NCBI GenBank assembly: GCA_016192705.1
Contig: JACPTQ010000011.1
Location: 1 to 64,000, forward strand
DNA length: 64,000 nucleotides
Reading direction: 5' to 3'
DNA from: Deltaproteobacteria bacterium
Lineage (GTDB): Bacteria; Myxococcota; JACPTQ01
Under the pieces are notes generated by a model. The model was not told where the DNA came from, did no database searches, and saw only the letters and a program-made list of their open reading frames with translations. The position numbers and the translations under genes are program-made. Shown here in pieces: positions 1-64,000 of the stretch (within the stretch, counting starts at the first letter, position 1; the number at the start of each line of letters is the position of its first letter).

Positions 1-1
1 G

Positions 2-1234
2 CGCGAAATCGCGCGCCTGCGCGCGGAGCTCAAAGAGATGATGGCGCGACTCGCTGAGCTTTCAGAGCGCGCGCCGGCCGAGCATCTCAACACCGATGCG
101 GTCGACTCCAAAGACCTTCTGGGGGCGCTCGAACGGGCGAATGAGAAGATTGACAGCGGCGATTTTGAATCGGCGCTTCGCGAGCTCGACGACCTAAAAA
201 AAGATCTCGACGATTTCTTGAAGCAGATTAAGGACGGTCGAGAGAAGCACGCGGAAGGCGCATTTGGCGAAGACGACCGCGAGCTGTCAAAGTTCATGGA
301 TGCTCTCCACGACCTCGAAACCGCGGAACGCGAAATCCTCGATGAGACGCGGGCCCTCGACCGTACCGCGCGGGAACGATCGGATGCGCAAAATCGTGCG
401 CGAAACAAGGCGGCATCCGATCGAGCCAGGAAAAAGCTCGAAGAGGCCGAGAATCAACTTCGCAAGGTTGAGCCGCAAAATTTCTTTCGGAGCGATCGCG
501 AGCAGCTCGAGCGCGCAAAGACGCGCCTCAAGGAAGCGGGCGAGCGACTCGATGAAAATGACATCAGCGATGCGGCTGAGATGGCCGAACACGGCGCCGA
601 CGCGATGCAGTCGTTGAAAGACGCGTTGGGGTTTCGACGGCTGTTGCGAGAGCAAAACGCGGGGGCGAACGAGCGGGTGTCGCGGGCGCTTGATTCAACG
701 CGCGAGGCGATCGAGAGCTTGCGGAAATTGATGGAGGGCGATGGCGCGGGCGATGGCGCAACGGCGGACGAGAAGGCAAAACGGAAACGCCTTGCCGAAC
801 GGCAAAGCGGCGTTCGAAAGCGGATGAACGCGCTGCGGCGAGAGATGGGGCGCGAAGGCGCGAAGATGCCGTTCATGACGCCGAAGGTTGGAGACAAGCT
901 CGGCGAAGCGGAGTCGAACATGGAGGGCGCGGAGCAAAAACTCAGCGAGGGGCGGCTCGGCGCAGCGGAGCGGAAGGAACGGGCGGCGGCTGAAAGCTTG
1001 CAGCAAGCGAAGGAAGCGGCGAAGGGGCGCGGACGCGACAACCGCGGTCAACGCGGCGAGAAGAATGATGGCGGGCGCGAAGGCGTGAATCGCGAGCGCG
1101 TTGAGATCCCGGATGCGAATCGGCATCAGGTGCCGAAGGAATTTCGTAAGGAGTTGCTCGACGCGATGCGCGAGGCGCTGCCGGAGCGCAGTAAGGAGAC
1201 GGTGAAGAAGTATTTTGAGGAGATCGTGAAGTGA
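2..1234 (+). CDS. DUF4175-like coiled-coil protein (5' truncated by window edge)
   Basis: The frame is open from base 2, so the gene begins before the window; an internal ATG at 38 is not necessarily its start. At least 410 residues are visible, almost entirely charged heptad-type helix rich in Glu, Arg, Lys and Ala, with a Gly/Arg/Asp-rich low-complexity stretch near the C-terminus. No catalytic motif is seen. The composition and position beside MoxR, DUF58 and VWA genes match the C-terminal coiled-coil part of DUF4175 proteins, whose N-terminal membrane part would lie upstream. It overlaps the next gene by four bases (GTGA). Family assignment is by composition and context only. Confidence 0.6.
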   Translation, partial: REIARLRAELKEMMARLAELSERAPAEHLNTDAVDSKDLLGALERANEKIDSGDFESALRELDDLKKDLDDFLKQIKDGREKHAEGAFGEDDRELSKFMDALHDLETAEREILDETRALDRTARERSDAQNRARNKAASDRARKKLEEAENQLRKVEPQNFFRSDREQLERAKTRLKEAGERLDENDISDAAEMAEHGADAMQSLKDALGFRRLLREQNAGANERVSRALDSTREAIESLRKLMEGDGAGDGATADEKAKRKRLAERQSGVRKRMNALRREMGREGAKMPFMTPKVGDKLGEAESNMEGAEQKLSEGRLGAAERKERAAAESLQQAKEAAKGRGRDNRGQRGEKNDGGREGVNRERVEIPDANRHQVPKEFRKELLDAMREALPERSKETVKKYFEEIVK

Positions 1235-3216
1235 ACAGGATGAGGAGAAACCACGGAGACACGGAAGCACGGAGCACCGCAGAAAATCTACTTGGGATCA
1301 CTGTTCGACGTCGTGCCACTTGGTGTCGGACGGCGTTCCTGGCACTCTTGGTCTCACCGGCAGCGCACGCGTCGTTATCGACCGACGCGATGGTCGATGT
1401 TGGGCGCCGCCTCTTGCGCGAATGGCGCGTCGGCGAGGCGCGTGAGCTCGGCGAATCGCTCGTCGCGCAAAACCCAAAAGACGCGAGCGTCCTCGCCCTT
1501 GCCGGAGAGGCACGCTTTTACGCCGGTGATTACGCGGGCGCGCTCGAGCTTCTCGGTCGCATTTCCGAGGGTGACGTCGATCGCGAGGTGCGCGAATTGA
1601 AGGCACTCGCGCGGTCGACAGCCGACGTCGTCAAGGGATTCAAGGAAGTTTCAAATCCAGGGGGCCACTTCACCATCCGCGTTCAGGCCGGTAAGGACGA
1701 AGCCCTGTTGCCGTACGCGTTCGAGGCGCTCGAAATGACGTACCGCGAAGTCACGGCAGACCTCGGGCATACGCCGCGTGGGCGCATCCTCGTCGAGGTG
1801 TACGACGCTCCAGCCAAGCTTGCGCGCGTTTCGGCGCTCACGGTGCGCGACATCGAAACGTCGGGCACCATCGCGCTCTGCAAATGGAATCGCCTCATGA
1901 TCACGTCGCCGCGCGCGCTCCTTCGCGGCTACGCTTGGCTCGACACGCTCGCGCACGAATTCGTTCACCTCGTCGTCACGCAAGCATCGGGAAACACAGT
2001 CCCCATCTGGCTTCACGAAGGAATTGCAAAGTTCGAGGAGAATCGTTGGCGCGAGCCCCGTGCACCGCGCGGATCGATTGCACTTGGCGCCGCTTCACGA
2101 CATCTGCTTGCGAACGCCTTGAAAAAGAAGTCGCTCATCACCTTCGAACAGATGCACCCGTCGATGGCAAAGCTCCCAAGCCAGGAGGCGGCTGCGCTCG
2201 CATTCGCTGAAGTCCACGCGGCAGTGGCGTATATCGTCGAACGCGCCGGGCAAACGGGGCTCTCAAAGCTCCTCGCAGAGTTGAAAGGAGGAAAGCCCGT
2301 CGAGCGCGCGGTGGGCGACGCGTTGCAGTCATCGTTCGCGCGTTTCAAATCTGATTGGGTCGCGTGGCTTGGAAAGCTTGGCTTAAAACCCGACCCCGCG
2401 CTCGCACACGGACGCGGGTTTGAGCGCCTTCGGTTCAAGCGCGGGCGAAGCGGCGCCGATGACGCGAAAGATTCGCTCGACCTCGAGACCATCCCGCGAT
2501 CGCAAAAAGAGGCGCGACGGTTTGCGCGACTCGCCAACATCCTTCACGCGCGCGGACGCACCAAGCCCGCGATTGTTGAGTACGAGAAAGCGCTCGAACG
2601 AGCGAAAGCGCCTCTCACCGCGATCGCCGCCCCTCTCGCGCAGGCGTACCTCGAGGTTGGAAATTGCGTCGGCGCCCTTCGCGTTTTGCGCCCCGTCGCC
2701 ACGCGCCTCACGAATCCCAACCACCTCGCACGATTTGGCGACGCACTCGGCTGCCAAGGCAACGCAAGCCGCGCAATTGCGGCGTACGTCGGTTCGATTC
2801 GAATCAACCCGTTCGCGCCGGATGTGCACAAAAAGCTCCGCAAGCTTTACATCCAAACCGGCGACCTCCTTCGTGCGACCACCGAAGCGACCGTCCTCGC
2901 GGCGCTTGGCGTTCACGAGCCGCCCGAGCCTCCCACTTCCGCTTCAAGCTTGCCCACGCAGCCGGAACGACCGGTTTCGCCCAAAGCCGACGCGGGTTCG
3001 CGCGCGATGGGGTTTCTCTCAGTGGACACGACACCTGTCGCGCAGGTATACCTTGACGGCGTGAGGATTGGTGTGACGCCGATTCGAGAGTGGCCGGTTG
3101 TCGCCGGAGTCCACCAGTTGAGGCTGGTTGCGGTAAGCGCCGCGACTGAACGAACGCTTCGCGTGGCCGTCGCAAAAGACGCGCGCGTGTCCGTGTCGGA
3201 GAAACTCGAACGTTGA
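1231..3216 (+). CDS. Secreted MA-type zinc peptidase with TPR and PEGA domains
   Basis: 661 aa from GTG, which overlaps the previous stop. A hydrophobic stretch after a basic region, ending in AHA near residue 48, looks like a signal peptide. A TPR-like segment follows, then a metallopeptidase motif HEFVH (about 242-246) with a downstream Glu in WLHEGIAKFEE, the zinc-ligand pattern of MA-clan gluzincins. More TPR repeats occupy roughly 420-560. The last ~70 residues form a PEGA domain (VYLDGVRIGVTP), often cell-wall or surface associated. The first 20 codons come from a dispersed repeat, so translation may really begin further downstream. Likely a periplasmic peptidase or structural protein; substrate unknown. 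Confidence 0.75.
   Translation: MNRMRRNHGDTEARSTAENLLGITVRRRATWCRTAFLALLVSPAAHASLSTDAMVDVGRRLLREWRVGEARELGESLVAQNPKDASVLALAGEARFYAGDYAGALELLGRISEGDVDREVRELKALARSTADVVKGFKEVSNPGGHFTIRVQAGKDEALLPYAFEALEMTYREVTADLGHTPRGRILVEVYDAPAKLARVSALTVRDIETSGTIALCKWNRLMITSPRALLRGYAWLDTLAHEFVHLVVTQASGNTVPIWLHEGIAKFEENRWREPRAPRGSIALGAASRHLLANALKKKSLITFEQMHPSMAKLPSQEAAALAFAEVHAAVAYIVERAGQTGLSKLLAELKGGKPVERAVGDALQSSFARFKSDWVAWLGKLGLKPDPALAHGRGFERLRFKRGRSGADDAKDSLDLETIPRSQKEARRFARLANILHARGRTKPAIVEYEKALERAKAPLTAIAAPLAQAYLEVGNCVGALRVLRPVATRLTNPNHLARFGDALGCQGNASRAIAAYVGSIRINPFAPDVHKKLRKLYIQTGDLLRATTEATVLAALGVHEPPEPPTSASSLPTQPERPVSPKADAGSRAMGFLSVDTTPVAQVYLDGVRIGVTPIREWPVVAGVHQLRLVAVSAATERTLRVAVAKDARVSVSEKLER
1248..1287 (+). 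repeat. Dispersed 'CCACGGAGACACGG' repeat inside a CDS start
   Basis: The sequence contains CCACGGAGACACGGAAGC, a close relative of a short repeat I recognise as recurring in many unrelated bacterial genomes; when translated it gives the familiar HGDTEAR peptide. Here it supplies codons 7-16 of the MA-peptidase gene, just before the signal peptide. One copy is visible in this window. Confidence 0.5.
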
Positions 3217-4277
3217 CAAACGACCGAACAGCCTCGCTTCCGGCCGACGCGGCGAACGGCGAAAGTCAAGAGTCAACCGGCGCGGCTGTTGGGGATCTTG
3301 AGTGCGTGCGCGAGATTGCCGACGCGCGGGCCGCGATCCTCGCGGAGATTGGGAAACGAATCGTTGGTCAGCGCGACGTCATCGATCACCTTCTCGTTTC
3401 CCTTTTTGCGCGCGGGCACTGCCTGTTCGTTGGCGTCCCGGGCCTCGCGAAGACGCTCCTTATCTCAACGCTGGCCGAAGTGCTGCGCCTCGACTTCAAG
3501 CGCATTCAATTCACGCCGGACTTGATGCCGTCGGACATCACGGGGACCGACGTTCTCGAGGAGGACCACACAACAGGCCGCCGCGCGATTCGGTTTATTC
3601 GCGGGCCCATCTTCACGAATTTGCTGCTCGCCGACGAGGTGAACCGAACCCCACCGAAGACGCAGGCGGCGCTTCTTCAATCGATGCAAGAGCGAACGGT
3701 TACGGCCGGTGGGCAAACCCATCCGCTGACGCCGCCGTTCCTCGTTTTTGCGACGCAAAACCCGATCGAGCAGGAGGGGACGTACCCTCTCCCCGAGGCT
3801 GAGCTTGACCGCTTCATGCTGAGCGTCGACGTGCCGTACCCGAGCGCAGACGACGAGATGGAAATCGTTCGAACGACCACGATCGGCGTACAGCCCGAGC
3901 TTCGCAAGATTTTGTCGCCCGACCGAATCATCGCGCTGCAAGAGATCATCTTGCGTGTTCCTGTGGCGCCGCACGTGTTGTCATACGCGGTGCGGCTGGC
4001 CCGGGCGTCGCGCCCCGCGGAACCGACGGCGCCCGCCAAGATTCGCGACTTTGTTTCTTGGGGTGCGGGCCCGCGGGCGTCTCAGTATTTGGTTCTTGGC
4101 GCAAAGGCGCGCGCAATTCTCGAGGGCCGATTCGCCGCCTCGGTCGACGACGTGCGTGCGCTCGCGCCGGCCGTCCTTCGCCATCGTATCGTTCCGAACT
4201 TTCGCGCAGAAGCCGACGGTGTGACAACGGAAGCGTTGGTCGCCGAGCTTTTGTCGCGCGTTTCCATCGAGTCATGA
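3213..4277 (+). CDS. MoxR-family AAA+ ATPase
   Basis: 354 aa from a TTG that overlaps the preceding stop (TTGA). Walker A GVPGLAKT lies at about 74-81 and Walker B LLLADEVNR at about 139-147, followed by the MoxR hallmark TPPKTQAALLQSMQE and the sensor segment ATQNPIEQEGTYPLPEAE. A C-terminal lid helical domain follows. MoxR ATPases act as chaperones that activate or insert metal-binding VWA proteins; the DUF58 and VWA/BatA genes downstream are the expected partners. Length is normal. An ATGA overlap leads into the ThiO-like gene. Confidence 0.93.
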   Translation: MTNDRTASLPADAANGESQESTGAAVGDLECVREIADARAAILAEIGKRIVGQRDVIDHLLVSLFARGHCLFVGVPGLAKTLLISTLAEVLRLDFKRIQFTPDLMPSDITGTDVLEEDHTTGRRAIRFIRGPIFTNLLLADEVNRTPPKTQAALLQSMQERTVTAGGQTHPLTPPFLVFATQNPIEQEGTYPLPEAELDRFMLSVDVPYPSADDEMEIVRTTTIGVQPELRKILSPDRIIALQEIILRVPVAPHVLSYAVRLARASRPAEPTAPAKIRDFVSWGAGPRASQYLVLGAKARAILEGRFAASVDDVRALAPAVLRHRIVPNFRAEADGVTTEALVAELLSRVSIES

Positions 4278-5353
4278 CGCCGCGGGCAAACGTCGATGTC
4301 ATCATCATCGGCGGTGGCATCATCGGCGCGGCGACCGCGGACCAACTCGCGGCACGCGGGGTGCGCGTTGGGCTCGTCGACCGCGCGTCGAATCCTGGCG
4401 TCGCATCAACGGCAGCGGCGGGTATCCTCGCGGCGCAAATTGAACCGGAGCGCGACGAGGCGCTCAAGCGTCTTCTTGTTGTGGGGCGCGATCGCGTTCG
4501 GTCGGCTGTGCCCGAGCTCGAAGCCGACACCGGCGTCGATGTTGAACTGCAAGCCGACGGCGCACTTTATCTTATTCGGGATGAAGCCGAAGTCGAGCAC
4601 CGGCGCCAGATCGCCACGACACAACGCGCGGAAGGGCTCCGCGTCGAGTGGCTCGCACCCGAGGAGATTCCAAAACTTGAGCCCGAGATTTCGGTCGAAT
4701 CGTTCGGCGGCCTTTACTTCCCCGACGATCACCGCTTGAACCCAACGCGGCTTCGCGAGGCGCTCCTCAAACGGGCAACCGCGCGCGGGATGGTCACGCT
4801 CGACGACGTCGACTTATCGGCGCCCGGCGGTCCCACCGTCGTTGTCGCCGCGGGCGCCTGGTCGACCGAGGTCGCGAGAGGCCTCGGCCTGCCGCCGATA
4901 CCCGTGGTGCCCGTTCGCGGCCAGATCGTGCAGTCGACGCCGTGGGATGGTCGCTTGCGGTCGACTGTTTTTGTTCGGTCGCTCGGATATCTGCTTCAGC
5001 GAAAAGGCGGCCGGCTCATCGTTGGCAGCAGCGTCGAGATGGTTGGATTCGACGCGACACCGACACCCGACGTTCGCGCCTCGCTCGAGAAGATGGCGCG
5101 GGGCGCGCTTCCCGGGATACGCGGAATCTCGTTCCCCGACACGTGGGCGGGCTTTCGCCCCATGACGCCCGACATGATGCCGATTCTCGATGCGGTCGAC
5201 GGCAACGCGCACCGCGTCGTGGTCGCCACCGGCCATTTCCGAAGCGGCATCGTTTCGTCGCTGATCTCAGGCGAAATCGCCGCTGCACTCGCGCTCGGCG
5301 AGTCCCCCAGCGTCGACGTCACGCCGTTTCATTTGTCGCGCTTTGATGTGTAA
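4274..5353 (+). CDS. thiO: FAD-dependent glycine oxidase (ThiO-like)
   Basis: 359 aa. The frame is open further upstream, but the ATG at 4274 overlaps the MoxR stop as ATGA, and the protein then starts directly with the FAD dinucleotide fold: IIIGGGIIGAATA at about 10-22, followed by the Glu/Asp end of beta-2 (LVDR). The body matches the DAO family: a substrate-domain segment GGLYFPDDHRLNP, and a C-terminal GHFRSGIVSS that contacts FAD. ThiO oxidises glycine to iminoglycine for the thiazole of thiamine. No thiG or thiS is near; it sits inside a MoxR cluster, so it could be another DAO-type amine oxidase. Confidence 0.8.
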   Translation: MTPRANVDVIIIGGGIIGAATADQLAARGVRVGLVDRASNPGVASTAAAGILAAQIEPERDEALKRLLVVGRDRVRSAVPELEADTGVDVELQADGALYLIRDEAEVEHRRQIATTQRAEGLRVEWLAPEEIPKLEPEISVESFGGLYFPDDHRLNPTRLREALLKRATARGMVTLDDVDLSAPGGPTVVVAAGAWSTEVARGLGLPPIPVVPVRGQIVQSTPWDGRLRSTVFVRSLGYLLQRKGGRLIVGSSVEMVGFDATPTPDVRASLEKMARGALPGIRGISFPDTWAGFRPMTPDMMPILDAVDGNAHRVVVATGHFRSGIVSSLISGEIAAALALGESPSVDVTPFHLSRFDV

Positions 5354-5365
5354 GAGCGAGAGAAC

Positions 5366-7030
5366 ATGCAACGGTCGTGTTTAAGACTGCGACGTGGCGA
5401 ATGCTCTCTCATGGCTGTGGGTGAGGCTCGCAAGACAGTTCTTGTTGCAGTCATCGTGGGTTTCGTTGTCGCGGCATGCCGCGGAGGTGAAGGCGGACCT
5501 GCAGCGGATTCGGACGCGGGAGGAGATGCGGGCGCCTTGACGCGTATCGCGTTCGCGCACGTTACGCCGCGCCTTGATGCGATGACTCTTGCGCGCATCG
5601 CCACAGATTGCGCGGTTTATTGCCAGGCACGCGGCGCGGACGGTGGATGCGATGCTGGGGCGACGATCGGCGCGGGGTTGAACGCAACCATCGCGCGCCC
5701 CGAAATTGTGTTGAGCTTGACGGAATCGGACGGCGGCGCCGTTGTCGACCGCGGGCTCGTCGTTTACGTACTCCACGAAGTCTCGGGGCTGGGCCAGCCT
5801 CCGGTTTGGAGCCCCGCGTGCCAGCAGCGCCAGCAGCGATTCGCGTTCGATCGGACTGGCGGTTCGCTCATTTTGGGCGGCGGCCAGGCGATGTTCGACG
5901 ACGTCTTCGATTTTCTGCCCGAGCTGCCCGATGCCACGACGCGCGATTTTTGCTCGACGCGCGACACGCGACTTTCGGAAGCGGTCGATGGCGGCATTTT
6001 CGCGACAACGCAGGTGACCATCGGCGCGGTCAGCGACGCGGGGCTCTGCACCACCGATGGTGGGCAAGAGGACTGGATCATTTTCGCCGATTTCAAGCTG
6101 CAGGCGGGTTCAGACGGAGTTGCGGCCAATGTCAACGACGACCTACGCGATGTCGATGGACCGGGCAGCGACCCGGCCTACTGTGGCGCTCTCCAGCGAA
6201 GCCCTGATGACATTCCGACGGCGATCATCGCGGGCGACCAATATGCCGCGACCTCCTGTTCGAATCTTCTCGACACCGCAGGGGTTTTCCCACGCTTCTA
6301 CGCGGTCGTTCGAAAAACGCCAGATGGGGGCGCGTCTCGAATCTATCGCGTGCCCATCTACGTCGATGGCGGCACGGAGGTTCCTGCTGTGTGGTTCCGT
6401 ACGGGTGGCAAGCAGGGCGCGCTCGTCGATGCTCGAACGCCAGGCCGCGCGGAGGGCGTCTTCGTTTACGCCGCAACGTCGCCGGACGCCGCCGACGTGT
6501 CGCGCCTCGCGTGGTTCCGCTACGACTTCGACGCCGACGGCGGTGCGGGCGACTTCGTGCGCGATGCGGGCGTTGCCGTCGCGGGCTATATCCCGCGCCT
6601 GAGCGGGCTTTCACACGTGGTCGAGAAGTACGCGCTGGGGCTGGCGCCGGATGGCGCAGGAAACTTTGTCATCGCGTACCTCACCGAGGACGCGGCCGAA
6701 TATTGCGACGTCGTTGCGACATCGCAGACGACTTGTTTTAAAGACGACACCGGACATCTCCGATTGCGCGTTGTCTCCACCGACTTCCGCGTCGCGCGCG
6801 CCGACGTCTCGATCTCGCGTGGTGATGCGGTGTCAGACGTCGATCCCGAGCGACTCAAGATGGCGCCCACCCATCCAGACCTGATCGTCAAGGACGGACG
6901 CGTTTTCATGGTGTACGCGTTCTCGCACTACCCGGCCCTGGGATGTGGCGCGGATGGCGGAATGCCGTGCCGTGGGAAAAGCGACATCGTGACGCAGACC
7001 TCCGTCGTCGACGTTTGGGGACTCCCGTAG
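5366..7030 (+). CDS. Large secreted lipoprotein of unknown function
   Basis: 554 aa from ATG 5366; a second ATG at 5411 would give a more typical lipoprotein N-terminus. The signal peptide ends with a lipobox VVAAC, then an Asp/Gly/Ala-rich linker as in myxobacterial surface lipoproteins. The rest is beta-rich with many 'DGG' turns and scattered cysteines. I recognise no enzyme motif. It begins 12 bases after the ThiO stop and ends 68 bases before the DUF58 gene, which has its own strong ribosome site, so it may be an insertion into an otherwise conserved MoxR-DUF58 operon. Confidence 0.75.
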   Translation: MQRSCLRLRRGECSLMAVGEARKTVLVAVIVGFVVAACRGGEGGPAADSDAGGDAGALTRIAFAHVTPRLDAMTLARIATDCAVYCQARGADGGCDAGATIGAGLNATIARPEIVLSLTESDGGAVVDRGLVVYVLHEVSGLGQPPVWSPACQQRQQRFAFDRTGGSLILGGGQAMFDDVFDFLPELPDATTRDFCSTRDTRLSEAVDGGIFATTQVTIGAVSDAGLCTTDGGQEDWIIFADFKLQAGSDGVAANVNDDLRDVDGPGSDPAYCGALQRSPDDIPTAIIAGDQYAATSCSNLLDTAGVFPRFYAVVRKTPDGGASRIYRVPIYVDGGTEVPAVWFRTGGKQGALVDARTPGRAEGVFVYAATSPDAADVSRLAWFRYDFDADGGAGDFVRDAGVAVAGYIPRLSGLSHVVEKYALGLAPDGAGNFVIAYLTEDAAEYCDVVATSQTTCFKDDTGHLRLRVVSTDFRVARADVSISRGDAVSDVDPERLKMAPTHPDLIVKDGRVFMVYAFSHYPALGCGADGGMPCRGKSDIVTQTSVVDVWGLP

Positions 7031-7098
7031 CCAGCGCACGACGCGGCCGGCGCTGCGGTTGCGAACGCGGCTAAGGATGCGGTAGCGGTAAGGAGCAG

Positions 7099-8010
7099 AT
7101 GATGGTCACCTCACATCGACTCGACCCCGACCTCGTTGCCCGAATCGCAAGCCTCAGCTTCCGGTCGCGGCACCTTATCGAGGGGTCCCTCACGGGCCTA
7201 CACCGCAGCCCGCATCGCGGCTCGTCGGTCGAGTTTGCGGAGCACAAAGAGTACGCGCCCGGCGACAACCTTCGCCACCTTGATTGGCGCGTCTTCGCCA
7301 AGAGCGACAAATACTACGTCAAGCAGTTCGAAGAAGAGACGAATCTGCGCGCAACGCTCATCGTCGATGGCTCGGCGTCGATGGCGTACGCTTCGTCCAC
7401 CGCACGCGCGGGCTCCAAATACGACTTCGCGGTTCAGCTTGTCTCGGGGTTCGCGTTCTTGCTGCTCCGCCAGCAGGACGCCGTCGGTCTCGTTGTGACG
7501 CGCGGGAACGACATCTCATCGGTTCCGCCGCGCACACGTTCGACGCATCTTCGCGCAATTCTCGATCTCCTCGGGCGGTCCACCCCGGCGGGAGCGACGG
7601 ACCTTGCCAGCGTGATCCGTCACCGCCTCGAGTCGATGGGGCGTCGCGGCCTCGTCCTCCTGGCAAGCGACCTCCTCGACCAGGCGGATCCGCTTCCTGG
7701 CCTGCTCGCCCAGCTTCGCCGGCGCGGCCACGACGTCATCGTTTTCCACACCCTCGATCCCGCTGAACTGACATTCCCTTTCGATGCGCCTCTTTTAATG
7801 GAGTCGATGGAAGACGACCGCCGCATCCTCGTCGAACCCCTCGCCCTGCGCGCAGCCTACCAGCGTGAACTCGCCGCCTTTACGTCGAAGTGGCGAAAAT
7901 GGGCGATTGAATCCGACATCGATTACGTCCTCGCCGACACAAGCCGCTCGCCCGGCGAGACGCTCGTCTCGTTTCTGTTGTCTCGCGACGCGGCGCGAGG
8001 CCCGTCGTGA
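7099..8010 (+). CDS. DUF58 domain protein (VWA-like)
   Basis: 303 aa. ATG 7099 is preceded by AAGGAG with good spacing. The DUF58 signature is clear: GSSVEFAEHKEYAPGDNLRH followed by LDWRVFAKSDKYYVKQFEEE, then a VWA-type strand with a DGSASM MIDAS-like motif near residue 92. DUF58 proteins work with MoxR ATPases and BatA/VWA membrane proteins. This copy lacks the N-terminal membrane helices found in some members, so it is probably cytoplasmic or peripheral. The stop overlaps the next GTG (GTGA). Confidence 0.92.
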   Translation: MMVTSHRLDPDLVARIASLSFRSRHLIEGSLTGLHRSPHRGSSVEFAEHKEYAPGDNLRHLDWRVFAKSDKYYVKQFEEETNLRATLIVDGSASMAYASSTARAGSKYDFAVQLVSGFAFLLLRQQDAVGLVVTRGNDISSVPPRTRSTHLRAILDLLGRSTPAGATDLASVIRHRLESMGRRGLVLLASDLLDQADPLPGLLAQLRRRGHDVIVFHTLDPAELTFPFDAPLLMESMEDDRRILVEPLALRAAYQRELAAFTSKWRKWAIESDIDYVLADTSRSPGETLVSFLLSRDAARGPS

Positions 8011-10133
8011 CATCTCGTCTGATGGCCATCGGAACGGTCGTTGCACTCGCCGCCGTCATTGCGGTCGTTCTGGCGATGCCTGGACTTCGATTTGGCGACA
8101 CCGCCTTTCTCGCGGGCGTCGCCGCCGCGATACTCCCTCTCCTTATCCATCTCATCGGCCGACAACGCGCAACGCCCCATCCATTCGCAGCGATGTCGCT
8201 CCTTTTGCGTGCCGAGCGGCGCGTGGCCCGACGCCTGGAGATCGGCAACCTCGCCCTCCTCACGCTCCGCACGCTCGCGACGGCGCTCATCCCGATCATC
8301 CTCGCGCGACCGCACGCAGCGTCCGCCGACGTCGATCGCCCGCCGCCCGCGCCCGATGCCTCAACGGTCATTGTCATTGACGCGTCGTTCTCCATGCAGA
8401 CGCGCCTTCGCGGCACACCCCTCTTCGAAATCGCGCGCGACCGCGTCGCCGATCTCGTTCGCGAAATGGGCGCGGCCGAGGAGCTCGCGATCATCGTCGC
8501 CCGAAAAGTTCCTGAGCGCGTCACACCGGGGCTCACGGCCGATCGCGCGCTTCTTCGTGCGACGGCAGGCAAACTCGCCGTCTCATCGGAACGTGCCGAC
8601 ATCGCGGCCGCGCTGTCCGACGCCGAAACTCTCCTTCAAGGCTCAACGCGCGCCACACGTCGCGTGGTTTTGATCTCGGATTTCGCCGGCCCCAACTTCC
8701 CGGAGTGGCGTCCAGCCGATCCCGCAGTCGTGCTGTACAACACAGACGTCGCAAAGGGCGTACGACTGCAAAACCGTGCCATTACAAGTGTTCGAACCCA
8801 ACCGGCTTTTGATGTGGGGGCGAACACGTTTCGCTTTTCGGTTGCGATCGCAAATCACTCTGACGAACCAGCCCGCGACCTCGCTGTGCGCTTGCACGTC
8901 GGCACCCAAGAACTCTCCGGCACGCTCAACATTCCACCGCACGCCGAAGCGACGAAGGATTTTCATTTGGCGGTGCCGCTTGGCGAAATCCTAACAGGCC
9001 GCGCCACAATCGCGCCCGACGATCTCCCAATCGACGACTCGTTCGCGTTCGTGGTCTCGTCAAACCTTGGTCCGCGCATCCTCATCGTGAATGGCGCACC
9101 AAGCACCATTGCCCACCGCGACGAGGTGCATTACCTCACACGGGCGCTTCGGGTCGTGTCGACACCGCAAGGTCCGATGCGAACCACAGTCGTGACGGCG
9201 GATGAGCCGGTCGACCCAGGTTCGTTTGACATCGTCTTTCTTTGCAACGTCGGCGCGGGCGCACAAATCCTCGGGGAGCCACAAATCCGAGACCTCGAAT
9301 CGGCCATCCGACGCGGTACGGGCCTCGTCGTGACCGTCGGTTCCAACACGAGCGCGAAAACTTTTGCCGGAAACATTGGCCGCCTGCTTCCAGCCGCGCT
9401 CCACACGGCAAACGTGCGCAGCCCAACGACGCCGCTCACGACGCTGGCGCCACCTTCCGACCGAGGCTCAACCCGCGCGTTCAAGGAGGCCGCTGCCGTC
9501 GGTTCCGCACCGCCTTCCTTTACCCGGACGATCGTGCTGCTCCCCAAAGCCGCACCCGGCGTCGAGACGCTGCTACGATTTTCGGATGGCACACCGGCTC
9601 TGGTCGAGCAAACGCTCGACGCTGGCCGCATCCTCCTCTTCGCATCGAGTATCGATCGCGATTGGACCGACCTCCCTGTTCGGCCTGTTTTTGCGCCGTG
9701 GCTTGCGGACGTCGTAGAAGCCTTGACCGCTAAGGTTGGCGTCGAACGAACCGCCCGCGTAACTCCCGGAAATCCCCTGCCGATTCCGCGCGACCGCCAC
9801 GTGGTCGTGACGGGTCCGTCGGGCGTCGTTGAGACGCGCAGCCCGAGCGATTCGCGCACGGTCATCGCCCGACTGGCCGGCCTTCACCGCATCGAGATTC
9901 GCGCGCTGGCCGAGAGCCGCACCGCGAAATCAACGTCGACGCCACTTGCCGTCACGCTCGATCCCGCGGAATCGAACCTGACAAAAGCCGCGGTGTCGCC
10001 CTCGGATCCCCGCGGAACGCCTTCCGTGGCGTCGACCGACGCGCGACCGCTTGGCCCGCCTCTCATGACGGCCTTTGCTATCGCGCTTCTCATCTTTCTG
10101 TTCGTCGAGGCCGCGGTGGTTTCGCGACGATGA
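8007..10133 (+). CDS. BatA-type membrane protein with VWA domain
   Basis: 708 aa from GTG, overlapping the DUF58 stop. Two N-terminal membrane segments enclose the BatA motif LLIHLIGRQRATPHPFAAMS. A third hydrophobic stretch precedes a VWA domain with MIDAS motif VIDASFSM near 122-130. A long beta-rich region (about 270-680), probably extracytoplasmic, includes a GATase-like fold segment. The C-terminus is one more membrane helix. The arrangement MoxR, DUF58, BatA/VWA is the classic chaperone-client set. The metal-adhesion role is inferred from the family. Confidence 0.88.
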   Translation: MTSRLMAIGTVVALAAVIAVVLAMPGLRFGDTAFLAGVAAAILPLLIHLIGRQRATPHPFAAMSLLLRAERRVARRLEIGNLALLTLRTLATALIPIILARPHAASADVDRPPPAPDASTVIVIDASFSMQTRLRGTPLFEIARDRVADLVREMGAAEELAIIVARKVPERVTPGLTADRALLRATAGKLAVSSERADIAAALSDAETLLQGSTRATRRVVLISDFAGPNFPEWRPADPAVVLYNTDVAKGVRLQNRAITSVRTQPAFDVGANTFRFSVAIANHSDEPARDLAVRLHVGTQELSGTLNIPPHAEATKDFHLAVPLGEILTGRATIAPDDLPIDDSFAFVVSSNLGPRILIVNGAPSTIAHRDEVHYLTRALRVVSTPQGPMRTTVVTADEPVDPGSFDIVFLCNVGAGAQILGEPQIRDLESAIRRGTGLVVTVGSNTSAKTFAGNIGRLLPAALHTANVRSPTTPLTTLAPPSDRGSTRAFKEAAAVGSAPPSFTRTIVLLPKAAPGVETLLRFSDGTPALVEQTLDAGRILLFASSIDRDWTDLPVRPVFAPWLADVVEALTAKVGVERTARVTPGNPLPIPRDRHVVVTGPSGVVETRSPSDSRTVIARLAGLHRIEIRALAESRTAKSTSTPLAVTLDPAESNLTKAAVSPSDPRGTPSVASTDARPLGPPLMTAFAIALLIFLFVEAAVVSRR

Positions 10134-11074
10134 TTGGCGCGCGGATCCGAGCGGCGGCCGAGAAACGAGCGCGCATCTTTGCGCATCGGATGGTCGACGC
10201 CTACCGCGTTGTCAACGGCGCTGCCGACAGCGCACCGCGCGGCCTCGCGATCGATCGGTACGCGTCGTGCCTCGTGGTCTGGGCGCGCGACGAGATCGCT
10301 CTGGACGTCGTGGACGATTGGTGCCACGCCGCAGAGCGCGAGCTTCAGGCAGCCGCGGTGGTCCTCAAGAGACTCGCGCGCGATCCGCGCAAGAGCACAA
10401 GTGCCGTTGTGTCGGGCGCGCGTCCCGCGTCGCCGCTCGCCGTGCGCGAACACGACGCAACGTTTCTTTGCCACCTCGACGATGGCATCCCGACCGGGCT
10501 TTACCTTGACCACCGCGAGACACGCCTTCGCGCGCGCGACTTCGCCGAGGGCGCGGAGGTCCTGAATCTTTTCGCGTACACGAGCGCCTTCTCCGTTCAC
10601 GCAGCACGCGCTGGAGCGACGCGCGTCACCAGCGTCGACGCCTCAAAAAAAGCGCTTGGACGCGGTCGCGAGAATATGACGGCCAGCGGGCTTGACCCCG
10701 ACGCCCACCGCTGGTTCGCCGACGACGTCCGCACGCATCTCGACCGCGCTGCAAAGAAACCACCCCGCTACGGCCTCGTCATCCTCGACCCACCATCGTT
10801 TGGTCGCGCGGGTGGGCATTCGGCAATCTCCTTCGATCGCGACATAAGCGAACTCGTCGGCGCCGCGCTCCGAGTCACGGTACCGGGCGGAATCGTCATC
10901 GTCTCGTCACACACGGAAGGCGTTTCGCGGGAACGCCTCATTGCGTCGCTTCAATCTGCCGCAGGTTTGACGGCTCGCTCGCTCGACGTTCTCCCGATCG
11001 AAACCGTGCCGGCGCCCGACTTCCCATCCGTGGGCGATGATTCACTCAACGTCGTCTTCGCGCGCGTCGGATAG
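10130..11074 (+). CDS. Class I SAM-dependent RNA methyltransferase (RlmI-like)
   Basis: 314 aa, starting at an ATGA overlap. It has the RlmI/RlmL-K type Rossmann methyltransferase core: substrate loop GIPTGLYLDHRETR, SAM motif I VLNLFAYTSAFSVHAA at about 142-158, acidic SAM loop VTSVDASKKAL, and catalytic motif IV LDPPSFGRAGG near 219. RlmI methylates 23S rRNA cytosine C5; the typical N-terminal PUA domain is only weakly seen, so the exact target is open. Its last 124 bases overlap the convergent minus-strand gene. Confidence 0.85.
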   Translation: MIGARIRAAAEKRARIFAHRMVDAYRVVNGAADSAPRGLAIDRYASCLVVWARDEIALDVVDDWCHAAERELQAAAVVLKRLARDPRKSTSAVVSGARPASPLAVREHDATFLCHLDDGIPTGLYLDHRETRLRARDFAEGAEVLNLFAYTSAFSVHAARAGATRVTSVDASKKALGRGRENMTASGLDPDAHRWFADDVRTHLDRAAKKPPRYGLVILDPPSFGRAGGHSAISFDRDISELVGAALRVTVPGGIVIVSSHTEGVSRERLIASLQSAAGLTARSLDVLPIETVPAPDFPSVGDDSLNVVFARVG

Positions 11075-12678
11075 AGACGGTGCCACAGGAAATGTTCGGG
11101 CTCCGGGATGCCGAATCGAAGCATCGGTGGCGGCAGAAGCGGCGGCATCGCACGGTCCACGACAACGCGACCCAGTGCAACCGTGTTGGCCGACTTCGCA
11201 ACTGCGATTCCTCGAAGCGTCGCCGCGACCGACTCCCAATGAATGCGTTCGCTATCGTCCGCATCCCGAATGATCGCGTCAACCACCGCCAAGAGCGCCG
11301 CGCCGAGCCTTTGACCGTTCTCTGGTGCCGCCGCAATAAGCGCTGGGAGCGCCCCAAAAACCTCGCGAACGGTGCGCGCCGGTTCTTCGTCAACGAGGGC
11401 CGCAACGAGCGTACCAAAGCGAAGCGCAGCTCCTCCCAAAACCGCGCATTCGATCTCGCGGCGCGCGGCGAGTGTCGGCGAATGGTTACGAAGAAACGAA
11501 ACGACAACGCACGCGGGTCGCACATTTCGTTGTGACACGAGGCTCTGATGGACCGCGTCAACGACCTCAGCTTGTCGATGGGGTGCGACAGATTCGAGGA
11601 GGGGCGATAGCCATGCGCGAACTGAACCGTCGCCAACCGACGGTGCGCCGGCGACCCGAAGGGCTGTGCGTCGAACGAGAATGGCCTCGACTGCGGCTCG
11701 GTACGATCCCAGACTGCGACGACGCGCGCGCAACTCTTTCACGCGCGCAAAAACGGCCGCGTCAGCGTCTCCGCGCGCGCCACGGTCGAGTGCGACGATG
11801 GACAGGTAGTCACGGTAGGAATGAAGCGGCTCCACGTCGGGCGTTGTGGAAATCAGCGACGACACATCATTCCAGCGCCGCGCCTCCGCGAGCGTCGCGA
11901 GGAGCCGTGCCTGCGCCGCGACACTCGCGCCGTGCGTTGGCGCTCGCGCGACCCGCGTCAGGAGGTCGAGATCCGCGCGGTTCAGTTTCGCCACTCCCAG
12001 CGCAAGGCGCGCAAGCCGAATCTCAGCATTGTCAGATGCCGTCTCGCGAATCCACTTTTTCGCCTCGGCTTGGCGATCCATAGCAAGGAGACGCGACACC
12101 AAAAGTTGACGCACTCGCTCTCGGAGCACGGCTTCGATGGCGCCTCCAAGCAACTCTTGCGCAAGCGCCACCTCGTCCCGCACGGCGGCGCCCGAATCGG
12201 TTGCGTCGCTCAAGTCGCCTCGACATCTTGAGCGAACACCGTCCGCAACGTGCCGCTCGTCCGGCCAAATTTCCTTCTCATGACGCCAAATACGCGTGCT
12301 TCCCAAGTCGCCGCCGTTGCGCCACTTAAGCCCGCCTTCCGCAAGCCATGTTTCCCATACAGTTCCAACCGGCGATTCCCCGCCTCGAAAACGTCGCCCG
12401 CGCGCCTCCTCAAGATCGAGGAGCCGCATGGCCAGACTGCCGCGTGTCACAGGCCCGCTTTTCGCGCATCCCGACACGGCAAGGAGCCGGCGCCAATAGG
12501 CCGTGCCCGGGCCGCGCACCCCCTCCCGCTCGTAGACCGTGTCAACGACGATTCGCGCCCGTCCCGCCTCGCCGCGATCGAAGGCTGTCTCGGCCTCAAG
12601 AAGCAGCGCGTCATTCCCCTGCGAAGCGGCCGGCGCGACAACCTGCGCGAAAACGAGACCGACCGCGGCGGCGATCAC
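10951..12678 (-). CDS. Alpha-helical repeat periplasmic protein, last gene of the stator-rotor operon
   Basis: 575 aa. The frame is open to 13383, but the upstream part is only a shadow of neighbouring genes. The GTG at 12678 overlaps the preceding stop as GTGA and is followed at once by a signal-peptide-like stretch (IAAAVGLVFAQVVAPAASQG). The rest is Ala/Arg-rich helix consistent with TPR-like repeats (LLLEAETAFDRGEAGRARI and onward) and has no recognised catalytic motif. The final 41 codons overlap the convergent methyltransferase gene by 124 bp. Probably a periplasmic scaffold; function unknown. Confidence 0.7.
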   Translation of the reverse strand: MIAAAVGLVFAQVVAPAASQGNDALLLEAETAFDRGEAGRARIVVDTVYEREGVRGPGTAYWRRLLAVSGCAKSGPVTRGSLAMRLLDLEEARGRRFRGGESPVGTVWETWLAEGGLKWRNGGDLGSTRIWRHEKEIWPDERHVADGVRSRCRGDLSDATDSGAAVRDEVALAQELLGGAIEAVLRERVRQLLVSRLLAMDRQAEAKKWIRETASDNAEIRLARLALGVAKLNRADLDLLTRVARAPTHGASVAAQARLLATLAEARRWNDVSSLISTTPDVEPLHSYRDYLSIVALDRGARGDADAAVFARVKELRARRRSLGSYRAAVEAILVRRTALRVAGAPSVGDGSVRAWLSPLLESVAPHRQAEVVDAVHQSLVSQRNVRPACVVVSFLRNHSPTLAARREIECAVLGGAALRFGTLVAALVDEEPARTVREVFGALPALIAAAPENGQRLGAALLAVVDAIIRDADDSERIHWESVAATLRGIAVAKSANTVALGRVVVDRAMPPLLPPPMLRFGIPEPEHFLWHRLYPTRAKTTLSESSPTDGKSGAGTVSIGRTSSERAVKPAAD

Positions 12679-13274
12679 AGCGTCGACCCAACCGCGAGCG
12701 TCGCGAGCTGCGACGCATGAAAGCTGCGCGACCCACGAAATTCCACGGTGCCCACAAACGCCCACGCGATCGAAACGTTGAAGTATCGGTGGAGCTGAAG
12801 AAGAAGCGCCAACTCCATACGAAATCCGCCGTTCCAATCGACCGCGGTCTTTTTGACGACGCCATGCCCCGCGACCGATGGAATGAGCCGCGCAATTCCG
12901 CCGCCACTCTCGATCTGCATCTTGCCGTAACCAAACGCCCATCGGACGCCGAGCGAAAGCAAAAGTTCGGGCGCGGCTGCGTCGGGAACGAGGCCCGTCG
13001 TGTCCACGACCGCTTGCCCCGCGGCGTTGAGCGACGAAAAGAGTAGGGTGGCATCGCCGTCGACGGCGAGCGTCTCCGTCAAATAGTGGCTCGCGCCGAG
13101 GTTCAAGCCTGGATTTCGATAAAAGCTTTCGTCGAAAAGGTACGCGAACCCAAGCCGCGGAAAAAGATGACCGCGTTTCGTAAGAACGCGATTCTCGACG
13201 CGCACGTCGGCCACGGATTTCGCGGAAACGCCGACGAGAAACGTCGCAGCGACAACGAGTAGAGCCCGATTCAT
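12675..13274 (-). CDS. Small outer-membrane beta-barrel protein
   Basis: 199 aa from an ATG overlapping the previous stop (ATGA). A clear signal peptide (NRALLVVAATFLVGVSAKSVA) is followed by about eight alternating amphipathic strands rich in Gly, Tyr, Phe and Thr, typical of a small OmpA/OmpW-like OM barrel. It is the ninth gene of the coupled operon, and the second barrel besides the FlgO-like product at 20273-21352. It may provide an OM pore or anchor for the machine. The barrel call rests on strand pattern, not a named family. Confidence 0.7.
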   Translation of the reverse strand: MNRALLVVAATFLVGVSAKSVADVRVENRVLTKRGHLFPRLGFAYLFDESFYRNPGLNLGASHYLTETLAVDGDATLLFSSLNAAGQAVVDTTGLVPDAAAPELLLSLGVRWAFGYGKMQIESGGGIARLIPSVAGHGVVKKTAVDWNGGFRMELALLLQLHRYFNVSIAWAFVGTVEFRGSRSFHASQLATLAVGSTL

Positions 13275-14815
13275 CGAAAGCACCGCCTATCTTGGTTCCA
13301 TCGGTAGAGGTACGTCGGCGGCGCCGCGTGATCGCAGTACCGGTCGCACACCTGGAGCGCGTACCGCACGGTCGTCGGCACAAACGAGCGCTTTGGTTCG
13401 CGTACGCGCGCGATCCCCGCGACCGTAAACGTCGGCGGCGATGCTGCGCTCACGGGGACCTGATGAAGCGTCGCGGTGACGCTGACTTGCGGAACCGACG
13501 TGCAGAGCTTCACAAACTTTCCGTCAACACCCGTGAGCTCTTCGCCGAGGAGCGGCACCGGCACCGTGTTGCCCCAACGCTGCGTGACCGTCGGCAACTT
13601 CTCCTCCAATCGCTCACGAAGTGCCGCGGCGGTCTCTACGACATCTCCAATCCAAAAAACCGTTTCATCGGCCCGCATCGATCGCGGAAACCCAACGCCA
13701 ATCGCTGTCTGCGGAACCACCAGCCAGAGAGCGCCATGCATCCCGCGATTCGCATCGATTGCGCTTCGCGCCGCCAACATCTCACTCTGCGGCGCGCCAT
13801 AGCTCACGTTACTCGCATACAGGAGAACCCCCGTCTTCTCATCGTTCGCGGTTCCCAAGTTCTCGAGTGCCGCAACCATCTCGTACGCGACGGAGTTTGC
13901 GTCGAACGTTCGCGAGTCGGTCATCGCACAAACCGCCCCCGACAACCCGATCGTCGGGAGACGGGTGTGTGGAATCGCGTCGAGGGTCGCGTCGATTGCG
14001 GTCCGCATCCGCGCACACCCTGCGGGCGTTGCGTTCTCATCGTGAATCACTTTCACGACAAGCGGATCGTCCCGCACCTCGGGCGAAAATGTTCGCGACA
14101 CATCGCGCACCTCGGGCGCCATCTCCACGACGGCCACAACGATTTGCGCGCTTTCATCGCGCTGGTCACGCGCACGCACACCGTGACAAAAAAGGCCGCG
14201 ATCGGTCCGGGCGACCGACACGCTCGTGTCCGCGACAGGCTTCCAGACGAGTGACGTCGCAAAGTTGTCCGCTCGGCAATCCTCGGTGCTCGAAATCGCG
14301 AAGATGGTCCACTCGTACGCGCGAGCCGCCAAGAGCCGTGCGTTGGGTGTCACAGCCATCTCAAGCGATGCGTTTCCGAGAGCAAATGCGGCTGTCAAAT
14401 CGATCGTTCGCGCGGCGACCTGCCGGAGCGTCGCCGACCGACGCAGCACGCCGAACGTCGGATGCGCAAGCTGATATTCCTGCCGCGCATCGCCTCGGAC
14501 CACGTGGCGCAGGCAGCGAGTTCCGGGGCGTGCAGAGCACGCTGGAAACCGGTCATAGAGGCTCGCGGCCGCATCGACCTGAACCCATGTCCCGTCTTTC
14601 CGCTCGAGGATTTCGACATCTTCGATCGGCGCGTCCGCGCGAAACGACCACTCTGCGAAGGTCAAATTCTCTTGGGAAGAGTAAATGACGGTCGCGGATT
14701 GAACCGCCGTCTGGTTTCGAAGCGTTTCGTTCGGGTCGACAAACTCGGCCGACGTGCACGCGGCGAAGAACAACACCGCAATCATGCTCTGGGCGTTTTT
14801 CAGCAGCCTGGTCAC
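13271..14815 (-). CDS. Operon lipoprotein of unknown function
   Basis: 514 aa. I chose the GTG at 14815, which overlaps the previous stop as GTGA; upstream in-frame sequence is the shadow of that gene. The lipobox is VLFFAAC, near residue 20. The N-terminal half is beta-rich, and a central segment (about 245-420) alternates strand and helix like a VWA or caspase-type fold (VVAVVEMAPEV, VVKVIHDENA, GVLLYASNVSYG). Cysteines are frequent, suggesting disulfides. No known domain is certain. By position it should sit at the outer or inner membrane facing the periplasm, alongside the motor. Confidence 0.7.
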   Translation of the reverse strand: MTRLLKNAQSMIAVLFFAACTSAEFVDPNETLRNQTAVQSATVIYSSQENLTFAEWSFRADAPIEDVEILERKDGTWVQVDAAASLYDRFPACSARPGTRCLRHVVRGDARQEYQLAHPTFGVLRRSATLRQVAARTIDLTAAFALGNASLEMAVTPNARLLAARAYEWTIFAISSTEDCRADNFATSLVWKPVADTSVSVARTDRGLFCHGVRARDQRDESAQIVVAVVEMAPEVRDVSRTFSPEVRDDPLVVKVIHDENATPAGCARMRTAIDATLDAIPHTRLPTIGLSGAVCAMTDSRTFDANSVAYEMVAALENLGTANDEKTGVLLYASNVSYGAPQSEMLAARSAIDANRGMHGALWLVVPQTAIGVGFPRSMRADETVFWIGDVVETAAALRERLEEKLPTVTQRWGNTVPVPLLGEELTGVDGKFVKLCTSVPQVSVTATLHQVPVSAASPPTFTVAGIARVREPKRSFVPTTVRYALQVCDRYCDHAAPPTYLYRWNQDRRCFR

Positions 14816-15387
14816 GGCGCCTCCTCGCGATTGCGAAGATCGAGTGCCCATACAACCGATCGCGTGCGATCGACCGCGGCGGATCCAAAATGAAGCGCTG
14901 CAAGCGCCTTTTCCGCGCACGAGAGTGCGGCGCGCGGGACGCCTCCGACGGTACCGATTCGAACAGACGTCACACGACCATCTGGTTCGACGCGCATTTC
15001 AACATCGAGTCTTGGCACGTCGCTGTCTGTTCGAAAGCACGGTGCAACGACTCCAGCGCGGGCGGAAACCGCGGACAAAAGCCGCTCGCGCGAAACGGAA
15101 TCGACCGCGTCATCTCGCCCAGCGTGGGGACGAACCGCGGCGCTTACGCGTGCCGATGCCACAGGGACCCGTGCTGCGACCGTTGCGCGTTGCTTTGGCG
15201 CATCTTGGCGACGCTCCACCGCGCGCGCCGTGGCTCTCGCTCTCGGCGCAGGTTCGTGAACCTCCTCGAGATCGAACCACGCGCCCTCGGAGACGACGGC
15301 AACCCCCACACCCGAGCGACGTCCCGCGTAGAACCCCGCTGCAAACGCGACCACCGAGAACAGCAAAACGGCGACCGCGGTCTTCAT
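14812..15387 (-). CDS. AgmX/PglI C-terminal domain protein (TonB-tail-like)
   Basis: 191 aa from ATG 15387 (ATGA overlap; upstream in-frame sequence is shadow). One N-terminal membrane helix (AVLLFSVVAFAAGFYAG) anchors it in the inner membrane. A Pro/Ala/Arg-rich linker crosses the periplasm. The C-terminal ~80 residues have the TonB-like pattern of the AgmX/PglI tail: CFR, then VEMRVEPDGRVTSVRIG, then ALSCAEKALAALHFG. In Myxococcus such tails belong to gliding-motility proteins (GltG/GltJ) that link the inner-membrane motor to the outer envelope. Here it lies four genes downstream of motAB, so a force-transducing role is a reasonable inference. Confidence 0.75.
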   Translation of the reverse strand: MKTAVAVLLFSVVAFAAGFYAGRRSGVGVAVVSEGAWFDLEEVHEPAPRARATARAVERRQDAPKQRATVAARVPVASARVSAAVRPHAGRDDAVDSVSRERLLSAVSARAGVVAPCFRTDSDVPRLDVEMRVEPDGRVTSVRIGTVGGVPRAALSCAEKALAALHFGSAAVDRTRSVVWALDLRNREEAP

Positions 15388-16319
15388 GGAAGCGCGCGCT
15401 CCTCGGCCCACGTCTCGAGCCGCCGCGGATCGGAGAAGACCTCGCAATAATCAAAGACGACGTGACGACCCGCGGTGTAGTAACGCGCGCCGCCGGACTC
15501 GATCGTGTCGAGATGAAGCGCCGGGAAATTGGGTTGCGCGCGACACCCTTCGAGAAGTGCCGTATCGTCGCCATCTTCGCGCGTCACGACGGCGACGTGC
15601 GCGATGCGAGCCGCCGCCAACCGCGTCCCATTCGCGTAGCTCAGCCAGGAAGCTTTTCCGGCGTCGTCCTCCGCCGCAAAAAACTCCCGGGGCCGCATCC
15701 CAGCCAGCGCACACTCGGGGGCATCGTCCGCGCAGCGCCGAGCCCACGACGATACCGTGACGACGACAAACAGTGACGGCTCACGCATGAAAGGATTGGC
15801 GACAAGCTCGACGCCACCGTTCGCGCCTTCGACCTCGATGCGAAGCGAACCGAGCTCCGTCCCCAGCGATGCGAGCGCCGCCTCCTCGGGACCTGCGGCC
15901 GGTGCGGGCGGCGTCGACGCCATGGTGCGAATCGCGCGCGCAAAAGAAATCGTCGATGCCGATGGGTTTGTAAATCCCCACGACCCAAAAAGCCGCGAAC
16001 GTTCACCCGGCTTTGCGTAAAGTCGCCCAAGCGCTGCCTTCGGCGCAAAGCCGCGGCGCGCCCAGGCGGCCTGGAAACCCGCGAACCACCTCGCGTATTC
16101 GTCGGCAAACGTTGCCGTTGCGGGCGTCACGGCGAACAGCCAGAGCGAGTGAATCTCTGGGGCGTTCACAGGAATTGGCGAAGGCATCGGCACCGGCACC
16201 GGCACGGGGACTTCGATCGTTTCGATCGGCCCTGGCGGTTCGATGTTGATGATGCACGACAGGGCGACAAGTCCGACAACGGCGCCGCCCCCAAAAAGCG
16301 TTTTCACCCGACGCTTCAC
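15384..16319 (-). CDS. Operon lipoprotein with Pro-Val linker
   Basis: 311 aa, ATGA overlap with the FliF/FliG-like gene. The lipobox LVALSC is followed by an extended linker PVPVPVPMPSPIPV, suggesting the globular part reaches away from the membrane. The remainder (about 60-311) alternates strand and helix with conserved-looking Trp and Cys, resembling the fold pattern of the 514-aa lipoprotein two genes downstream (VAHVAVVTREDGDD, HVVFDYCEVF). No named domain. The pair may be related partners. Confidence 0.65.
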   Translation of the reverse strand: MKRRVKTLFGGGAVVGLVALSCIINIEPPGPIETIEVPVPVPVPMPSPIPVNAPEIHSLWLFAVTPATATFADEYARWFAGFQAAWARRGFAPKAALGRLYAKPGERSRLFGSWGFTNPSASTISFARAIRTMASTPPAPAAGPEEAALASLGTELGSLRIEVEGANGGVELVANPFMREPSLFVVVTVSSWARRCADDAPECALAGMRPREFFAAEDDAGKASWLSYANGTRLAAARIAHVAVVTREDGDDTALLEGCRAQPNFPALHLDTIESGGARYYTAGRHVVFDYCEVFSDPRRLETWAEERALP

Positions 16320-18175
16320 GCTTCCACCGATGTTCCGTCGCCCCCTTCTTCGAGGCGAATTGCCACGCGGTTCATGTCAGCGAGGCTCGCTCCCCTTGCG
16401 CGAAGTGTCGTCGCGAGCGCCGAGAGCACGCTGCGTCGCGCGTCGATGAGGGCCTGCGAACCGGCCGCGTCATTGCCTGCTTGAGACGAAGAAAGGCGCT
16501 CGACATCGGCGATCAGCGCCGCGCGAAGCCGCACCGGGCACGCCCGAAACCACGTCTCGCGCGCCACTTTTGCGAGCGACGCGAGATAAATCCGGACGAC
16601 CTTCGGGTCAACGGAGAGGAGCGTTGTCGCAAGCACCTCGCTTTCACAAGCCGTCGCCACGCCGTCGATCGCCGTCCGAGAAAGGAGCTGGTCGCAGAGC
16701 GCCGGATTTTCGCGCGCAAGTTGCGAAAACAGCGCGCGCGTTCCCGCGGCGTCTCGCGTGTAAAGGATGTCCTCAAAGAGTTTCGTCTCGGCCTCATCGC
16801 GCTCGTACGCCCGCGCCTCCGCGTGCGTCGTTTCCTCCACGCGCTTCGCGAGCTGCGAAAGCCCAACGCCACCAAGGACGGCGCCGCCACGACGTTCAAG
16901 CAGCGCGCCCAAAAACATCGACTCCTCGTCACGACTGAGTGTCGCGAGAAAAGCGCCACGGACGGCCGCCGGAACGCGGGGGAGCACCTCGGCGCGTTCG
17001 TCACGTGAAAGCCGCGCGAGCACACGGTGCGCAACGGCGGCATCAACGTCTCCGAGAAACTCGAACGATACGGTGTCACGCTCAACCGCCATGAGTTCGT
17101 GCCGTGCGAGGCGCGCGCGGAAATCACGCACCAACTCCAGAAGCTCCGCGCGCGACACCGGTCCGAGCGATTTTAGGCGCTCGGCCACCCGAGCCAACGT
17201 CTCCCGATACTCCGCGCGACCGCGTTCACCGTTCACGAAATCGGCGCCGAAAACTTCGACAAAACGCGCGGCGCGGTCGATGGCGCGATCGCCGAGAAGC
17301 GACTTGAGAAGGGCGCTTCGAAGGTCGGGGCGCTCAACGAGGCGTGCCCTGAGCGCGGCGATTTCAGCGGACGGATCGAGGCCGGCGACGGTGTCCCTTC
17401 CGTTTATCGGCGCACCGGCATCGGCGTCGGCGCGCGGCGCCCCAAAATCGCGAGACGGCTCCGACCGCCGCGTGAAAGCGCGGATCGCGAACCCCACGAG
17501 AATGGCGCCGACTATAAGACCGAGCGCAAGGGGGATGCTGTCGACAAGTTTTTCTTCGAGAAGACGGTCAATCGGCGGTCGAGGCGAAGCTGGCGCTGCG
17601 GAAATGGAACCGGGAACGGATGCGGGCGCGGTTGCGGGTGAAACCACCGGGGCCGGCGCGGGAGTCGGCGCGTACTGCGGAATCGGGATAAATGTCGGGA
17701 ATGGTTGCGGCGTTCCGCGCGTTGCCTCGCGTGCACTGTCCGTCGCCGACGGCTCGACGGGAAGCGGCTTCGGGAATGCGATCGTCGTCTCGCTCACGGC
17801 AATTTTAACCTTGTGACGTTTCAACCGAAGGTCGATGAGCTTCTGCATCTGCGCACGAAACTCCTTCGGCACCGACGCGTCGTACGCGACGCGCACCCTG
17901 ATTCGTCTAAGCTCGCTCGCTGGCCCCGCGGCCGCGGAAAACCCTGGAACGCCTGCGGCCGGCTTCCGCTCCGCGTCACCCATCTCGAGGTCGACCGCCA
18001 CGAGCTCGCATTTCGTCGCGCAGTGCGATTGCAAAAGCTCGCGCACGCGATCCTCCACGCGCGCCGCAAGACCGCTCGATGCCGCGTCGCTCATCACGCC
18101 GTCCCCAGCGCGCGCCGCCGCGCCCTCGGCCGGCCCGGTTGCCGCCGCCACCCAAACACCAACCCACCACATCAT
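16316..18175 (-). CDS. FliF-like/FliG-like fusion: candidate rotor protein
   Basis: 619 aa. Its ATG shares one base with the motB stop (TAATG). The N-terminus is signal-like. Residues 34-134 are a small periplasmic domain (RRIRVRVAYDASVPKEFRA to KVKIAVSETTIAF) with the shape of the last MS-ring domain of FliF, followed by a ~70-residue Pro/Ala linker. One membrane helix spans 213-232 and corresponds in place to FliF TM2. The cytoplasmic part (235-619) is all helix with FliG-type armadillo/MgtE-N repeats: VLARLSRDERAEVLPRVP (about 385-402), LFEDILYTRD (466-475), and a charged torque-helix-like block near 515-595. It lies directly after motA-motB. The fusion reading is inference from pattern; profile search would decide. 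Confidence 0.62.
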   Translation of the reverse strand: MMWWVGVWVAAATGPAEGAAARAGDGVMSDAASSGLAARVEDRVRELLQSHCATKCELVAVDLEMGDAERKPAAGVPGFSAAAGPASELRRIRVRVAYDASVPKEFRAQMQKLIDLRLKRHKVKIAVSETTIAFPKPLPVEPSATDSAREATRGTPQPFPTFIPIPQYAPTPAPAPVVSPATAPASVPGSISAAPASPRPPIDRLLEEKLVDSIPLALGLIVGAILVGFAIRAFTRRSEPSRDFGAPRADADAGAPINGRDTVAGLDPSAEIAALRARLVERPDLRSALLKSLLGDRAIDRAARFVEVFGADFVNGERGRAEYRETLARVAERLKSLGPVSRAELLELVRDFRARLARHELMAVERDTVSFEFLGDVDAAVAHRVLARLSRDERAEVLPRVPAAVRGAFLATLSRDEESMFLGALLERRGGAVLGGVGLSQLAKRVEETTHAEARAYERDEAETKLFEDILYTRDAAGTRALFSQLARENPALCDQLLSRTAIDGVATACESEVLATTLLSVDPKVVRIYLASLAKVARETWFRACPVRLRAALIADVERLSSSQAGNDAAGSQALIDARRSVLSALATTLRARGASLADMNRVAIRLEEGGDGTSVEA

Positions 18176-18921
18176 TAGAGCCCTCCCCTCCGCGCCTTTT
18201 CATCACTCGGTTTTATCCGCGACGCCGCGTCGACACTCCGCACGCGCAACTCGACCCGCCGATTCTTCGCCCGCGCCCGCGCAATCTCCTCCGATGTCCC
18301 CACGGCCGGCACGAGCGGCCGCGTCTCCGCAAACCCTTGCGCCGAAAGGCGATCCGCACTGACCCCGCTCTCCGCGAGCACGCGCAAAACCTCGACCGCG
18401 CGCTGCGTCGACAGCTCCCAGTTCGACCGGAATCCGCCGCCGCGCATCGGAATGTCGTCGGTGTGCCCCTCGACCACCACCTCGTACCCTGCGCCCAGAC
18501 CCACAAGCACCTTCGCAATCGGCTCGAGAATCGCGCGCCCCGCCGCAACAACATCGGCCCGCGCCGACGCGAACAGGATGCTCTTGTCGAGTTGAATGCT
18601 GAGCCCCGATTCCGACAGCACGGTCCGCGCAACCGCCGCGAGCCCTTTCCCCTCAATCAACTTGTCGACGGTCCCCTGCGCATCGCTGAGCGGCGCCGCG
18701 GCTTTCGGATTCACTTCACGCTTCAACTTCTCGAACTTATCCTCACGCACACTTGATATCGCGAGAATCATGACGAAGAACGCGAGAAGGAGCGTCATCA
18801 AATCCGCATACGAGATGAGCCACAGGTCCTGCGACGCACGCCCATCATCACCATCGAGCGCGATTGGATTCCGCGAACGACCCGACGGTCCGGTTGCAAC
18901 TGGCTTCTGCGGCGCGTCCAC
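18175..18921 (-). CDS. motB: MotB-type stator protein with OmpA domain
   Basis: 248 aa from GTG, immediately after the motA stop. The single membrane helix LWLISYADLMTLLLAFFVMI (about 33-52) carries the proton-channel aspartate, D40, in the SYADLMT motif. A plug/linker region follows, then an OmpA peptidoglycan-binding domain: VVVEGHTDDIPM, NWELSTQRA, and the C-terminal NRRVELRV. All the MotB hallmarks are present, so it should anchor to peptidoglycan and pass ions. Partner is the adjacent MotA; the likely rotor is the FliF/FliG-like product just downstream. Confidence 0.92.
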   Translation of the reverse strand: MDAPQKPVATGPSGRSRNPIALDGDDGRASQDLWLISYADLMTLLLAFFVMILAISSVREDKFEKLKREVNPKAAAPLSDAQGTVDKLIEGKGLAAVARTVLSESGLSIQLDKSILFASARADVVAAGRAILEPIAKVLVGLGAGYEVVVEGHTDDIPMRGGGFRSNWELSTQRAVEVLRVLAESGVSADRLSAQGFAETRPLVPAVGTSEEIARARAKNRRVELRVRSVDAASRIKPSDEKARRGGL

Positions 18922-19704
18922 CTAGGCATTCCCCTCGGTCAACGCACGCGCGTCCCCTTTTCCGTTCGCGCCGTGTGCCGTCCCATTCGCAGGTGCCGGG
19001 CCAACAATCGCGTCGACCGATCGGCCGACCGTGTGAAGCGCGTACGCCGACTCGAGCTTCGCGAAGATCGACTGGAGCGAGAAAACGTACGCGCGAATCG
19101 CCGCAACCAACGGCGAATAAAGGCATCGCCCGATCAGCAGCCCGTAAAACGTCGTGAGGAGTGCGAGCGCCATGCCCGCCGAGATTTCGTTGAACGATTG
19201 AAGTTTCACGAGCATCCCAACAAGCCCGAGAACGGTGCCAACCATCCCAACCGATGGCGTCACCTGCGCGAGCGTCTGAAACACCTCCTCGGAATCCTTG
19301 AGCCCGTGCAGCTTCTCAGAGCGCACCGCCGCAACAACCTCCGCGAACTCTTCACGCGAATACCGCTCGAGGCTCCAAACGCCGTAGTCGCGAAGCGGAC
19401 TCTCGCAACGGTCGAGATAATTCGCCGCGTCGGCCATGCGCCCACGACGAAGCAGGTCGCTAAACTGCGCGAGCTCCCGATCGAACGCACGAAGCGACCG
19501 ATCGCGACGGAGCGCGCGCGCGAGATCGCGAAACGCCTGCACGAGCGACCGGAACCCGTGCCCCATGAGCGCAATGGCGAGCGGGGTCAAGCCGACGAGA
19601 ACGAGCGCTGGGGGGTGGAAAAAACCGTCGAACCGCGACTCGTGGAACATCGCGGTGAAAACGAGCGCCCCAACCAACAACAAGAAACCGACGACAAAAT
19701 GCAC
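18922..19704 (-). CDS. motA: MotA-type stator protein
   Basis: 260 aa from GTG with AAAGGAG five bases upstream. Four membrane helices: about 2-20, 32-50, 148-168 and 174-195, with a ~95-residue charged cytoplasmic loop between 2 and 3 as in MotA. TM3 carries the hallmark TPSVGMVGTVLGLVGML, where P150 corresponds to the torque-generating proline; YSP near 198 matches the second conserved proline. Size and loop fit MotA better than ExbB, TolQ or Zorya ZorA (no long coiled tail). It powers ion-driven torque with MotB. It has its own ribosome site, unlike its neighbours, which mostly rely on overlap. Confidence 0.92.
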   Translation of the reverse strand: MHFVVGFLLLVGALVFTAMFHESRFDGFFHPPALVLVGLTPLAIALMGHGFRSLVQAFRDLARALRRDRSLRAFDRELAQFSDLLRRGRMADAANYLDRCESPLRDYGVWSLERYSREEFAEVVAAVRSEKLHGLKDSEEVFQTLAQVTPSVGMVGTVLGLVGMLVKLQSFNEISAGMALALLTTFYGLLIGRCLYSPLVAAIRAYVFSLQSIFAKLESAYALHTVGRSVDAIVGPAPANGTAHGANGKGDARALTEGNA

Positions 19705-19706
19705 GT

Positions 19707-20276
19707 CTACTCCTTTTCTAGTTTCTCGAGCGCCTCCGCGGTCACCGTGTCGCGTGGATCGATTTCAATCGCCTTGCGCCACGCCTCTCGCGCCTCTTTT
19801 CGTTGACCGAGTTCAGCGTGAAGTGTCCCGAGCATGGCCCAGACGCGGGCCCGCTTGGGGTGTCGCCGCGCAAGACTCATCGCCTCGAGCGTCGCGAGCT
19901 CTTTGTTGTTCGACTCGCGAAGCTCGCGAACGCGCGCGATGCCACGAAGGTACGCAGTGATTTCAACGTCGTCGGTTGGACGCACCGCGGCGCCAATATC
20001 AGCCGACGCTCGTTTCGCTGTCGCGCCACCCTGGACGCCCGCAACACGCGCGTCTTTCGGCGACGTTGGAATCGCGAGCTCGTAGCCCTCAACGCCGCTC
20101 GGCACAACCACCGACCACGTGCGCTCACCGTCGGTCACGCGAATGACGATCTCTTTTCCCGGCTCAGCCTTCGCATTCGCCCGCTCCGCGTCCTTCGTCA
20201 GCGCGGGATCGACCGTGACCGCCGACGTACTTGCGCACGCCGCCAAGGCAGAAATGAAACCAACGAATCTTTTCAC
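19707..20276 (-). CDS. TPR lipoprotein of the motor operon
   Basis: 189 aa, ATGA overlap with the upstream gene and two bases before motA. Signal peptide ends in lipobox ALAAC. Residues about 45-75 form a short beta module (IVIRVTDGERTWSVVVP). The C-terminal ~70 residues are TPR repeats (LARRHPKRARVWAMLGTLH, LGQRKEAREAWRKAIEIDP). In gliding and pilus machines, TPR lipoproteins act as OM or periplasmic assembly factors; that role is inferred here. Confidence 0.75.
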   Translation of the reverse strand: MKRFVGFISALAACASTSAVTVDPALTKDAERANAKAEPGKEIVIRVTDGERTWSVVVPSGVEGYELAIPTSPKDARVAGVQGGATAKRASADIGAAVRPTDDVEITAYLRGIARVRELRESNNKELATLEAMSLARRHPKRARVWAMLGTLHAELGQRKEAREAWRKAIEIDPRDTVTAEALEKLEKE

Positions 20277-21352
20277 CAGTTCACCCCAAATCTCATTCGG
20301 TACCCAGCCCCGCCAAATTTCCTCCCCGTCAATTCGCGCTCAATCACCCAGTGGACCTCACTCACCAGCGAAAACCGTCGCTTCAACCGCGCCTCGATGC
20401 CGTACGAAAACGCCGCGGTGTTCCCCTCGGTGCCGACGATGACCGCCGCCATTCCCCACCCCATGCGCCAATCAGGCGCGAAAAGGCTCGGCTCGACGAA
20501 CGTCCACCAATAACTCACGCCGATCATCGCCGCCGCGACCGAGCTAAAATTGAAATACCCGCTCCCCTCAAAACCGAACGTATGACGCCAGTCGAGTCCA
20601 AAGCGCTCAGCGAGGCGCACGCCGATGATCGTGCCGTAACTTTGCGATTTGTTGTGCGGGAGCGTCATCAGCCCAAAGAGCGCACCCACCTCGAAGTCGG
20701 GCCGTCCCTTCAGCATCTTCTCGAGCTCACCCGCGCGCTCTTTGCGGGTCCTGAGGATTTCGCCGGTTCGCAAAAGCTCGGCGCTCGACCGATCGGAATC
20801 GTACGACTCCGTGAAAACGATGCGTCCGTCCTCGGTCCCGAAGGCCTCCGCGCGCAGCGTGGCGACGCCCGTTTGCGCATTGTGGTCGACGGTGATGTCG
20901 AGAAGCGCCTCAATCTGCTGGTCGCGACGAAGCACGCGCATATCGGCTGCCGACGCAACGCCGCGCTTCAACAGCCAGTTTCCGCCCTCAAGCCGCGTTG
21001 TGAAGGCGTCGCACGTTGCGCACTTGACGGGGACGACGCGCGTATACCTTTTGAGGCGGCGAATGAGGCCCTGCTCGACGATGCGCGCAATGGCCGATGC
21101 GTTCAGCGTGGGGCCAACGCGCACGGCGCGAATCGCAATCGGCGAAAGGCTCTTCGCGGACCGTTTTGCGAGGTCAGACGTCAGATCGTCCATCAGCTCA
21201 TCGAGCACGTCGGAAAGGAGCCTTGGGCCAGCGCCGGTGCGGATTCGGCGAACGAGCGTGTCGGCCGGCTCTGAGGCGGCGAAGCTCGGGCTGGCCGGCA
21301 CAAGAGCCGCGATCAACAGCGCCCAAAACGGAATCGACTGCTTGACAGTCAT
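20273..21352 (-). CDS. FlgO-like domain fused to outer-membrane barrel; first gene of motor operon
   Basis: 359 aa. ATG 21352 has GAGG seven bases upstream; a TTG at 21358 is the alternative. Signal peptide ends SPSFA. Residues about 30-190 resemble FlgO: LDELMDDLTSDLAKR, then IAIRAVRVGPTLNASAIARI, then ALLDITVDHNAQTGVATLR, a family best known as OM components near the Vibrio flagellar base. Residues about 200-359 are alternating strands ending in aromatic NW, typical of an OM barrel. The next genes follow by overlap, so this gene likely carries the operon promoter in the 360 bp upstream. The FlgO link is moderate, the barrel likely. Confidence 0.65.
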   Translation of the reverse strand: MTVKQSIPFWALLIAALVPASPSFAASEPADTLVRRIRTGAGPRLLSDVLDELMDDLTSDLAKRSAKSLSPIAIRAVRVGPTLNASAIARIVEQGLIRRLKRYTRVVPVKCATCDAFTTRLEGGNWLLKRGVASAADMRVLRRDQQIEALLDITVDHNAQTGVATLRAEAFGTEDGRIVFTESYDSDRSSAELLRTGEILRTRKERAGELEKMLKGRPDFEVGALFGLMTLPHNKSQSYGTIIGVRLAERFGLDWRHTFGFEGSGYFNFSSVAAAMIGVSYWWTFVEPSLFAPDWRMGWGMAAVIVGTEGNTAAFSYGIEARLKRRFSLVSEVHWVIERELTGRKFGGAGYRMRFGVNW

Positions 21353-21714
21353 CTTCAATCCTCGTCAGCGAATGTCACACGGGGTTGCCATTTAAGGTTC
21401 ATCCGATGGTTCCTTGACGACGATTCTTAGTGACCGCGCCGGTTTTATTGTTCATTTATCCCTCCCAGTCGATTCTCGATCATGGTTCTATAGTATGAAT
21501 CGCAAGACGAGTGCCAGCGGAATCGCCTTGCATCGGCTGACGCGAGGATGACCACCCTTGAACGACAACAATTCCTCGGTATTCACGCAAGTCGAGGTCA
21601 CGGTTCGCTTGCGAGCCTGTGAAGCGATGACGAGAAGGAGCGCGATCTCCCGGCGCTCGCCCGTGTGGCCGACGAGCACGCGACCACCCTCGAACCGATC
21701 GCCCAACGGCGCGA
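21353..21714. other. Intergenic gap with a possible out-of-frame remnant
   Basis: About 360 bp between the motor operon and the collagen-like gene. On the minus strand a frame at 21488-21706 reads LGDRFEGGRVLVGHTGERRE and continues hydrophobic to residue 72. It begins right after the collagen-like stop, in another frame, so it may be a frameshifted continuation of that gene. No intrinsic terminator stands out. An AT-richer patch around 21390-21490 probably holds the operon promoter, but I cannot fix its boxes. Confidence 0.3.
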
Positions 21715-23157
21715 TTAGAAGAGCGAGCTCGGGTCTCCGATCGTCGTGAGGCTGTGGCCCGCCGATCCAGGCGACTCATCCGCGACACCGTTACCCGCCA
21801 TTACGCGCCCCCCGACTCCGCCGCTCCCCCCGCACGCGCCGCCTCCGCCCCCCCCTGAGCGCGGAGTAGGACTTATCGTCGCCGGTCCGGTACCAACAGC
21901 GCCCCCGGTCACGTTGATGCTTCCACCACCCGTGACAGAGGGAGCGAGCCGATGAACGATCCCGCCACCACCGCCGCCCCCTGGACCGACAGCCGGTAAT
22001 ACATCCGCGCTGTTCCCGCCAATCCCCCCCATTGCGGAGATGCTCCCCTGATGGGAAATCGATGTCGCAGATGCGAGAACAACGACACCACCCGCGCCAC
22101 CACCGCCACCCAGGGCTGGAGCGATAGCCGTCTCGCCGTTCGCGGTAATCGACCCAGCGCCCCCTATGATCATGGCGCCGCGTGCGATGACCACCAAGGA
22201 GCCGCCTCCGCGACCTCCGCCTAGGATCCCCATTCCGTCACGAGGCGCCGAGCCCCCACCCCCGCCGCCTCGGGGACCTGGCATCACAAGATGTCGTGCG
22301 GTCGCTTCAGTGATGCCGAGCCCGTTCAACCCGCCAAACCGGTCCACCGTGTTATCCCCAAAGGCGCCATTCTGCGCGGGCGCCAGAGCGACGCCCGACG
22401 ACGCTTGCGCGACGCGCATAACCACATTGCCCTGTGTTTGCGTGCCCCCTCCATTGACGCCAAAGCCGACCGAAATCGACCCCTGGACCGTGAAGGTCCC
22501 TGTGCAACGGATGACGACTCCGGTTGGGACACTGAGGGTGAAGCCAAGATCGACTGTAAAATCGACGAACTGATAATTGGATGGCGGTGTAATGGACCAG
22601 TCGATACTGGACGAGATCGTCAGCACACCGGCCGACCCGTTCCCATAGATGCGGAGTTCCCCGCCGGCGCCTGCGTCGCCGCTCGGACCCGGAGGACCCA
22701 TCGCGCCTTGGATACCTTGCGCACCTTGGGAACCGCTGTCGCCCGCCGGTCCTGCGGGACCGGTGGATCCGATCGGGCCTGCGTCGCCGCTCGGACCTGG
22801 AGGACCCGTCGCGCCTTGGATACCTTGCGCACCTTGGGAACCGCTGTCGCCCGCCGGTCCTTGGAGACCGGTGGATCCGGTCGGGCCTGCGTCGCCGCTC
22901 GGACCCGGAGGACCCATTACGCCTTGGATACCCTGTACGCCTTGGGAGCCGCTGTCGCCCGCCGGCCCTGCGGGACCGGTCGGTCCTGGTGGCCCCACAA
23001 TTGTCTGGTAGATCGATCCGTCGATCGCTAGGGTTGGCACCGTTCGCACGCAACCGACCCCGACAAGAGCGACCCCGACAAGAGCGACCCCGACAAACCC
23101 CTCCTTGAGCCACTTTCGAGGCGACACCTCTTCGATTATGTGGCGAGGACGTGTCAT
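21715..23157 (-). CDS. Collagen-like, glycine-rich lipoprotein
   Basis: 480 aa from ATG 23157; upstream in-frame sequence runs into the tRNA gene. A GTG at 23124 is an alternative start. The lipobox is VGVGC. Residues about 55-170 are collagen Gly-X-Y triplets ([19 protein letters not shown] type) in three near-identical 35-residue blocks. Then comes a beta-rich domain and a long Gly-rich surface-protein-like part with GGGGGG clusters. Such proteins form trimeric surface fibres. The signal peptide itself is built from a 15-bp tandem repeat. The C-terminus may continue in another frame. Confidence 0.8.
23056..23097 (-). repeat. 15-bp tandem repeat within a lipoprotein signal peptide
   Basis: Unit GACCCCGACAAGAGC (plus strand) is present 2.8 times. 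Translated on the minus strand it gives repeated GVALV, forming the hydrophobic core of the collagen-like lipoprotein's signal peptide. Because the unit is 15 bp, gain or loss keeps the frame and only changes helix length. Confidence 0.8.
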
Positions 23158-23216
23158 CCGCAAGCAAGGCCCTGTGCTGGTTCGGGGCAAACGTGACCGT
23201 CGATCCTTAGCAGAAT

Positions 23217-23288
23217 GGGCGATGCTGGATTTGAACCAGCGACTTCCACCGTGTGAGGATGGCACTCTAACCGCTGAGTTAATCGCCC
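23217..23288 (-). tRNA. tRNA-Val (CAC)
   Basis: 72 nt read on the minus strand. Acceptor GGGCGAT pairs with ATCGCCC. The D stem is ACTC/GAGT. The anticodon stem CCATC/GGTGG (one G-U) encloses loop CTCACAC with anticodon CAC, reading GTG valine codons. The T arm GCTGG-TTCAAAT-CCAGC is canonical. The discriminator is A and no CCA is encoded. It lies between the collagen-like gene and kdd. Confidence 0.95.
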
Positions 23289-23333
23289 GTTGGGGACCGT
23301 TTCTATACCCTCGTGGCCTATCGTTTTCAAGCG

Positions 23334-23363
23334 TTGCCGCGCGACAGCGTTAACCGCTATGGT
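23334..23363 (+). promoter_or_regulatory. Candidate promoter for kdd
   Basis: TTGCCG and TATGGT are separated by 18 bp. The -10 box ends six bases before the GTG at 23370, which would make the message leaderless. No Shine-Dalgarno is seen at that start, consistent with this reading. Confidence 0.4.
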
Positions 23364-23369
23364 AGCGAT

Positions 23370-24416
23370 GTGAACTCGATCTTTCATCGCTTCGGTTGCC
23401 ACCGCGTCGTCGCACCCACAGGGGTCCTACCGCAAGCCGCTGACCGCCTCGACACCGATTTTTCGCGACTCTACCCCGGCGAAATCCTGATCGACGTCGA
23501 GCTCCTCAACATCGACGCGGCGAGCTTCGTTCAAATGGAAGAGGCCCACGGCGCGACCGGCGTCGCGGCCGCAATCCTCGACACCGTGCGCACGCGCGGC
23601 AAGCAGCACAACCCCGTGACGCAATCGGGCGGCATGCTGGTCGGCCGCATCGCCGGCCTCGGTACGCCGCGCCCCGATCTCCCCGTCGGAACGCGCATCG
23701 CAACGCTCGTATCGCTTTCCCTCACGCCACTCGTCATCGACGAAATTATCGAAGTCCACCACGCGTCACATCAAATTGCCATTCGCGGTCGCGCCGTCAT
23801 CTTTGGAAGCGGCATCTTCGCGCGCATCCCCCCGGATCTTCCACTCGCCGTCTCACTCGCCGTCCTCGACGTCTGCGGCGCGCCGGCCCGCGTTGCTCGT
23901 TTTTTCACGCGCTCCGTGGCGTCGTCGATCACCGTTGTCGTTCTCGGCGCCGGCGGAAAGTCAGGTTTGCTCGCCGCAGCCGCCGCGCAAGCCATTGGAA
24001 CCGCGCCGCCCTTGCTGCTCGGCATCGATGCGAGCGAACCGGCCTGCGAGTCGGCCCGTGCGCTCGGGGCTTTCGGCCACGTCATCGCGCTCGACGCCAG
24101 AAATGCCCTTCAAGTCCTCGACTGGGTGAACGCCACAACCCACGGAAAACTCGCCGACCTGACCGTCGTTTGCACCACCGTCCCCGAATGCGAGCTCGGC
24201 GCGATCCTCGCGACGCGAAACGGGGGAACCGTCTTGTTTTTCAGCATGGCAACGAACTTTCAACGCGCAACCCTCGGCGCCGAAGGGGTCGGCAAAGACG
24301 TCACGCTCGAGATGGGCAACGGATATGCGGCCGGCCACGCCGATTTGGCATTCTCGCTCGTGCGCGCAAACCCGCGTCTCCGCGAGGTGCTTGAGCGGCG
24401 ATTCGTGCTAAAATAG
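23370..24416 (+). CDS. kdd: L-erythro-3,5-diaminohexanoate dehydrogenase
   Basis: 348 aa from GTG 23370. The frame is open to an ATG at 23313, but that would put the promoter inside the gene, and known Kdd proteins start just before the HRVVAPTGVLPQA motif. Family signatures are strong: ILIDVELLNIDAASF, GGMLVGRI, IATLVSLSLTPL, LDVCGAPAR, the NAD loop VVLGAGGKSG, and VLFFSMATNFQRATLGAEG. Kdd oxidatively deaminates 3,5-diaminohexanoate in lysine fermentation. None of the partner genes (kamA, kamDE, kce, kal, kat) are in the window, so the pathway or a different beta-amino-acid substrate is unproven. Confidence 0.88.
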   Translation: MNSIFHRFGCHRVVAPTGVLPQAADRLDTDFSRLYPGEILIDVELLNIDAASFVQMEEAHGATGVAAAILDTVRTRGKQHNPVTQSGGMLVGRIAGLGTPRPDLPVGTRIATLVSLSLTPLVIDEIIEVHHASHQIAIRGRAVIFGSGIFARIPPDLPLAVSLAVLDVCGAPARVARFFTRSVASSITVVVLGAGGKSGLLAAAAAQAIGTAPPLLLGIDASEPACESARALGAFGHVIALDARNALQVLDWVNATTHGKLADLTVVCTTVPECELGAILATRNGGTVLFFSMATNFQRATLGAEGVGKDVTLEMGNGYAAGHADLAFSLVRANPRLREVLERRFVLK

Positions 24417-24434
24417 CGGCCGTTGGATTGAGAT

Positions 24435-25013
24435 ATGGCAGTTCTCGACATAAGAAAATTCCCTGACCCCATCTTGCGTGAGCATGCGAAACGGGTCACT
24501 TCATTTGGTGCCGACTTGAAGAAGCTCGTTGCGGATATGGCCGACACGATGTTCGATGAGCCGGGGATTGGCCTCGCCGCAACGCAGGTCGGCGAATCGC
24601 TTCATCTCTTTATCCTCGACGCGTCGATTTTCGACACGTCGCGACAGCGTGGCGAACCAGCCGAAATCGCGGGCGGTGAAAAGATCCGGGTCTTCATCAA
24701 CGCCGAGGTCACACTCGAAGAAGGCGACCAGACCGATATGGAAGGGTGCTTGAGCTTCCCGGGGATTTTCGCGGAGATCACGCGGCCAAAGCGCGTCGGA
24801 ATGCGCGCGCTCGATATTGACGGGAAGCCGTTTGAAGTTGTCGTCGACGCGCTGCCCGCGCGGGCACTCCTTCACGAGCTCGATCACCTCGAAGGGCGAC
24901 TCCTCATCGATTACATGAGCCCACTTAAGCGGCGCTTCGTGAAGCGCGAGGCCGACCGCGGGTTTCCGAACGCCGAGAAGAATCGCGACGCGCGCGATTC
25001 GGCGCAGGGATAA
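24435..25013 (+). CDS. def: Peptide deformylase
   Basis: 192 aa. The three deformylase motifs are intact: GIGLAAT (44-50), EGCLSFPG (103-110) with the metal-binding Cys, and HELDHLEG (147-154) with the two metal His and catalytic Glu. It removes the formyl group from nascent proteins. The C-terminal ~35 residues are a charged extension. It starts 18 bp after kdd and ends 8 bp before the M28 peptidase, so the three may be cotranscribed. Confidence 0.96.
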   Translation: MAVLDIRKFPDPILREHAKRVTSFGADLKKLVADMADTMFDEPGIGLAATQVGESLHLFILDASIFDTSRQRGEPAEIAGGEKIRVFINAEVTLEEGDQTDMEGCLSFPGIFAEITRPKRVGMRALDIDGKPFEVVVDALPARALLHELDHLEGRLLIDYMSPLKRRFVKREADRGFPNAEKNRDARDSAQG

Positions 25014-25021
25014 ACGTCCGG

Positions 25022-26251
25022 GTGGTGCGCCTTTTTTTCGTTCCGCTCGTCCTCACGACCGCGTGTCCATCGTGGATATCGGTCATGGGGCACAAGGCCA
25101 CGAAAGACGTCAAACGTCTGACGGCACCTGAGATGCGCGGTCGATCGGCGCGCACATTTGGGGGCGCGATCGCGGCCGCGTGGATCGAGGCGCGATTTCG
25201 GGAGATAGGTTTGGCGCCGGCTGGCGACCACGCGACGTACTTTCAACAGTTTGAGTCGTCGCAAAAGGACGGCGCGCTTGCGATGGCGAATGTGGTCGCG
25301 GTGTTACCGGGCGATGGCGCTGAGACGATCGTCATCGGCGCGCACTACGACCATCTTGGGCACGGCGAACCGGGCTCTTTGGGAAAGGCGGGGGAGATTC
25401 ACCCTGGAGCCGACGACAATGCGTCCGGTGTTGCGGCGATGCTGGGCGCGGCGCGAGAGCTGAAGCGGCGCGGAGGCGCGGGCGGTCGACGGACAGTCGT
25501 TTTCATCGCGTTCGCTGGAGAGGAACGCGGAATTCTTGGGTCCTCACACTTCGTGCGCGCGACGACGAATCGCTTCGGCAAGATCGTCGCGATGCTGAAC
25601 CTCGATATGGTGGGGAGATTGCGCAACGACACGCTGATGGCGCTCGGTGCCGGAAGCGGAAACGAGTTCGCGGCGCTCTTCGCGGAGGTCGCCGCCAAAT
25701 GCTGCGAACTGCACGTGCGCGTCTCGGGCGGCGGTTACGGGCCGTCCGATCACACGCCGTTTTACGCGCGTGGAATACCCGTCGCGCACTTTTTTACAGG
25801 CGCGCACACGGACTACCACAAGCCGAGCGACACCGCGGATCGGCTGAACTACACGGGGATTGGCAAGATCGCGTTGTTCGTCACGGAGGTGGCTCTGCGC
25901 CTCGCCAAAGCCGTGAAGCCACCGACATTCGTCCGCCTCAAAGACACGGCGCCCGCGGCGGGCCGCGGTTACGGCGTTTACCTTGGAACCGTGCCGCGAT
26001 TCGGGACACCGGGCCCCGGGGTTGAGATCGACGGCGTCCGAACGGGAAGCCCCGCGGAACTCGCGGGCCTCAAGCAGGGCGACGTCATTCGCCGACTCGG
26101 AACGTTCAAGGTCGATACGCTCGAAGATCTGACGCGTGCGCTGCGATCGCTGAAGCCCGAAGACACCGTCGGCGTGGTGGTCGAGCGCGTTGCGGACGGC
26201 AAAAAAACCGAATTTCTCAACAAGGTCACTCTCAAGAAGCGCGGCAACTAA
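25022..26251 (+). CDS. M28-family zinc aminopeptidase with PDZ domain, lipoprotein-like
   Basis: 409 aa from tandem GTG codons at 25022/25025. Short signal with lipobox-like LVLTTAC. A PA-less M28 catalytic domain follows with the di-zinc ligands: GAHYDHLG, GADDNASG, FAGEERGILGS, LNLDMVGRL and a late DYHKPSD. A PDZ domain closes the protein (about 315-400; GSPAELAGLKQGDVIRRLG). It likely trims peptides or proteins in the periplasm. The stop lies three bases from the convergent cytochrome gene's stop. Confidence 0.9.
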   Translation: MVRLFFVPLVLTTACPSWISVMGHKATKDVKRLTAPEMRGRSARTFGGAIAAAWIEARFREIGLAPAGDHATYFQQFESSQKDGALAMANVVAVLPGDGAETIVIGAHYDHLGHGEPGSLGKAGEIHPGADDNASGVAAMLGAARELKRRGGAGGRRTVVFIAFAGEERGILGSSHFVRATTNRFGKIVAMLNLDMVGRLRNDTLMALGAGSGNEFAALFAEVAAKCCELHVRVSGGGYGPSDHTPFYARGIPVAHFFTGAHTDYHKPSDTADRLNYTGIGKIALFVTEVALRLAKAVKPPTFVRLKDTAPAAGRGYGVYLGTVPRFGTPGPGVEIDGVRTGSPAELAGLKQGDVIRRLGTFKVDTLEDLTRALRSLKPEDTVGVVVERVADGKKTEFLNKVTLKKRGN

Positions 26252-26253
26252 CT

Positions 26254-27420
26254 TTAAGAGCGGCAAAGCGCATCGAGATCCGCGCCGACGTGACACTTCG
26301 CGCATGACCGTTTGTTTTTCGCGCGCACAAAGCAGAACGACTTGAAACCCGGCGGGTGCGGGTTCTTGAAAAACTGCGTCGCGCCTTTCGCCGCGGTCGC
26401 ATGGCATTTCATGCACGTCGATTCGACATGGCACGACGTGCAGCTTCGGATGTTGCGCTGCGCTTGATACGAGTGGTGATTCGGGCTCCCGCGCGAGTTG
26501 ACCCACCCGCTCGGGTGAAACGTGGCGGTCGTCGAAACCGCTTGCCATCGCGCCGACTCGCGCGCAACGCCCGTGCGCATGTGGCACCCCGCGCAGAACG
26601 ATTGGTCGCGATGACACGATTGACAATCGGGTTGGTTCTTGCGGGCGGCCATCGCATGCAAGAGCAAGAAGTCGTTTTGATGGACTTGCATCGGCTTTCG
26701 AATTCCCGCGTGGCACTCGAGACAATAGCTCTGCGCGTGACAATTCATGCAGTACGACTGGTCGGGCTTCGCGACGTTTCGATGCGATCGAATCCAATCG
26801 GGGTCGTGGCGATCGTTTCGAAAAATCCCCGCGGGACGCAAGTCGCCCTCGGCGTAACGCGTCACGACGCGGTCGTCCGGCGTTGCGATGTGACACGTGG
26901 CGCACCGCGACGGCGCCTTCTTTCCCGTGTGGCACGTGAGGCAGGTCGCCATCTCTGGTAAATGCGCCCGCGACGCAAGCTTCGTTTTCGTGATTCCCTT
27001 GTGGCACGTTTCACACCCGATGTTCCGCTCGAGATGCAGCCTGTGCGGAAACTTCAAGTTCGCCGTTGGGAACACCGCGGGCGGCGGCAGCGCGCGCTTC
27101 GAATAAGGGCCCTTGCCCACATGACAGAATTCGCACGTTTCGACACCGGGCGCACGTTCGGCATCAGGTGTCGTCACGTCGTGGCACTTCGTGCAGACAC
27201 GATGGCCCGGAATGTTGCGGTCCGCGGCGCGCACGCTCGACAGAATGCCGTCGTGACACGTCGTGCATTTCATTTTGAGTTTTCCCGTGTGAACCGCGTG
27301 GTCGAACTTCAGCGGAATCGACTGCTCCGGGATGATCACGCGCGAGGGGAGCCGACCATCGGCGCTCGCGGACCAAATCGCGAGAGCCGCGCCCGCACTC
27401 AACAACCATCGGCGCGTCAT
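26254..27420 (-). CDS. Thirteen-heme c-type cytochrome
   Basis: 388 aa from ATG 27420, which overlaps the barrel gene's stop (ATGA); longer upstream frame is shadow. A signal peptide (LLSAGAALAIWSASA) is followed by 13 CxxCH heme sites: CTTCH, CTKCH, CEFCH, CETCH, CLTCH, CATCH, CMNCH, CLECH, CQSCH, CAGCH, CTSCH, CMKCH, CAKCH. Spacing resembles cytochrome c7/NapC-like repeats rather than MtrA decahemes. Encoded with a large OM barrel, it fits a porin-cytochrome conduit carrying electrons across the outer membrane. No multiheme outer-surface lipoprotein is in the window. Confidence 0.9.
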   Translation of the reverse strand: MTRRWLLSAGAALAIWSASADGRLPSRVIIPEQSIPLKFDHAVHTGKLKMKCTTCHDGILSSVRAADRNIPGHRVCTKCHDVTTPDAERAPGVETCEFCHVGKGPYSKRALPPPAVFPTANLKFPHRLHLERNIGCETCHKGITKTKLASRAHLPEMATCLTCHTGKKAPSRCATCHIATPDDRVVTRYAEGDLRPAGIFRNDRHDPDWIRSHRNVAKPDQSYCMNCHAQSYCLECHAGIRKPMQVHQNDFLLLHAMAARKNQPDCQSCHRDQSFCAGCHMRTGVARESARWQAVSTTATFHPSGWVNSRGSPNHHSYQAQRNIRSCTSCHVESTCMKCHATAAKGATQFFKNPHPPGFKSFCFVRAKNKRSCAKCHVGADLDALCRS

Positions 27421-28826
27421 GGCGTCGTCCCCACGGCACGCGCGCGATTCATGTCGACCGGGTCGTCCCAAAACGTGAGCGACGATTCGAGCGCCACGTA
27501 AAAGCGAAACAGATTCCGCGTGTCGTTGACAAGCGTTTCGGTGAGAACGCCGAGCGACGTGCCGCGCAAGATTCGGTAGGTGGCACCAAGGACAAAGCCG
27601 ACGTAGTTTCCCGTGCGCCGCGGGCCAATGTCGTCGGCAAGATTGACGAACGTGAATCGACTCTGAACGAGGATACGCCGCTGCCACGCGGAGACGATCG
27701 CGTACGCATCGGTCGCGATGCGATCGCCGCCCCACCCGGCTTGAAACGACGCTTCGCCGCCGCATTCGAGCGCAAGGCGGCCCGTGGTTCGCGAAAGGTA
27801 TCGCGCCCCGATGGCGCCGCCGCGATCCGACACCATCGCATCCTGTACGGCGTCGGTTGGGAAAACGCGGTTCGAAAAAAACCGAACGAGCGCGCGCGCA
27901 AAGACTTCAAGCGACTCCGAAATCTCAAACGTCACCTTCGCACGAACATCGTCCGAGGCGTACGTCGAGAAAACGTTCCAGATTGAATCGGCGTCAAAGC
28001 GAGGCGTGGCGCGGAAATACTCCGCCGCGACCTGCAACCGCCGATCAAAGAGCCGCACGCGCGCGCCGGCTGTCACTTCATCAAATCCATCAAAGACAAG
28101 GTTGTAGGTTGCACCCAAGTTGACCGTCACGAGATGCGCGAGCATCTGCTCAACGTGCGCTCCGACCCGCTCCTCGACGATCGCCCCGTTAAAAACGCGC
28201 CGCCACGCCGCGCGCCCCTCGGTTCGAAAACCGCCGAAATGCACGTCCCTCGCGTAAACCGCGACGCCGAAAACCGGCGCGGCACCCGTGTCATCGGCCT
28301 CATGCGTTCCCCACGGTTGAAACGCCGAGAACCCAAGCGCGCTCGTTCCGCGCACCTGAAAACCCGCGAGCGCCTCGACCCCGAAGTACCACGGCGTGTT
28401 CACAGCGAGGCGCAGCCCGTCGTAAACGAAGTAATCGAGCGCATCGATCGAGAGCTGCCGTCCGAGGCCAAAGTCGACGCGCTTCCAGAGGTTTCGCCCC
28501 GCGAGATACCCGACGAGAAGCGACACGGTCGCGCGCTGATACTCAGTGATGGCACCGATTTGCGCGGTTTCGGCGTCCGTAAGCGCCGCATTCGCATCGA
28601 GCCGCAAATGCGAAACGAAATAAAGTTTGTTTTCCGGCGCGATGTTGAAGAGGTTGACGCGCAGCGACTGCGAGAACCGAGTCTGGTCGAGCGCTTCGTC
28701 TGCGATGGAGCGTAGACCGTAAAACTGCCCGAGCGTCAGCGCTTCAACTTCAGCGTCGAGCGCGCGCGCGGTCGACGACAACGACGCGGCTCCGATGAAG
28801 CCGGTGAGCGCTAAGGCGAGCCGCAC
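27417..28826 (-). CDS. Outer-membrane beta-barrel (putative porin of a porin-cytochrome pair)
   Basis: 469 aa from GTG one base after the yceI-like stop. Signal peptide ends TARA-LDAE. The rest is about 20 or more alternating strands (LYFVSHLRLDANAAL, ATVSLLVGYLAG, RFTFVNLADD, RLFDRRLQVAAEYF) with no globular domain. The size fits MtrB/PioB/Geobacter Omb-type barrels, though no CxxC motif is present at the N-terminus. The ATGA overlap with the 13-heme cytochrome gene supports a shared function. Confidence 0.8.
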   Translation of the reverse strand: MRLALALTGFIGAASLSSTARALDAEVEALTLGQFYGLRSIADEALDQTRFSQSLRVNLFNIAPENKLYFVSHLRLDANAALTDAETAQIGAITEYQRATVSLLVGYLAGRNLWKRVDFGLGRQLSIDALDYFVYDGLRLAVNTPWYFGVEALAGFQVRGTSALGFSAFQPWGTHEADDTGAAPVFGVAVYARDVHFGGFRTEGRAAWRRVFNGAIVEERVGAHVEQMLAHLVTVNLGATYNLVFDGFDEVTAGARVRLFDRRLQVAAEYFRATPRFDADSIWNVFSTYASDDVRAKVTFEISESLEVFARALVRFFSNRVFPTDAVQDAMVSDRGGAIGARYLSRTTGRLALECGGEASFQAGWGGDRIATDAYAIVSAWQRRILVQSRFTFVNLADDIGPRRTGNYVGFVLGATYRILRGTSLGVLTETLVNDTRNLFRFYVALESSLTFWDDPVDMNRARAVGTTP

Positions 28827-28827
28827 T

Positions 28828-29463
28828 CTACTCTTTGGGCTTCACACCGGTGTCGCGCACAGCGGTCGCGTCGACGCGAACCTTCACAACCTCTGACACC
28901 TTGAGGCCGAGCATCTCGGGGATCTTGACGCCGTAATCCGACAGCCGAATGTCGAACCGCGTCGAAACGCGGAGTACGTCGCTCGACACGTACGGCATAA
29001 GCTTCTTGAGCTTCTCCGAGTACGTAAAGAGCCCAACGCGAACCGGCACCGTCACCTTCCGCGTGACGCCGCGTATCGTGAGTTTCCCCTCGGCGTTCGC
29101 CTTGACGTACTTTTCAGGCACCAGCGCGTCGAGCCCCGTGATTTCGGCGAGCTCGAACGTAATCTTTGGGTGCGCATCGGCGTCGAGCCAATCTTTCGAC
29201 CGCAAATGTCCGTCGCGCATCGAATTCCCGGTGTTGAAGCCCGCGACGTCGATTTCAATCTTCGCCGTCGCCCCCGCGGGCTTTTCCCGATCGACCTTGA
29301 TAACCCCGTCGACTTTCGTCGTGATGCCAACAATGCTCTCGAGCGGCGCATCCGACTCAAACGTTGCGCGGCTCCATCCGGTTGCGTTCACTTTGTACAA
29401 CACCGCTTCGGCCGACGCGACGGACGAGAGCGCGGTAAGGGCGACGATGGGCGACAAACGCAT
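28828..29463 (-). CDS. YceI-family periplasmic protein
   Basis: 211 aa. ATG 29463 has GGAGG upstream with nine-base spacing, and the signal peptide (LSPIVALTALSSVASA) follows directly; an upstream start would lengthen the N-terminus wrongly. YceI lipocalin-like pattern: YKVNATGWSRATFES, SMRDGHLRSKDWLDADAHP, and KLTIRGVTRKVTVPV. YceI proteins bind isoprenoid quinones or similar lipids. It is the first gene of the porin-cytochrome operon, which suggests a quinone- or electron-related role. Confidence 0.9.
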   Translation of the reverse strand: MRLSPIVALTALSSVASAEAVLYKVNATGWSRATFESDAPLESIVGITTKVDGVIKVDREKPAGATAKIEIDVAGFNTGNSMRDGHLRSKDWLDADAHPKITFELAEITGLDALVPEKYVKANAEGKLTIRGVTRKVTVPVRVGLFTYSEKLKKLMPYVSSDVLRVSTRFDIRLSDYGVKIPEMLGLKVSEVVKVRVDATAVRDTGVKPKE

Positions 29464-29681
29464 GTTCACCAACCTCCGAAAAACGCCAAACGACACTCTC
29501 TATAGATGCTGGATGAGGGGTGGCCGTCAAGCGCAAACAATGTTTCGCACCTGGAAGCCGGTTTCGCGGGTGGCTATCACGAAAACCCCAGTTGTTTCAG
29601 CCCGAAGTGCGGGCACGTCGATTGCGATGTTGCTGGGGCAGGTCTCGGCGCGATGTTCGAAGCGTCGGGAAGGAGGGTGAA

Positions 29682-29921
29682 ATGGTTGCGTGGTTTTTGG
29701 TTCTCTTGGTCGCGTCGCTCTCTTTGGCGATCTTGCTCGCGGTGAGGCGGCCTTCGAATCCGCTTGAAGGGGCGTCGTACTTCGATAGGCATCCAACGGT
29801 TGTGCTCACGATTCTCGCTGTCGTGGCCGCAGTCATCGTCTTTCCAGTTTTCGTCATCGGTTCGCTCCCCCATAAACTGTTTCGGCGCCGCTCATCCCGA
29901 CTTGCTTCCGGCGTCCGTTAG
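29682..29921 (+). CDS. Small two-helix membrane protein
   Basis: 79 aa. ATG 29682 is preceded by a near-perfect AAGGAGGGTGAA, much better than any upstream start. Two membrane helices: VAWFLVLLVASLSLAILLAV (2-21) and a second at about 40-62 (VVLTILAVVAAVIVFPVFV), with a basic C-terminus. No family recognised. It ends 15 bases before the nitrilase GTG, whose candidate promoter overlaps its 3' end. Confidence 0.65.
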   Translation: MVAWFLVLLVASLSLAILLAVRRPSNPLEGASYFDRHPTVVLTILAVVAAVIVFPVFVIGSLPHKLFRRRSSRLASGVR

Positions 29922-29930
29922 CTCGACACT
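29902..29930 (+). promoter_or_regulatory. Candidate promoter for the nitrilase gene
   Basis: TTGCTT and GACACT are separated by 17 bp, with GTG 29937 starting six bases after the -10. The 38-bp block ending at that GTG is matched, base for base in length and 28 of 38 positions, before the LarA-like gene at 30823. Confidence 0.4.
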
Positions 29931-29936
29931 CGCTGG

Positions 29937-30755
29937 GTGACGGCTGAGAACGCAGGCATCGCGACAGCGCGATCGATCGCTGTCGCGCAGACGATTCCGG
30001 TTCGCGCTGAGGTCGACCTTAATCTCGAAACGCACCTTCGACTGGTTCATCTCGCCGCGGACGCTGGCGCGCAGGTCGTTGTTTTTCCTGAGATGTCGAT
30101 CACAGGCTACGAGTTGGATCTCGCACGTCCTTTGGCATTCTCGGAAACCGATCCGCGTCTCGCCACCCTTCGAGATGTGTCGGCCACGAAATTGGTGACC
30201 ATCGTCGTTGGAGCGCCCTTCCTGCGCGGGTCGCACCTTTATATCGGCGCGTTCATCGTTTCGCCCGACCGAACCGTTTCACTTTATACAAAACACCACC
30301 TCGGGGCGTTTGGCGAGAGCGCACGACGCGACGGCGTTTTGCCCCCGGCCGAGGCGACCGTCTTCGAGCCCGGCAGCCAAGACCCCCTCATCGCGTGCGG
30401 CACCGGGAACACGGCGGCCGTCGCGATTTGCGCCGACATCGGCCATCCGGCGCATCCGCGGCACGCGGTGGCTCGGGGCGCTCGAACCTATCTGGCGAGC
30501 ATGTTCGTGATTCCTTCCGAATACGACAGCGAATCCACGAAACTCCGTTCGTACGCGCGGCGCCACAAGATGGTTGTCGCCTTGGCCAACTTCGGCGGGC
30601 CGTCGGGCGGCCTCGCATCCGCGGGCGGCAGCGCCATTTGGGATGAAAGGGGTGAACCGTTGGTGCGGCTTGCACCGCGCGGGAGTGGCGTCGCGATTGC
30701 CATCGAGAGTGACGCAGGATGGCGTTCTAAAACGTTCATGCTCGCGGCGACTTGA
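29937..30755 (+). CDS. Carbon-nitrogen hydrolase (nitrilase superfamily)
   Basis: 272 aa from GTG 29937 with no Shine-Dalgarno. The catalytic triad is intact: E52 in FPEMS, K119 in TKHHLG, and C165 in AICADIGHP. The length is typical. Substrate is undetermined (amide or carbamoyl). It shares a promoter-like block with the following LarA-like gene, 67 bp downstream. Confidence 0.9.
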   Translation: MTAENAGIATARSIAVAQTIPVRAEVDLNLETHLRLVHLAADAGAQVVVFPEMSITGYELDLARPLAFSETDPRLATLRDVSATKLVTIVVGAPFLRGSHLYIGAFIVSPDRTVSLYTKHHLGAFGESARRDGVLPPAEATVFEPGSQDPLIACGTGNTAAVAICADIGHPAHPRHAVARGARTYLASMFVIPSEYDSESTKLRSYARRHKMVVALANFGGPSGGLASAGGSAIWDERGEPLVRLAPRGSGVAIAIESDAGWRSKTFMLAAT

Positions 30756-30787
30756 GACGACGTTCGAGTCGACGTTCAACGATCGTG

Positions 30788-30816
30788 TTGCATCGCGCGC
30801 GCGATAGTCCGACACT
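30788..30816 (+). promoter_or_regulatory. Candidate promoter for the LarA-like gene
   Basis: TTGCAT and GACACT are separated by 17 bp, with GTG 30823 starting six bases after the -10. The block from -35 to the start codon has the same length and core (CGACACTCG and GGGTG) as the one before 29937. Confidence 0.4.
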
Positions 30817-30822
30817 CGTCGG

Positions 30823-32208
30823 GTGCAAACCGAAATCGTCTTTGGCGATCGATTCATTGGCGTCAACCTGCCGGATGACACCGTCTTCCCATCGCCCGGC
30901 ATTGGCGCGTCGCTCCCCGTGGCCACGGACCTCGAAGTCGAGATTCGGCGTGCGCTCGCCGAACCACTCGACACGCCGCCGCTTCGCGACAACGCGAAGC
31001 CGGGCGCACGCGTCACGATTGCGTTCGACGACCCAACCGTCGCGCAGTACGCCCCGCTTTGGTCGACGGCGTTCCCGCTTGTTCTCGCTGAACTCGACGC
31101 GGCCGGCGTTCGACGCGATGACGTGCGGCTCCTCTGTGCGAATGCGCTTCACCGAATGTTCACGCACGGCGAGCTTGCAACGATCCTCGGCGACGACATC
31201 GTTCGCGAGTTTGCACCACGCCTTACGTGCCACGACGCGGAGGACCCGGACGGCATCGTCGCGCTCGGCCAGACTCCAAGCGGCCTTTACGTCGATCTCA
31301 ATCGCGCCGTCGTCGAGTCGGATCTCACGATCTACCTGAACTGCTCGACGTATCGCGGTTTTTCGGGCGGTTGGAAATCGATCTGCGTTGGGCTTTCGAC
31401 CTTTCGATCGATCCACCATCACCACAACCCAACCGACATGTCGATGTCGTTCGATCGCAATCGCATGCACGCGATGCTCGACGAGATGGGTGCGCTCGTC
31501 GTCGAAAAACTCGGACGCGATCGAATCTTCAAGATCGAAACCGTCCAAGCGAATCCGCTCCAGGTTTCGCGCGTGCTCTCTGGCACCGTCGACGCCACGC
31601 GACGCGAGGCGTTGTCGATGCTGCGCGCGCATCAGGCCCCGCGCCGCGATCTCGTGACTGAACGCGTCGACATTGTCGTCTATGGCGTCCCTGCATGGAG
31701 CCCTTACGCCGCCTTTGCCACGATGAACCCGATCCTCACGCTCGTCTCAACGGGGCTCGGTTATTTGGGTGGCGTGATCGAGGCGTTTGGCAAGCCCGGG
31801 TGCAGCGTCGTCCTCGCAACGCCATGCCCCGTCACGTGGGACGACGTGCATCACCCGTCGTACCGCGAAGTCTGGGAGCGAGTCCTCCCCGAGACGCACG
31901 ACCCCGATCGTGCGCAGGCGCTCTTCGAAAGCGACTTCGCGACGCGACGCGACTACGTCGAAAAATACCGCTTCGCGAATGGCTTTCACGGCGCGCACGG
32001 GCTCATGGCGATCTACCCGCTCAAGCGGCTCCGACACGCGGGCCGCGTGATTGTTGCCGGCGCCGAAGACCCGAGCGTCGCGCGGCATCTCGGTTTCGAA
32101 TCCGCCCCAACCGTTGAAGCCGCCATCGACGCCGCTCGCGCCATCCACGGTCCAAGCGCATCGATCGCGTGCGTCAAATACCCACCCGCATTCAATCGTG
32201 CCAAATGA
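30823..32208 (+). CDS. LarA-like (DUF2088) nickel-pincer racemase family protein
   Basis: 461 aa from GTG. LarA-family features: a Rossmann N-domain with VTIAFDDPT and a helix-strand LLCANALHRMFTHGEL, GGWKSICVGLSTFRSIHHHH in the place of the cofactor/metal-binding segment, and a C-terminal sensor domain. LarA racemases use a pincer nickel nucleotide made by LarB, LarC and LarE; none are in the window. The cluster of four His near 203 is notable. The substrate may be another 2-hydroxy acid. Paired with a nitrilase. Confidence 0.82.
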   Translation: MQTEIVFGDRFIGVNLPDDTVFPSPGIGASLPVATDLEVEIRRALAEPLDTPPLRDNAKPGARVTIAFDDPTVAQYAPLWSTAFPLVLAELDAAGVRRDDVRLLCANALHRMFTHGELATILGDDIVREFAPRLTCHDAEDPDGIVALGQTPSGLYVDLNRAVVESDLTIYLNCSTYRGFSGGWKSICVGLSTFRSIHHHHNPTDMSMSFDRNRMHAMLDEMGALVVEKLGRDRIFKIETVQANPLQVSRVLSGTVDATRREALSMLRAHQAPRRDLVTERVDIVVYGVPAWSPYAAFATMNPILTLVSTGLGYLGGVIEAFGKPGCSVVLATPCPVTWDDVHHPSYREVWERVLPETHDPDRAQALFESDFATRRDYVEKYRFANGFHGAHGLMAIYPLKRLRHAGRVIVAGAEDPSVARHLGFESAPTVEAAIDAARAIHGPSASIACVKYPPAFNRAK

Positions 32209-32256
32209 ATATTTGGGGAGCACCGGACGTCAAATGAGTATAAAGGAGAGTTGCGC

Positions 32257-33060
32257 ATGATTTCTCTATTGGTTGTTACGCAGCTCCTCGCGACGAGTGC
32301 TACGGCATCCGGGGACGGCGCGAAGTTCTGCGCGGCGCAAAAGACCCTCAACCTCTCCAGCACCACCTGCGCAAAGGTCGGGGCCTACACGAAGCTCTTG
32401 TCGGCGTTCGAAAAGCGGAACTCGACGGCCGGGCTGTGTGAAGTTCTCAAAAAGGCCGAGGCGCTGTGGCTCGACCTGCGCTCGAAACTTAACGACGGTT
32501 TTGGAGAGATTCAGTCACTTCCCGACGATAAGAGAGGGGATAAGACGCGCAGGTCGTTTTCAGACGAGGTCGCGCGGCTCTCCGCTTACATCAAGGGTAT
32601 CGGCCTGGTCGTAGGAGCCGAAGGCGTTTATGCGTTCGTCGACTACAACGAACTCGCGGCCGCAAACGGCACGCGGTCGAAAGGGACGAGCCTTCTCAAA
32701 GCGTCGGCAAAGTGGTTTGGCGGGCGCTGGCCGATTTACCTCCGTCAAATGACGGATATTCAAGGCTGCCTTGAACTCGGAATGCCGGTTCGCGATGCGC
32801 TCAAGGCGCTGGCCGCGGGATGGCGAGCGGCACCTAAGTGCGCGAAGGATGTCATCCGTCCGCAATTCGACCAAGGTTCCAGGACGTTCTCGTTTTCAAG
32901 CTGCTATTGCCAATCGAACGCCGCCGCACGCGCCGACGCAAAACTCGTCGCGCCCCTTCTCGCGAACCTCCCTGGAACGAGCGGAAAAGACGACGCGAGC
33001 GCCCTTCTCGGAATGGTCGAGAGCGCGGACGCGCGGTTCGACGGTCGCTGCACGTTTTAG
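32257..33060 (+). CDS. Secreted protein of unknown function
   Basis: 267 aa. I chose ATG 32257 because AAGGAG lies eight bases upstream; the TTG at 32251 is too close. A signal peptide (ISLLVVTQLLATSATA) is followed by a mostly helical domain with about seven cysteines, including CYCQ near 221, likely disulfide-bonded in the periplasm. No known family is recognised. The stop is four bases from the convergent ThiL-like stop. Confidence 0.7.
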   Translation: MISLLVVTQLLATSATASGDGAKFCAAQKTLNLSSTTCAKVGAYTKLLSAFEKRNSTAGLCEVLKKAEALWLDLRSKLNDGFGEIQSLPDDKRGDKTRRSFSDEVARLSAYIKGIGLVVGAEGVYAFVDYNELAAANGTRSKGTSLLKASAKWFGGRWPIYLRQMTDIQGCLELGMPVRDALKALAAGWRAAPKCAKDVIRPQFDQGSRTFSFSSCYCQSNAAARADAKLVAPLLANLPGTSGKDDASALLGMVESADARFDGRCTF

Positions 33061-33064
33061 GGAT

Positions 33065-34120
33065 TTACGCGGAACGCATCAGCTCGATAAGGGCCGCGAG
33101 ATAAGCGCGAACGTCGCCACCGACGGCGTCGAGCAAATTGCGAATGCGGGCGCCGTCGAGGGTGCGCGGGCGATCGGCGAGAAAGCGGAGCACAGGAGTT
33201 TCGGCGGTCACGACGCCGATGCGAAGCGGCGCAAAACCGGCGGTGGCCGTGGCTGAATCGAACGCGGCAATGCGCGTTGTTGGCACGGTGAAGACAAGTT
33301 CGAATTCGCCGTGGTGTTGCGCGAGAAGCACCAGGGGATCGACGTTCAGGGCCTTCGCGACAGCGAGAGCGCGCGGTGCCACGACGACGTCAAGTGAGGC
33401 ATCGACGTCGAAGCCAACGCCGTTCAACCGACCGAGCTGATCGAGTGCGGCAATAAGGGCGTCGCTCGTGTCGATGCAAGCCGAGGCAAACCGCGCGATC
33501 ACAGTCGCCTCGCGGAATCGCGCGCTTGGGCGGAACTCCGACTCGGCGAATAGCGCTGGCGGCAATTCAAACAGCGCGCGCGCAGAGACAGCGCCACCTA
33601 ACCCGAGTGGTCCAGTTGCGAAGACGAGATCGCCCGGTTTGCAGCCGACGCGTGTCATCACACGATCTCGATGAACCGTGCCAATTCCCGCGGACGTAAT
33701 GACAGCCACGTCGCCGCTGTTCGTGTCACCGCCCAACACAAAAGTTCCGGCCGCGCGACAGGCGGCCTCAAGCCCTCGCGCAATGCCGGCTTGGAATTCG
33801 GGCGGCGAGCCCCGGGGCAACGTCACCGACGCAACGAGGCCTAGCGGCGTTGCACCGACAGCCGCGAGATCCGAGAGGCTCACCGTCGCGCCCATCCAAC
33901 CGATCGTCTCGGGCGACTCAAAAAACCCAAGCGCAATCTCCTCCGCGATGGTGTCGATGGTTGTCGCAAGAATGCGGTCAGTACCCGCGAGCGGAATCAG
34001 TTCGGCATCGGCGCCGTGCGGGCGGTTCAGCTGATCGGGATGACGCGACAAGAGTGCGCCCCATAGAGACAGGACGCGGTTTTCAGCAATCTCTCGGAGC
34101 GCGTTGTCGCTCAACCGCAC
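33065..34120 (-). CDS. ThiL-like (AIR synthase superfamily) ATP-dependent kinase
   Basis: 351 aa from GTG 34120; the gene overlaps the lipid-kinase stop by 10 bases, and longer upstream frame is shadow. AIR-synthase/ThiL fold: TIDTIAEE, IGWMGATVSLSDLAAVGATP, FVLGGDTNSG, and CIDTSDALIAALDQLG. The usual ThiL motif GDDAA is replaced by GADAEL near 39, so an important Mg/ATP Asp is shifted or lost. In this lipid-type operon it may phosphorylate something other than thiamine monophosphate. Confidence 0.75.
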   Translation of the reverse strand: MRLSDNALREIAENRVLSLWGALLSRHPDQLNRPHGADAELIPLAGTDRILATTIDTIAEEIALGFFESPETIGWMGATVSLSDLAAVGATPLGLVASVTLPRGSPPEFQAGIARGLEAACRAAGTFVLGGDTNSGDVAVITSAGIGTVHRDRVMTRVGCKPGDLVFATGPLGLGGAVSARALFELPPALFAESEFRPSARFREATVIARFASACIDTSDALIAALDQLGRLNGVGFDVDASLDVVVAPRALAVAKALNVDPLVLLAQHHGEFELVFTVPTTRIAAFDSATATAGFAPLRIGVVTAETPVLRFLADRPRTLDGARIRNLLDAVGGDVRAYLAALIELMRSA

Positions 34121-35064
34121 ACCCCAATTCTCTCGCCGAGAACACTGAACTCGGCGCGCGCCGCCGTCACGACCTCGCCGTCCAACTCGACCGCGAACGG
34201 CTGCGTGGCATCTACCGCCAACGACGCAACTTGCCAGTTTCGGCGTTTGGGTCGCCCCAGGAATCGCCCGTGCGACAGGTCGAAAAGCGTTCGAAGCGCC
34301 TCGCCGCGCGTCATTCCGTCGCACAAATTCACGGACAAGAGACCGTTGTCGGGCGCAACGGGCGAATCGAATCGAAAGGAGCCGCTGACGAAAGGCGTTT
34401 TTAGGATGCTGAGGTTTGTGATGGCGGCCTTGTGCGCAAGGCCGTCGAGCGTGAGGCGCGCGACAATGTTGCGATGGTTGAGAATTGTTCGCGTCGCCGC
34501 GTACAGAATCGCGGCGGACGTCGACCGCGACTTGAGCCACGACTGGAGGCCAGCGGCATCGTTAAACGCGGCGTTCGCGTTCGCGACGATTCCGACGCTC
34601 GCGCTGACGATGAAAAGGCGCGAACGTGACAACGAGCCGTTGTTGGCGCTTTCCATAAAATGAAGACGGCACACGTCGCGCGACCGGCGTGCCGCCAAAT
34701 CGATGGTGAGCGGAATTCCGCGCTCCAGGCGATGAAACGGCTTGTGAAAATCGTTGCTCGACCCAAGACCGACGGCGCCCAACGTGAGCGCGTCGAGCGC
34801 TCGGGAGCCGCGAAGACCCACGACGGCATTCAAAAGCGCATTGACCGTCCCATCGCCTCCAGCCGCAACAAACACCGCGACCCCATGTTCGAGCGCCTCA
34901 CACACCGCGCGTCGCCAGAGCCCCGCGTCGTCGTGTTCAACGACGATCGGCACAAACGCGCGCTCGACGATCGGCCGCACAAAGCTCCATTTCTGAGCTG
35001 CGCCGCCACCGCCCGCGCGCGAACTAAAAAGCACGAAGGCCCGCGTCGAGGATTCGCCCGTCAT
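34111..35064 (-). CDS. Lipid kinase (diacylglycerol/sphingosine kinase family)
   Basis: 317 aa, ATGA overlap with the UbiA gene. The catalytic domain is N-terminal with AAGGDGTVNALLNAV (about 67-81) and LGAVGLGSSNDFHKPF in place of the usual GTGNDF loop. The C-terminal beta domain has FRFDSPVAPDNGLLSVNLC and FAVELDGEVV. These kinases phosphorylate diacylglycerol, ceramide or sphingoid bases. Next to an alpha-oxoamine synthase, a sphingoid substrate is plausible. Confidence 0.88.
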   Translation of the reverse strand: MTGESSTRAFVLFSSRAGGGGAAQKWSFVRPIVERAFVPIVVEHDDAGLWRRAVCEALEHGVAVFVAAGGDGTVNALLNAVVGLRGSRALDALTLGAVGLGSSNDFHKPFHRLERGIPLTIDLAARRSRDVCRLHFMESANNGSLSRSRLFIVSASVGIVANANAAFNDAAGLQSWLKSRSTSAAILYAATRTILNHRNIVARLTLDGLAHKAAITNLSILKTPFVSGSFRFDSPVAPDNGLLSVNLCDGMTRGEALRTLFDLSHGRFLGRPKRRNWQVASLAVDATQPFAVELDGEVVTAARAEFSVLGERIGVCG

Positions 35065-36044
35065 ATCTGGCTCCGCTCGGGTCGCGCACGAAGTGTGACT
35101 TCAAAGAGCGCGCAGAAGATGACGGCCGGAATGACGAGGTCGGGCTTCGCGGCGCTCGCCTCCCCCGCGTGAAGGAGCGTGTAGCCGCGAACCACCAGCG
35201 CGATCGAGCGATGCGCCTCGCGTTCATCGCGCGTGCGAAGCATCACGACGTGCGCGAGCGACAACAGCACGACGCCAAGACCCGAGAGCGTGAGGGGCGC
35301 GACGGCTTCCCCGTTCCACGTCACAACTTCGCGAAAAAAGAGAGCGCTCGACGCAACGGCGAAAACGAGGAAGACCGCGCTCACGTAAACTGAGGCGCGC
35401 CAGCCGAAAACAACGGGCAGCGTTTGGTATCCGGTCGCGCGATCGGCGGAGATGTCTTTGAAGTAGCCGAGGAGCACAAAGATCGCGTAGCTAAAAAAAA
35501 CGCTTCCCATCGCAGCCCAGGTCGCCGCGTCGCGGAAAACAGCGTCGAGACTCGGCACATTGCACAACACGCCGATGATGGGTAGGAGAGCGACGACGCA
35601 AGAATTCCAAACTGGGCCGCCCCACCATCGGCGTTTGAAAAAGGTGTAGGTCGCGAGGCCGACGACGCCCAGTCCCGAGAAAACCGCATTCCACGGATTC
35701 AGCGCGACAAAAACTGCGGCGCAAAGAGCGAGCCCGGCGAGGCTCACGGTGAGCACTTGTCGCTTCGTGATCGTGCCCTTTGTGAGCGGGCGATACGGCG
35801 ACGAAATCGCGTCGGTGTCGGTTTGGAAAACGTCGGTTAGGGCCTGGCCGAGGCCGTACGAAAAAAAGAAGGCGGCGAAGGCGACGACGAGGTGTGTTGT
35901 TGTTTCGTTCGGGTAAATGGAGAGCCCAACAGTGCCCGACACCCCCGAGATGAAAAAAAGGTAGGGCCGCAGCGTGATCCAGTAGTCGCGCGCGAACGCG
36001 AAGCTGAACGTCGGGTGTGCCAGCGCTCGCGGCGGCTCGGTCAT
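35061..36044 (-). CDS. UbiA-family membrane prenyltransferase
   Basis: 327 aa, ATGA overlap. About nine membrane helices. The first Asp-rich motif reads LTDVFQTDTDAISSPYRPL and the second DISADRATGYQTLP, which are the two diphosphate-Mg sites of the family. It transfers a polyprenyl chain to an acceptor in the membrane. The neighbours (oxoamine synthase and lipid kinase) suggest an unusual lipid rather than ubiquinone. A second UbiA homologue is at 59403-60353. Confidence 0.9.
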   Translation of the reverse strand: MTEPPRALAHPTFSFAFARDYWITLRPYLFFISGVSGTVGLSIYPNETTTHLVVAFAAFFFSYGLGQALTDVFQTDTDAISSPYRPLTKGTITKRQVLTVSLAGLALCAAVFVALNPWNAVFSGLGVVGLATYTFFKRRWWGGPVWNSCVVALLPIIGVLCNVPSLDAVFRDAATWAAMGSVFFSYAIFVLLGYFKDISADRATGYQTLPVVFGWRASVYVSAVFLVFAVASSALFFREVVTWNGEAVAPLTLSGLGVVLLSLAHVVMLRTRDEREAHRSIALVVRGYTLLHAGEASAAKPDLVIPAVIFCALFEVTLRARPERSQI

Positions 36045-37825
36045 GGCCTCTCTGCGGCCTGCTCGGCCAGCGGCGCGTCGAGGGAAAGCCGCTCGCCAAT
36101 CTCGAACACTTCGGGCGCCGTTTTACCGAGGATTCCGTATTTTCGCCCGATGCGCGTGAAAACCTCGACGGTCCGCGCGAGATCGTCGGCGTTGTGCCGC
36201 GCGTTAACGGCGAGGCGCGCGATCGCTTCGCCCAGGGGGACAGCCGGAAACGCGACGCTGCCGCATTTGATACCGGCGTCGAAAAGGTCGCGGCTCACGA
36301 GCCAAAGCAGTTTCGACGAGCCAAGAAAAACGGTGACGATCGCCGACTGCATCTCCGTCGGCACAATTAAACCCGCGTCGCAGAGGGCCGGAACAAAGGC
36401 GCGCACGTTTCGCCAGAGACGCTCGCGGTGCTCGGGCTCCTCTTGCATCACGCGAAACGCCTCGGTGACGCCCGCACACGTCGCCGCAGGAAGCGACGCC
36501 GTGAACATCGCCGTCGTCGCGTAAAAGCGAAGGTAGTAGACAAGGTCGCGCGCGCCGACGACGTAACCCCCCATCGACCCCGGCGCCTTGCTAAACGTCC
36601 CCATGAGGACGTCGATCGCGCCCGGCACTTCAAAATGCTCCTCGAGCCCGCGCCCCGTCGCGCCGATCACGCCGGTTGCGTGCGCTTCATCGACCATCAA
36701 TTTCGCGTTGTACCGACGCGCGAGTGCGGAAAGCTCGGGGAGTCGTGCCATTCGCCCGTGCATGCTGAAAACGCCGTCGGTCACGATGAGCTTCCCCATA
36801 CAATTCCCCGACGCGTCCGCCTCTTTGAGAATCTCCTCGAGCGCCGCAAGATCGTCGTGCGGGTAGGCACGCCGCAGGCGCGAAGTCGTGGCGCGCGCGC
36901 CATCGTGGATGCTCGCATGGCTGAAGCGATCGCGCACCACAAGGTCCTTCTCGCGCACAAGCGCCGTCAACGCACCAACGTTCGCCGCGTACCCGCTGGG
37001 AAAAACGACCGCGTCTTCGCGTCCGTGAAACGCCGCGAGCGTCTCCTCAAGTTCGCGCAGGTAGCGATTCGTGCCAGAGAGGAGCTGCGCGCTCGGCGTC
37101 CCGTAGCCGACCTGATCGATGGCGCGCTTGACCGCTTCGCACACGCGCGGATGCAGGTGAAGGCCGAGGTAGCTGTTTGAGTCGAAACAGATCATCGGCT
37201 CTTCAGTGCGGCGAAATGGATTGAAAACGGTGATGCGATGGTCAAGGCCGCTCGTCAGCGTGACGCGGTAAAGCGCCTGATAAAACTTTTTGTGCTGCAA
37301 ATCGCGAACGACTTCGTAAAACGCGTTGCATTTCGCGAAGAGGTCCGGTGAATCAACGCGGTAGTAATCGAGGATCGACGGCCCGGCCGCATCGACGCTT
37401 GCCGGAAGCCGACGCGTTTCTTCATCGCAGAGTTCGTCGGTTACGTAAGGCGCGTAGACGAGGTGTCGGCGAAGCGCGGCGATGAGCGCCGTTTCGGCTT
37501 GTGCAAACCGAAAAACCACGACGCCCAGCCCCGACGGTGAATCGTCGACGGGAAGCGGCTCGCTCCGAACAACACACGCGGCCCCGCTCCCTCGGCGTGC
37601 GCCGTCGACTTCAAAACGCAGCGTCTTGAAGCCGTCACCTTCACGCGGCAGCGATTCATCGGCGACAAGAACTTTCACACCGGTTGTCGAAATGTCGACG
37701 ACGCGACCATCGATGGGGACGTTTCGATCGCCGCGCGCACGAACGCGAACGGCATTCGCGTGCTTCGGCCGAAACCGCTCGGGACGCGCGAGAAACGACC
37801 GCGAACCTTGATTCCTGTCGGACAT
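36041..37825 (-). CDS. PilZ domain fused to alpha-oxoamine synthase (serine palmitoyltransferase-like)
   Basis: 594 aa. Residues ~15-115 are a PilZ domain with both c-di-GMP motifs: RVRAR (27-31) and DISTTG (44-49). A linker leads to a full alpha-oxoamine synthase (~170-575): FDSNSYLGLHLHP, YGTPSAQLLSGTNRYLREL, the PLP-contacting DEAHATGVIG, and the Schiff-base Lys near 412 in GTFSKAPGSMGGY. That active-site loop resembles serine palmitoyltransferase. The enzyme would condense an amino acid with an acyl-CoA or acyl-ACP. Lipid kinase and UbiA follow in the operon. Confidence 0.88.
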   Translation of the reverse strand: MSDRNQGSRSFLARPERFRPKHANAVRVRARGDRNVPIDGRVVDISTTGVKVLVADESLPREGDGFKTLRFEVDGARRGSGAACVVRSEPLPVDDSPSGLGVVVFRFAQAETALIAALRRHLVYAPYVTDELCDEETRRLPASVDAAGPSILDYYRVDSPDLFAKCNAFYEVVRDLQHKKFYQALYRVTLTSGLDHRITVFNPFRRTEEPMICFDSNSYLGLHLHPRVCEAVKRAIDQVGYGTPSAQLLSGTNRYLRELEETLAAFHGREDAVVFPSGYAANVGALTALVREKDLVVRDRFSHASIHDGARATTSRLRRAYPHDDLAALEEILKEADASGNCMGKLIVTDGVFSMHGRMARLPELSALARRYNAKLMVDEAHATGVIGATGRGLEEHFEVPGAIDVLMGTFSKAPGSMGGYVVGARDLVYYLRFYATTAMFTASLPAATCAGVTEAFRVMQEEPEHRERLWRNVRAFVPALCDAGLIVPTEMQSAIVTVFLGSSKLLWLVSRDLFDAGIKCGSVAFPAVPLGEAIARLAVNARHNADDLARTVEVFTRIGRKYGILGKTAPEVFEIGERLSLDAPLAEQAAERP

Positions 37826-37934
37826 CGCGGGAATAAGCGTACCAGAGGTCGAGCGCCGTTGCGAAAACGCTTCTTAAGAAGGGCGCACGACAAATTTGAT
37901 TTAAGCTCGAATGAAAATGTTAACACTCGCGTGG

Positions 37935-38395
37935 TCATCCGGCCTTCCTGCGACTCGCCCAGTATCGATCCCATCGGTCTGAGCTTCGATAGAAGGATCG
38001 CACCGAGACCATCGCCTCTGCGCTGGGGCGGCCCCAGCGACAACCGGGAGGTTTCATCCGCTGCTGTATGACGTGGTGGATGGCGCTTTCAACGAAACCG
38101 CTGCCAATCGGATGACCCTGTTCGCGGAAGGTTCGATGGCGCATGGCTTCGCGGTTGTCTTCGAAATAGTGGGCGAGAGATTCGATCGCCCTTTTCTTAC
38201 GGGCGGTCTTCTGATGGCTCGCCAGAAAGCAAAGTCCTTGCAATACGTCTTCGACCCCGTCCTCCCACAGCCCATCAACCTGTTCCTCCACGAGATCGTT
38301 AAGAGCCTTGCGGAACGCTTCCTTGTCCCCGACATTCCCATGTGGCGTACCTTCGGTTGTAGGTTTCGTGCCGATTCTTTCTATCTGGATCTACG
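37935..38395 (-). pseudogene. ISKra4-type transposase remnant
   Basis: The minus-strand frame encodes about 150 residues and is stopped at its 5' side by a TAG near 38390. The C-terminal part has the ISKra4 pattern GHPIGSGFVESAIHHVIQQR, followed by KPPGCRWGRPSAEAMVSVR and RWDRYW. A complete transposase would be about 400 aa or more, so only the C-terminal third survives. AT-richer sequence at 37870-37930 may be the old element end. No terminal inverted repeats could be paired. Confidence 0.75.
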
Positions 38396-38502
38396 CCGCC
38401 CTTGTTTCTCTATCGTTCCTTGACGAAACGATTACAGCGCCACGATCGAATTACAAATTCTGTCGTGCGCCCCCAACATTGCAGCGGTGGGGGCATTGCG
38501 TT

Positions 38503-38556
38503 ATGCAGTTTGAAATGACGCGCCCTTGGTACGAAACGTTTTTCGACGGCGACTAT
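38503..38556 (+). pseudogene. Cut-off start of a SAM methyltransferase gene
   Basis: ATG 38503 (or 38515) begins MTRPWYETFFDGDY, the characteristic N-terminus of a common class I SAM methyltransferase family. After about 18 codons the similarity ends and the frame continues only as the shadow of the convergent barrel gene. The sequence was apparently broken during the IS insertion or deletion next door. A GC hairpin (38469-38494) precedes it. Confidence 0.5.
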
Positions 38557-38575
38557 CAAGTCGTATCGCGCCGTC

Positions 38576-39304
38576 TCACCATTCGTTGTGTGCAATCGGC
38601 GCGGCTCTCACCTTCGATGCGAACGGAACCTTCGTCGTGAACCAAAGCGTCGTGACAAAATCGGCCGCAGCAGCCGTGAGCCCCAATCGCGCCCCAACAC
38701 GCACGTCAACCGGTCCAAGGTCGACGATCACCCCCGCCCCCGCCGAGACCTGCACCGCCTCATCCACCGCGCCCTTCGCGAACATCTCGACACCGGGGCG
38801 AAACCGTCCAGCGCGCACCTCGCCGATCGCTCCCGCTTTCCATCCTCGTTCGTTCGTCGCGCCGCGCCCGTCGAAATACCCACTCGCATTCACGTGGACG
38901 CTGACCGGCTTCGCCGCGACGGTTGTGAGCAGCGCGCCCTCGAACCCCGCACCGCCGGCCGACGACACTGGAAGAAGCGCAACCGCCTCCAACCCAACGC
39001 TGACTTTCCCGACGAGCGGAATCCATTTGGCGCCCAGGGCGGCTTCGGCGACACGTCCGTCAACGGGCTGATACTCAAACTCCGAGTTGATTTCGATCGA
39101 CCCCGGCAACCCAAAATTGAGTCGCAAGAGGGGAGCCGAATAGATGTTACGGCTCTTCTCGCGCTCAATTCCGAAGAGGCCCAGTCGAAGCTCGAGGGTC
39201 CACGGGTCGGCCGTGTCGGCATCGGTCGATTTATAGGGCGGGTAAGCCGCGGCGGCGCGTGCGATTCCGAGCCCCGCGACGACCGCAAGAACGACGCGCA
39301 CCAT
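38576..39304 (-). CDS. Outer-membrane or periplasmic beta-barrel-like protein
   Basis: 242 aa from ATG 39304, ten bases after the upstream gene's stop; a longer frame upstream is shadow. Signal peptide ends ARAAAA-YPPY. The body is alternating strands (WTLELRLGLFGIEREKSR, GSIEINSEFEYQP, VSVHVNASGYFDG) ending in a hydrophobic strand, like the 'MetA-pathway of phenol degradation' type OM barrels. No catalytic motif. Likely cotranscribed with the LamG-like gene upstream. Confidence 0.65.
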   Translation of the reverse strand: MVRVVLAVVAGLGIARAAAAYPPYKSTDADTADPWTLELRLGLFGIEREKSRNIYSAPLLRLNFGLPGSIEINSEFEYQPVDGRVAEAALGAKWIPLVGKVSVGLEAVALLPVSSAGGAGFEGALLTTVAAKPVSVHVNASGYFDGRGATNERGWKAGAIGEVRAGRFRPGVEMFAKGAVDEAVQVSAGAGVIVDLGPVDVRVGARLGLTAAAADFVTTLWFTTKVPFASKVRAAPIAHNEW

Positions 39305-39314
39305 CAAGCAACTT

Positions 39315-39977
39315 TCACGGAGCGATCGGCGACGCCCTAAGGTCGTCGAAGTACGTGACGGAGTCGGCCTTCGTCCAAACGCCCCAAAGGCCCGCCGCCC
39401 CAAACGTGGCATCGCGCGTCCCGATGACCCGCTTTCCGTCCCAATGAACCTGCATCGCACCACCCTTCGCAACGATACCGAGCTTGTGCCATCGCCGCGC
39501 CCGCACCTTCCCCGTCCACGACGCGATCTGCGTTCGCTGGCCGTCCTTCACGTGGTAGAGGCGAATGTTGTCTTCGAGCGCATTGGCGCGCGCCACGTAA
39601 TAGTTTTTCGCGTCGCGATACCGAAAGACCACACCGCACGCGCGGTCGACTTTTCCCGCCATCGGTTTGCAGCGCACCGACAGCTTCAGATCGAGGAGCG
39701 GCGCGTCGGCCACGACCGCAATGGCGAATCGATCGTCGGTGTCGTCGTCGTCGAGTTGCGCGAGCAGATTGGGCCTGCTGGGCGCTTCCTTCTTTTTCAG
39801 AACAACCCACTTGCCGTCGCGTCCATTGCCTGTGCGCGCAAAGGTGAACCTCTTGGGAGGCGCGCCATCGGCGTCGTCGTCAAAGCCCATGGTTCGCGAG
39901 GTTGCGGCACTCGCCCCCGCGATTCCCGCTGGAGTCCAAACAGCCATCGCCGCCATCGCCGTACCCAAGTGTTTCAT
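39315..39977 (-). CDS. Secreted jelly-roll (LamG/DUF1080-like) protein
   Basis: 220 aa. ATG 39977 has GGAGG seven bases upstream. Signal peptide ends AGASA. The mature part matches the concanavalin-like fold of DUF1080 / family-16-type proteins: DAPLLDLKLSVRCKPM, GVVFRYRDAKNYYVARAN, NIRLYHVKDGQR, WHKLGIVAKGGAMQVHWDG, and AGLWGVWTKADSV. The typical glycosidase acid pair is not obvious, so a binding role is possible. Confidence 0.75.
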   Translation of the reverse strand: MKHLGTAMAAMAVWTPAGIAGASAATSRTMGFDDDADGAPPKRFTFARTGNGRDGKWVVLKKKEAPSRPNLLAQLDDDDTDDRFAIAVVADAPLLDLKLSVRCKPMAGKVDRACGVVFRYRDAKNYYVARANALEDNIRLYHVKDGQRTQIASWTGKVRARRWHKLGIVAKGGAMQVHWDGKRVIGTRDATFGAAGLWGVWTKADSVTYFDDLRASPIAP

Positions 39978-40032
39978 TCGTGCGCCTCCGACGGGTCAGA
40001 ATTCTCCGCCGTCTTTCGGAAGTCAATCGTCT

Positions 40033-40539
40033 GTGCGGGTTCAATCAAACGGCGACCACACCGGCATCGGGCGCGAAACGGTTTCTCCAAACGCGCTCGC
40101 CGCCGCAACGACAGCGGACCTGTTGAGGCTCGACGGCCCCGGCACGATTCGAAAGCTCCGATTCACTTTCGCGGAACCATCGTTGACCCAGCTTCAATCT
40201 CTGACTCTCGAATTAACTTGGGACGAATTCGGAGTCGTCGACGGGGAGCTGCGCGTTGCCGGCACGGGCACCGAGGATTACTTCAACGCCGGGTGGTATT
40301 TCTCCGCGGGCGTCTTCGATTCTCCGTTCGCCGGCCTCAACTTCAAGGAAAGTGATGCGACGGCCGGATCGGGCCGCATCTCGGCTTACCGCTGGCACAT
40401 CCTGACGGACGAAATCAACTTCTCGAACTCCTTCGACCTTCGAATGGAATACGGCGCGAACCGCCCCGAGCTCGCGGACCGCTACGCCTCCGTGGCTTAC
40501 CACTACCTAACGAATCGCTCGCAGGCATTCCGCGAGTAA
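40033..40539 (+). pseudogene. DUF2961 gene with the middle deleted
   Basis: The frame from GTG 40033 has the N-terminal DUF2961 segment LLRLDGPGTIRKLRF and then, after ELTWDEF, jumps straight to GTGTEDYFNAGWYF, YRWHILTDEINFSNSF and YASVAYHYLTNRS. Intact DUF2961 proteins (about 350 aa; some act as fructanases or arabinanases) have some 100-150 residues between these blocks. The signal peptide and start are also missing. The frame itself is unbroken, so a short product is possible, but the active fold is not expected. Confidence 0.7.
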
Positions 40540-40576
40540 GATGGCCGGGCGAATAGAACCGATGTCGCCTTGAACT

Positions 40577-41314
40577 TTAGAGTGGGCCCGTCATCTCACC
40601 GCGAATGAATTGATAAACGAGCGGGTCGCGCGTCGCCTCCAGCTCGTCCGTGGTTCCCTCAAAGCAGAGCTCGCCCTTGTGCAGCATGGCGACGCGGTCC
40701 GAAACTTGGCGGATGCCGTCGATGTCGGTAGAAATCGCGATTGACGTTGCGCGGTGCTGCGTCTGCAAATCGCGAATGAGGTTGTAAATCTTCGACGATG
40801 TGACGGGGTCGAGCCCAGCCGTCGGCTCGTCGTAAAAAACGATCGACGGTTTCGCAACGGTCGCACGCGCGATGCCGACGCGCTTCTTCATGCCACCCGA
40901 AATCTCGTTCGGGAAAAGCCGTTCAATGCCGGGGAGACGAACTTTCTCAAGCGCCTCCGTGACGCGCGCCGTGATCTCCGCAACCGAATGGCGGCGCTCC
41001 TGCTCGAGGGGGAAGGCGATGTTTTGCGCAACCGTCATGTAATCGAAGAGCGCGTTGTTCTGGAACAGCATGCCGATCCGCTGGCGCACCGCGAAGAGCG
41101 CGTGCTCCGAGAGCGCCGTGATCGGCTGACCACCAATGAGGACTTCGCCGCGCGTCGGGCGAATGAGCCCGGCGGCAAGCTTCATGAGAACGGTTTTCCC
41201 AGAGCTCGGCGTGCCGATGAGCCCAAGCGTCAAGCCCTCGCGAACGGAGAGCGAGATGTTCTTCAAGACCACCTCGGACGCGAACTGCATCCAGACGTTT
41301 TGAAACTCAATCAC
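40577..41314 (-). CDS. MlaF-type ABC transporter ATPase
   Basis: 245 aa from GTG 41314 (GTGA overlap); longer frame is shadow. Walker A is GTPSSGKT, an unusual variant of GPSGSGKS. The Q-loop is GMLFQNNALFDYMTV, the signature is ISGGMKKRVGIAR (the MlaF-like 'GGM.KR' form), and Walker B is IVFYDEPTAGLDPV. MlaF ATPases drive phospholipid transport with MlaE permease and MlaD (MCE). No mlaE or mlaD follows; the next feature is a pseudogene, so partners must be elsewhere. Confidence 0.9.
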   Translation of the reverse strand: MIEFQNVWMQFASEVVLKNISLSVREGLTLGLIGTPSSGKTVLMKLAAGLIRPTRGEVLIGGQPITALSEHALFAVRQRIGMLFQNNALFDYMTVAQNIAFPLEQERRHSVAEITARVTEALEKVRLPGIERLFPNEISGGMKKRVGIARATVAKPSIVFYDEPTAGLDPVTSSKIYNLIRDLQTQHRATSIAISTDIDGIRQVSDRVAMLHKGELCFEGTTDELEATRDPLVYQFIRGEMTGPL

Positions 41315-42384
41315 GGGTTCGCCTCGCGGGGCCTCCCGATTCCCTTGGGAAGGGGCAGCGGAGCGAGACCGTCGAGCACGCGCTTCGCCTTTCGCCCAAA
41401 GCGCGTATCGGGTTGTTCGCGCAAAAGCGCCTCGAGTGCGGTGCGCGCCTCCCTCGTGCGGCCCTCCGCGGCATACGATTGCACGCGCAACCAACCGACC
41501 TCGCGACGGAGCGGGCTATTCGGAAAGCCGTCGTCGAACGCGTCGAGCACCTCGCGCGCTTCGTCGTACAACCGCAAGTCTTCGAGAAAAACGCGCGCCA
41601 GCAACACCTGCGACGGTTCGAGAACGCGCGGATTGTACGACCCGAGCGCCCACGACGGCCGCCGCTCGGCCATCATCACGCGCAGATGGCGAATGAGCTC
41701 TTCGTAGCGCCCGCCGCGTCGAAGCAACTTCGCGAGGCGCCAACGCGCGTCATCACCGAAGCCGCCCAGCCCCCACTCGTTGATGACCTTACGGTAAAGC
41801 CACTCCGCCGTCTCGTCGTCCTTGAACGCCGTTTCAACGATTTGGGCGAGCTCATAGAGGATGAGATCGCACAAAGAACTCCAGGGGTCACGGCGATAAA
41901 GACGCGAGAGGATTCGCACCGCACGCGCGGGCTCGTCGTCGTCGCGGGCGACGGCATTCACAATCCATCGCACGGCGTCGCGCGCGGGGTCTGTGCTCGG
42001 GTAGCGCCGCGCGAGGTCGACAAAGCGACGCTCAGCGTCGGCGCGCGTTGCGGCGGTTTCGGCAAGCCAATAAAGCGACCGCGGGGCCTTCGGATGCTCG
42101 GGCCATGTTCGTGCGATCCGCGAGAGCTCGGTGCGGCCATCCGTAACGCGACCGGCTTTCATGAGCGCACGCGCGTAAAGAAAAGAAACTTCGGCCGCCC
42201 AATTTTCGGGGAGGTCGAGCCGTCGCGCGGCGTCGAGCGCGGGCACCGCCTTGTCGTACCGCTGCGAAACGTAGAGTCGCTCCGCGGCCTCGATTCGCTC
42301 GCGCACCGCGGGCGGTGGGTTGAGTGAACAGCTCGACGCCATCACGATCACAGCGGCCGCCTGAGTGAAATAAACGCGGATCAT
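41311..42384 (-). CDS. TPR lipoprotein
   Basis: 357 aa, ATGA overlap with the UbiB-like gene. Signal peptide ends with lipobox MASSC. The rest is Ala/Arg/Leu-rich TPR helices across the whole length (YDKAVPALDAARRLDLPE, AERRFVDLARRYPSTDPA, TAEWLYRKVINEWGLGGFG). Position between UbiB and MlaF suggests a periplasmic scaffold for lipid handling; this is inferred from context. Confidence 0.8.
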   Translation of the reverse strand: MIRVYFTQAAAVIVMASSCSLNPPPAVRERIEAAERLYVSQRYDKAVPALDAARRLDLPENWAAEVSFLYARALMKAGRVTDGRTELSRIARTWPEHPKAPRSLYWLAETAATRADAERRFVDLARRYPSTDPARDAVRWIVNAVARDDDEPARAVRILSRLYRRDPWSSLCDLILYELAQIVETAFKDDETAEWLYRKVINEWGLGGFGDDARWRLAKLLRRGGRYEELIRHLRVMMAERRPSWALGSYNPRVLEPSQVLLARVFLEDLRLYDEAREVLDAFDDGFPNSPLRREVGWLRVQSYAAEGRTREARTALEALLREQPDTRFGRKAKRVLDGLAPLPLPKGIGRPREANP

Positions 42385-44066
42385 TTTCGAAGGAGTCTCT
42401 TAAGGGGGATTTTGCCACGAAAGCGGTCGAGAACCGAGAGGACCGTTGCGCCGCCTCCCGCGACGAGACCGAACGCGCCGACGACCCACGCGATTTCGCG
42501 CGCGGGGGAAACGAGGCCCGTGCTCGCGATGGCACAGGCGATCGCAAGAGCGCCGCCCAAGAGAGCGCTCGCGACAAGAAGTCCCGCGCGATGCACCGTT
42601 CGATCGAGGCGCTCGACGTGTTCGTTTTCGGCGACGACGGTGAACTTACCCGCACTCAAATCGGCGAGAATCTGATCGAGCTGGCCGTGCGCCGCGCGCA
42701 ACGTGCCACCAACACCAAAGAGCTCGTGAATCGCGCGTTCGCGAATCTTTTCTGGCGCGAGCTCGCCCTTCAGAATCCGCGCCGAATAAGGCTTTGCGGC
42801 CGCTGCGAGATCGAGGTCGGGCGTCAGCTCGCGGATGACCCCCTCGATGGTCGCCGCGGCTTTTGCCAGCAAAGCAAACTCCTTTGGCATTCGCACGCGG
42901 TGTCGCTGCGCCAATTCCATGAGATCGCGAATCAAGGCCGCTGGGTCGATGGCGCCGAGCGTGCCGCCCCAAAAGCGATCGAGGAGCGCCGCAACGTCGC
43001 GACGAACGGCCGCGAGATCGACGCGCGCGTCGGGACGCCCCACGCGGTACAGCAATCGCGCGAGTCCGTCGGCGTTGCGGAGCGCAATGCCGAGACACAT
43101 TTCGATGAGCGTTGCGCGTTGGTCGGGCGAAAGCCGGCCGACGAGACCGAAATCGAGGAGACCGATGCGACCGTCATCGAGCCGAATGAGGTTGCCAGGG
43201 TGAGGGTCAGCGTGGAACGTGCCGTGAACAAAAACCTGCTCGAACGAGATGTCGAGAAACTTCGCAACCAACGCTCGCGCGGTGTCGGACCCGGGCGCAA
43301 TCGATGAAATCCGCGTCCCAGCTAAGAATTCGAGCGTGAGCACCGTTGCCGTCGAATGGCTTTCAATAACACCGGGCGCGCGCACGAGTGGGCTATCGCC
43401 AAAGCTGCGCGTGAAATCGCCGATGTTCGCGGCCTCGGACCGAAAGTCGATCTCCGCGAGCAGCGCCGATTCAAACTCACTGACGATTTCGGTTGGGCGG
43501 TAAAGCGACGCCTCGGCGAATACGTTTTCGGCCGCCGCGGCGAACCAATAAAGGAGAGAGAGGTCGGCGCGCATCACGCGATCAAGTCCCGGCCGCTGAA
43601 CCTTGACGACGACGTCGCGACCATCCAGCAGGCGGGCGCGATGGACCGCGGCAATCGACGCGCACGCAAGTGGTTTCTCATCGAACGACGCGAAACGCTG
43701 AGCGAGGGGCGCACCGAGAGCGCGCTCGACTTCGGCCCGCACGTCGTCAAAAGCGAGCGGGGGTGCGGAATCGCGGAGCTTTACCAGTTCGTCGATGAAC
43801 GCGGCTGGAAGAAAATCGGGCCGCGTCGAGAGCACCTGCCCAAACTTGATAAACGTTGGTCCAAGCTCTTCGAGGAGCTTGCGAAACCGAACCGCCGCTG
43901 GATCGACGACGGTCTGCGCGGAGCGATCGCCGCCGTCGGCGTCGAGAACCGACGAAACTTCTGAAGGGACCGGCGCCGATTTGAAAAGACTCGCAAAACC
44001 GTAACGGGCTATCACCTGCGCGATCTGGCGCAAGCGATTCACATTGGCGAGCGCGCCGCGAATCAT
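42381..44066 (-). CDS. UbiB/AarF (ABC1) atypical kinase
   Basis: 561 aa from ATG 44066; an in-frame TTG at 44078 is an alternative. Motifs of the family: TFIKFGQVLSTRPDFLP (KxGQ), A-rich loop ACASIAAVHRARLLDG, the ATP Lys in VVVKVQRPG, catalytic HADPHPGNL and metal-binding LLDFGLVG. Two C-terminal membrane helices (about 500-550). UbiB/ADCK-type proteins support quinone or lipid metabolism at the membrane. It leads the operon with the TPR lipoprotein and the MlaF-like ATPase. Confidence 0.92.
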   Translation of the reverse strand: MIRGALANVNRLRQIAQVIARYGFASLFKSAPVPSEVSSVLDADGGDRSAQTVVDPAAVRFRKLLEELGPTFIKFGQVLSTRPDFLPAAFIDELVKLRDSAPPLAFDDVRAEVERALGAPLAQRFASFDEKPLACASIAAVHRARLLDGRDVVVKVQRPGLDRVMRADLSLLYWFAAAAENVFAEASLYRPTEIVSEFESALLAEIDFRSEAANIGDFTRSFGDSPLVRAPGVIESHSTATVLTLEFLAGTRISSIAPGSDTARALVAKFLDISFEQVFVHGTFHADPHPGNLIRLDDGRIGLLDFGLVGRLSPDQRATLIEMCLGIALRNADGLARLLYRVGRPDARVDLAAVRRDVAALLDRFWGGTLGAIDPAALIRDLMELAQRHRVRMPKEFALLAKAAATIEGVIRELTPDLDLAAAAKPYSARILKGELAPEKIRERAIHELFGVGGTLRAAHGQLDQILADLSAGKFTVVAENEHVERLDRTVHRAGLLVASALLGGALAIACAIASTGLVSPAREIAWVVGAFGLVAGGGATVLSVLDRFRGKIPLKRLLRK

Positions 44067-44138
44067 AAGTGTGTGCAAGATATCACGGCCGTCGGCGATT
44101 CGGCGAGCACCGACCCGGCGACTCGAGCGATGCCCTCT

Positions 44139-44852
44139 TTAAGGCCGAGAGGATGGCTGCGCCACAGACGTGACGGTCGCCCCCGAAGTTCGCGGCAAGA
44201 GCTGCCCGAGCGCCCGGCGCCGCTCGACCCGCACCGCCCCATCCGCGTTCGCCCCCTGCGCCTCAAGAATCCGCACCCGCGCCTCGACACGCGCGACACG
44301 CGCCCACGCCCGCTCAATCGCGCGCGCCGCCACCTCGTCCTCAAAACTCTCCGCCTCCTCGCGCGCAATCGCGGCCTTGACCTTATCGAGTGCCACGCGA
44401 TGCGCCGCCGCAACCGCCTTTTCAAAACGTTCGCGCGCCGCCTTCTCCTCCCCGTAAAACGCGCCGCTGCCGATCGCCTCCTCCGTGACAACCGGATGCG
44501 ACCTCACCGCTTTCTCATGCGCCGCATGAATCGCAACGACCTTCGCCTCATCCGCATCGTGCGCCGCCAACGCGAGTCGCGCCGCCACGCTCTCGGCCCC
44601 CGCACGACCTGCGACCGCCCTCAACTTCTCTCGCGCGACCCTTATCTCACGCAACTTCGCCTCGAGCCGCCCCTCCGAATCCCGAACGATCTTTTCTCGA
44701 ACAACCTCCTGCGCCTCAATCGAGACCTGCCCAACCTGCTTCGCCGCGCCCTCATCGCGCCACGCGCTTGCGCCATCGCTCGCACACGCAGCCACCGCCG
44801 CAAGCACGACCGCCGTTCTTCCTAATCCACGTCCCATCTCGCGCCCATTCAT
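44139..44852 (-). CDS. Coiled-coil lipoprotein
   Basis: 237 aa. Signal peptide with lipobox AVAAC. The mature part is nearly all Ala/Glu/Arg heptad helix (about 35-215), with no enzyme motif. It could act as a periplasmic rod or an OM-anchored spacer. It lies 16 bp after the metalloprotease-like gene in the same direction. Confidence 0.75.
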   Translation of the reverse strand: MNGREMGRGLGRTAVVLAAVAACASDGASAWRDEGAAKQVGQVSIEAQEVVREKIVRDSEGRLEAKLREIRVAREKLRAVAGRAGAESVAARLALAAHDADEAKVVAIHAAHEKAVRSHPVVTEEAIGSGAFYGEEKAARERFEKAVAAAHRVALDKVKAAIAREEAESFEDEVAARAIERAWARVARVEARVRILEAQGANADGAVRVERRRALGQLLPRTSGATVTSVAQPSSRP

Positions 44853-44868
44853 GGTGTCACCTCTTTCG

Positions 44869-45906
44869 TCAGTTGGTGTTGGTTGTATCGAACGTCAAGC
44901 GTGGTCCGCCGCCCGTCTTGAAGCACGCCGGAAAGCGTGCCCGTGCCGCGCGCACAAAGTCGTACCAGCTGTGAATCGATTCCGACGGCACCGATTGCAA
45001 GACCGCCCACATATTCGCGAAGCCTCCGCACCGCTGCGAGAGATTCCAGATTTGCAGCGCGACGTTCCCCTCGGTTTCGTTACCACCTGGCAGCTGCCGC
45101 CACGTGCTCGGTTCGCCGTTCTGCGTCGTGTCGTAAAGCGCCTCGTTGTATTCGCACCACCCTTCGTTGAACGCGAACCCCTCATTCGAGATGAGCGAGA
45201 AACTGTGGCTGCGCGGATACCCGAACCGCAGCGCGTCCCAATAGAAGTGCGCCAAATCGCCGTCCTGCGCATGCCGAATCCGGTGCCCGAACTCGTGATA
45301 AACCGCCGCAAGCCGGTTGTATCCGCCCGGCCAGCGAATGTTCGTCGTGTCGGTCCACGGCACACCCGTCGAAACCCACGCGGGATATGTGATGTCGACG
45401 ACGCCGCCGTTTTGCGGAATCTCCTGCCCCGTTGCGCGAAAAAAACTGCCGTACTGCTCCATCATCTTCGCGAACAGGTTGAGCGCGCGCTCGCCGTCGC
45501 TTCCCGGCGGCGAAAACGTCAGCGCGCCGACGTTCCACGCTCCGCAAAAATTATCTCGAACGTTCGTGTTTGCCGTCCAGTTGAACCACGTTGACGTTTC
45601 GACGTTGACCCAATTGTTCGACAGCTCAAACTTCACATACACGTCCGGGTCGCCAAACCAGCCATCGCCGCCGGTCCCCGTAAGCCGGTAGTTCCCCTGT
45701 GCGTCGGTCACGCCCTGAACGAGCACGTCGTCAAACCCATCGTCCGAGTCCATGAGATAAACGGTCGCGCGTTCGACGCCTTTCCACGTTCCGCGATCGT
45801 TCCACGTGAGCTGCCCCGTGACCGTCACGCTGCAATCGGCCTCGGCGCGACCCGTGATAACACCACTGACAACAATGATAACAAGGCTCACTGCAATCAA
45901 TTTCAT
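44869..45906 (-). CDS. Secreted zincin-like protein (HEFGH motif)
   Basis: 345 aa. ATG 45906 has AAGGAG five bases upstream; an in-frame GTG two codons earlier is too close to it. Signal peptide (LIAVSLVIIVVSGVITGRA). An N-terminal beta-sandwich (about 30-130), possibly carboxypeptidase-regulatory-like, is followed by a helix containing YHEFGHRIRHAQDGD near 206, an HExxH-type zinc site, and GWCEYNEALYD downstream as a possible third ligand region. Likely a secreted metallopeptidase; the family is not certain. Confidence 0.75.
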   Translation of the reverse strand: MKLIAVSLVIIVVSGVITGRAEADCSVTVTGQLTWNDRGTWKGVERATVYLMDSDDGFDDVLVQGVTDAQGNYRLTGTGGDGWFGDPDVYVKFELSNNWVNVETSTWFNWTANTNVRDNFCGAWNVGALTFSPPGSDGERALNLFAKMMEQYGSFFRATGQEIPQNGGVVDITYPAWVSTGVPWTDTTNIRWPGGYNRLAAVYHEFGHRIRHAQDGDLAHFYWDALRFGYPRSHSFSLISNEGFAFNEGWCEYNEALYDTTQNGEPSTWRQLPGGNETEGNVALQIWNLSQRCGGFANMWAVLQSVPSESIHSWYDFVRAARARFPACFKTGGGPRLTFDTTNTN

Positions 45907-45921
45907 TGTCACTCCTTCCAG

Positions 45922-46242
45922 TTAGAACGAACCACTCCCCTCGTAACGCGCCGAAAAACCCCCGCTGATCGTGACCGACGCTGTGTTCGATCCGTTGTAA
46001 ACGGGCGACGCCGAAAACGACCCGGTGATCGCCTGACCCGGCGTTCCAATGCTGCTCAGCGTGAGATTCCCACTCGTCGGCGACCGCCCCTCCGTTGCGT
46101 TCACGCGACCAACCCAAAGGTTATCGGCTCCGCGACGCTCGGGAAACGAAATCGACACGCCCGCGTTGCCCAACACCGGCACGAGGGAAAGCGCCCGCAA
46201 CGATCCCAAGAACAAACATCGAAGCTACAATTCTTTTCATCA
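45922..46242 (-). pseudogene. Small secreted beta protein, frameshifted in its signal peptide
   Basis: ATG 46242 (or 46239) has a good AAGGGG site and starts MKRIVASMFVLGIVAGA, a fine signal peptide, but this frame then reads PRAGVGQRGRV. The expected continuation, ALSLVPVLGNAGVSISFPER and a Gly/Ser/Thr-rich beta domain to 45922, lies in another frame. A single base lost or gained near 46190-46200 explains it. It could be a true pseudogene, a sequencing error, or rescued by an internal TTG start at 46215. Confidence 0.55.
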
Positions 46243-46343
46243 TTGTTAATCCCCTTCCCTTCATGGACTTAGTGAATTGCAAGAAGCGCGGCCACGCTGA
46301 ACTCCCGATTTTGCTGTGAAATCTTGGGCATGGGCGCGGCGGA

Positions 46344-46382
46344 AATGATCGCCCTCGATCGCCGAATGATCGCGCTCGGTCG
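46344..46382 (+). repeat. Two direct 18-bp repeats, 21-bp period
   Basis: AATGATCGC-N-CTCG-N-TCG occurs at 46344-46361 and 46365-46382, upstream of the lipoprotein at 46480 and of the divergent small gene at 46242. Spacing of two helical turns suggests a regulator binding site. No protein is assigned. Confidence 0.4.
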
Positions 46383-46479
46383 AGCGGCTGGGTGATACCG
46401 CGATGAAACCCCACGCTTTGTCGTGGCGTGCAGAATGCAACTTCAGTCTTCAGGGGACGAGGCGAGAGAAGAGGTGCTC

Positions 46480-48897
46480 ATGCGGTCACAAAGGTGTCCC
46501 TTCGTTTCAATGGTCGCAGTGGCTGTTCAGTTCGGGTGCGCGGCGGAAACCGACAGCACGCGTGAGTCTCAGTCGAATCGGAACGGCGGAAGCGCCGGCG
46601 ACACATTCGACGAGACGCGGGCCGCACTCTGGAAGGCGGGCGTCCATGGCTTCGCCGAGGTGCGCGAGAAAGGCGTCGATCGCCTCGCAACCGAGACCGG
46701 CGTCTCGACGTCAGCGCTCGAGGAGATCGCGACGCACGCCGACTGGCTCGATACGCCGGGCGTTTCTTTCGCGCAAGCGAAGGCGCTCGTGCAGGCCGGC
46801 GCGCCGACGCCCGCGGACTATCTCGCCGCCGACACCGACAAACAACGCGAGCTTGCCGCCGTGTTGCCGCCGCATCATCTACAAGGCGTGCCCGCATCCG
46901 CCTCGCATGCAGCCCCGCCCTCGCCCCCACGTGGGGTGAAAACCGTCGGGCTCGACCCGAGCTATTTTTGTTCGGCCTTCGAGCCGCCTGCGCGAACCCC
47001 CGCCTGTTCCCAAGCCGGCGCGTCGGCCGCCCGCTCACCCTACATCGACTGGTGCTGGCAACGCGGACCCTCGCAAACGCCAATCTCCGATCGCCCGTGG
47101 TGCATGCAACCCGCGACCGGATACGACCCGCAAAACCCGTGCGCCGCCTGCCAAAACGGGCGAGCCGATTGTCAGCGATGGCACCCAAATCCCGCACAGG
47201 GCTGGGACCTCCTCGCCTACAACTTCGGCGGCCCGCAATCGGCCGACTCGCGCGACTTCGGATACGTGCTCTTCCACAACAACTACCTCGGCCTTCTTCG
47301 GCTCTTCGTCTTGGTCAACCCTGAATCGGGAGGCAGCCGCGCGAACGGCGTCACCGCGCTCCTCAACCTCGAGACGTGCGCGCCAACAAGCGACGGACGA
47401 GACTGCGTCAGCTGGAACCGCGCCGGGACCTACACGTTCGCATCGCAGCTCCTCACGAATCCGCGTTCTCCGTTCTCGGAAATGGACAACGCAACCGTTT
47501 CGTGGAGCCAAAGCTACGCGAACGGATCGACCATGACACCGGGGAGCTGGCTCCGTGCCGACATTCCGGTTTTCAACGACCCGCAGCTTTCCCAGATGGC
47601 GAGAAGCTCCGCCGTTCGAATGCGCATTCTCATCGCGGCGCTCGACATCGCGAACGAGAGCGGCACAATGGCCGGGACATCGCAGATGTCTGGGACCGCG
47701 GTGTCCGCGGCTGGCAGTCGCGGGGCGGCGCTCGCGAGCGGCGATTTGTCGGTCGCGAAAGACCTCGTCTTCGGCGCGGTGGGGGCGGCGTCGAGCGGAA
47801 GTGAAATACAATCCTCCAAGTTGCTCGGTTTTCTAGGGATCGCGGGAACGGCGGCATCGGTTCTCGGTGGAATCGGGGCGGTTGGAATGGCCGCGGGCTT
47901 TCTTTCGTCTTTTTTCGGAGAGGCGACCCCGCAGCGCTTCGACATCAACCTCAAGGGGACTTTCTCGGGCCGTTACGCGGGAACGAGCGTCGCGATAACG
48001 AACGGCGCCGATCACTACTTCATTCTCGAACCAAGCGCGCCCGTGTTCCTGAACGGCGCAAGGATTCGCCCGCAGTTCACCCAGCGCTGCCGAAGCACGC
48101 GCCTCGGGTCGTTCGGCGTCCGCACATCACTCACGCAAATGATGTCGCAACGAACGATTCCGGTCTTGTCGAACTACTGCTCAAAGAATCGCGAGCTGGT
48201 TTTCGGTACGAGCGGATGGTGCCCAAACTACAACGACTACCCGCGGCCAAACATCCGCGTCGGCACGAACGGTCGCACGGTGAGTATTCCGACCATCTTT
48301 GACGGAGCGTCGCTCGAATCGCGCGCGCCCGACCTCGCTTTTCGTATCGGCGCCGTTCAAGGCGCGAGCCTCGAAATCATCCCGTCGCGCGCGGCGGCTC
48401 TCGGCGAGGAAACGAGCGCGAGCGCGCTGCCACTCTGGGATATGCCGCAGAGTCGCGTCGTCGGCCAGCCAAGCGGCCCCTGGTGGTCGAATCCACCGAC
48501 CGCCGGCTCGGGGGATCAAACGCCGGCCTACCTCGGCGACCTCTTCACCATCGCCGCTGGCAAACGCCCGTGGGGCGGCACCAGCGTGACGTCACCGCTC
48601 TTGCCGCTCTACACAAGGCGAGACTATACCGATACCAGAACCGGCGGCGCCGACGACGGAACACGCACCCTCGATAACGGTTCGTCGTCGAACGCTCCCG
48701 CGAAACTCGGCGACGTCTCGCGCGCTTTCCTTCGCACCATCGTTCAGGTCGATGTGCCGGGGATTCCCGACCCCCAGATCATTTCGTACGCAATCGACGT
48801 CACGAACCGGCTACAAGTGACAACCGAGTGCATTCCGCGATCACTCCCGACCGGAAACGGGAGCGCCCGCTACTGGACCTGCACTCAAAACCCGTAA
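46480..48897 (+). CDS. Very large secreted lipoprotein, unknown function
   Basis: 805 aa from ATG 46480 with GAAGAGG upstream; the frame before it is not preferred. Signal peptide with lipobox VQFGC. An N-terminal helical stretch (about 40-140) carries repeated Ala/Leu. A Cys-rich segment follows (CQNGRADCQRW), then beta-rich sequence with central hydrophobic Gly-rich helix SSKLLGFLGIAGTAASVLGG (about 445-480) that could be a membrane or toxin-like hydrophobic insert. The C-terminal third is beta. No family recognised. The stop is four bases from the convergent gene's stop. Confidence 0.75.
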   Translation: MRSQRCPFVSMVAVAVQFGCAAETDSTRESQSNRNGGSAGDTFDETRAALWKAGVHGFAEVREKGVDRLATETGVSTSALEEIATHADWLDTPGVSFAQAKALVQAGAPTPADYLAADTDKQRELAAVLPPHHLQGVPASASHAAPPSPPRGVKTVGLDPSYFCSAFEPPARTPACSQAGASAARSPYIDWCWQRGPSQTPISDRPWCMQPATGYDPQNPCAACQNGRADCQRWHPNPAQGWDLLAYNFGGPQSADSRDFGYVLFHNNYLGLLRLFVLVNPESGGSRANGVTALLNLETCAPTSDGRDCVSWNRAGTYTFASQLLTNPRSPFSEMDNATVSWSQSYANGSTMTPGSWLRADIPVFNDPQLSQMARSSAVRMRILIAALDIANESGTMAGTSQMSGTAVSAAGSRGAALASGDLSVAKDLVFGAVGAASSGSEIQSSKLLGFLGIAGTAASVLGGIGAVGMAAGFLSSFFGEATPQRFDINLKGTFSGRYAGTSVAITNGADHYFILEPSAPVFLNGARIRPQFTQRCRSTRLGSFGVRTSLTQMMSQRTIPVLSNYCSKNRELVFGTSGWCPNYNDYPRPNIRVGTNGRTVSIPTIFDGASLESRAPDLAFRIGAVQGASLEIIPSRAAALGEETSASALPLWDMPQSRVVGQPSGPWWSNPPTAGSGDQTPAYLGDLFTIAAGKRPWGGTSVTSPLLPLYTRRDYTDTRTGGADDGTRTLDNGSSSNAPAKLGDVSRAFLRTIVQVDVPGIPDPQIISYAIDVTNRLQVTTECIPRSLPTGNGSARYWTCTQNP

Positions 48898-48901
48898 ACG
48901 C

Positions 48902-50242
48902 CTATCGCGAGAAACCGATGAACGGTCCAGCAAGGCAGTACAGCTGATAGCCGTACTGGAGGATGCACGAAAACGACCCTGGGTGGTTCACGTCGGCGAC
49001 GGCTCCGGTCAAGAAGATTCCGCTCGACGACTTCTGCGCAAGAAAGATGATCGCTTCTCCGACGTTGTCCGCTGTCCCGAGTCGATTCTGACTGTCGACG
49101 ATCGCGAAAAATCCTGCGAAAGACGCAGGCGAAGGCGCCAGCGCGCGGCCGCCGTCAGGCGGGCCAAACGACGACGTTCCCTGAATCGGGTTGTAGGCGT
49201 CGACGATGTTCGCCGCGCCGAAATACGCGTCGACGATTGGATTCGACAGCGCGACCAGTTTGCCGACAAAACCGGTAGCGCCGCTCGACAAGAGCGTCGA
49301 ATTCACCGTCACGCCCGCGTCGCCGTCGACGGTAACGTTAAAGAGGTCCGCGCCCGTCGGTGTTCGCCCGAGAATGACATAGTTCTTTCCGAGAAGGTCC
49401 GTGATCGACGCCGCCGCTGTCGACCGAATACCGATGGCGCCACCGAATCCATACGGGAAGTCGACGAGCAGCCCACCCGCGGCGGTCGCGTTGATTCGAA
49501 CGATGACCGTTTGAAGCGCCGTTCCCCCGTCCACCGAAACCTCCACGGATTGCTTGGCCGTGATGACGCCATTCGCGCACGACGTCGTCCCCGCATCGAG
49601 AAGCGCCGGATGTGCATTGGCCGGATCGGTGATGAGTGCCACGCGAATCGGGTCGGCATTTGACCCCGTCGACGCCTGCCCGTTGACAACGAGGCCGTGG
49701 TGCCATGAGTCGATCGACAAGATTTCGCCGGCGCTGTTCCCAACGAGCGTGAACTGGCCCATTAAGTTCGGGATAAACCCGCGGTGCCCCGCGCGCGTAA
49801 AACTGTACGTCCCCGAAAAATCGCCGCAAGCGCCGCGCGCGATTCCGACGTGCGCCTGTTTGCCCGCGTCCGCGTTGGTCAGCGGCGCGGCAACGACGGC
49901 GACGCCTGGAAGCTCAAGCACAAAATAGCTGTCGGTCGCTCGCGGGAAAGTGCCGCTCGGGCGCGCTGGCGTGACCGACGCGACCGTGCAAATGCGGTAA
50001 TCGTACGTTCCGTTCTTGGCGGCGCACGCACCGGCGATCGTGTAAGCACCGCCATCGACCGGGCTTCCCTCGGAATCAACGGGCGTCATCGCCACACTGA
50101 ACGCCCCGTTGCTGTCGATCGCCCAGCCCGCGAGATCCCCTTCGTCGGCGGTCGCAACGTACGTCGATGTCGACGGGGTCGGAACCCCGCTGCAAGCGAC
50201 TCCAAAAACCAAGAGGCCAACCCAAGTGGAACGACGAACCAT
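48902..50242 (-). CDS. Secreted beta-rich lipoprotein
   Basis: 446 aa; ATG 50242 is preceded by AAGGAGG. Lipobox FGVAC. The mature part is Gly/Ala/Val-rich with long runs of strand, VDGDAGVT-type turns and paired cysteines. Two halves both resemble jelly-roll or immunoglobulin-like modules. No known motif. It is transcribed toward the 805-aa lipoprotein. Confidence 0.75.
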   Translation of the reverse strand: MVRRSTWVGLLVFGVACSGVPTPSTSTYVATADEGDLAGWAIDSNGAFSVAMTPVDSEGSPVDGGAYTIAGACAAKNGTYDYRICTVASVTPARPSGTFPRATDSYFVLELPGVAVVAAPLTNADAGKQAHVGIARGACGDFSGTYSFTRAGHRGFIPNLMGQFTLVGNSAGEILSIDSWHHGLVVNGQASTGSNADPIRVALITDPANAHPALLDAGTTSCANGVITAKQSVEVSVDGGTALQTVIVRINATAAGGLLVDFPYGFGGAIGIRSTAAASITDLLGKNYVILGRTPTGADLFNVTVDGDAGVTVNSTLLSSGATGFVGKLVALSNPIVDAYFGAANIVDAYNPIQGTSSFGPPDGGRALAPSPASFAGFFAIVDSQNRLGTADNVGEAIIFLAQKSSSGIFLTGAVADVNHPGSFSCILQYGYQLYCLAGPFIGFSR

Positions 50243-50292
50243 GTGAGCCCTCCTTGTCGTTTCGCGCGACTTAGCCGGCGCCGATCGACGCC

Positions 50293-50931
50293 CTAATAGA
50301 CGTCCACCTTAAACGGGTTTTCGCGGCCGTCGATCGCTTCGAGCGTCGCCTTGACCGCCTTCGCCGCCTCGCCGATTTCGTCTTCGCTGCCTCCCAAATA
50401 AACGCGCCCAAACGCACCGAACGAAACAAACTCAAGAATGTGGATGTTCGCCGCTTTTTCCGCCTCGTTCGCCGCGATGGCCGCATAGCCCGCCGGATGT
50501 ACTTCGAGAATGAAGAGGGTATCCGACTGCAAAAGGAATTGCCCGTGGCGCATGCGATTCACGAGCATCGCCTGGTGCCCGTCGATCCCCGTAATCGTTT
50601 GGCTCGATACGACCTTCGGCTTGAGACGCCCCTTTTCTTCAACCGACAGCGCTTCGCAAATCGCGGCGCCGGCCGCGCGCACCTGGCCCTGGTCAAACGA
50701 ATGAACTTCGAGAAGGCCAAACGCGCGCTCGACGATCTGCATACCGGGCACGACGCTCGTGCGTTTCAAGACCGCGTCGGTCACCGTGTTGATCGAGATG
50801 CCGGGCGCAACTTCGACGAGGAGCGCCGCTTGCCCTTCGAGCGGCAAAAAACCCTGCGAGACCGTCTGGAAAAAGGCGGCGACTTGCGGTTGCAAAATGT
50901 CGAGATAGGTGAATGTGCGTAGATCGATCAT
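50293..50931 (-). CDS. BMC-T (tandem-domain) microcompartment shell protein
   Basis: 212 aa from ATG 50931; upstream in-frame sequence is shadow. Two BMC-type halves: about 1-105 (LDILQPQVAAFFQTVSQG, LLVEVAPGISINTVTDAVLK, AFGLLEVHSFDQGQVRAAG) and about 110-205 (LFILEVHPAGYAAIAANEAE, ILEFVSFGAFGRVYLGGSED). This matches tandem BMC trimers. The window has no other shell or cargo genes, so this may belong to a satellite locus. A strong promoter ends nine bases before ATG, giving a leaderless message. Confidence 0.85.
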   Translation of the reverse strand: MIDLRTFTYLDILQPQVAAFFQTVSQGFLPLEGQAALLVEVAPGISINTVTDAVLKRTSVVPGMQIVERAFGLLEVHSFDQGQVRAAGAAICEALSVEEKGRLKPKVVSSQTITGIDGHQAMLVNRMRHGQFLLQSDTLFILEVHPAGYAAIAANEAEKAANIHILEFVSFGAFGRVYLGGSEDEIGEAAKAVKATLEAIDGRENPFKVDVY

Positions 50932-50940
50932 GGCCGCGCG

Positions 50941-50969
50941 ACTATCGGCGACGCACCGAAAGCTGTCAA
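50941..50969 (-). promoter_or_regulatory. Promoter for the BMC-T gene
   Basis: On the minus strand, TTGACA (50969-50964) and GATAGT (50946-50941) are separated by 17 bp. The -10 ends nine bases before ATG 50931, so transcription should start at or very near the codon. The perfect -35 and the optimal spacing make this the best promoter match in the window. Confidence 0.6.
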
Positions 50970-50990
50970 CCGCATCACGCGTGACCGGTT

Positions 50991-51689
50991 TTATTTGACG
51001 CGCGAGAAGAGCGAGCGTTCCGTGGCGAGGGCCGTGCCGACATGACGATAAACGACGGGCGTGCTCGTCGACGTTTTCTTCATCGCGTATCGACCAACGG
51101 AAAGCTCGCGCCATTCGACTCCTTCGTCGGTGTCGCGCCGCGGCGACGACGTGATGCCGTTTTGAATGCTGGTTCTCGTTTGCGATCGGGACCAAGTCCC
51201 GTTCTCGCGCAGGAGCAGATCGATGCTGTGTTCCGACGACGCGGCAACGGTCGTCCCACTCATTACGCGCGACACACTGTGCGCCCGCCAAGTGCCGCGA
51301 ACACCATCCGTCACGCTCTCTGGAACGAACACCACATCGTTGTCATCGAACCCGACGGCGAACGCATCGTCCGCAACCGCCAAGTACGACGACAACTCCA
51401 TGCGTCGACCCTGATCGTCGCTGATGCGAACGGTGAGGGCGCCCTGTTCAACGGCGTACGTTCCACCGAACGACTTGTCGACGACGCCGTTGCGATAGAG
51501 CGTGACGGACAGCCCGTCACTCGCCGAAAACGTCACCTCAGTTTTGCGCTCGCCGGTCGTCGCGTCGACTTGGCGCCACGTCCCAACCATGAGAGCGGCT
51601 TGCGCGGCGCTTTCATCGGGTGGTTGCGACCCACCGCACGCGCTGGCCAAAATCAATGCCGTGACGCTGGTTTTTGACATCCACTGCAT
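50991..51689 (-). CDS. Lipoprotein of unknown function
   Basis: 232 aa. ATG 51689 has GGGAGG six bases upstream; the longer frame is not needed. Lipobox LASAC. The mature part is an eight-strand-like lipocalin pattern (MVGTWRQVDATTGERKTEV, LTVRISDDQGRRMELSSYL). This resembles proteins of the 'lipocalin-like / copper-resistance NlpE' style, but I cannot name it. Confidence 0.7.
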   Translation of the reverse strand: MQWMSKTSVTALILASACGGSQPPDESAAQAALMVGTWRQVDATTGERKTEVTFSASDGLSVTLYRNGVVDKSFGGTYAVEQGALTVRISDDQGRRMELSSYLAVADDAFAVGFDDNDVVFVPESVTDGVRGTWRAHSVSRVMSGTTVAASSEHSIDLLLRENGTWSRSQTRTSIQNGITSSPRRDTDEGVEWRELSVGRYAMKKTSTSTPVVYRHVGTALATERSLFSRVK

Positions 51690-51947
51690 AAGTAACCTCC
51701 CTGTTAACATTGACGGGTGAACTCTAGTCTCGTTAAGGAGCCATCGGGGCCGATGGGAGCCTTCGCAAACGCGGTGCCGAGAAGAGCAGCGAGAAAGCCA
51801 GCGGATTCCGGAGCGATATGGGGATCACGTCGCGCGATGTGTGTCCATCTCACCACAGGTAGACGCGCAGACGGCACGCCCGCGCGAGGCCCAGCAAGAA
51901 TCGATCGGTTGACAAGGGGCCGGCGAAAATGGTGCAAAGCGTCCTTC

Positions 51948-52589
51948 ATGCGGATGATTCGAGAGGAAACCGCCGACGGGGCGGCCTTCATGCGGCTGGC
52001 GCTCCGGCTCGCCCGGCGCGCTGCAACGCGCGGTGAGGTGCCCGTGGGAGCGGTCGTCGTACGCGACGGCGCCGTGGTTGGCCGCGGGTCAAATCGACGA
52101 GAACGGGCGAACGACCCGACGGGACACGCGGAGATTCTCGCACTCCGTCAGGCGGCGCGCGCGATCGGTGACTGGCGGCTCGCGGGGACGACGCTTTACG
52201 TGACGCTCGAGCCGTGTGTCATGTGCGCCGGGGCGATCGTTAATGCGCGCGTTCCACGCGTCGTGTATGGGTGCCGGGATCCCAAGGGTGGCGCCGTCGA
52301 TTCGCTGTACGACATCATGCGCGATCGTCGATTGAATCACCGCGTCGACGTAGAAAACGGAATCCTTGAGCGCGAATGCTCGATCATGTTACGTGAGTTT
52401 TTCCAGAGGCTTCGTATAAAGGGAGAGATGACCGAGAGGCCGAAGGATTTTCGCGGAAAAGCGCGACAGCCTGTGGCTGGAGCGCCCGCGAAAATGGGTG
52501 AGCGCCGGTTTACCGAGCGCGAACCCCCGCACCACAGGCCTCGTGTTGCGTCGACTCGCGTGGAATCGGCGACGGACCTGGTGTTATGA
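51948..52589 (+). CDS. tadA: tRNA adenosine(34) deaminase, with repeat-derived C-terminal tail
   Basis: 213 aa from ATG 51948; ATG 51954 or 51990 are alternatives, and a longer frame upstream is unlikely. Zn/catalytic motif HAE (60-62) and PCVMC (89-93) are intact. TadA converts A34 to inosine in tRNA-Arg(ACG). The normal enzyme ends near residue 157 (FFQRLRIKG). Here the reading frame runs on for about 55 residues through a tRNA-Ser-derived repeat (52422 onwards), so the natural stop was replaced by the insertion. Confidence 0.92.
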   Translation: MRMIREETADGAAFMRLALRLARRAATRGEVPVGAVVVRDGAVVGRGSNRRERANDPTGHAEILALRQAARAIGDWRLAGTTLYVTLEPCVMCAGAIVNARVPRVVYGCRDPKGGAVDSLYDIMRDRRLNHRVDVENGILERECSIMLREFFQRLRIKGEMTERPKDFRGKARQPVAGAPAKMGERRFTEREPPHHRPRVASTRVESATDLVL

Positions 52590-52600
52590 AGGACCCGTAC
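52422..52600 (+). repeat. tRNA-Ser-associated hairpin repeat, copy A
   Basis: A 179-bp unit placed directly before tRNA-Ser(CGA). Its first 25 bases (52422-52446) are identical to the tRNA's 5' end (52601-52625), giving a direct repeat around the unit. The core contains a nested hairpin: ATTTTCGCGG (52447-52456) pairs with CCGCGAAAAT (52486-52495), enclosing GCGC/GCGC and AGCC-tgt-GGCT. The same core, inverted, is at 53961-54118 with compensatory changes. Confidence 0.75.
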
Positions 52601-52687
52601 GGAGAGATGACCGAGAGGCCGAAGGTGCCAGACTCGAAATCTGGTGTACTCGTAAGGGTACCGGGGGTTCGAATCCCTCTCTCTCCG
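52601..52687 (+). tRNA. tRNA-Ser (CGA)
   Basis: 87 nt. Acceptor GGAGAGA pairs with TCTCTCC, then discriminator G. The anticodon stem CAGA/TCTG encloses CTCGAAA, anticodon CGA, reading TCG. The long variable arm expected of serine tRNAs is present, and the T arm GGGGG-TTCGAAT-CCCTC is canonical with one G-U. No CCA is encoded. Confidence 0.93.
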
Positions 52688-52710
52688 ATTTGAAGTATTG
52701 CGCGGATGAT

Positions 52711-52789
52711 GGAGGGATTCGGGCACGTAAGGTTGCGCTCCCATGCGGGAGCGCGAGACAGAAGCGTGTAGCGAATCCCTCTCTCTCCG
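52711..52789 (+). pseudogene. Degenerate tRNA-Ser-like sequence between two tRNA-Ser genes
   Basis: GGAGGGA at 52711 can pair with TCTCTCC at 52782-52788, and the 3' 20 or so bases copy the end of tRNA-Ser(CGA). The interior is replaced by a strong hairpin GCGCTCCC-atgc-GGGAGCGC (52735-52754), with no anticodon arm. It lies within a ~102-bp tandem duplication (repeats at 52671-52693 and 52773-52795). Confidence 0.5.
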
Positions 52790-52813
52790 ATTTGAGTTGG
52801 GTGCGTGGATGAT

Positions 52814-52905
52814 GGAGGGATGGCCGAGCGGCTGAAGGCGACGGTTTGCTAAACCGTTGTACGGGTCTAAAGCTTGTACCGTGGGTTCAAATCCCACTCC
52901 CTCCG
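52814..52905 (+). tRNA. tRNA-Ser (GCT)
   Basis: 92 nt. Acceptor GGAGGGA pairs with TCCCTCC, discriminator G. The anticodon stem ACGGT/ACCGT encloses TTGCTAA, anticodon GCT, reading AGC and AGT. Long variable arm and T arm GTGGG-TTCAAAT-CCCAC fit a class II tRNA. No CCA is encoded. Confidence 0.93.
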
Positions 52906-52968
52906 AATATAGTTGTTGTACGGATGCGTGGATTGTCGATTCTTAAAACCATTTTCTGAGGTTGGTAT

Positions 52969-53292
52969 ATGTCGAAATTCAAACGCCATTTTTTTATCTG
53001 CCAAACGCAGCGCCCGCCGTTTGCGAAGCCGTCTTGCGGCCAGCGCGGCTCCGCGAAGCTCGTTGAAGCATTCACCGCTGAACTCAACAACCACCCCGAA
53101 CTCTGGAACGAGGTTCAGGTCACCGCAAGCGGCTGCCTCGGCCCGTGCTTCGATGGCCCGAGCATTGTCGTTTACCCCGAGGCGACTTGGTACGCCGGCG
53201 TCAAGCCCGACGACGTCAAGGAAATCGTTGAGTCGCATATGATCGGCGGAAAGCCGGTCGAGCGACTCCTTTATAAATGGCCGACGACGTAA
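52969..53292 (+). CDS. Thioredoxin-like [2Fe-2S] ferredoxin
   Basis: 107 aa. The four cluster cysteines are C11 and C23 (ICQTQRPPFAKPSC) and C56 and C60 (GCLGPC), followed by GPSIVVYPEATWYAGV, the Shethna-type thioredoxin-like ferredoxin signature. Length is normal. It carries electrons; the partner is not evident nearby. ATG 52969 has GAGG about eight bases upstream. Confidence 0.93.
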   Translation: MSKFKRHFFICQTQRPPFAKPSCGQRGSAKLVEAFTAELNNHPELWNEVQVTASGCLGPCFDGPSIVVYPEATWYAGVKPDDVKEIVESHMIGGKPVERLLYKWPTT

Positions 53293-53296
53293 TCCG

Positions 53297-53953
53297 TTAT
53301 TGGCAAAGACCGCCGTCGCAGGCGCTTGAGAGGCACTGCGCGTTCGACGTGCAATTTGCGCTCGTTTGCCCTTTACAAACACCGGCATCGTTCTCGACGA
53401 CGCACGACGCATTCGACGCGCACGCCGCCACGCCACCATCGGGAACGCACGACGTGGTGCACCCCGTCGTGTTGTCGCATCCGTACGGCGTGCAATCGGT
53501 CCCGGCATCAACCACCGGCGAACACGCCCCGACGCCATCGCAATTCCGCGCCGGCCGCAAAACCGCGCCTTCACACATCGCCGCCACACAAACGAAGCTG
53601 CTCGAGTAATACGAGCATGAACGATTCCCATTGCACGTCCCGTTTGTGCCGCACGTCGCCGATCCTTGGTCCGCGCAGTCGTTATCCGGGTCTTGCCCCG
53701 TCGGAACGGCGGTACACGACCCCACGTTCGGCTGGTAATCGCACCGCTCACAACCGCCATCGCACCGCGTATTGCAACAAACCTGGTCGACGCAGTTCCC
53801 CGTCGTGCAATCGGCCGCAGCCGCGCACGTTGCCCCAAGTGATTTCTTTGCGGCGGTCTCAGTCTTGCCGCATGCCGCCACATCAACAACGGCGATAACT
53901 ACGATCGCCGCGACCGCGACAGCCACGTTTGAGCGCCAACACGCCTGTTTCAT
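53297..53953 (-). CDS. Cys-rich secreted protein (DGxC-type repeats)
   Basis: 218 aa. ATG 53953 has GGAGG upstream, a ribosome site that is itself the end of a tRNA-Ser-derived repeat. Signal peptide with lipobox-like VDVAACGK. The mature part is a run of short disulfide modules (GATCAAAADCTTGNCVDQVC, TSCVPDGGVAACASNASC) with about 30 Cys, as in myxobacterial surface proteins. No enzyme motif. The stop is four bases from the ferredoxin's stop. Confidence 0.75.
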   Translation of the reverse strand: MKQACWRSNVAVAVAAIVVIAVVDVAACGKTETAAKKSLGATCAAAADCTTGNCVDQVCCNTRCDGGCERCDYQPNVGSCTAVPTGQDPDNDCADQGSATCGTNGTCNGNRSCSYYSSSFVCVAAMCEGAVLRPARNCDGVGACSPVVDAGTDCTPYGCDNTTGCTTSCVPDGGVAACASNASCVVENDAGVCKGQTSANCTSNAQCLSSACDGGLCQ

Positions 53954-53960
53954 TTCGCCA

Positions 53961-54118
53961 CCTCCGGCCTCTCGGTCATCTCTCCACACTAACGCAGGCT
54001 ATCATCGGCCTTCGGTGCGGGGGTTCGCGCTCTGCAAGCAGGCGCTCGCCCATTTCCGCGGGCGCTCCAGCCACTGGCTGTCGCGCTTTTCCGTGGAAAT
54101 CCTCCGCACCCCCGGGGG
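53961..54118 (-). repeat. tRNA-Ser-associated hairpin repeat, copy B (inverted)
   Basis: The minus strand repeats the copy-A core with about 85% identity. The outer stem ATTTCCACGG (54100-54091) pairs with CCGCGGAAAT (54061-54052) with one mismatch. Relative to copy A a T-A pair has become C-G, a covariation. It ends with 25 bases near-identical to the tRNA-Ser(CGA) 5' end (53985-53961), which serve as the ribosome site of the Cys-rich gene. Confidence 0.75.
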
Positions 54119-54185
54119 GTCTAGCTTAGTCGGCCTCTGTATCGCACGCAATGAATCACCAGCCGCCGCCCGCCCCATCTACGTC

Positions 54186-54216
54186 TTGGCAACCTCCCAG
54201 ACGCGCGTGCTACGAT
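54186..54216 (+). promoter_or_regulatory. Candidate promoter for the prepilin gene
   Basis: TTGGCA and an extended -10 (TGC-TACGAT) are separated by 19 bp. The -10 ends six bases before ATG 54223, which has no Shine-Dalgarno, so a leaderless message is likely. Confidence 0.4.
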
Positions 54217-54222
54217 GCGGCC

Positions 54223-54762
54223 ATGAAAACGCGGCGATTGAAGGCGTTCACGATGATTGAGCTCATGGTCACCGTTCTTATCCTTATGTTGCTCGTCGCC
54301 ACGGCCATGCCATCGTATTCGCGAATCGTCAACTACATGAAGTCAACCGAAGCCGTGCTCAACATAGGGAAGCTGTTTCAAGGGGCCAAAATTTACTTCG
54401 AAAACCAGGAAGCGGCGACGCGCGAGGGGAAGGCCGTGTCCGAAGTGTTCCCGCCAACGTGGGACGGCGGCTGCCACCCAGCCGAGCCCACCGCAGACAA
54501 GCGGATGCCGAATTCGCAAGACTGGCGAATGTCGCCGTGGACAGATCTTCAGTTCGAGATTTCTGATCCGCACTACTATTGTTACAACTACATCAACATG
54601 AACCCGGGACAACAGCGCAATGCGACGTTCATCGTCGAGGCGCGCGGCGATCTCAACGGCGACGGTTTTCAATCGATCTTTAGCAAGACCGGGGCGATTT
54701 CGGCTGACGGCACGGCGGTTTCGAGCCCCGGTGGACTCTACAAGTTTCGCCCGAACGAGTGA
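54223..54762 (+). CDS. Type IV prepilin/pseudopilin-like protein
   Basis: 179 aa. The N-terminus MKTRRLKAFTMIELMVTVLI has the class III cleavage motif with the +5 Glu (E13), but Ala8 stands at -1 where Gly is usual. A long hydrophobic helix follows, then a C-terminal globular domain with two Cys (CHPAE and YCYNY). It should be processed by a prepilin peptidase and polymerise, or act as a minor pilin. The downstream gene overlaps its stop (GTGA). Confidence 0.85.
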   Translation: MKTRRLKAFTMIELMVTVLILMLLVATAMPSYSRIVNYMKSTEAVLNIGKLFQGAKIYFENQEAATREGKAVSEVFPPTWDGGCHPAEPTADKRMPNSQDWRMSPWTDLQFEISDPHYYCYNYINMNPGQQRNATFIVEARGDLNGDGFQSIFSKTGAISADGTAVSSPGGLYKFRPNE

Positions 54763-56555
54763 TGGCTGTGCGAGGAGGCGGTCGCGTCCTCCTTTCCTTT
54801 TGGCTCATCGCGTTTGCCGCGCCATTCGTCGCGTACGTCGTCACGATCTGCCCGAGTGTTTACGGGCTCGATTCGTCTGAGTTCACGTCCGCCGCGTGGC
54901 TCCTTGGGATTTCGCACCCGCCCGGGCATCCGCTCCACGCTCTCCTCGGCAAGCTCGCCTCGTTCGTGCCGCTCGGTGACATCGCGCTTCGTCTCGCGCT
55001 CCTTTCAGCGTTGCTCGGCGCGCTCTCGTCGCTCGCGCTCTTCGCGACGCTCTCACGCTTCATTCGACCTGTCCCCTCGCTCGCCCTCGCGCTCGCGTTC
55101 GCTGCGTCGCACGCCGTCTGGTTTCAATCGATTCGCGCCGAGGTTTATACGCTCCACGCGGCCCTCATCACGGCGGCCCTCGCCGCGATCACCCGTTTCC
55201 CGTCGTCCGAAAAATCACGCCTCGCTGCGGCGTTCCTGATCGGTCTCGCGCTGGCAAACCACCACTACCTCACCGTCGTCGCGATTCCAGGCCTCGCGCT
55301 CATTCACGCGGCTGTCCACGGTCGCGTTTCACTCAACGCGCACAAGATTGTTCGCTCGGGCGCGTTCGTTGTTCTCGGCCTCGCAACGTACCTTTACTTG
55401 CCGCTTCGCGCCGGGCGCGTTCCCGAAGTCGATTGGGGACGCCCCGACACGTCGTCGCGATTCGCGTGGACCGTTTCGGCCCAGCTCTTTCAAAAGTCGG
55501 CCGAGCGGCCCCGCGGTTCCCTCGCCGAAGGCACCACACGCGCCCTCGAGGTCGTCGCATCCGATCTTCATCTCGTCGCCGCCGTCGCAGGTTTTATCGC
55601 GCTGGCCCTTCTCATCGCTGCGCGAAAGGCGCGACTTCTCGGCGTGGCGCTGGCGATCCTTTTTGCCGGCGCCATTTTTCCCAAGGCGCAAATGGGCTTC
55701 CTCACTTCAAATCCCGACGACCACGGCTACCTGATCGTCGCGCTCGCGCCGCTTCTCATCGCCATCGCCGCAGGACTCGAGTTCGCCCGCGACAAGTTCT
55801 TAAATCGCCTGCGCGCATCACTCCAGCGAAACGTCGTTGTCGCCGCGGCGCTCCTTGTCGGCGCCCTCCCGGTTCTCGTAACGCTCGAAAACTTCGAGCG
55901 CAACGACGGTTGCGATCGGCGCGGGGCCGACACGCTGGCGCGCGATCAACTCCGCTCAATCCCAGAAGGAACGTTCCTCTTTTCGGCCTACTTCAAAACC
56001 GAATTCGCGTTTGCTTACCTCCAAGGCGTCGAGCGCGGACGGCCCGATGTGACGGTCGTTCACCGCAACGCGCTCAAATTGCCGGGTGTCCTCGAGGATT
56101 TGGCGACTCGACCGAGAGCCGAGGTCGAAATGATCGGTGCCGTCGCGAAGGGGCTTAACGCACGAGCTGAAATGACGGCCCTCGCTGCGCGGCGTCCCTT
56201 TTGGTGGGAAATCGATTTTACAATGGTCGGCGACGACATGAAGCGACTTGTGCCGCGCGGGTATTTCGCGGAGTGGATGGCAAGCCCAACGTCCATCGAT
56301 ATGCGCGCCGCTGGATTGCAGGAGCGCGCCTTCTTCCTTAAACGCGACGCGCATCTCCTCGCGGCGACAGGCGGTGACACCGAGGACATCGAAACGATTT
56401 TTTGGATTCACTATTTGCGGGGTCGATTCTGGGCGACCCTTGGAGAGCGCATTTTTTCTTTTGCGGCGTTTGATCGCGCACTCGCGATCGACCCCAACAA
56501 CGGCGAAGTCAAAGCCGAACGCGCGCAAGTCAGCGGCGAACCGTCGCAACAATAA
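54759..56555 (+). CDS. DUF2723 membrane glycosyltransferase-like protein
   Basis: 598 aa from GTG or the following ATG at 54762. N-terminal and middle parts are about ten membrane helices. The family signature GLDSSEFTSAAWLLGISHPP, followed by GHPLHALLGKL, is present near 36-66, with the acidic residues expected of a GT-C catalytic loop. A soluble C-terminal region (about 400-598) follows. DUF2723/TMEM260-type enzymes transfer sugars, for example O-mannose, from lipid donors outside the membrane. Coupled to the prepilin gene, it may glycosylate it. Its last 26 bases overlap the convergent BtaA-like gene. Confidence 0.85.
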   Translation: MMAVRGGGRVLLSFWLIAFAAPFVAYVVTICPSVYGLDSSEFTSAAWLLGISHPPGHPLHALLGKLASFVPLGDIALRLALLSALLGALSSLALFATLSRFIRPVPSLALALAFAASHAVWFQSIRAEVYTLHAALITAALAAITRFPSSEKSRLAAAFLIGLALANHHYLTVVAIPGLALIHAAVHGRVSLNAHKIVRSGAFVVLGLATYLYLPLRAGRVPEVDWGRPDTSSRFAWTVSAQLFQKSAERPRGSLAEGTTRALEVVASDLHLVAAVAGFIALALLIAARKARLLGVALAILFAGAIFPKAQMGFLTSNPDDHGYLIVALAPLLIAIAAGLEFARDKFLNRLRASLQRNVVVAAALLVGALPVLVTLENFERNDGCDRRGADTLARDQLRSIPEGTFLFSAYFKTEFAFAYLQGVERGRPDVTVVHRNALKLPGVLEDLATRPRAEVEMIGAVAKGLNARAEMTALAARRPFWWEIDFTMVGDDMKRLVPRGYFAEWMASPTSIDMRAAGLQERAFFLKRDAHLLAATGGDTEDIETIFWIHYLRGRFWATLGERIFSFAAFDRALAIDPNNGEVKAERAQVSGEPSQQ

Positions 56556-57615
56556 AGCGGTACGCAAAGGCACGATCGGTCGCACGAAGATCGGCTTCGA
56601 GCGCAGCGTCGCGTTCAAGGATGTCGTCAAATCGCGACGGTATGCGGTGCGCCGAAAGAAACTCGCGGATGCAGACGCGGGCCCCAGGCGTCGCGGAATG
56701 AACGACGGCTTCGAGCAGGCGCTCGAACGATTTCGGATCAAGGTACGATGGAACGTCCGAGAGCGAAAAGCGCGTGAAGCTCGCCTGCGGTTGGCGTTCA
56801 AGGAAGGCGATGACGTTGTCGGTCGCGTCAGTCAATCGATCGAGGTGCGGTCGTATCGCTTCGACGCCAGATTGAGAAAGGTACGGCGGAAGATCATCTG
56901 GCGAAAGCCTCCCCCGAAAAACAAGTGACATCATAAAGTTCTCGCGCGCGAGCGTGCGGTCAAGCGACGCGAGCATGCCGTCGTAGATGTAACGACCAAC
57001 GCGCATCGATGGGTCGACGTTCGCGAAAAAAGCCGGGTCGCGCAGAAAAAGGCGAGAAAAGATCCGGCTGCAAAGGGCGTCATAAACAAGGCGCCACCAC
57101 GCGCGATCCCACGTGCCGCGTACAAATGCGCGCTGCTCCGAAAGATCGCCAAACTCAAAGAGCCGCCGTAGGACGCGCCCGCGCAGGCCACGGGCTACGC
57201 GCGAGATGCGCTGGTAATAACGCTCCCAGCGGCCCGCATAAAGCACCCCACGTGCGATGGTGCGGCGCTCGGCGCTCCAGTACGCGAGCGTCTCGGGCGC
57301 GAGGCATGAGGCGAGGCGCGGAAGGACGGCGAGGCGCTCGTCTCGAGCATCGACGAGGCCCAGAAACGCAACATAATCCTCGAACGACAACTGGCTCATC
57401 GCGGCGACTTTGAGCCGAAGGAGGTGTGTTTGCGCGGGATTTGCGTCGACGGCAACGACGAGAGCCGGACGGCGCATTAGGAGATGGAGCGGGCGATCGC
57501 CGCTCCCGGTCACGGCGACGACTCGATCGGTCGGGCCGATCTCGAGCGCGCGCGCCTCAGTGCGCCAATCCTCGTTGCACGAAGAGTAGTTGAGCGTCGT
57601 AAAAAAATCGCGCAC
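56530..57615 (-). CDS. BtaA-like (DUF3419) 3-amino-3-carboxypropyl transferase
   Basis: 361 aa from GTG 57615; a TTG at 57633 is an alternative but lies at the edge of the upstream repeat. Family motifs are clear: FFTTLNYSSCNEDWRTE, VVAVTGSGDRPLHLL (SAM binding), and VVAVDANPAQTHLLRLKVAA. In betaine-lipid synthesis BtaA adds the aminocarboxypropyl group of SAM to diacylglycerol. No btaB methyltransferase gene is present in the window, so the product may be a homoserine lipid instead. Confidence 0.85.
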   Translation of the reverse strand: MRDFFTTLNYSSCNEDWRTEARALEIGPTDRVVAVTGSGDRPLHLLMRRPALVVAVDANPAQTHLLRLKVAAMSQLSFEDYVAFLGLVDARDERLAVLPRLASCLAPETLAYWSAERRTIARGVLYAGRWERYYQRISRVARGLRGRVLRRLFEFGDLSEQRAFVRGTWDRAWWRLVYDALCSRIFSRLFLRDPAFFANVDPSMRVGRYIYDGMLASLDRTLARENFMMSLVFRGRLSPDDLPPYLSQSGVEAIRPHLDRLTDATDNVIAFLERQPQASFTRFSLSDVPSYLDPKSFERLLEAVVHSATPGARVCIREFLSAHRIPSRFDDILERDAALEADLRATDRAFAYRFIVATVRR

Positions 57616-57635
57616 GCGGCAGATGTACCCCAATC

Positions 57636-58265
57636 CCCGGATGAGCGGCGAATTCTCTGCAGCGCGTCGGATTGGCAGGAGGCCGCGTCGGCGCGCCGAC
57701 GTCCTCGGGTCTGAATGCGAACGAGCGATTGGGGCACTGTTTTATTGCGTGCGAAAACTCGGAGATTCCAAGCGATACCGCGCTGCAGACCCTGCGCGAA
57801 GGTAGGCTGCGGGCTCCTTTCCGTCGCCCTCGCCATTCCGCTCGCACAGGCAAGCCACTGGCTTGCCCGCAGACCGCTCGCGGAATAGGCGCGCCGTTGC
57901 GGCACCCCTTCCAACCCGACGCAACTCCGGACGAAACGCTTACCCGGTACGTATTCCTCGCCCTTGAGGGTGGTACGACGGTTTCGCCTGCTGGGTGTCG
58001 GCTAACGATCGATCGACCCCCAAGTCTTTGAACCGCCGTTCCAGGGAAACGGCTGGGTTCTGATTGGGCGGGCGGGGATTGGGCTTGCTCCGGGTCGCGT
58101 CCGCAGGGGATGAGGTGCCGACGGGGCGTGGAATTGCCGTTCTCATGATGTTTGATTTATTTCGTGCAGACTCACATTTTATGTCAGACCCGAGGACTTC
58201 CGCGAGCCGGAGCGAGCCCAGGCCCCGCCCGTCCCACGCGAATGTTGCCCGTTATCCGGGGATCC
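57636..58265 (+). repeat. 630-bp repeat, left copy of an inverted pair
   Basis: It aligns over its whole length, in reverse orientation, with 60355-60985, at roughly 80-90% identity by eye, with highest identity from 58060 to 58210. It contains a nested hairpin: ATTCCGC (57835-57841) pairs with GCGGAAT (57880-57886), and GGCAAGCC pairs with GGCTTGCC (57849-57867). No conserved reading frame is evident, so it is probably non-coding or a mobile-element remnant. It occupies the gap before the FKBP gene. Confidence 0.8.
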
Positions 58266-58330
58266 GGGCAGATGTACCACGTTTCAAAATCGGTGGACAG
58301 CGCGGGAAGAAAGGCGGTAGGGTGCCGCGC

Positions 58331-59359
58331 ATGAAATCACCAACACGCGTTTTTTTCGTGGTCGCTGCTCTCGTCGCTGTTTCTTGTAAGAGCGAACAGT
58401 CTCCACCGCCCAGCGTAGGCGGACCGGGGCAACCCGTGCAGGTTAACTTGCCGCCCGGTCACCCCGGGCAGCCGCAAGTTCCGCCTGGGATGCCGCAACC
58501 GCCGCCCCAGATTCCCGCGCCGCCAGACCTCGCGGTGCCACCGGCCGATGCGATCAAGAAGCCGTCGGGGCTCGTGATGAAAGTGCTTCAGCCCGGCACG
58601 GGCAAGACGAAACCCGAGGACCACGACATCGTTTCGGTGCAGTTCACGGGCTGGACGAAGGACGGGAAGATGTTCGCGACATCGACGGGGCGGCCGCGGC
58701 CGGCGACGTTTCCGGTCGGGAAGATTTTTCCGGGATGGAGTGAGGCGTTGAAAGAGATGGTGCAGGGCGAAAAGCGGCGGCTGTGGATCCCGCAAAACCT
58801 CGCTTTTTCGGGGCGTCCGGGCGCACCCCAAGGAGACCTCGTCATCGACTCTGAGATTGTCGATCTCAAGCCCGGGCCGAAGCCAGTTCCCGCACCGCCG
58901 GATGTGAAGGCCGCGCCCTCGGACGCCGAGAAGTCCAAGTCGGGGCTCGCGTCGAAGGTTGTCGCGAAGGGGAAGGGCGCGAAAAAGCCGACGGCGTCGA
59001 GCCAAGTTGAAGTCCATTACACGGGCTGGACGACGGATGGACGGATGTTTGACAGCTCGGTTGTGCGTGGCACACCGGCGCGGTTTTCGCTGTCGGGTGT
59101 GATTGCGGGTTGGACGGAAGGTTTGCAGCTCATGGTCGAAGGCGAAAAGCGGCGGTTTTGGATTCCCGTCGACCTCGCGTACAAGGGCCAGCCGGGGAAA
59201 CCAGCGGGGATGCTGGTCTTCGATGTTGAACTGCTCAAGATTTTGGACAGCGCGCCAGCGCCGGTGTTTACGCCGCCGACCGGAGGGCCGCCGCCGGGGC
59301 CGGCGCAAGTGCCGCCAGGCCATCCGCCACTGCCGCGTCCCGTGGCGCCACCGCGTTGA
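58331..59359 (+). CDS. Lipoprotein with two FKBP-type prolyl isomerase domains
   Basis: 342 aa from ATG 58331; the open frame upstream is inside the repeat. Lipobox LVAVSC. A Pro-rich linker leads to FKBP domain 1 (about 80-180; VSVQFTGWTKDGKMFAT, GWSEALKEMVQGEKRRLWIP) and domain 2 (about 205-300; VEVHYTGWTTDGRMFDSS, GWTEGLQLMVEGEKRRFWIP), then a Pro-rich tail. It should fold or chaperone exported proteins. Domain 1 lacks the usual FDSS after the FTGW motif, which reads FATST, so it may be a weaker isomerase. Confidence 0.92.
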   Translation: MKSPTRVFFVVAALVAVSCKSEQSPPPSVGGPGQPVQVNLPPGHPGQPQVPPGMPQPPPQIPAPPDLAVPPADAIKKPSGLVMKVLQPGTGKTKPEDHDIVSVQFTGWTKDGKMFATSTGRPRPATFPVGKIFPGWSEALKEMVQGEKRRLWIPQNLAFSGRPGAPQGDLVIDSEIVDLKPGPKPVPAPPDVKAAPSDAEKSKSGLASKVVAKGKGAKKPTASSQVEVHYTGWTTDGRMFDSSVVRGTPARFSLSGVIAGWTEGLQLMVEGEKRRFWIPVDLAYKGQPGKPAGMLVFDVELLKILDSAPAPVFTPPTGGPPPGPAQVPPGHPPLPRPVAPPR

Positions 59360-59402
59360 GCGCCCCTCGCCTGATTCACCCCAGATTCCTATTCCGCTTC
59401 TC

Positions 59403-60353
59403 ATGAATTCGTCGCGCTCGAAACGTGTCCTCGCCTACCTCTCCGGCATGTTTCCACCGGTCGCCGCCGTTGCGACGCTCATGGGATTTGTCGCGTGGGA
59501 CTTTGTTGTCCAATCGATGGGGAAGTCACCCGTGTTGCGGATTTCGTGGCACACCGTCGTTGGCGCACTCAGCTTAATGCTCTTTTCGCTCCTCATGCGG
59601 ATTTACGACGAGCTCAAAGACGTCGAGACCGACTTGCAGCTCGCGCGCGAAGGCGACCCACGATACGTCGACCGTCCTATCGTAACGGGTGCGGTCACCG
59701 TCGCCGATTTGGTGCTCCTCCGTTGGGTTGTGACGGGGCTCCTCGTTGCGCTAAACGCGCCGCTCGGTTTTCCGTTGCCGTTCACCGTCTTTGTGGGCGT
59801 GCTCGCCTTCCAATGGCTTACTTTTAAATGGTTCTTTTTAAAGGATACTATTAGCAATAATCTCATTTTGGCCTTCGCCACGCACCAGCCGCTCGTCCCT
59901 CTTCTCTTCGTTTACCTCCTTTCCGTCGTCGCCACCGAACGCCCCGACCTCGCCTTCGACGGTCGCCATGCGCTTGCGGTATTCGCCTTTTGGTTCCCCA
60001 TGGCGTCATGGGAAATCGGCCGCAAACTCCGCGCGCGCGACGAGGAGACGTCGTACGACACGTACACGAAACGGCTCGGAACGCGCATCGCGCCGCTCAT
60101 TCCCGCGGTTCTCCTCTCTGTCGCAACGACGATCACCCTCGCTCTCGTCAGCTCGCGAGTTTGGATCGTGTCGCAACTTGTCCTCGCCGCATTCACAGCC
60201 GTTGCCGTCTTCCTCTTCGCGCGATTTGCCATCACGACAAGCCGCCGCCATTCGGACCTCCGATGGGTCGTTGAAGCTTACATCGGCGTCTCGTATTTCA
60301 TTCTCGCTCTTGACCTCGGAATTGGCTCGGCGGTCGTTTTTTCGTTCGCCTAA
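59403..60353 (+). CDS. UbiA-like membrane prenyltransferase
   Basis: 316 aa. Eight or nine membrane helices. The Asp-rich motif reads RIYDELKDVETDLQ and VDRPIVTGAV, with the DRPI echo of UbiA DRPL. The second motif is EIGRKLRARDEETSYDTYTK. Family members include UbiA and chlorophyll or digeranylgeranyl transferases. It stands alone between FKBP and the right inverted-repeat copy. No aromatic acceptor synthesis gene is near. Confidence 0.8.
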   Translation: MNSSRSKRVLAYLSGMFPPVAAVATLMGFVAWDFVVQSMGKSPVLRISWHTVVGALSLMLFSLLMRIYDELKDVETDLQLAREGDPRYVDRPIVTGAVTVADLVLLRWVVTGLLVALNAPLGFPLPFTVFVGVLAFQWLTFKWFFLKDTISNNLILAFATHQPLVPLLFVYLLSVVATERPDLAFDGRHALAVFAFWFPMASWEIGRKLRARDEETSYDTYTKRLGTRIAPLIPAVLLSVATTITLALVSSRVWIVSQLVLAAFTAVAVFLFARFAITTSRRHSDLRWVVEAYIGVSYFILALDLGIGSAVVFSFA

Positions 60354-60354
60354 T

Positions 60355-60985
60355 GCCTGATTCCCGGTTAACGGCCAAGACCAGCGTGGGGCGGTCGGGT
60401 TTGGGCTCGCTCCGGCTCGCGGAAGTCCTCGGGTCTGACATGAAATGTGAGTCTGCACGAAATGAATCAGACATCATGAGAACGGCAATTCCACGCCCAA
60501 TCGGCACCTCATCCCCTGCGGATGCGACCCGAAGCAAGCCCAATCCCCGCCCGCCCAATCGGAACCCGGCCGTTTTCCTGGAACTCCGGTCAAGGGACTT
60601 GGGGGTCGATCGATCATCTGCCGACACCCAGCGGGTGAACTCCTCGTGCCGCCCTCAAGCCAAGAAAACACGTCTCCGGAAAGCGGTCCGCCCGGAATTG
60701 CGTAGGGTCGGCAGGGGTCCGCGCAGGCGCGCCTATTCCGCGAGCAGTCTGTTGGCAAGCCAGTGGCTTGCCCGCGCGAGCGGAATGGCAAGGGCGACGG
60801 AACGGAGCCCGCAGCCCGACCTTCGCGCAGGGTCTGCAGCGCGATATCGGCTGGGATCACCGAGGTTTCGCCTGCCTCTGAACTGCGGATCAATCGCGCG
60901 TCTCAAATCAGACCGAGGACGTCGGCGCGCCGAAGCGGCACCTGGCGACGCTACGCGCCGAAGAGAACTGGCTGCATATCCGGGG
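60355..60985 (-). repeat. 630-bp repeat, right copy of the inverted pair
   Basis: Reverse complement of 57636-58265, beginning one base after the UbiA-like stop. The hairpin is conserved: inner stem GGCAAGCC-nnn-GGCTTGCC (60754-60772) and outer ATTCCGC/GCGGAAT. The open frames across it differ from the left copy by many non-synonymous changes, and two frames read through in one copy only, so coding is unlikely. It occupies the gap before fabI. Confidence 0.8.
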
Positions 60986-61071
60986 ATCGAGGTTCGCCTG
61001 ATTGCACCCCATTCCCAGAACAATCACCGCGGTGGTACGCTTCGTTCCCCTAACAGGAAACGAGGAGAACG

Positions 61072-61845
61072 ATGGGGCTTTTGGAAGGGAAAAAGGGGCT
61101 CGTGTTTGGCGTCGCGAACGAGTGGAGCATCGCGTGGCACGTCGCGCGCCGTGCGGCGGATGAAGGTGCAGCGGTTGGCTTTCCGCATTTGCCGGGCGAA
61201 AAGATGGAACGGCGCGTGCGGCGAACCGTCGAGTCGATCGGCGACGCCTGGCTTTACCCGTGCGACGTATCGAACGACGCCGAGCTCGACAAGCTGTTCG
61301 CGGCGGCCGGCGAAAAGTTCGGCGCACTCGATTTCGTCGTCCATTCGATCGCCTTCGCGAACCGCGACGACTTGCAGCCAGGAGCCTTTGTCAAAACGTC
61401 GCGCGAAGGGTTTCGCCTGGCGCTCGATGTTTCAGCCTATTCGCTGGTCGCCATCGCAAACCGCGCGCGCGAGCTGATACCCGCGGGCGGAAGCATCATC
61501 GCGATGACGTATTTGGGCGGCGAACGCGTGGTGCCGGGTTACAACGTCATGGGCGTCGCGAAGGCGGCGCTCGACTGTTCGATGCGGTATTTAGCGAGTG
61601 ACCTCGGTGAGAAGGGCGTGCGCGTCAACTGCATCTCCGCGGGACCGCTCCGCACGTTGAGCTCTTCGGCGGTGGGCGGCATCGACGACATGCTTGGCGC
61701 ATTCGCCGCAAAGGCACCGCTCAAGCGGAAAATTGACGCGGACGAAGTCGGCAAAACCGCCGTCTACCTCCTCTCCGACCTGTCGAGCGGCGTCACCGGC
61801 GAAACAATTTACGTCGACGCCGGCTTTCACACGCTCGGCGCTTAG
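61072..61845 (+). CDS. fabI: Enoyl-ACP reductase (NADH) FabI
   Basis: 257 aa; ATG 61072 has GAGGAGA upstream. FabI features: nucleotide motif GVANEWSIAWHVA, HSIAFANRDDL, and the catalytic Tyr-x6-Lys (Y157 and K164 in YNVMGVAKAAL). The C-terminal GIDDMLGAFAAKAPLKR and SGVTGETIYVDAGFH are also typical. It reduces enoyl-ACP in fatty-acid elongation. It may be cotranscribed with the MscS gene 12 bases downstream. Confidence 0.96.
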   Translation: MGLLEGKKGLVFGVANEWSIAWHVARRAADEGAAVGFPHLPGEKMERRVRRTVESIGDAWLYPCDVSNDAELDKLFAAAGEKFGALDFVVHSIAFANRDDLQPGAFVKTSREGFRLALDVSAYSLVAIANRARELIPAGGSIIAMTYLGGERVVPGYNVMGVAKAALDCSMRYLASDLGEKGVRVNCISAGPLRTLSSSAVGGIDDMLGAFAAKAPLKRKIDADEVGKTAVYLLSDLSSGVTGETIYVDAGFHTLGA

Positions 61846-61857
61846 CCAGGGAATCGC

Positions 61858-62910
61858 GTGACCCTCGTCTTCGGCTTCTCGGTGCCCGTGCCGTTTGGCG
61901 TCGCCGTTCTTGCGCTCTCGGTGGCCGGTCTCGTCATCGGCCATTTCATCGGCGTTGGAATTGTGACCCTCGCACGCCGCGCCGTCGGTGCGACGAAATC
62001 TGAGATCGACGACCTCATCGTCGACGCACTCGCGCGGCCGATTCGATTGGCGTCGATGCTCGTCGCGATCTGGCTGCTGATGCGTGGCGTTGTTATCCCA
62101 CCGAGCGCCTCGCACATTCTCAACCGCGGCACGATCGTGGCCGGATCGATCCTCGTCGTCGCGGCAAGCCTCGCCCTCGCGAATCGCCTGGTGCCCGCAT
62201 TCGCGCGGCGAAACGAATCGCTCCGCCCCGCGGCCGGCACCATCCGATCGCTCGTGCGTCTCGTCATCATCGTCATCGGCGTTCTCATGGTTATGGACGC
62301 CGCCGGAATTTCTGTGGCGCCGGTCCTCGCAACCCTGGGCGTCGGCAGCGTCGCCATCGCGCTCGCGCTCAAGGACACGCTGACAAATTTTTTCGCCGGT
62401 CTCTATATCCTCATCGATCGGCCGTTCCGTCCGGGCGACCACGTCAAGATCGAGGCGACCGACGAGGGCATCATCGAATCGATTGGCCTTCGCTCGACGC
62501 GCATTCTAACGCCCGCCCACAACCTCGTCGTCGTCCCGAATGGCAAGCTCGCGCTCGCCACGATTACCAATTTTAGTTTGCCGAGTGGCCGCGCCGTCGC
62601 GCAAGTCCGCGTCTCCATTTCGCACGATTCCGACGTCGATCGCGTCGAGAGTCTCTTGGCCGATGAAGTCGGTCGCTTTGTTCGCGAAACACCAACCGTC
62701 GTCGCAGAGCCAGCGCCGTGGGTGCGCTGCACGGGAGGTCCCGCTGAGGTGGGCGTCGAATTCGCAATCGGTTTTTCCGTCGCCAACTCGATCGATCAAG
62801 CCCTCGCGCAGCATGACCTTCGCAAGCGCCTCCTCCGACGGCTCAAAGCGAGCGGGCTCAATATCGCTGCGCCGCAGAAAGTCCCGACTCCCGCGCCGCC
62901 GCCAGTCTGA
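61858..62910 (+). CDS. Small-conductance mechanosensitive channel (MscS family)
   Basis: 350 aa from GTG 61858. Four membrane segments (about 8-32, 58-75, 88-106, 125-145) then the pore helix with the MscS Gly/Ala pattern ATLGVGSVAIALALKDTLTN (about 157-176), followed by the beta domain (RPFRPGDHVKIEATDEG, VVVPNGKLALATITNFS) and an alpha/beta tail. It opens under membrane tension. C-terminus is Pro-rich. Confidence 0.94.
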   Translation: MTLVFGFSVPVPFGVAVLALSVAGLVIGHFIGVGIVTLARRAVGATKSEIDDLIVDALARPIRLASMLVAIWLLMRGVVIPPSASHILNRGTIVAGSILVVAASLALANRLVPAFARRNESLRPAAGTIRSLVRLVIIVIGVLMVMDAAGISVAPVLATLGVGSVAIALALKDTLTNFFAGLYILIDRPFRPGDHVKIEATDEGIIESIGLRSTRILTPAHNLVVVPNGKLALATITNFSLPSGRAVAQVRVSISHDSDVDRVESLLADEVGRFVRETPTVVAEPAPWVRCTGGPAEVGVEFAIGFSVANSIDQALAQHDLRKRLLRRLKASGLNIAAPQKVPTPAPPPV

Positions 62911-62973
62911 ACCCCGTGTCTGCGACCAATCCGCGCGCGAAACGAAAGTACTGTTGACGTGTGTTGGTTTCGA

Positions 62974-63001
62974 CACATGTGAATCCAAAAGCTCACATGT
63001 G
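62974..63001 (+). promoter_or_regulatory. Two CACATGTG palindromes 20 bp apart
   Basis: CACATGTG at 62974-62981 and 62994-63001, each followed by GAA, lie 20 bp apart on one DNA face, about 170 bp upstream of the small membrane-protein gene. This is operator-like spacing. The cognate regulator is unknown. A TTGACG at 62954-62959 is a possible -35. Confidence 0.45.
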
Positions 63002-63170
63002 AAGGCGGCTTCGCATTCTCCCCGTAGCGGGCCGACCGAGAAATTCACATAAACATACCGACTGGTCGAAATTTCGCGTGGACCTCGAAACGGCACGATC
63101 ATTGCCATACTCCATTCGGAAGCGCAGCGATCGGGGAAACCGGTTCGCGGCTCTACCCAGGGAGGGAGCG

Positions 63171-63737
63171 ATGAACGGAAAAAGAGGACGGGCACTGGTT
63201 CGAGCGACGGTCTTGGCGATCGGTATCACGGCCGCTGGTGCCCCGCGAGAATCGGCCGCGTCAGGGAGCGGGGGATCTGGGGCCATGACCTACTTTTTCG
63301 GCGCAATTCTGATTGGTGCACCGGTTGTCCTCAACGAAACCCTCGCCCTAATGTCGGGGGTCGCGAACGGCGTCAGCGCGAGCCGCGGTGTGCGCCCAAC
63401 GAAAGGGTGGCTGGCGCTCGGTTACGCCACCAATTCGATCAGCGTCATCGGCGGCGCAGCGATGATGGTTGCGGGTTTTCTTTCGAAAGGCTCGGTGCAA
63501 ACGGGCTACGACAAGAGCGGCTATCCCGTGTACGGCTACGATTACAAAACAGACGGGACCCTCGTTGGTATCGGCTCTGCACTCTTCGCCATAGGAGGGA
63601 TGGGCCTCGGGTTCACGATATGGGGACACTCGAAGCCCAAAAACCCAGGGCTCAACTTGACGGTGAAGCCGATCGCCGGCTTCGGCGCGCGCGGGGAGTT
63701 TTTCGCCGGAGCATCGCTTGAACTCGCCGGGTTTTGA
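63171..63737 (+). CDS. Small Gly-rich membrane protein
   Basis: 188 aa. ATG 63171 has GGAGGGAG upstream. An N-terminal signal (ALVRATVLAIGITAAGA) is followed by Gly/Ser linker and three or four hydrophobic segments (YFFGAILIGAPVVLNET, SISVIGGAAMMVAGFL, GTLVGIGSALFAIGGMGLGF), with a Tyr-rich loop between. No family recognised. It has its own candidate operator upstream. Confidence 0.7.
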   Translation: MNGKRGRALVRATVLAIGITAAGAPRESAASGSGGSGAMTYFFGAILIGAPVVLNETLALMSGVANGVSASRGVRPTKGWLALGYATNSISVIGGAAMMVAGFLSKGSVQTGYDKSGYPVYGYDYKTDGTLVGIGSALFAIGGMGLGFTIWGHSKPKNPGLNLTVKPIAGFGARGEFFAGASLELAGF

Positions 63738-64000
63738 CGGAACGCCCAAAGTCCGGTTTCCCCGACAGCAGCTAAACCAAGAACCGCGCCCGGGTCCGTT
63801 TCACTTGAGATCGGCGGAGACGCAGACTTATGTTTTCTTTGGCAACATTGCGTGAAATGAGACGGTGACATCTGTCCGCGGCATCACACCGCGTTGCCGT
63901 GTCACCGTTAGAATCGCTCGTGAATTGGCGAGCCGCTCTCAACAGCGATCGGGCCGCCCGTTGGCATGATGTCTGCTCTTCTCACAGCGTTGGCACGGCG
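63738..64000. other. Terminal non-coding stretch
   Basis: The last 263 bases have no frame with a credible start, ribosome site or codon pattern on either strand. I see no repeat shared with the rest of the window. A gene may begin just beyond the edge. Confidence 0.4.

Follow-up and report, generated by a model that had tools for sequence, protein, structure and literature searches.

FliG, MotA and MotB have been treated as essential genes specific to the flagellum (PMC3459982), and the published contacts between MotA and FliG pair MotA R90 with FliG D288-D289 and MotA E98 with FliG R281 (PMC12505986). The flagellar stators form a clade distinct from generic ion transporters, the clade to which AglRS belong (PMC12505986). 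In the Agl-Glt machinery of Myxococcus (AglRQS motor, GltA-K and CglB), the AglRQS motor is TolQR-like and is composed of one TolQ-like and two TolR-like proteins, while Zorya ZorAB is a MotAB-like ion-driven complex that operates outside flagella. A non-flagellar type III secretion system is known from Cystobacterineae (PMC3459982).

The window (the whole stretch of DNA analyzed, 64,000 nucleotides) carries an operon encoding MotA, MotB, a FliG-like rotor candidate of 619 residues and seven envelope or secreted proteins, which probably specifies a non-flagellar, ion-driven stator-rotor machine that passes force outward to outer-membrane and surface proteins. Like the bacterial flagellar motor, it has flagellar-type MotA and MotB, homology to the middle and C-terminal parts of FliG with the torque-helix charges, and possibly a membrane-ring domain on the periplasmic side of the rotor. 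It differs from that motor in that its rotor is one fused membrane protein, in that its host has no detected FliM, rod/hook proteins or flagellar FlhA, and in the addition of outer-membrane proteins, lipoproteins and a TonB-like tail. The likeness to Agl-Glt lies in the combination of a motor with a transmembrane protein bearing a putative TonB/AgmX tail (cf. GltG and GltJ), TPR proteins, small outer-membrane barrels and a possible VWA-like surface lipoprotein (cf. CglB); however, the motor here is of the flagellar type, with one MotA and one MotB that has an OmpA (peptidoglycan-binding) domain, and it is paired with a FliG-type rotor. ZorAB is comparable as a MotAB-like complex, but no further Zorya model was matched and the operon comprises an envelope set. 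As for the non-flagellar type III secretion system of Myxococcales (PMC3459982), a PrgK-type fold is a weak structural neighbor of the periplasmic domain of the rotor candidate, whereas the operon lacks an export gate, an ATPase and a secretin. The component families are known, and the machine as a whole matches no described system that we found: the open-access full text searched yielded no account of MotAB working with FliG other than in flagella. The first-pass annotation had not recognized the gene set as a described system.

Operon layout and conservation across Myxococcota

Ten minus-strand genes with overlapping or abutting ends fill positions 10951-21352 exactly (Table 1), and the ten-gene operon originally proposed for this interval is real. 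Gene 1 and the TPR lipoprotein gene overlap by 4 bp, the single gap (2 bp) lies between the latter and the MotA gene, the MotA and MotB genes abut, the MotB gene overlaps that of the 619-residue protein by 1 bp, and all junctions downstream of the 619-residue protein are overlaps of 4 bp each.

Table 1. Genes of the operon, in order of transcription, with positions in the window
Gene	Product	Position	Strand	Remarks
1	359-aa secreted outer-membrane-type protein, signal peptide	20273..21352	-	ATG at 21352; orthologues share VxCxxC
2	189-aa TPR lipoprotein	19707..20276	-	Lipobox LAAC; Pfam TPR_2 1.2e-7
3	MotA-type stator subunit, 260 aa, four TM segments	18922..19704	-	Pfam MotA_ExbB 1.2e-15
4	MotB, 248 aa, one TM with SYAD ion-site motif, OmpA/peptidoglycan-binding domain	18175..18921	-	MotB_plug 1.8e-15, OmpA 2.7e-15
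5	619-aa rotor candidate	16316..18175	-	FliG similarity by profile and fold
6	311-aa lipoprotein	15384..16319	-	Lipobox ALSC
7	191-aa protein, N-terminal TM, Pro/Ala-rich stalk, AgmX/PglI (TonB-like) tail	14812..15387	-	NF033768 E 0.094
8	514-aa Cys-rich lipoprotein	13271..14815	-	Lipobox FAAC
9	199-aa outer-membrane beta-barrel protein	12675..13274	-	TIGR04565 OMP_myx_plus 2.6e-9, below curated cutoff
10	575-aa secreted repeat protein, TPR-like by context	10951..12678	-	Orthologues at every complete locus

A search with the 619-residue protein found divergent relatives in Myxococcota, with the same ten genes at those loci. Profiles of all ten genes identified complete sets in 12 genomes including that of the window, i.e., in 11 further Myxococcota, and partial sets in six more, for a total of 18 carriers. 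The incomplete loci are interrupted at contig ends, except in genome G004, which has nine of the ten genes with gene 1 in two copies and gene 10 not detected. The occurrence of all ten genes together in 11 other genomes is more than would be expected by chance. Gene 1 gave strong matches in 17 of 195 genomes of the phylum in a profile search, plus a contig-end fragment in G100. Archangium lansinium is among the named carriers, which also include soil and sediment MAGs labeled Myxococcales or Deltaproteobacteria. The commonest gene order in the carriers is X-barrel-TPR-gene1-TPRlipo-MotA-MotB-rotor-lipo-tail; the window and G004 contain the same blocks, permuted. Comparisons among four related genomes gave dN/dS values from 0.09 to 0.61, with the minimum for MotA and the maximum for the Cys-rich lipoprotein (gene 8), the fastest-evolving gene of the operon among congeners, and the core operon genes are under purifying selection in these congeners.

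Stator and rotor candidate in a host with no detected flagellum

The Pfam matches of genes 3 and 4 bear out their earlier identification as MotA and MotB. The best PDB matches of the window MotA were flagellar MotA (7e-12) and PomA (3e-9), compared with 4e-3 for ExbB and a weaker match for TolQ. The 56-sequence tree placed every operon MotA with flagellar MotA, separated from the ExbB/TolQ-type proteins by a very long branch with 100% support, their exact placement inside the flagellar MotA group being unsure because of long branches, that of the window protein included. The PDB matches and the tree rule out a motor of the TolQR, ExbBD or AglR type. In the alignment, Arg occupies the position of E. 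coli MotA R90 in the window MotA and in nearly all sequences of its subtype (subtype I), and the SYAD motif of MotB, with its conserved aspartate, was present in 22 of 22 orthologue sequences. The assignment of the operon MotA and MotB as flagellar-type stators, with a peptidoglycan-domain MotB, is well supported by these comparisons.

The 619-residue protein is organized as a periplasmic alpha-beta domain (residues ~29-132), a Pro-rich linker, a TM segment (213-231) and a cytoplasmic FliG-like region (~268-613). Profile searching had been named at the outset as a refutation test of its FliG/FliF-like character, and FliG similarity was present: a profile of four orthologues matched FliG in the PDB (1lkv with an E-value of 5.8e-7, and 4fhr at 3e-5), and hhalign against 29 canonical FliG sequences of the phylum gave a Prob of 95.8 and an E-value of 8e-9 over 282 columns. 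An Archangium orthologue scored above the Pfam FliG_C cutoff (27.8 versus 23.3 bits); the window protein itself does not pass this model. In the AlphaFold model, which is of only medium confidence (mean pLDDT 63, pTM 0.42), the periplasmic domain is predicted as alpha-beta-beta-alpha-beta, one helix spans the membrane and the cytoplasmic region is helical; Foldseek returned FliG and C-ring proteins as top matches for this model. Homology of the predicted cytoplasmic part to FliG is well supported by the profile comparisons. For the periplasmic domain, Foldseek found weak matches to PrgK and to the FliF S-ring, with OsmC-like folds at better E-values, and hhalign found no direct FliF sequence match for the window's subtype. 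The modeled domain is possibly a ring-building motif of the FliF/PrgK type. The FliG half of the original FliF/FliG-like description is thus upheld by profile and fold, whereas its FliF half has weak structural neighbors and, in the window's subtype, no sequence match.

The orthologues share ~25% identity with the window protein, and details may therefore differ between them. In a low-identity alignment, the position corresponding to E. coli FliG R281 is R or K in 9 of 13 orthologues, and those corresponding to D288 and D289 are acidic in 11/13 and 12/13, respectively. The EHPQ FliM-binding motif was non-discriminating, since the pattern used is present in just 6 of the 29 canonical FliG sequences.

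The genome from which the window derives (5.2 Mb, 96.65% completeness) yielded no canonical FliG (Pfam FliG_C), no FliM and no member of the rod/hook family Flg_bbr_C. There is no FHIPEP export gate in the window, which agrees with the claim that the operon lacks a type III export gene, and the sole FHIPEP gene of the genome, on another contig, scored 800 bits against SctV (cutoff 692) versus 658 against FlhA (cutoff 772); by these scores it is assigned as SctV and not as flagellar FlhA. The other proposed refutation, a complete flagellum encoded in the genome, was accordingly not encountered, and with FliG_C, FliM, Flg_bbr_C and flagellar FlhA all undetected we reject a complete flagellum using the operon MotAB. 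At this level of completeness an undetected flagellar locus is unlikely, though possible. Across the carriers, canonical FliG was found only in G004 and G025, the other 16 of 18 being without it.

Envelope proteins and related subtypes

Three lipoproteins are encoded in the operon (genes 2, 6 and 8), consistent with the several lipoproteins claimed at first. Gene 1 had no significant match in Pfam, NCBIfam or the PDB, and its earlier label of FlgO-like finds no support in Pfam or NCBIfam. No family match was obtained for gene 6 in Pfam or NCBIfam, its orthologues commonly having a long Gly-rich linker, and none for gene 10 in Pfam. The AgmX/PglI tail ascribed to gene 7 is better seen in its orthologues than in the window protein, whose match is weak and lies below the curated cutoff: against NF033768, 11 of 12 orthologues reach E ≤ 1, with 7.2e-6 as the best value. 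The orthologues also score weakly against the GltJ/GltG models. The second outer-membrane barrel, gene 9, is likewise retained on a family match that falls short of the curated threshold. The portion of gene 8 that is shared with its Archangium orthologue was modeled at a pLDDT of 88, and the nearest solved folds to the Archangium model were integrin beta headpieces, at a weak level (E 1e-3, TM ~0.3), which weakly suggests an integrin-betaI/VWA-like fold for this lipoprotein.

Two related arrangements were identified. Subtype II, in ~27 genomes with Archangium among them, comprises a 263-aa lipoprotein, a gene-1-like protein and a companion, TPR, MotA, MotB, a FliG-fusion, a Cys-rich lipoprotein and TPR, with the tail protein in some loci. 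By hhalign, its fusion protein gives a weak match to FliG (Prob 22) but one to subtype I that spans its length (Prob 98). Subtype III, in 8 genomes, is compact (FliF-C/FliG fusion, TPR, MotA, MotB, MotB), and sequence profile comparison of its fusion gave an E-value of 1e-22 for FliG and a Prob of 94 with an E-value of 1.3e-7 for FliF. By these profile scores, the predicted FliF-C/FliG fusion is clearer in subtype III than in subtype I.

Proposed mechanism, rival explanations and significance

The analysis establishes the operon and its conservation across genomes, the homology of its stator and of the FliG-like region, and the lack of a detectable flagellum. In the mechanism that we propose, MotA and MotB would constitute flagellar-type stator units anchored to peptidoglycan, and the 619-residue protein would assemble into an inner-membrane ring, built by its periplasmic alpha-beta domain, with the cytoplasmic FliG-like part as the rim pushed by the stators. 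Ion flow would turn the MotA pentamers, and these would turn the ring. A Glt-like conduit, made up of the TM-anchored AgmX/TonB-tail protein together with the TPR proteins and lipoproteins, would couple the motor to the outer membrane and relay force to the barrels there and to surface lipoproteins, one of which is perhaps VWA/integrin-like. The flagellar motor and the Glt machinery (PMC9389320, PMC9120999, PMC3169522) are the analogues from which we infer ring assembly, rotation, outer-membrane coupling and output, and the output would most likely be force at the cell surface, as gliding-like motility or adhesin movement. The envelope-spanning, ion-driven rotary or gliding motor suggested in the first-pass annotation is the best-supported reading, its rotation and gliding belonging to the part drawn from analogy.

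A TonB/Tol-like energizer would also fit the operon, whose products include an outer-membrane barrel and a protein with an AgmX/TonB-like tail, and in the Glt machine the TonB-like GltG binds AglR directly (PMC3169522). On this reading MotAB would act directly on the tail protein to power transport or to maintain the outer membrane, the FliG-like part being no more than a scaffold. However, MotAB is flagellar-type and not TolQR/ExbBD, MotB has its own peptidoglycan-binding domain, and the FliG torque-helix charges, of which a scaffold would need none, are mostly retained; we consider this reading rather unlikely. A flagellar motor that has been stripped down or survives as a relic, serving for example in surface sensing or gene regulation and exerting no force at the surface, would account for the shared homologues MotA, MotB and FliG, and has a parallel in nonflagellated Lysobacter, whose remaining flagellar genes reportedly influence antifungal production (PMC9927559). 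It is quite improbable here, given that the other flagellar families tested were undetected in the window's genome, that the rotor is a membrane-anchored fusion unlike ordinary FliG, that seven envelope genes accompany the rotor and stator genes, and that purifying selection acts on the core genes in congeners. The chance of an anti-phage defense of the Zorya kind, with a MotAB-like motor, is very small: MotB matches ZorB models, as expected of a MotB/OmpA-family protein, but no other product, MotA included, matches any PADLOC model, and seven of the products are envelope or secreted proteins. The absence of ZorA and effector genes from the operon, as judged with the PADLOC models, rules Zorya out.

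Returning to the stator-rotor machine, we lean toward a distinct class of rotary machine, neither flagellum nor type III secretion system, in which MotAB stators would drive a single-protein FliF-like plus FliG ring/rotor to move surface components in Myxococcota, with at least three subtypes. The same set occurs in many myxobacteria, and the core of the flagellar motor therefore seems to have been put to use in another envelope machine. A conserved machine with stator and rotor parts in genomes lacking flagella would mean that rotor-stator coupling either split off from the flagellum or had an existence independent of it, which bears on the evolution of the flagellar motor. The putative one-protein rotor offers itself for structural work, and the machine may give the myxobacteria, studied as gliding predators, a second surface-force motor.

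Related operons

Subtype II, a MotAB-FliG-fusion operon related to the window's own type (subtype I), occurs in ~27 Myxococcota genomes, and Archangium lansinium carries it alongside subtype I. Subtype III, found in eight genomes, is a compact set comprising a FliF-C/FliG fusion, a TPR protein, MotA and two MotB proteins.

Flanking genes and type III and ExbB/ExbD-type loci

The last operon gene, which encodes a secreted repeat protein, shares ~124 bp (window 10951-11074) with a convergent methyltransferase-like gene (10130-11074). Around the FHIPEP gene of the window's genome, inspection by eye recognised no further type III genes. Two other loci of this genome (L013 and L014, on contigs C51 and C27) each carry one ExbB/TolQ-like and two ExbD-like genes, a layout identical to that of AglRQS, the motor of the Myxococcus Agl-Glt gliding machinery.

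Positions of flanking genes, the FHIPEP gene and subtype loci
Feature	Location	Strand	Remarks
Collagen-like gene	window 21715-23265	- (as operon)	Gly-Pro repeats; immediately upstream of operon
DUF58-like and BatA/VWA-like genes	window 7099-10133	+	identified by eye
FHIPEP gene	G000 (window's genome) contig C40, L012:5398-7518		sole copy in genome; best assignment injectisome SctV
Subtype II	L124, L161, L164, L166, L168, L170, L172		
Subtype III	L105, L107, L109, L110, L111
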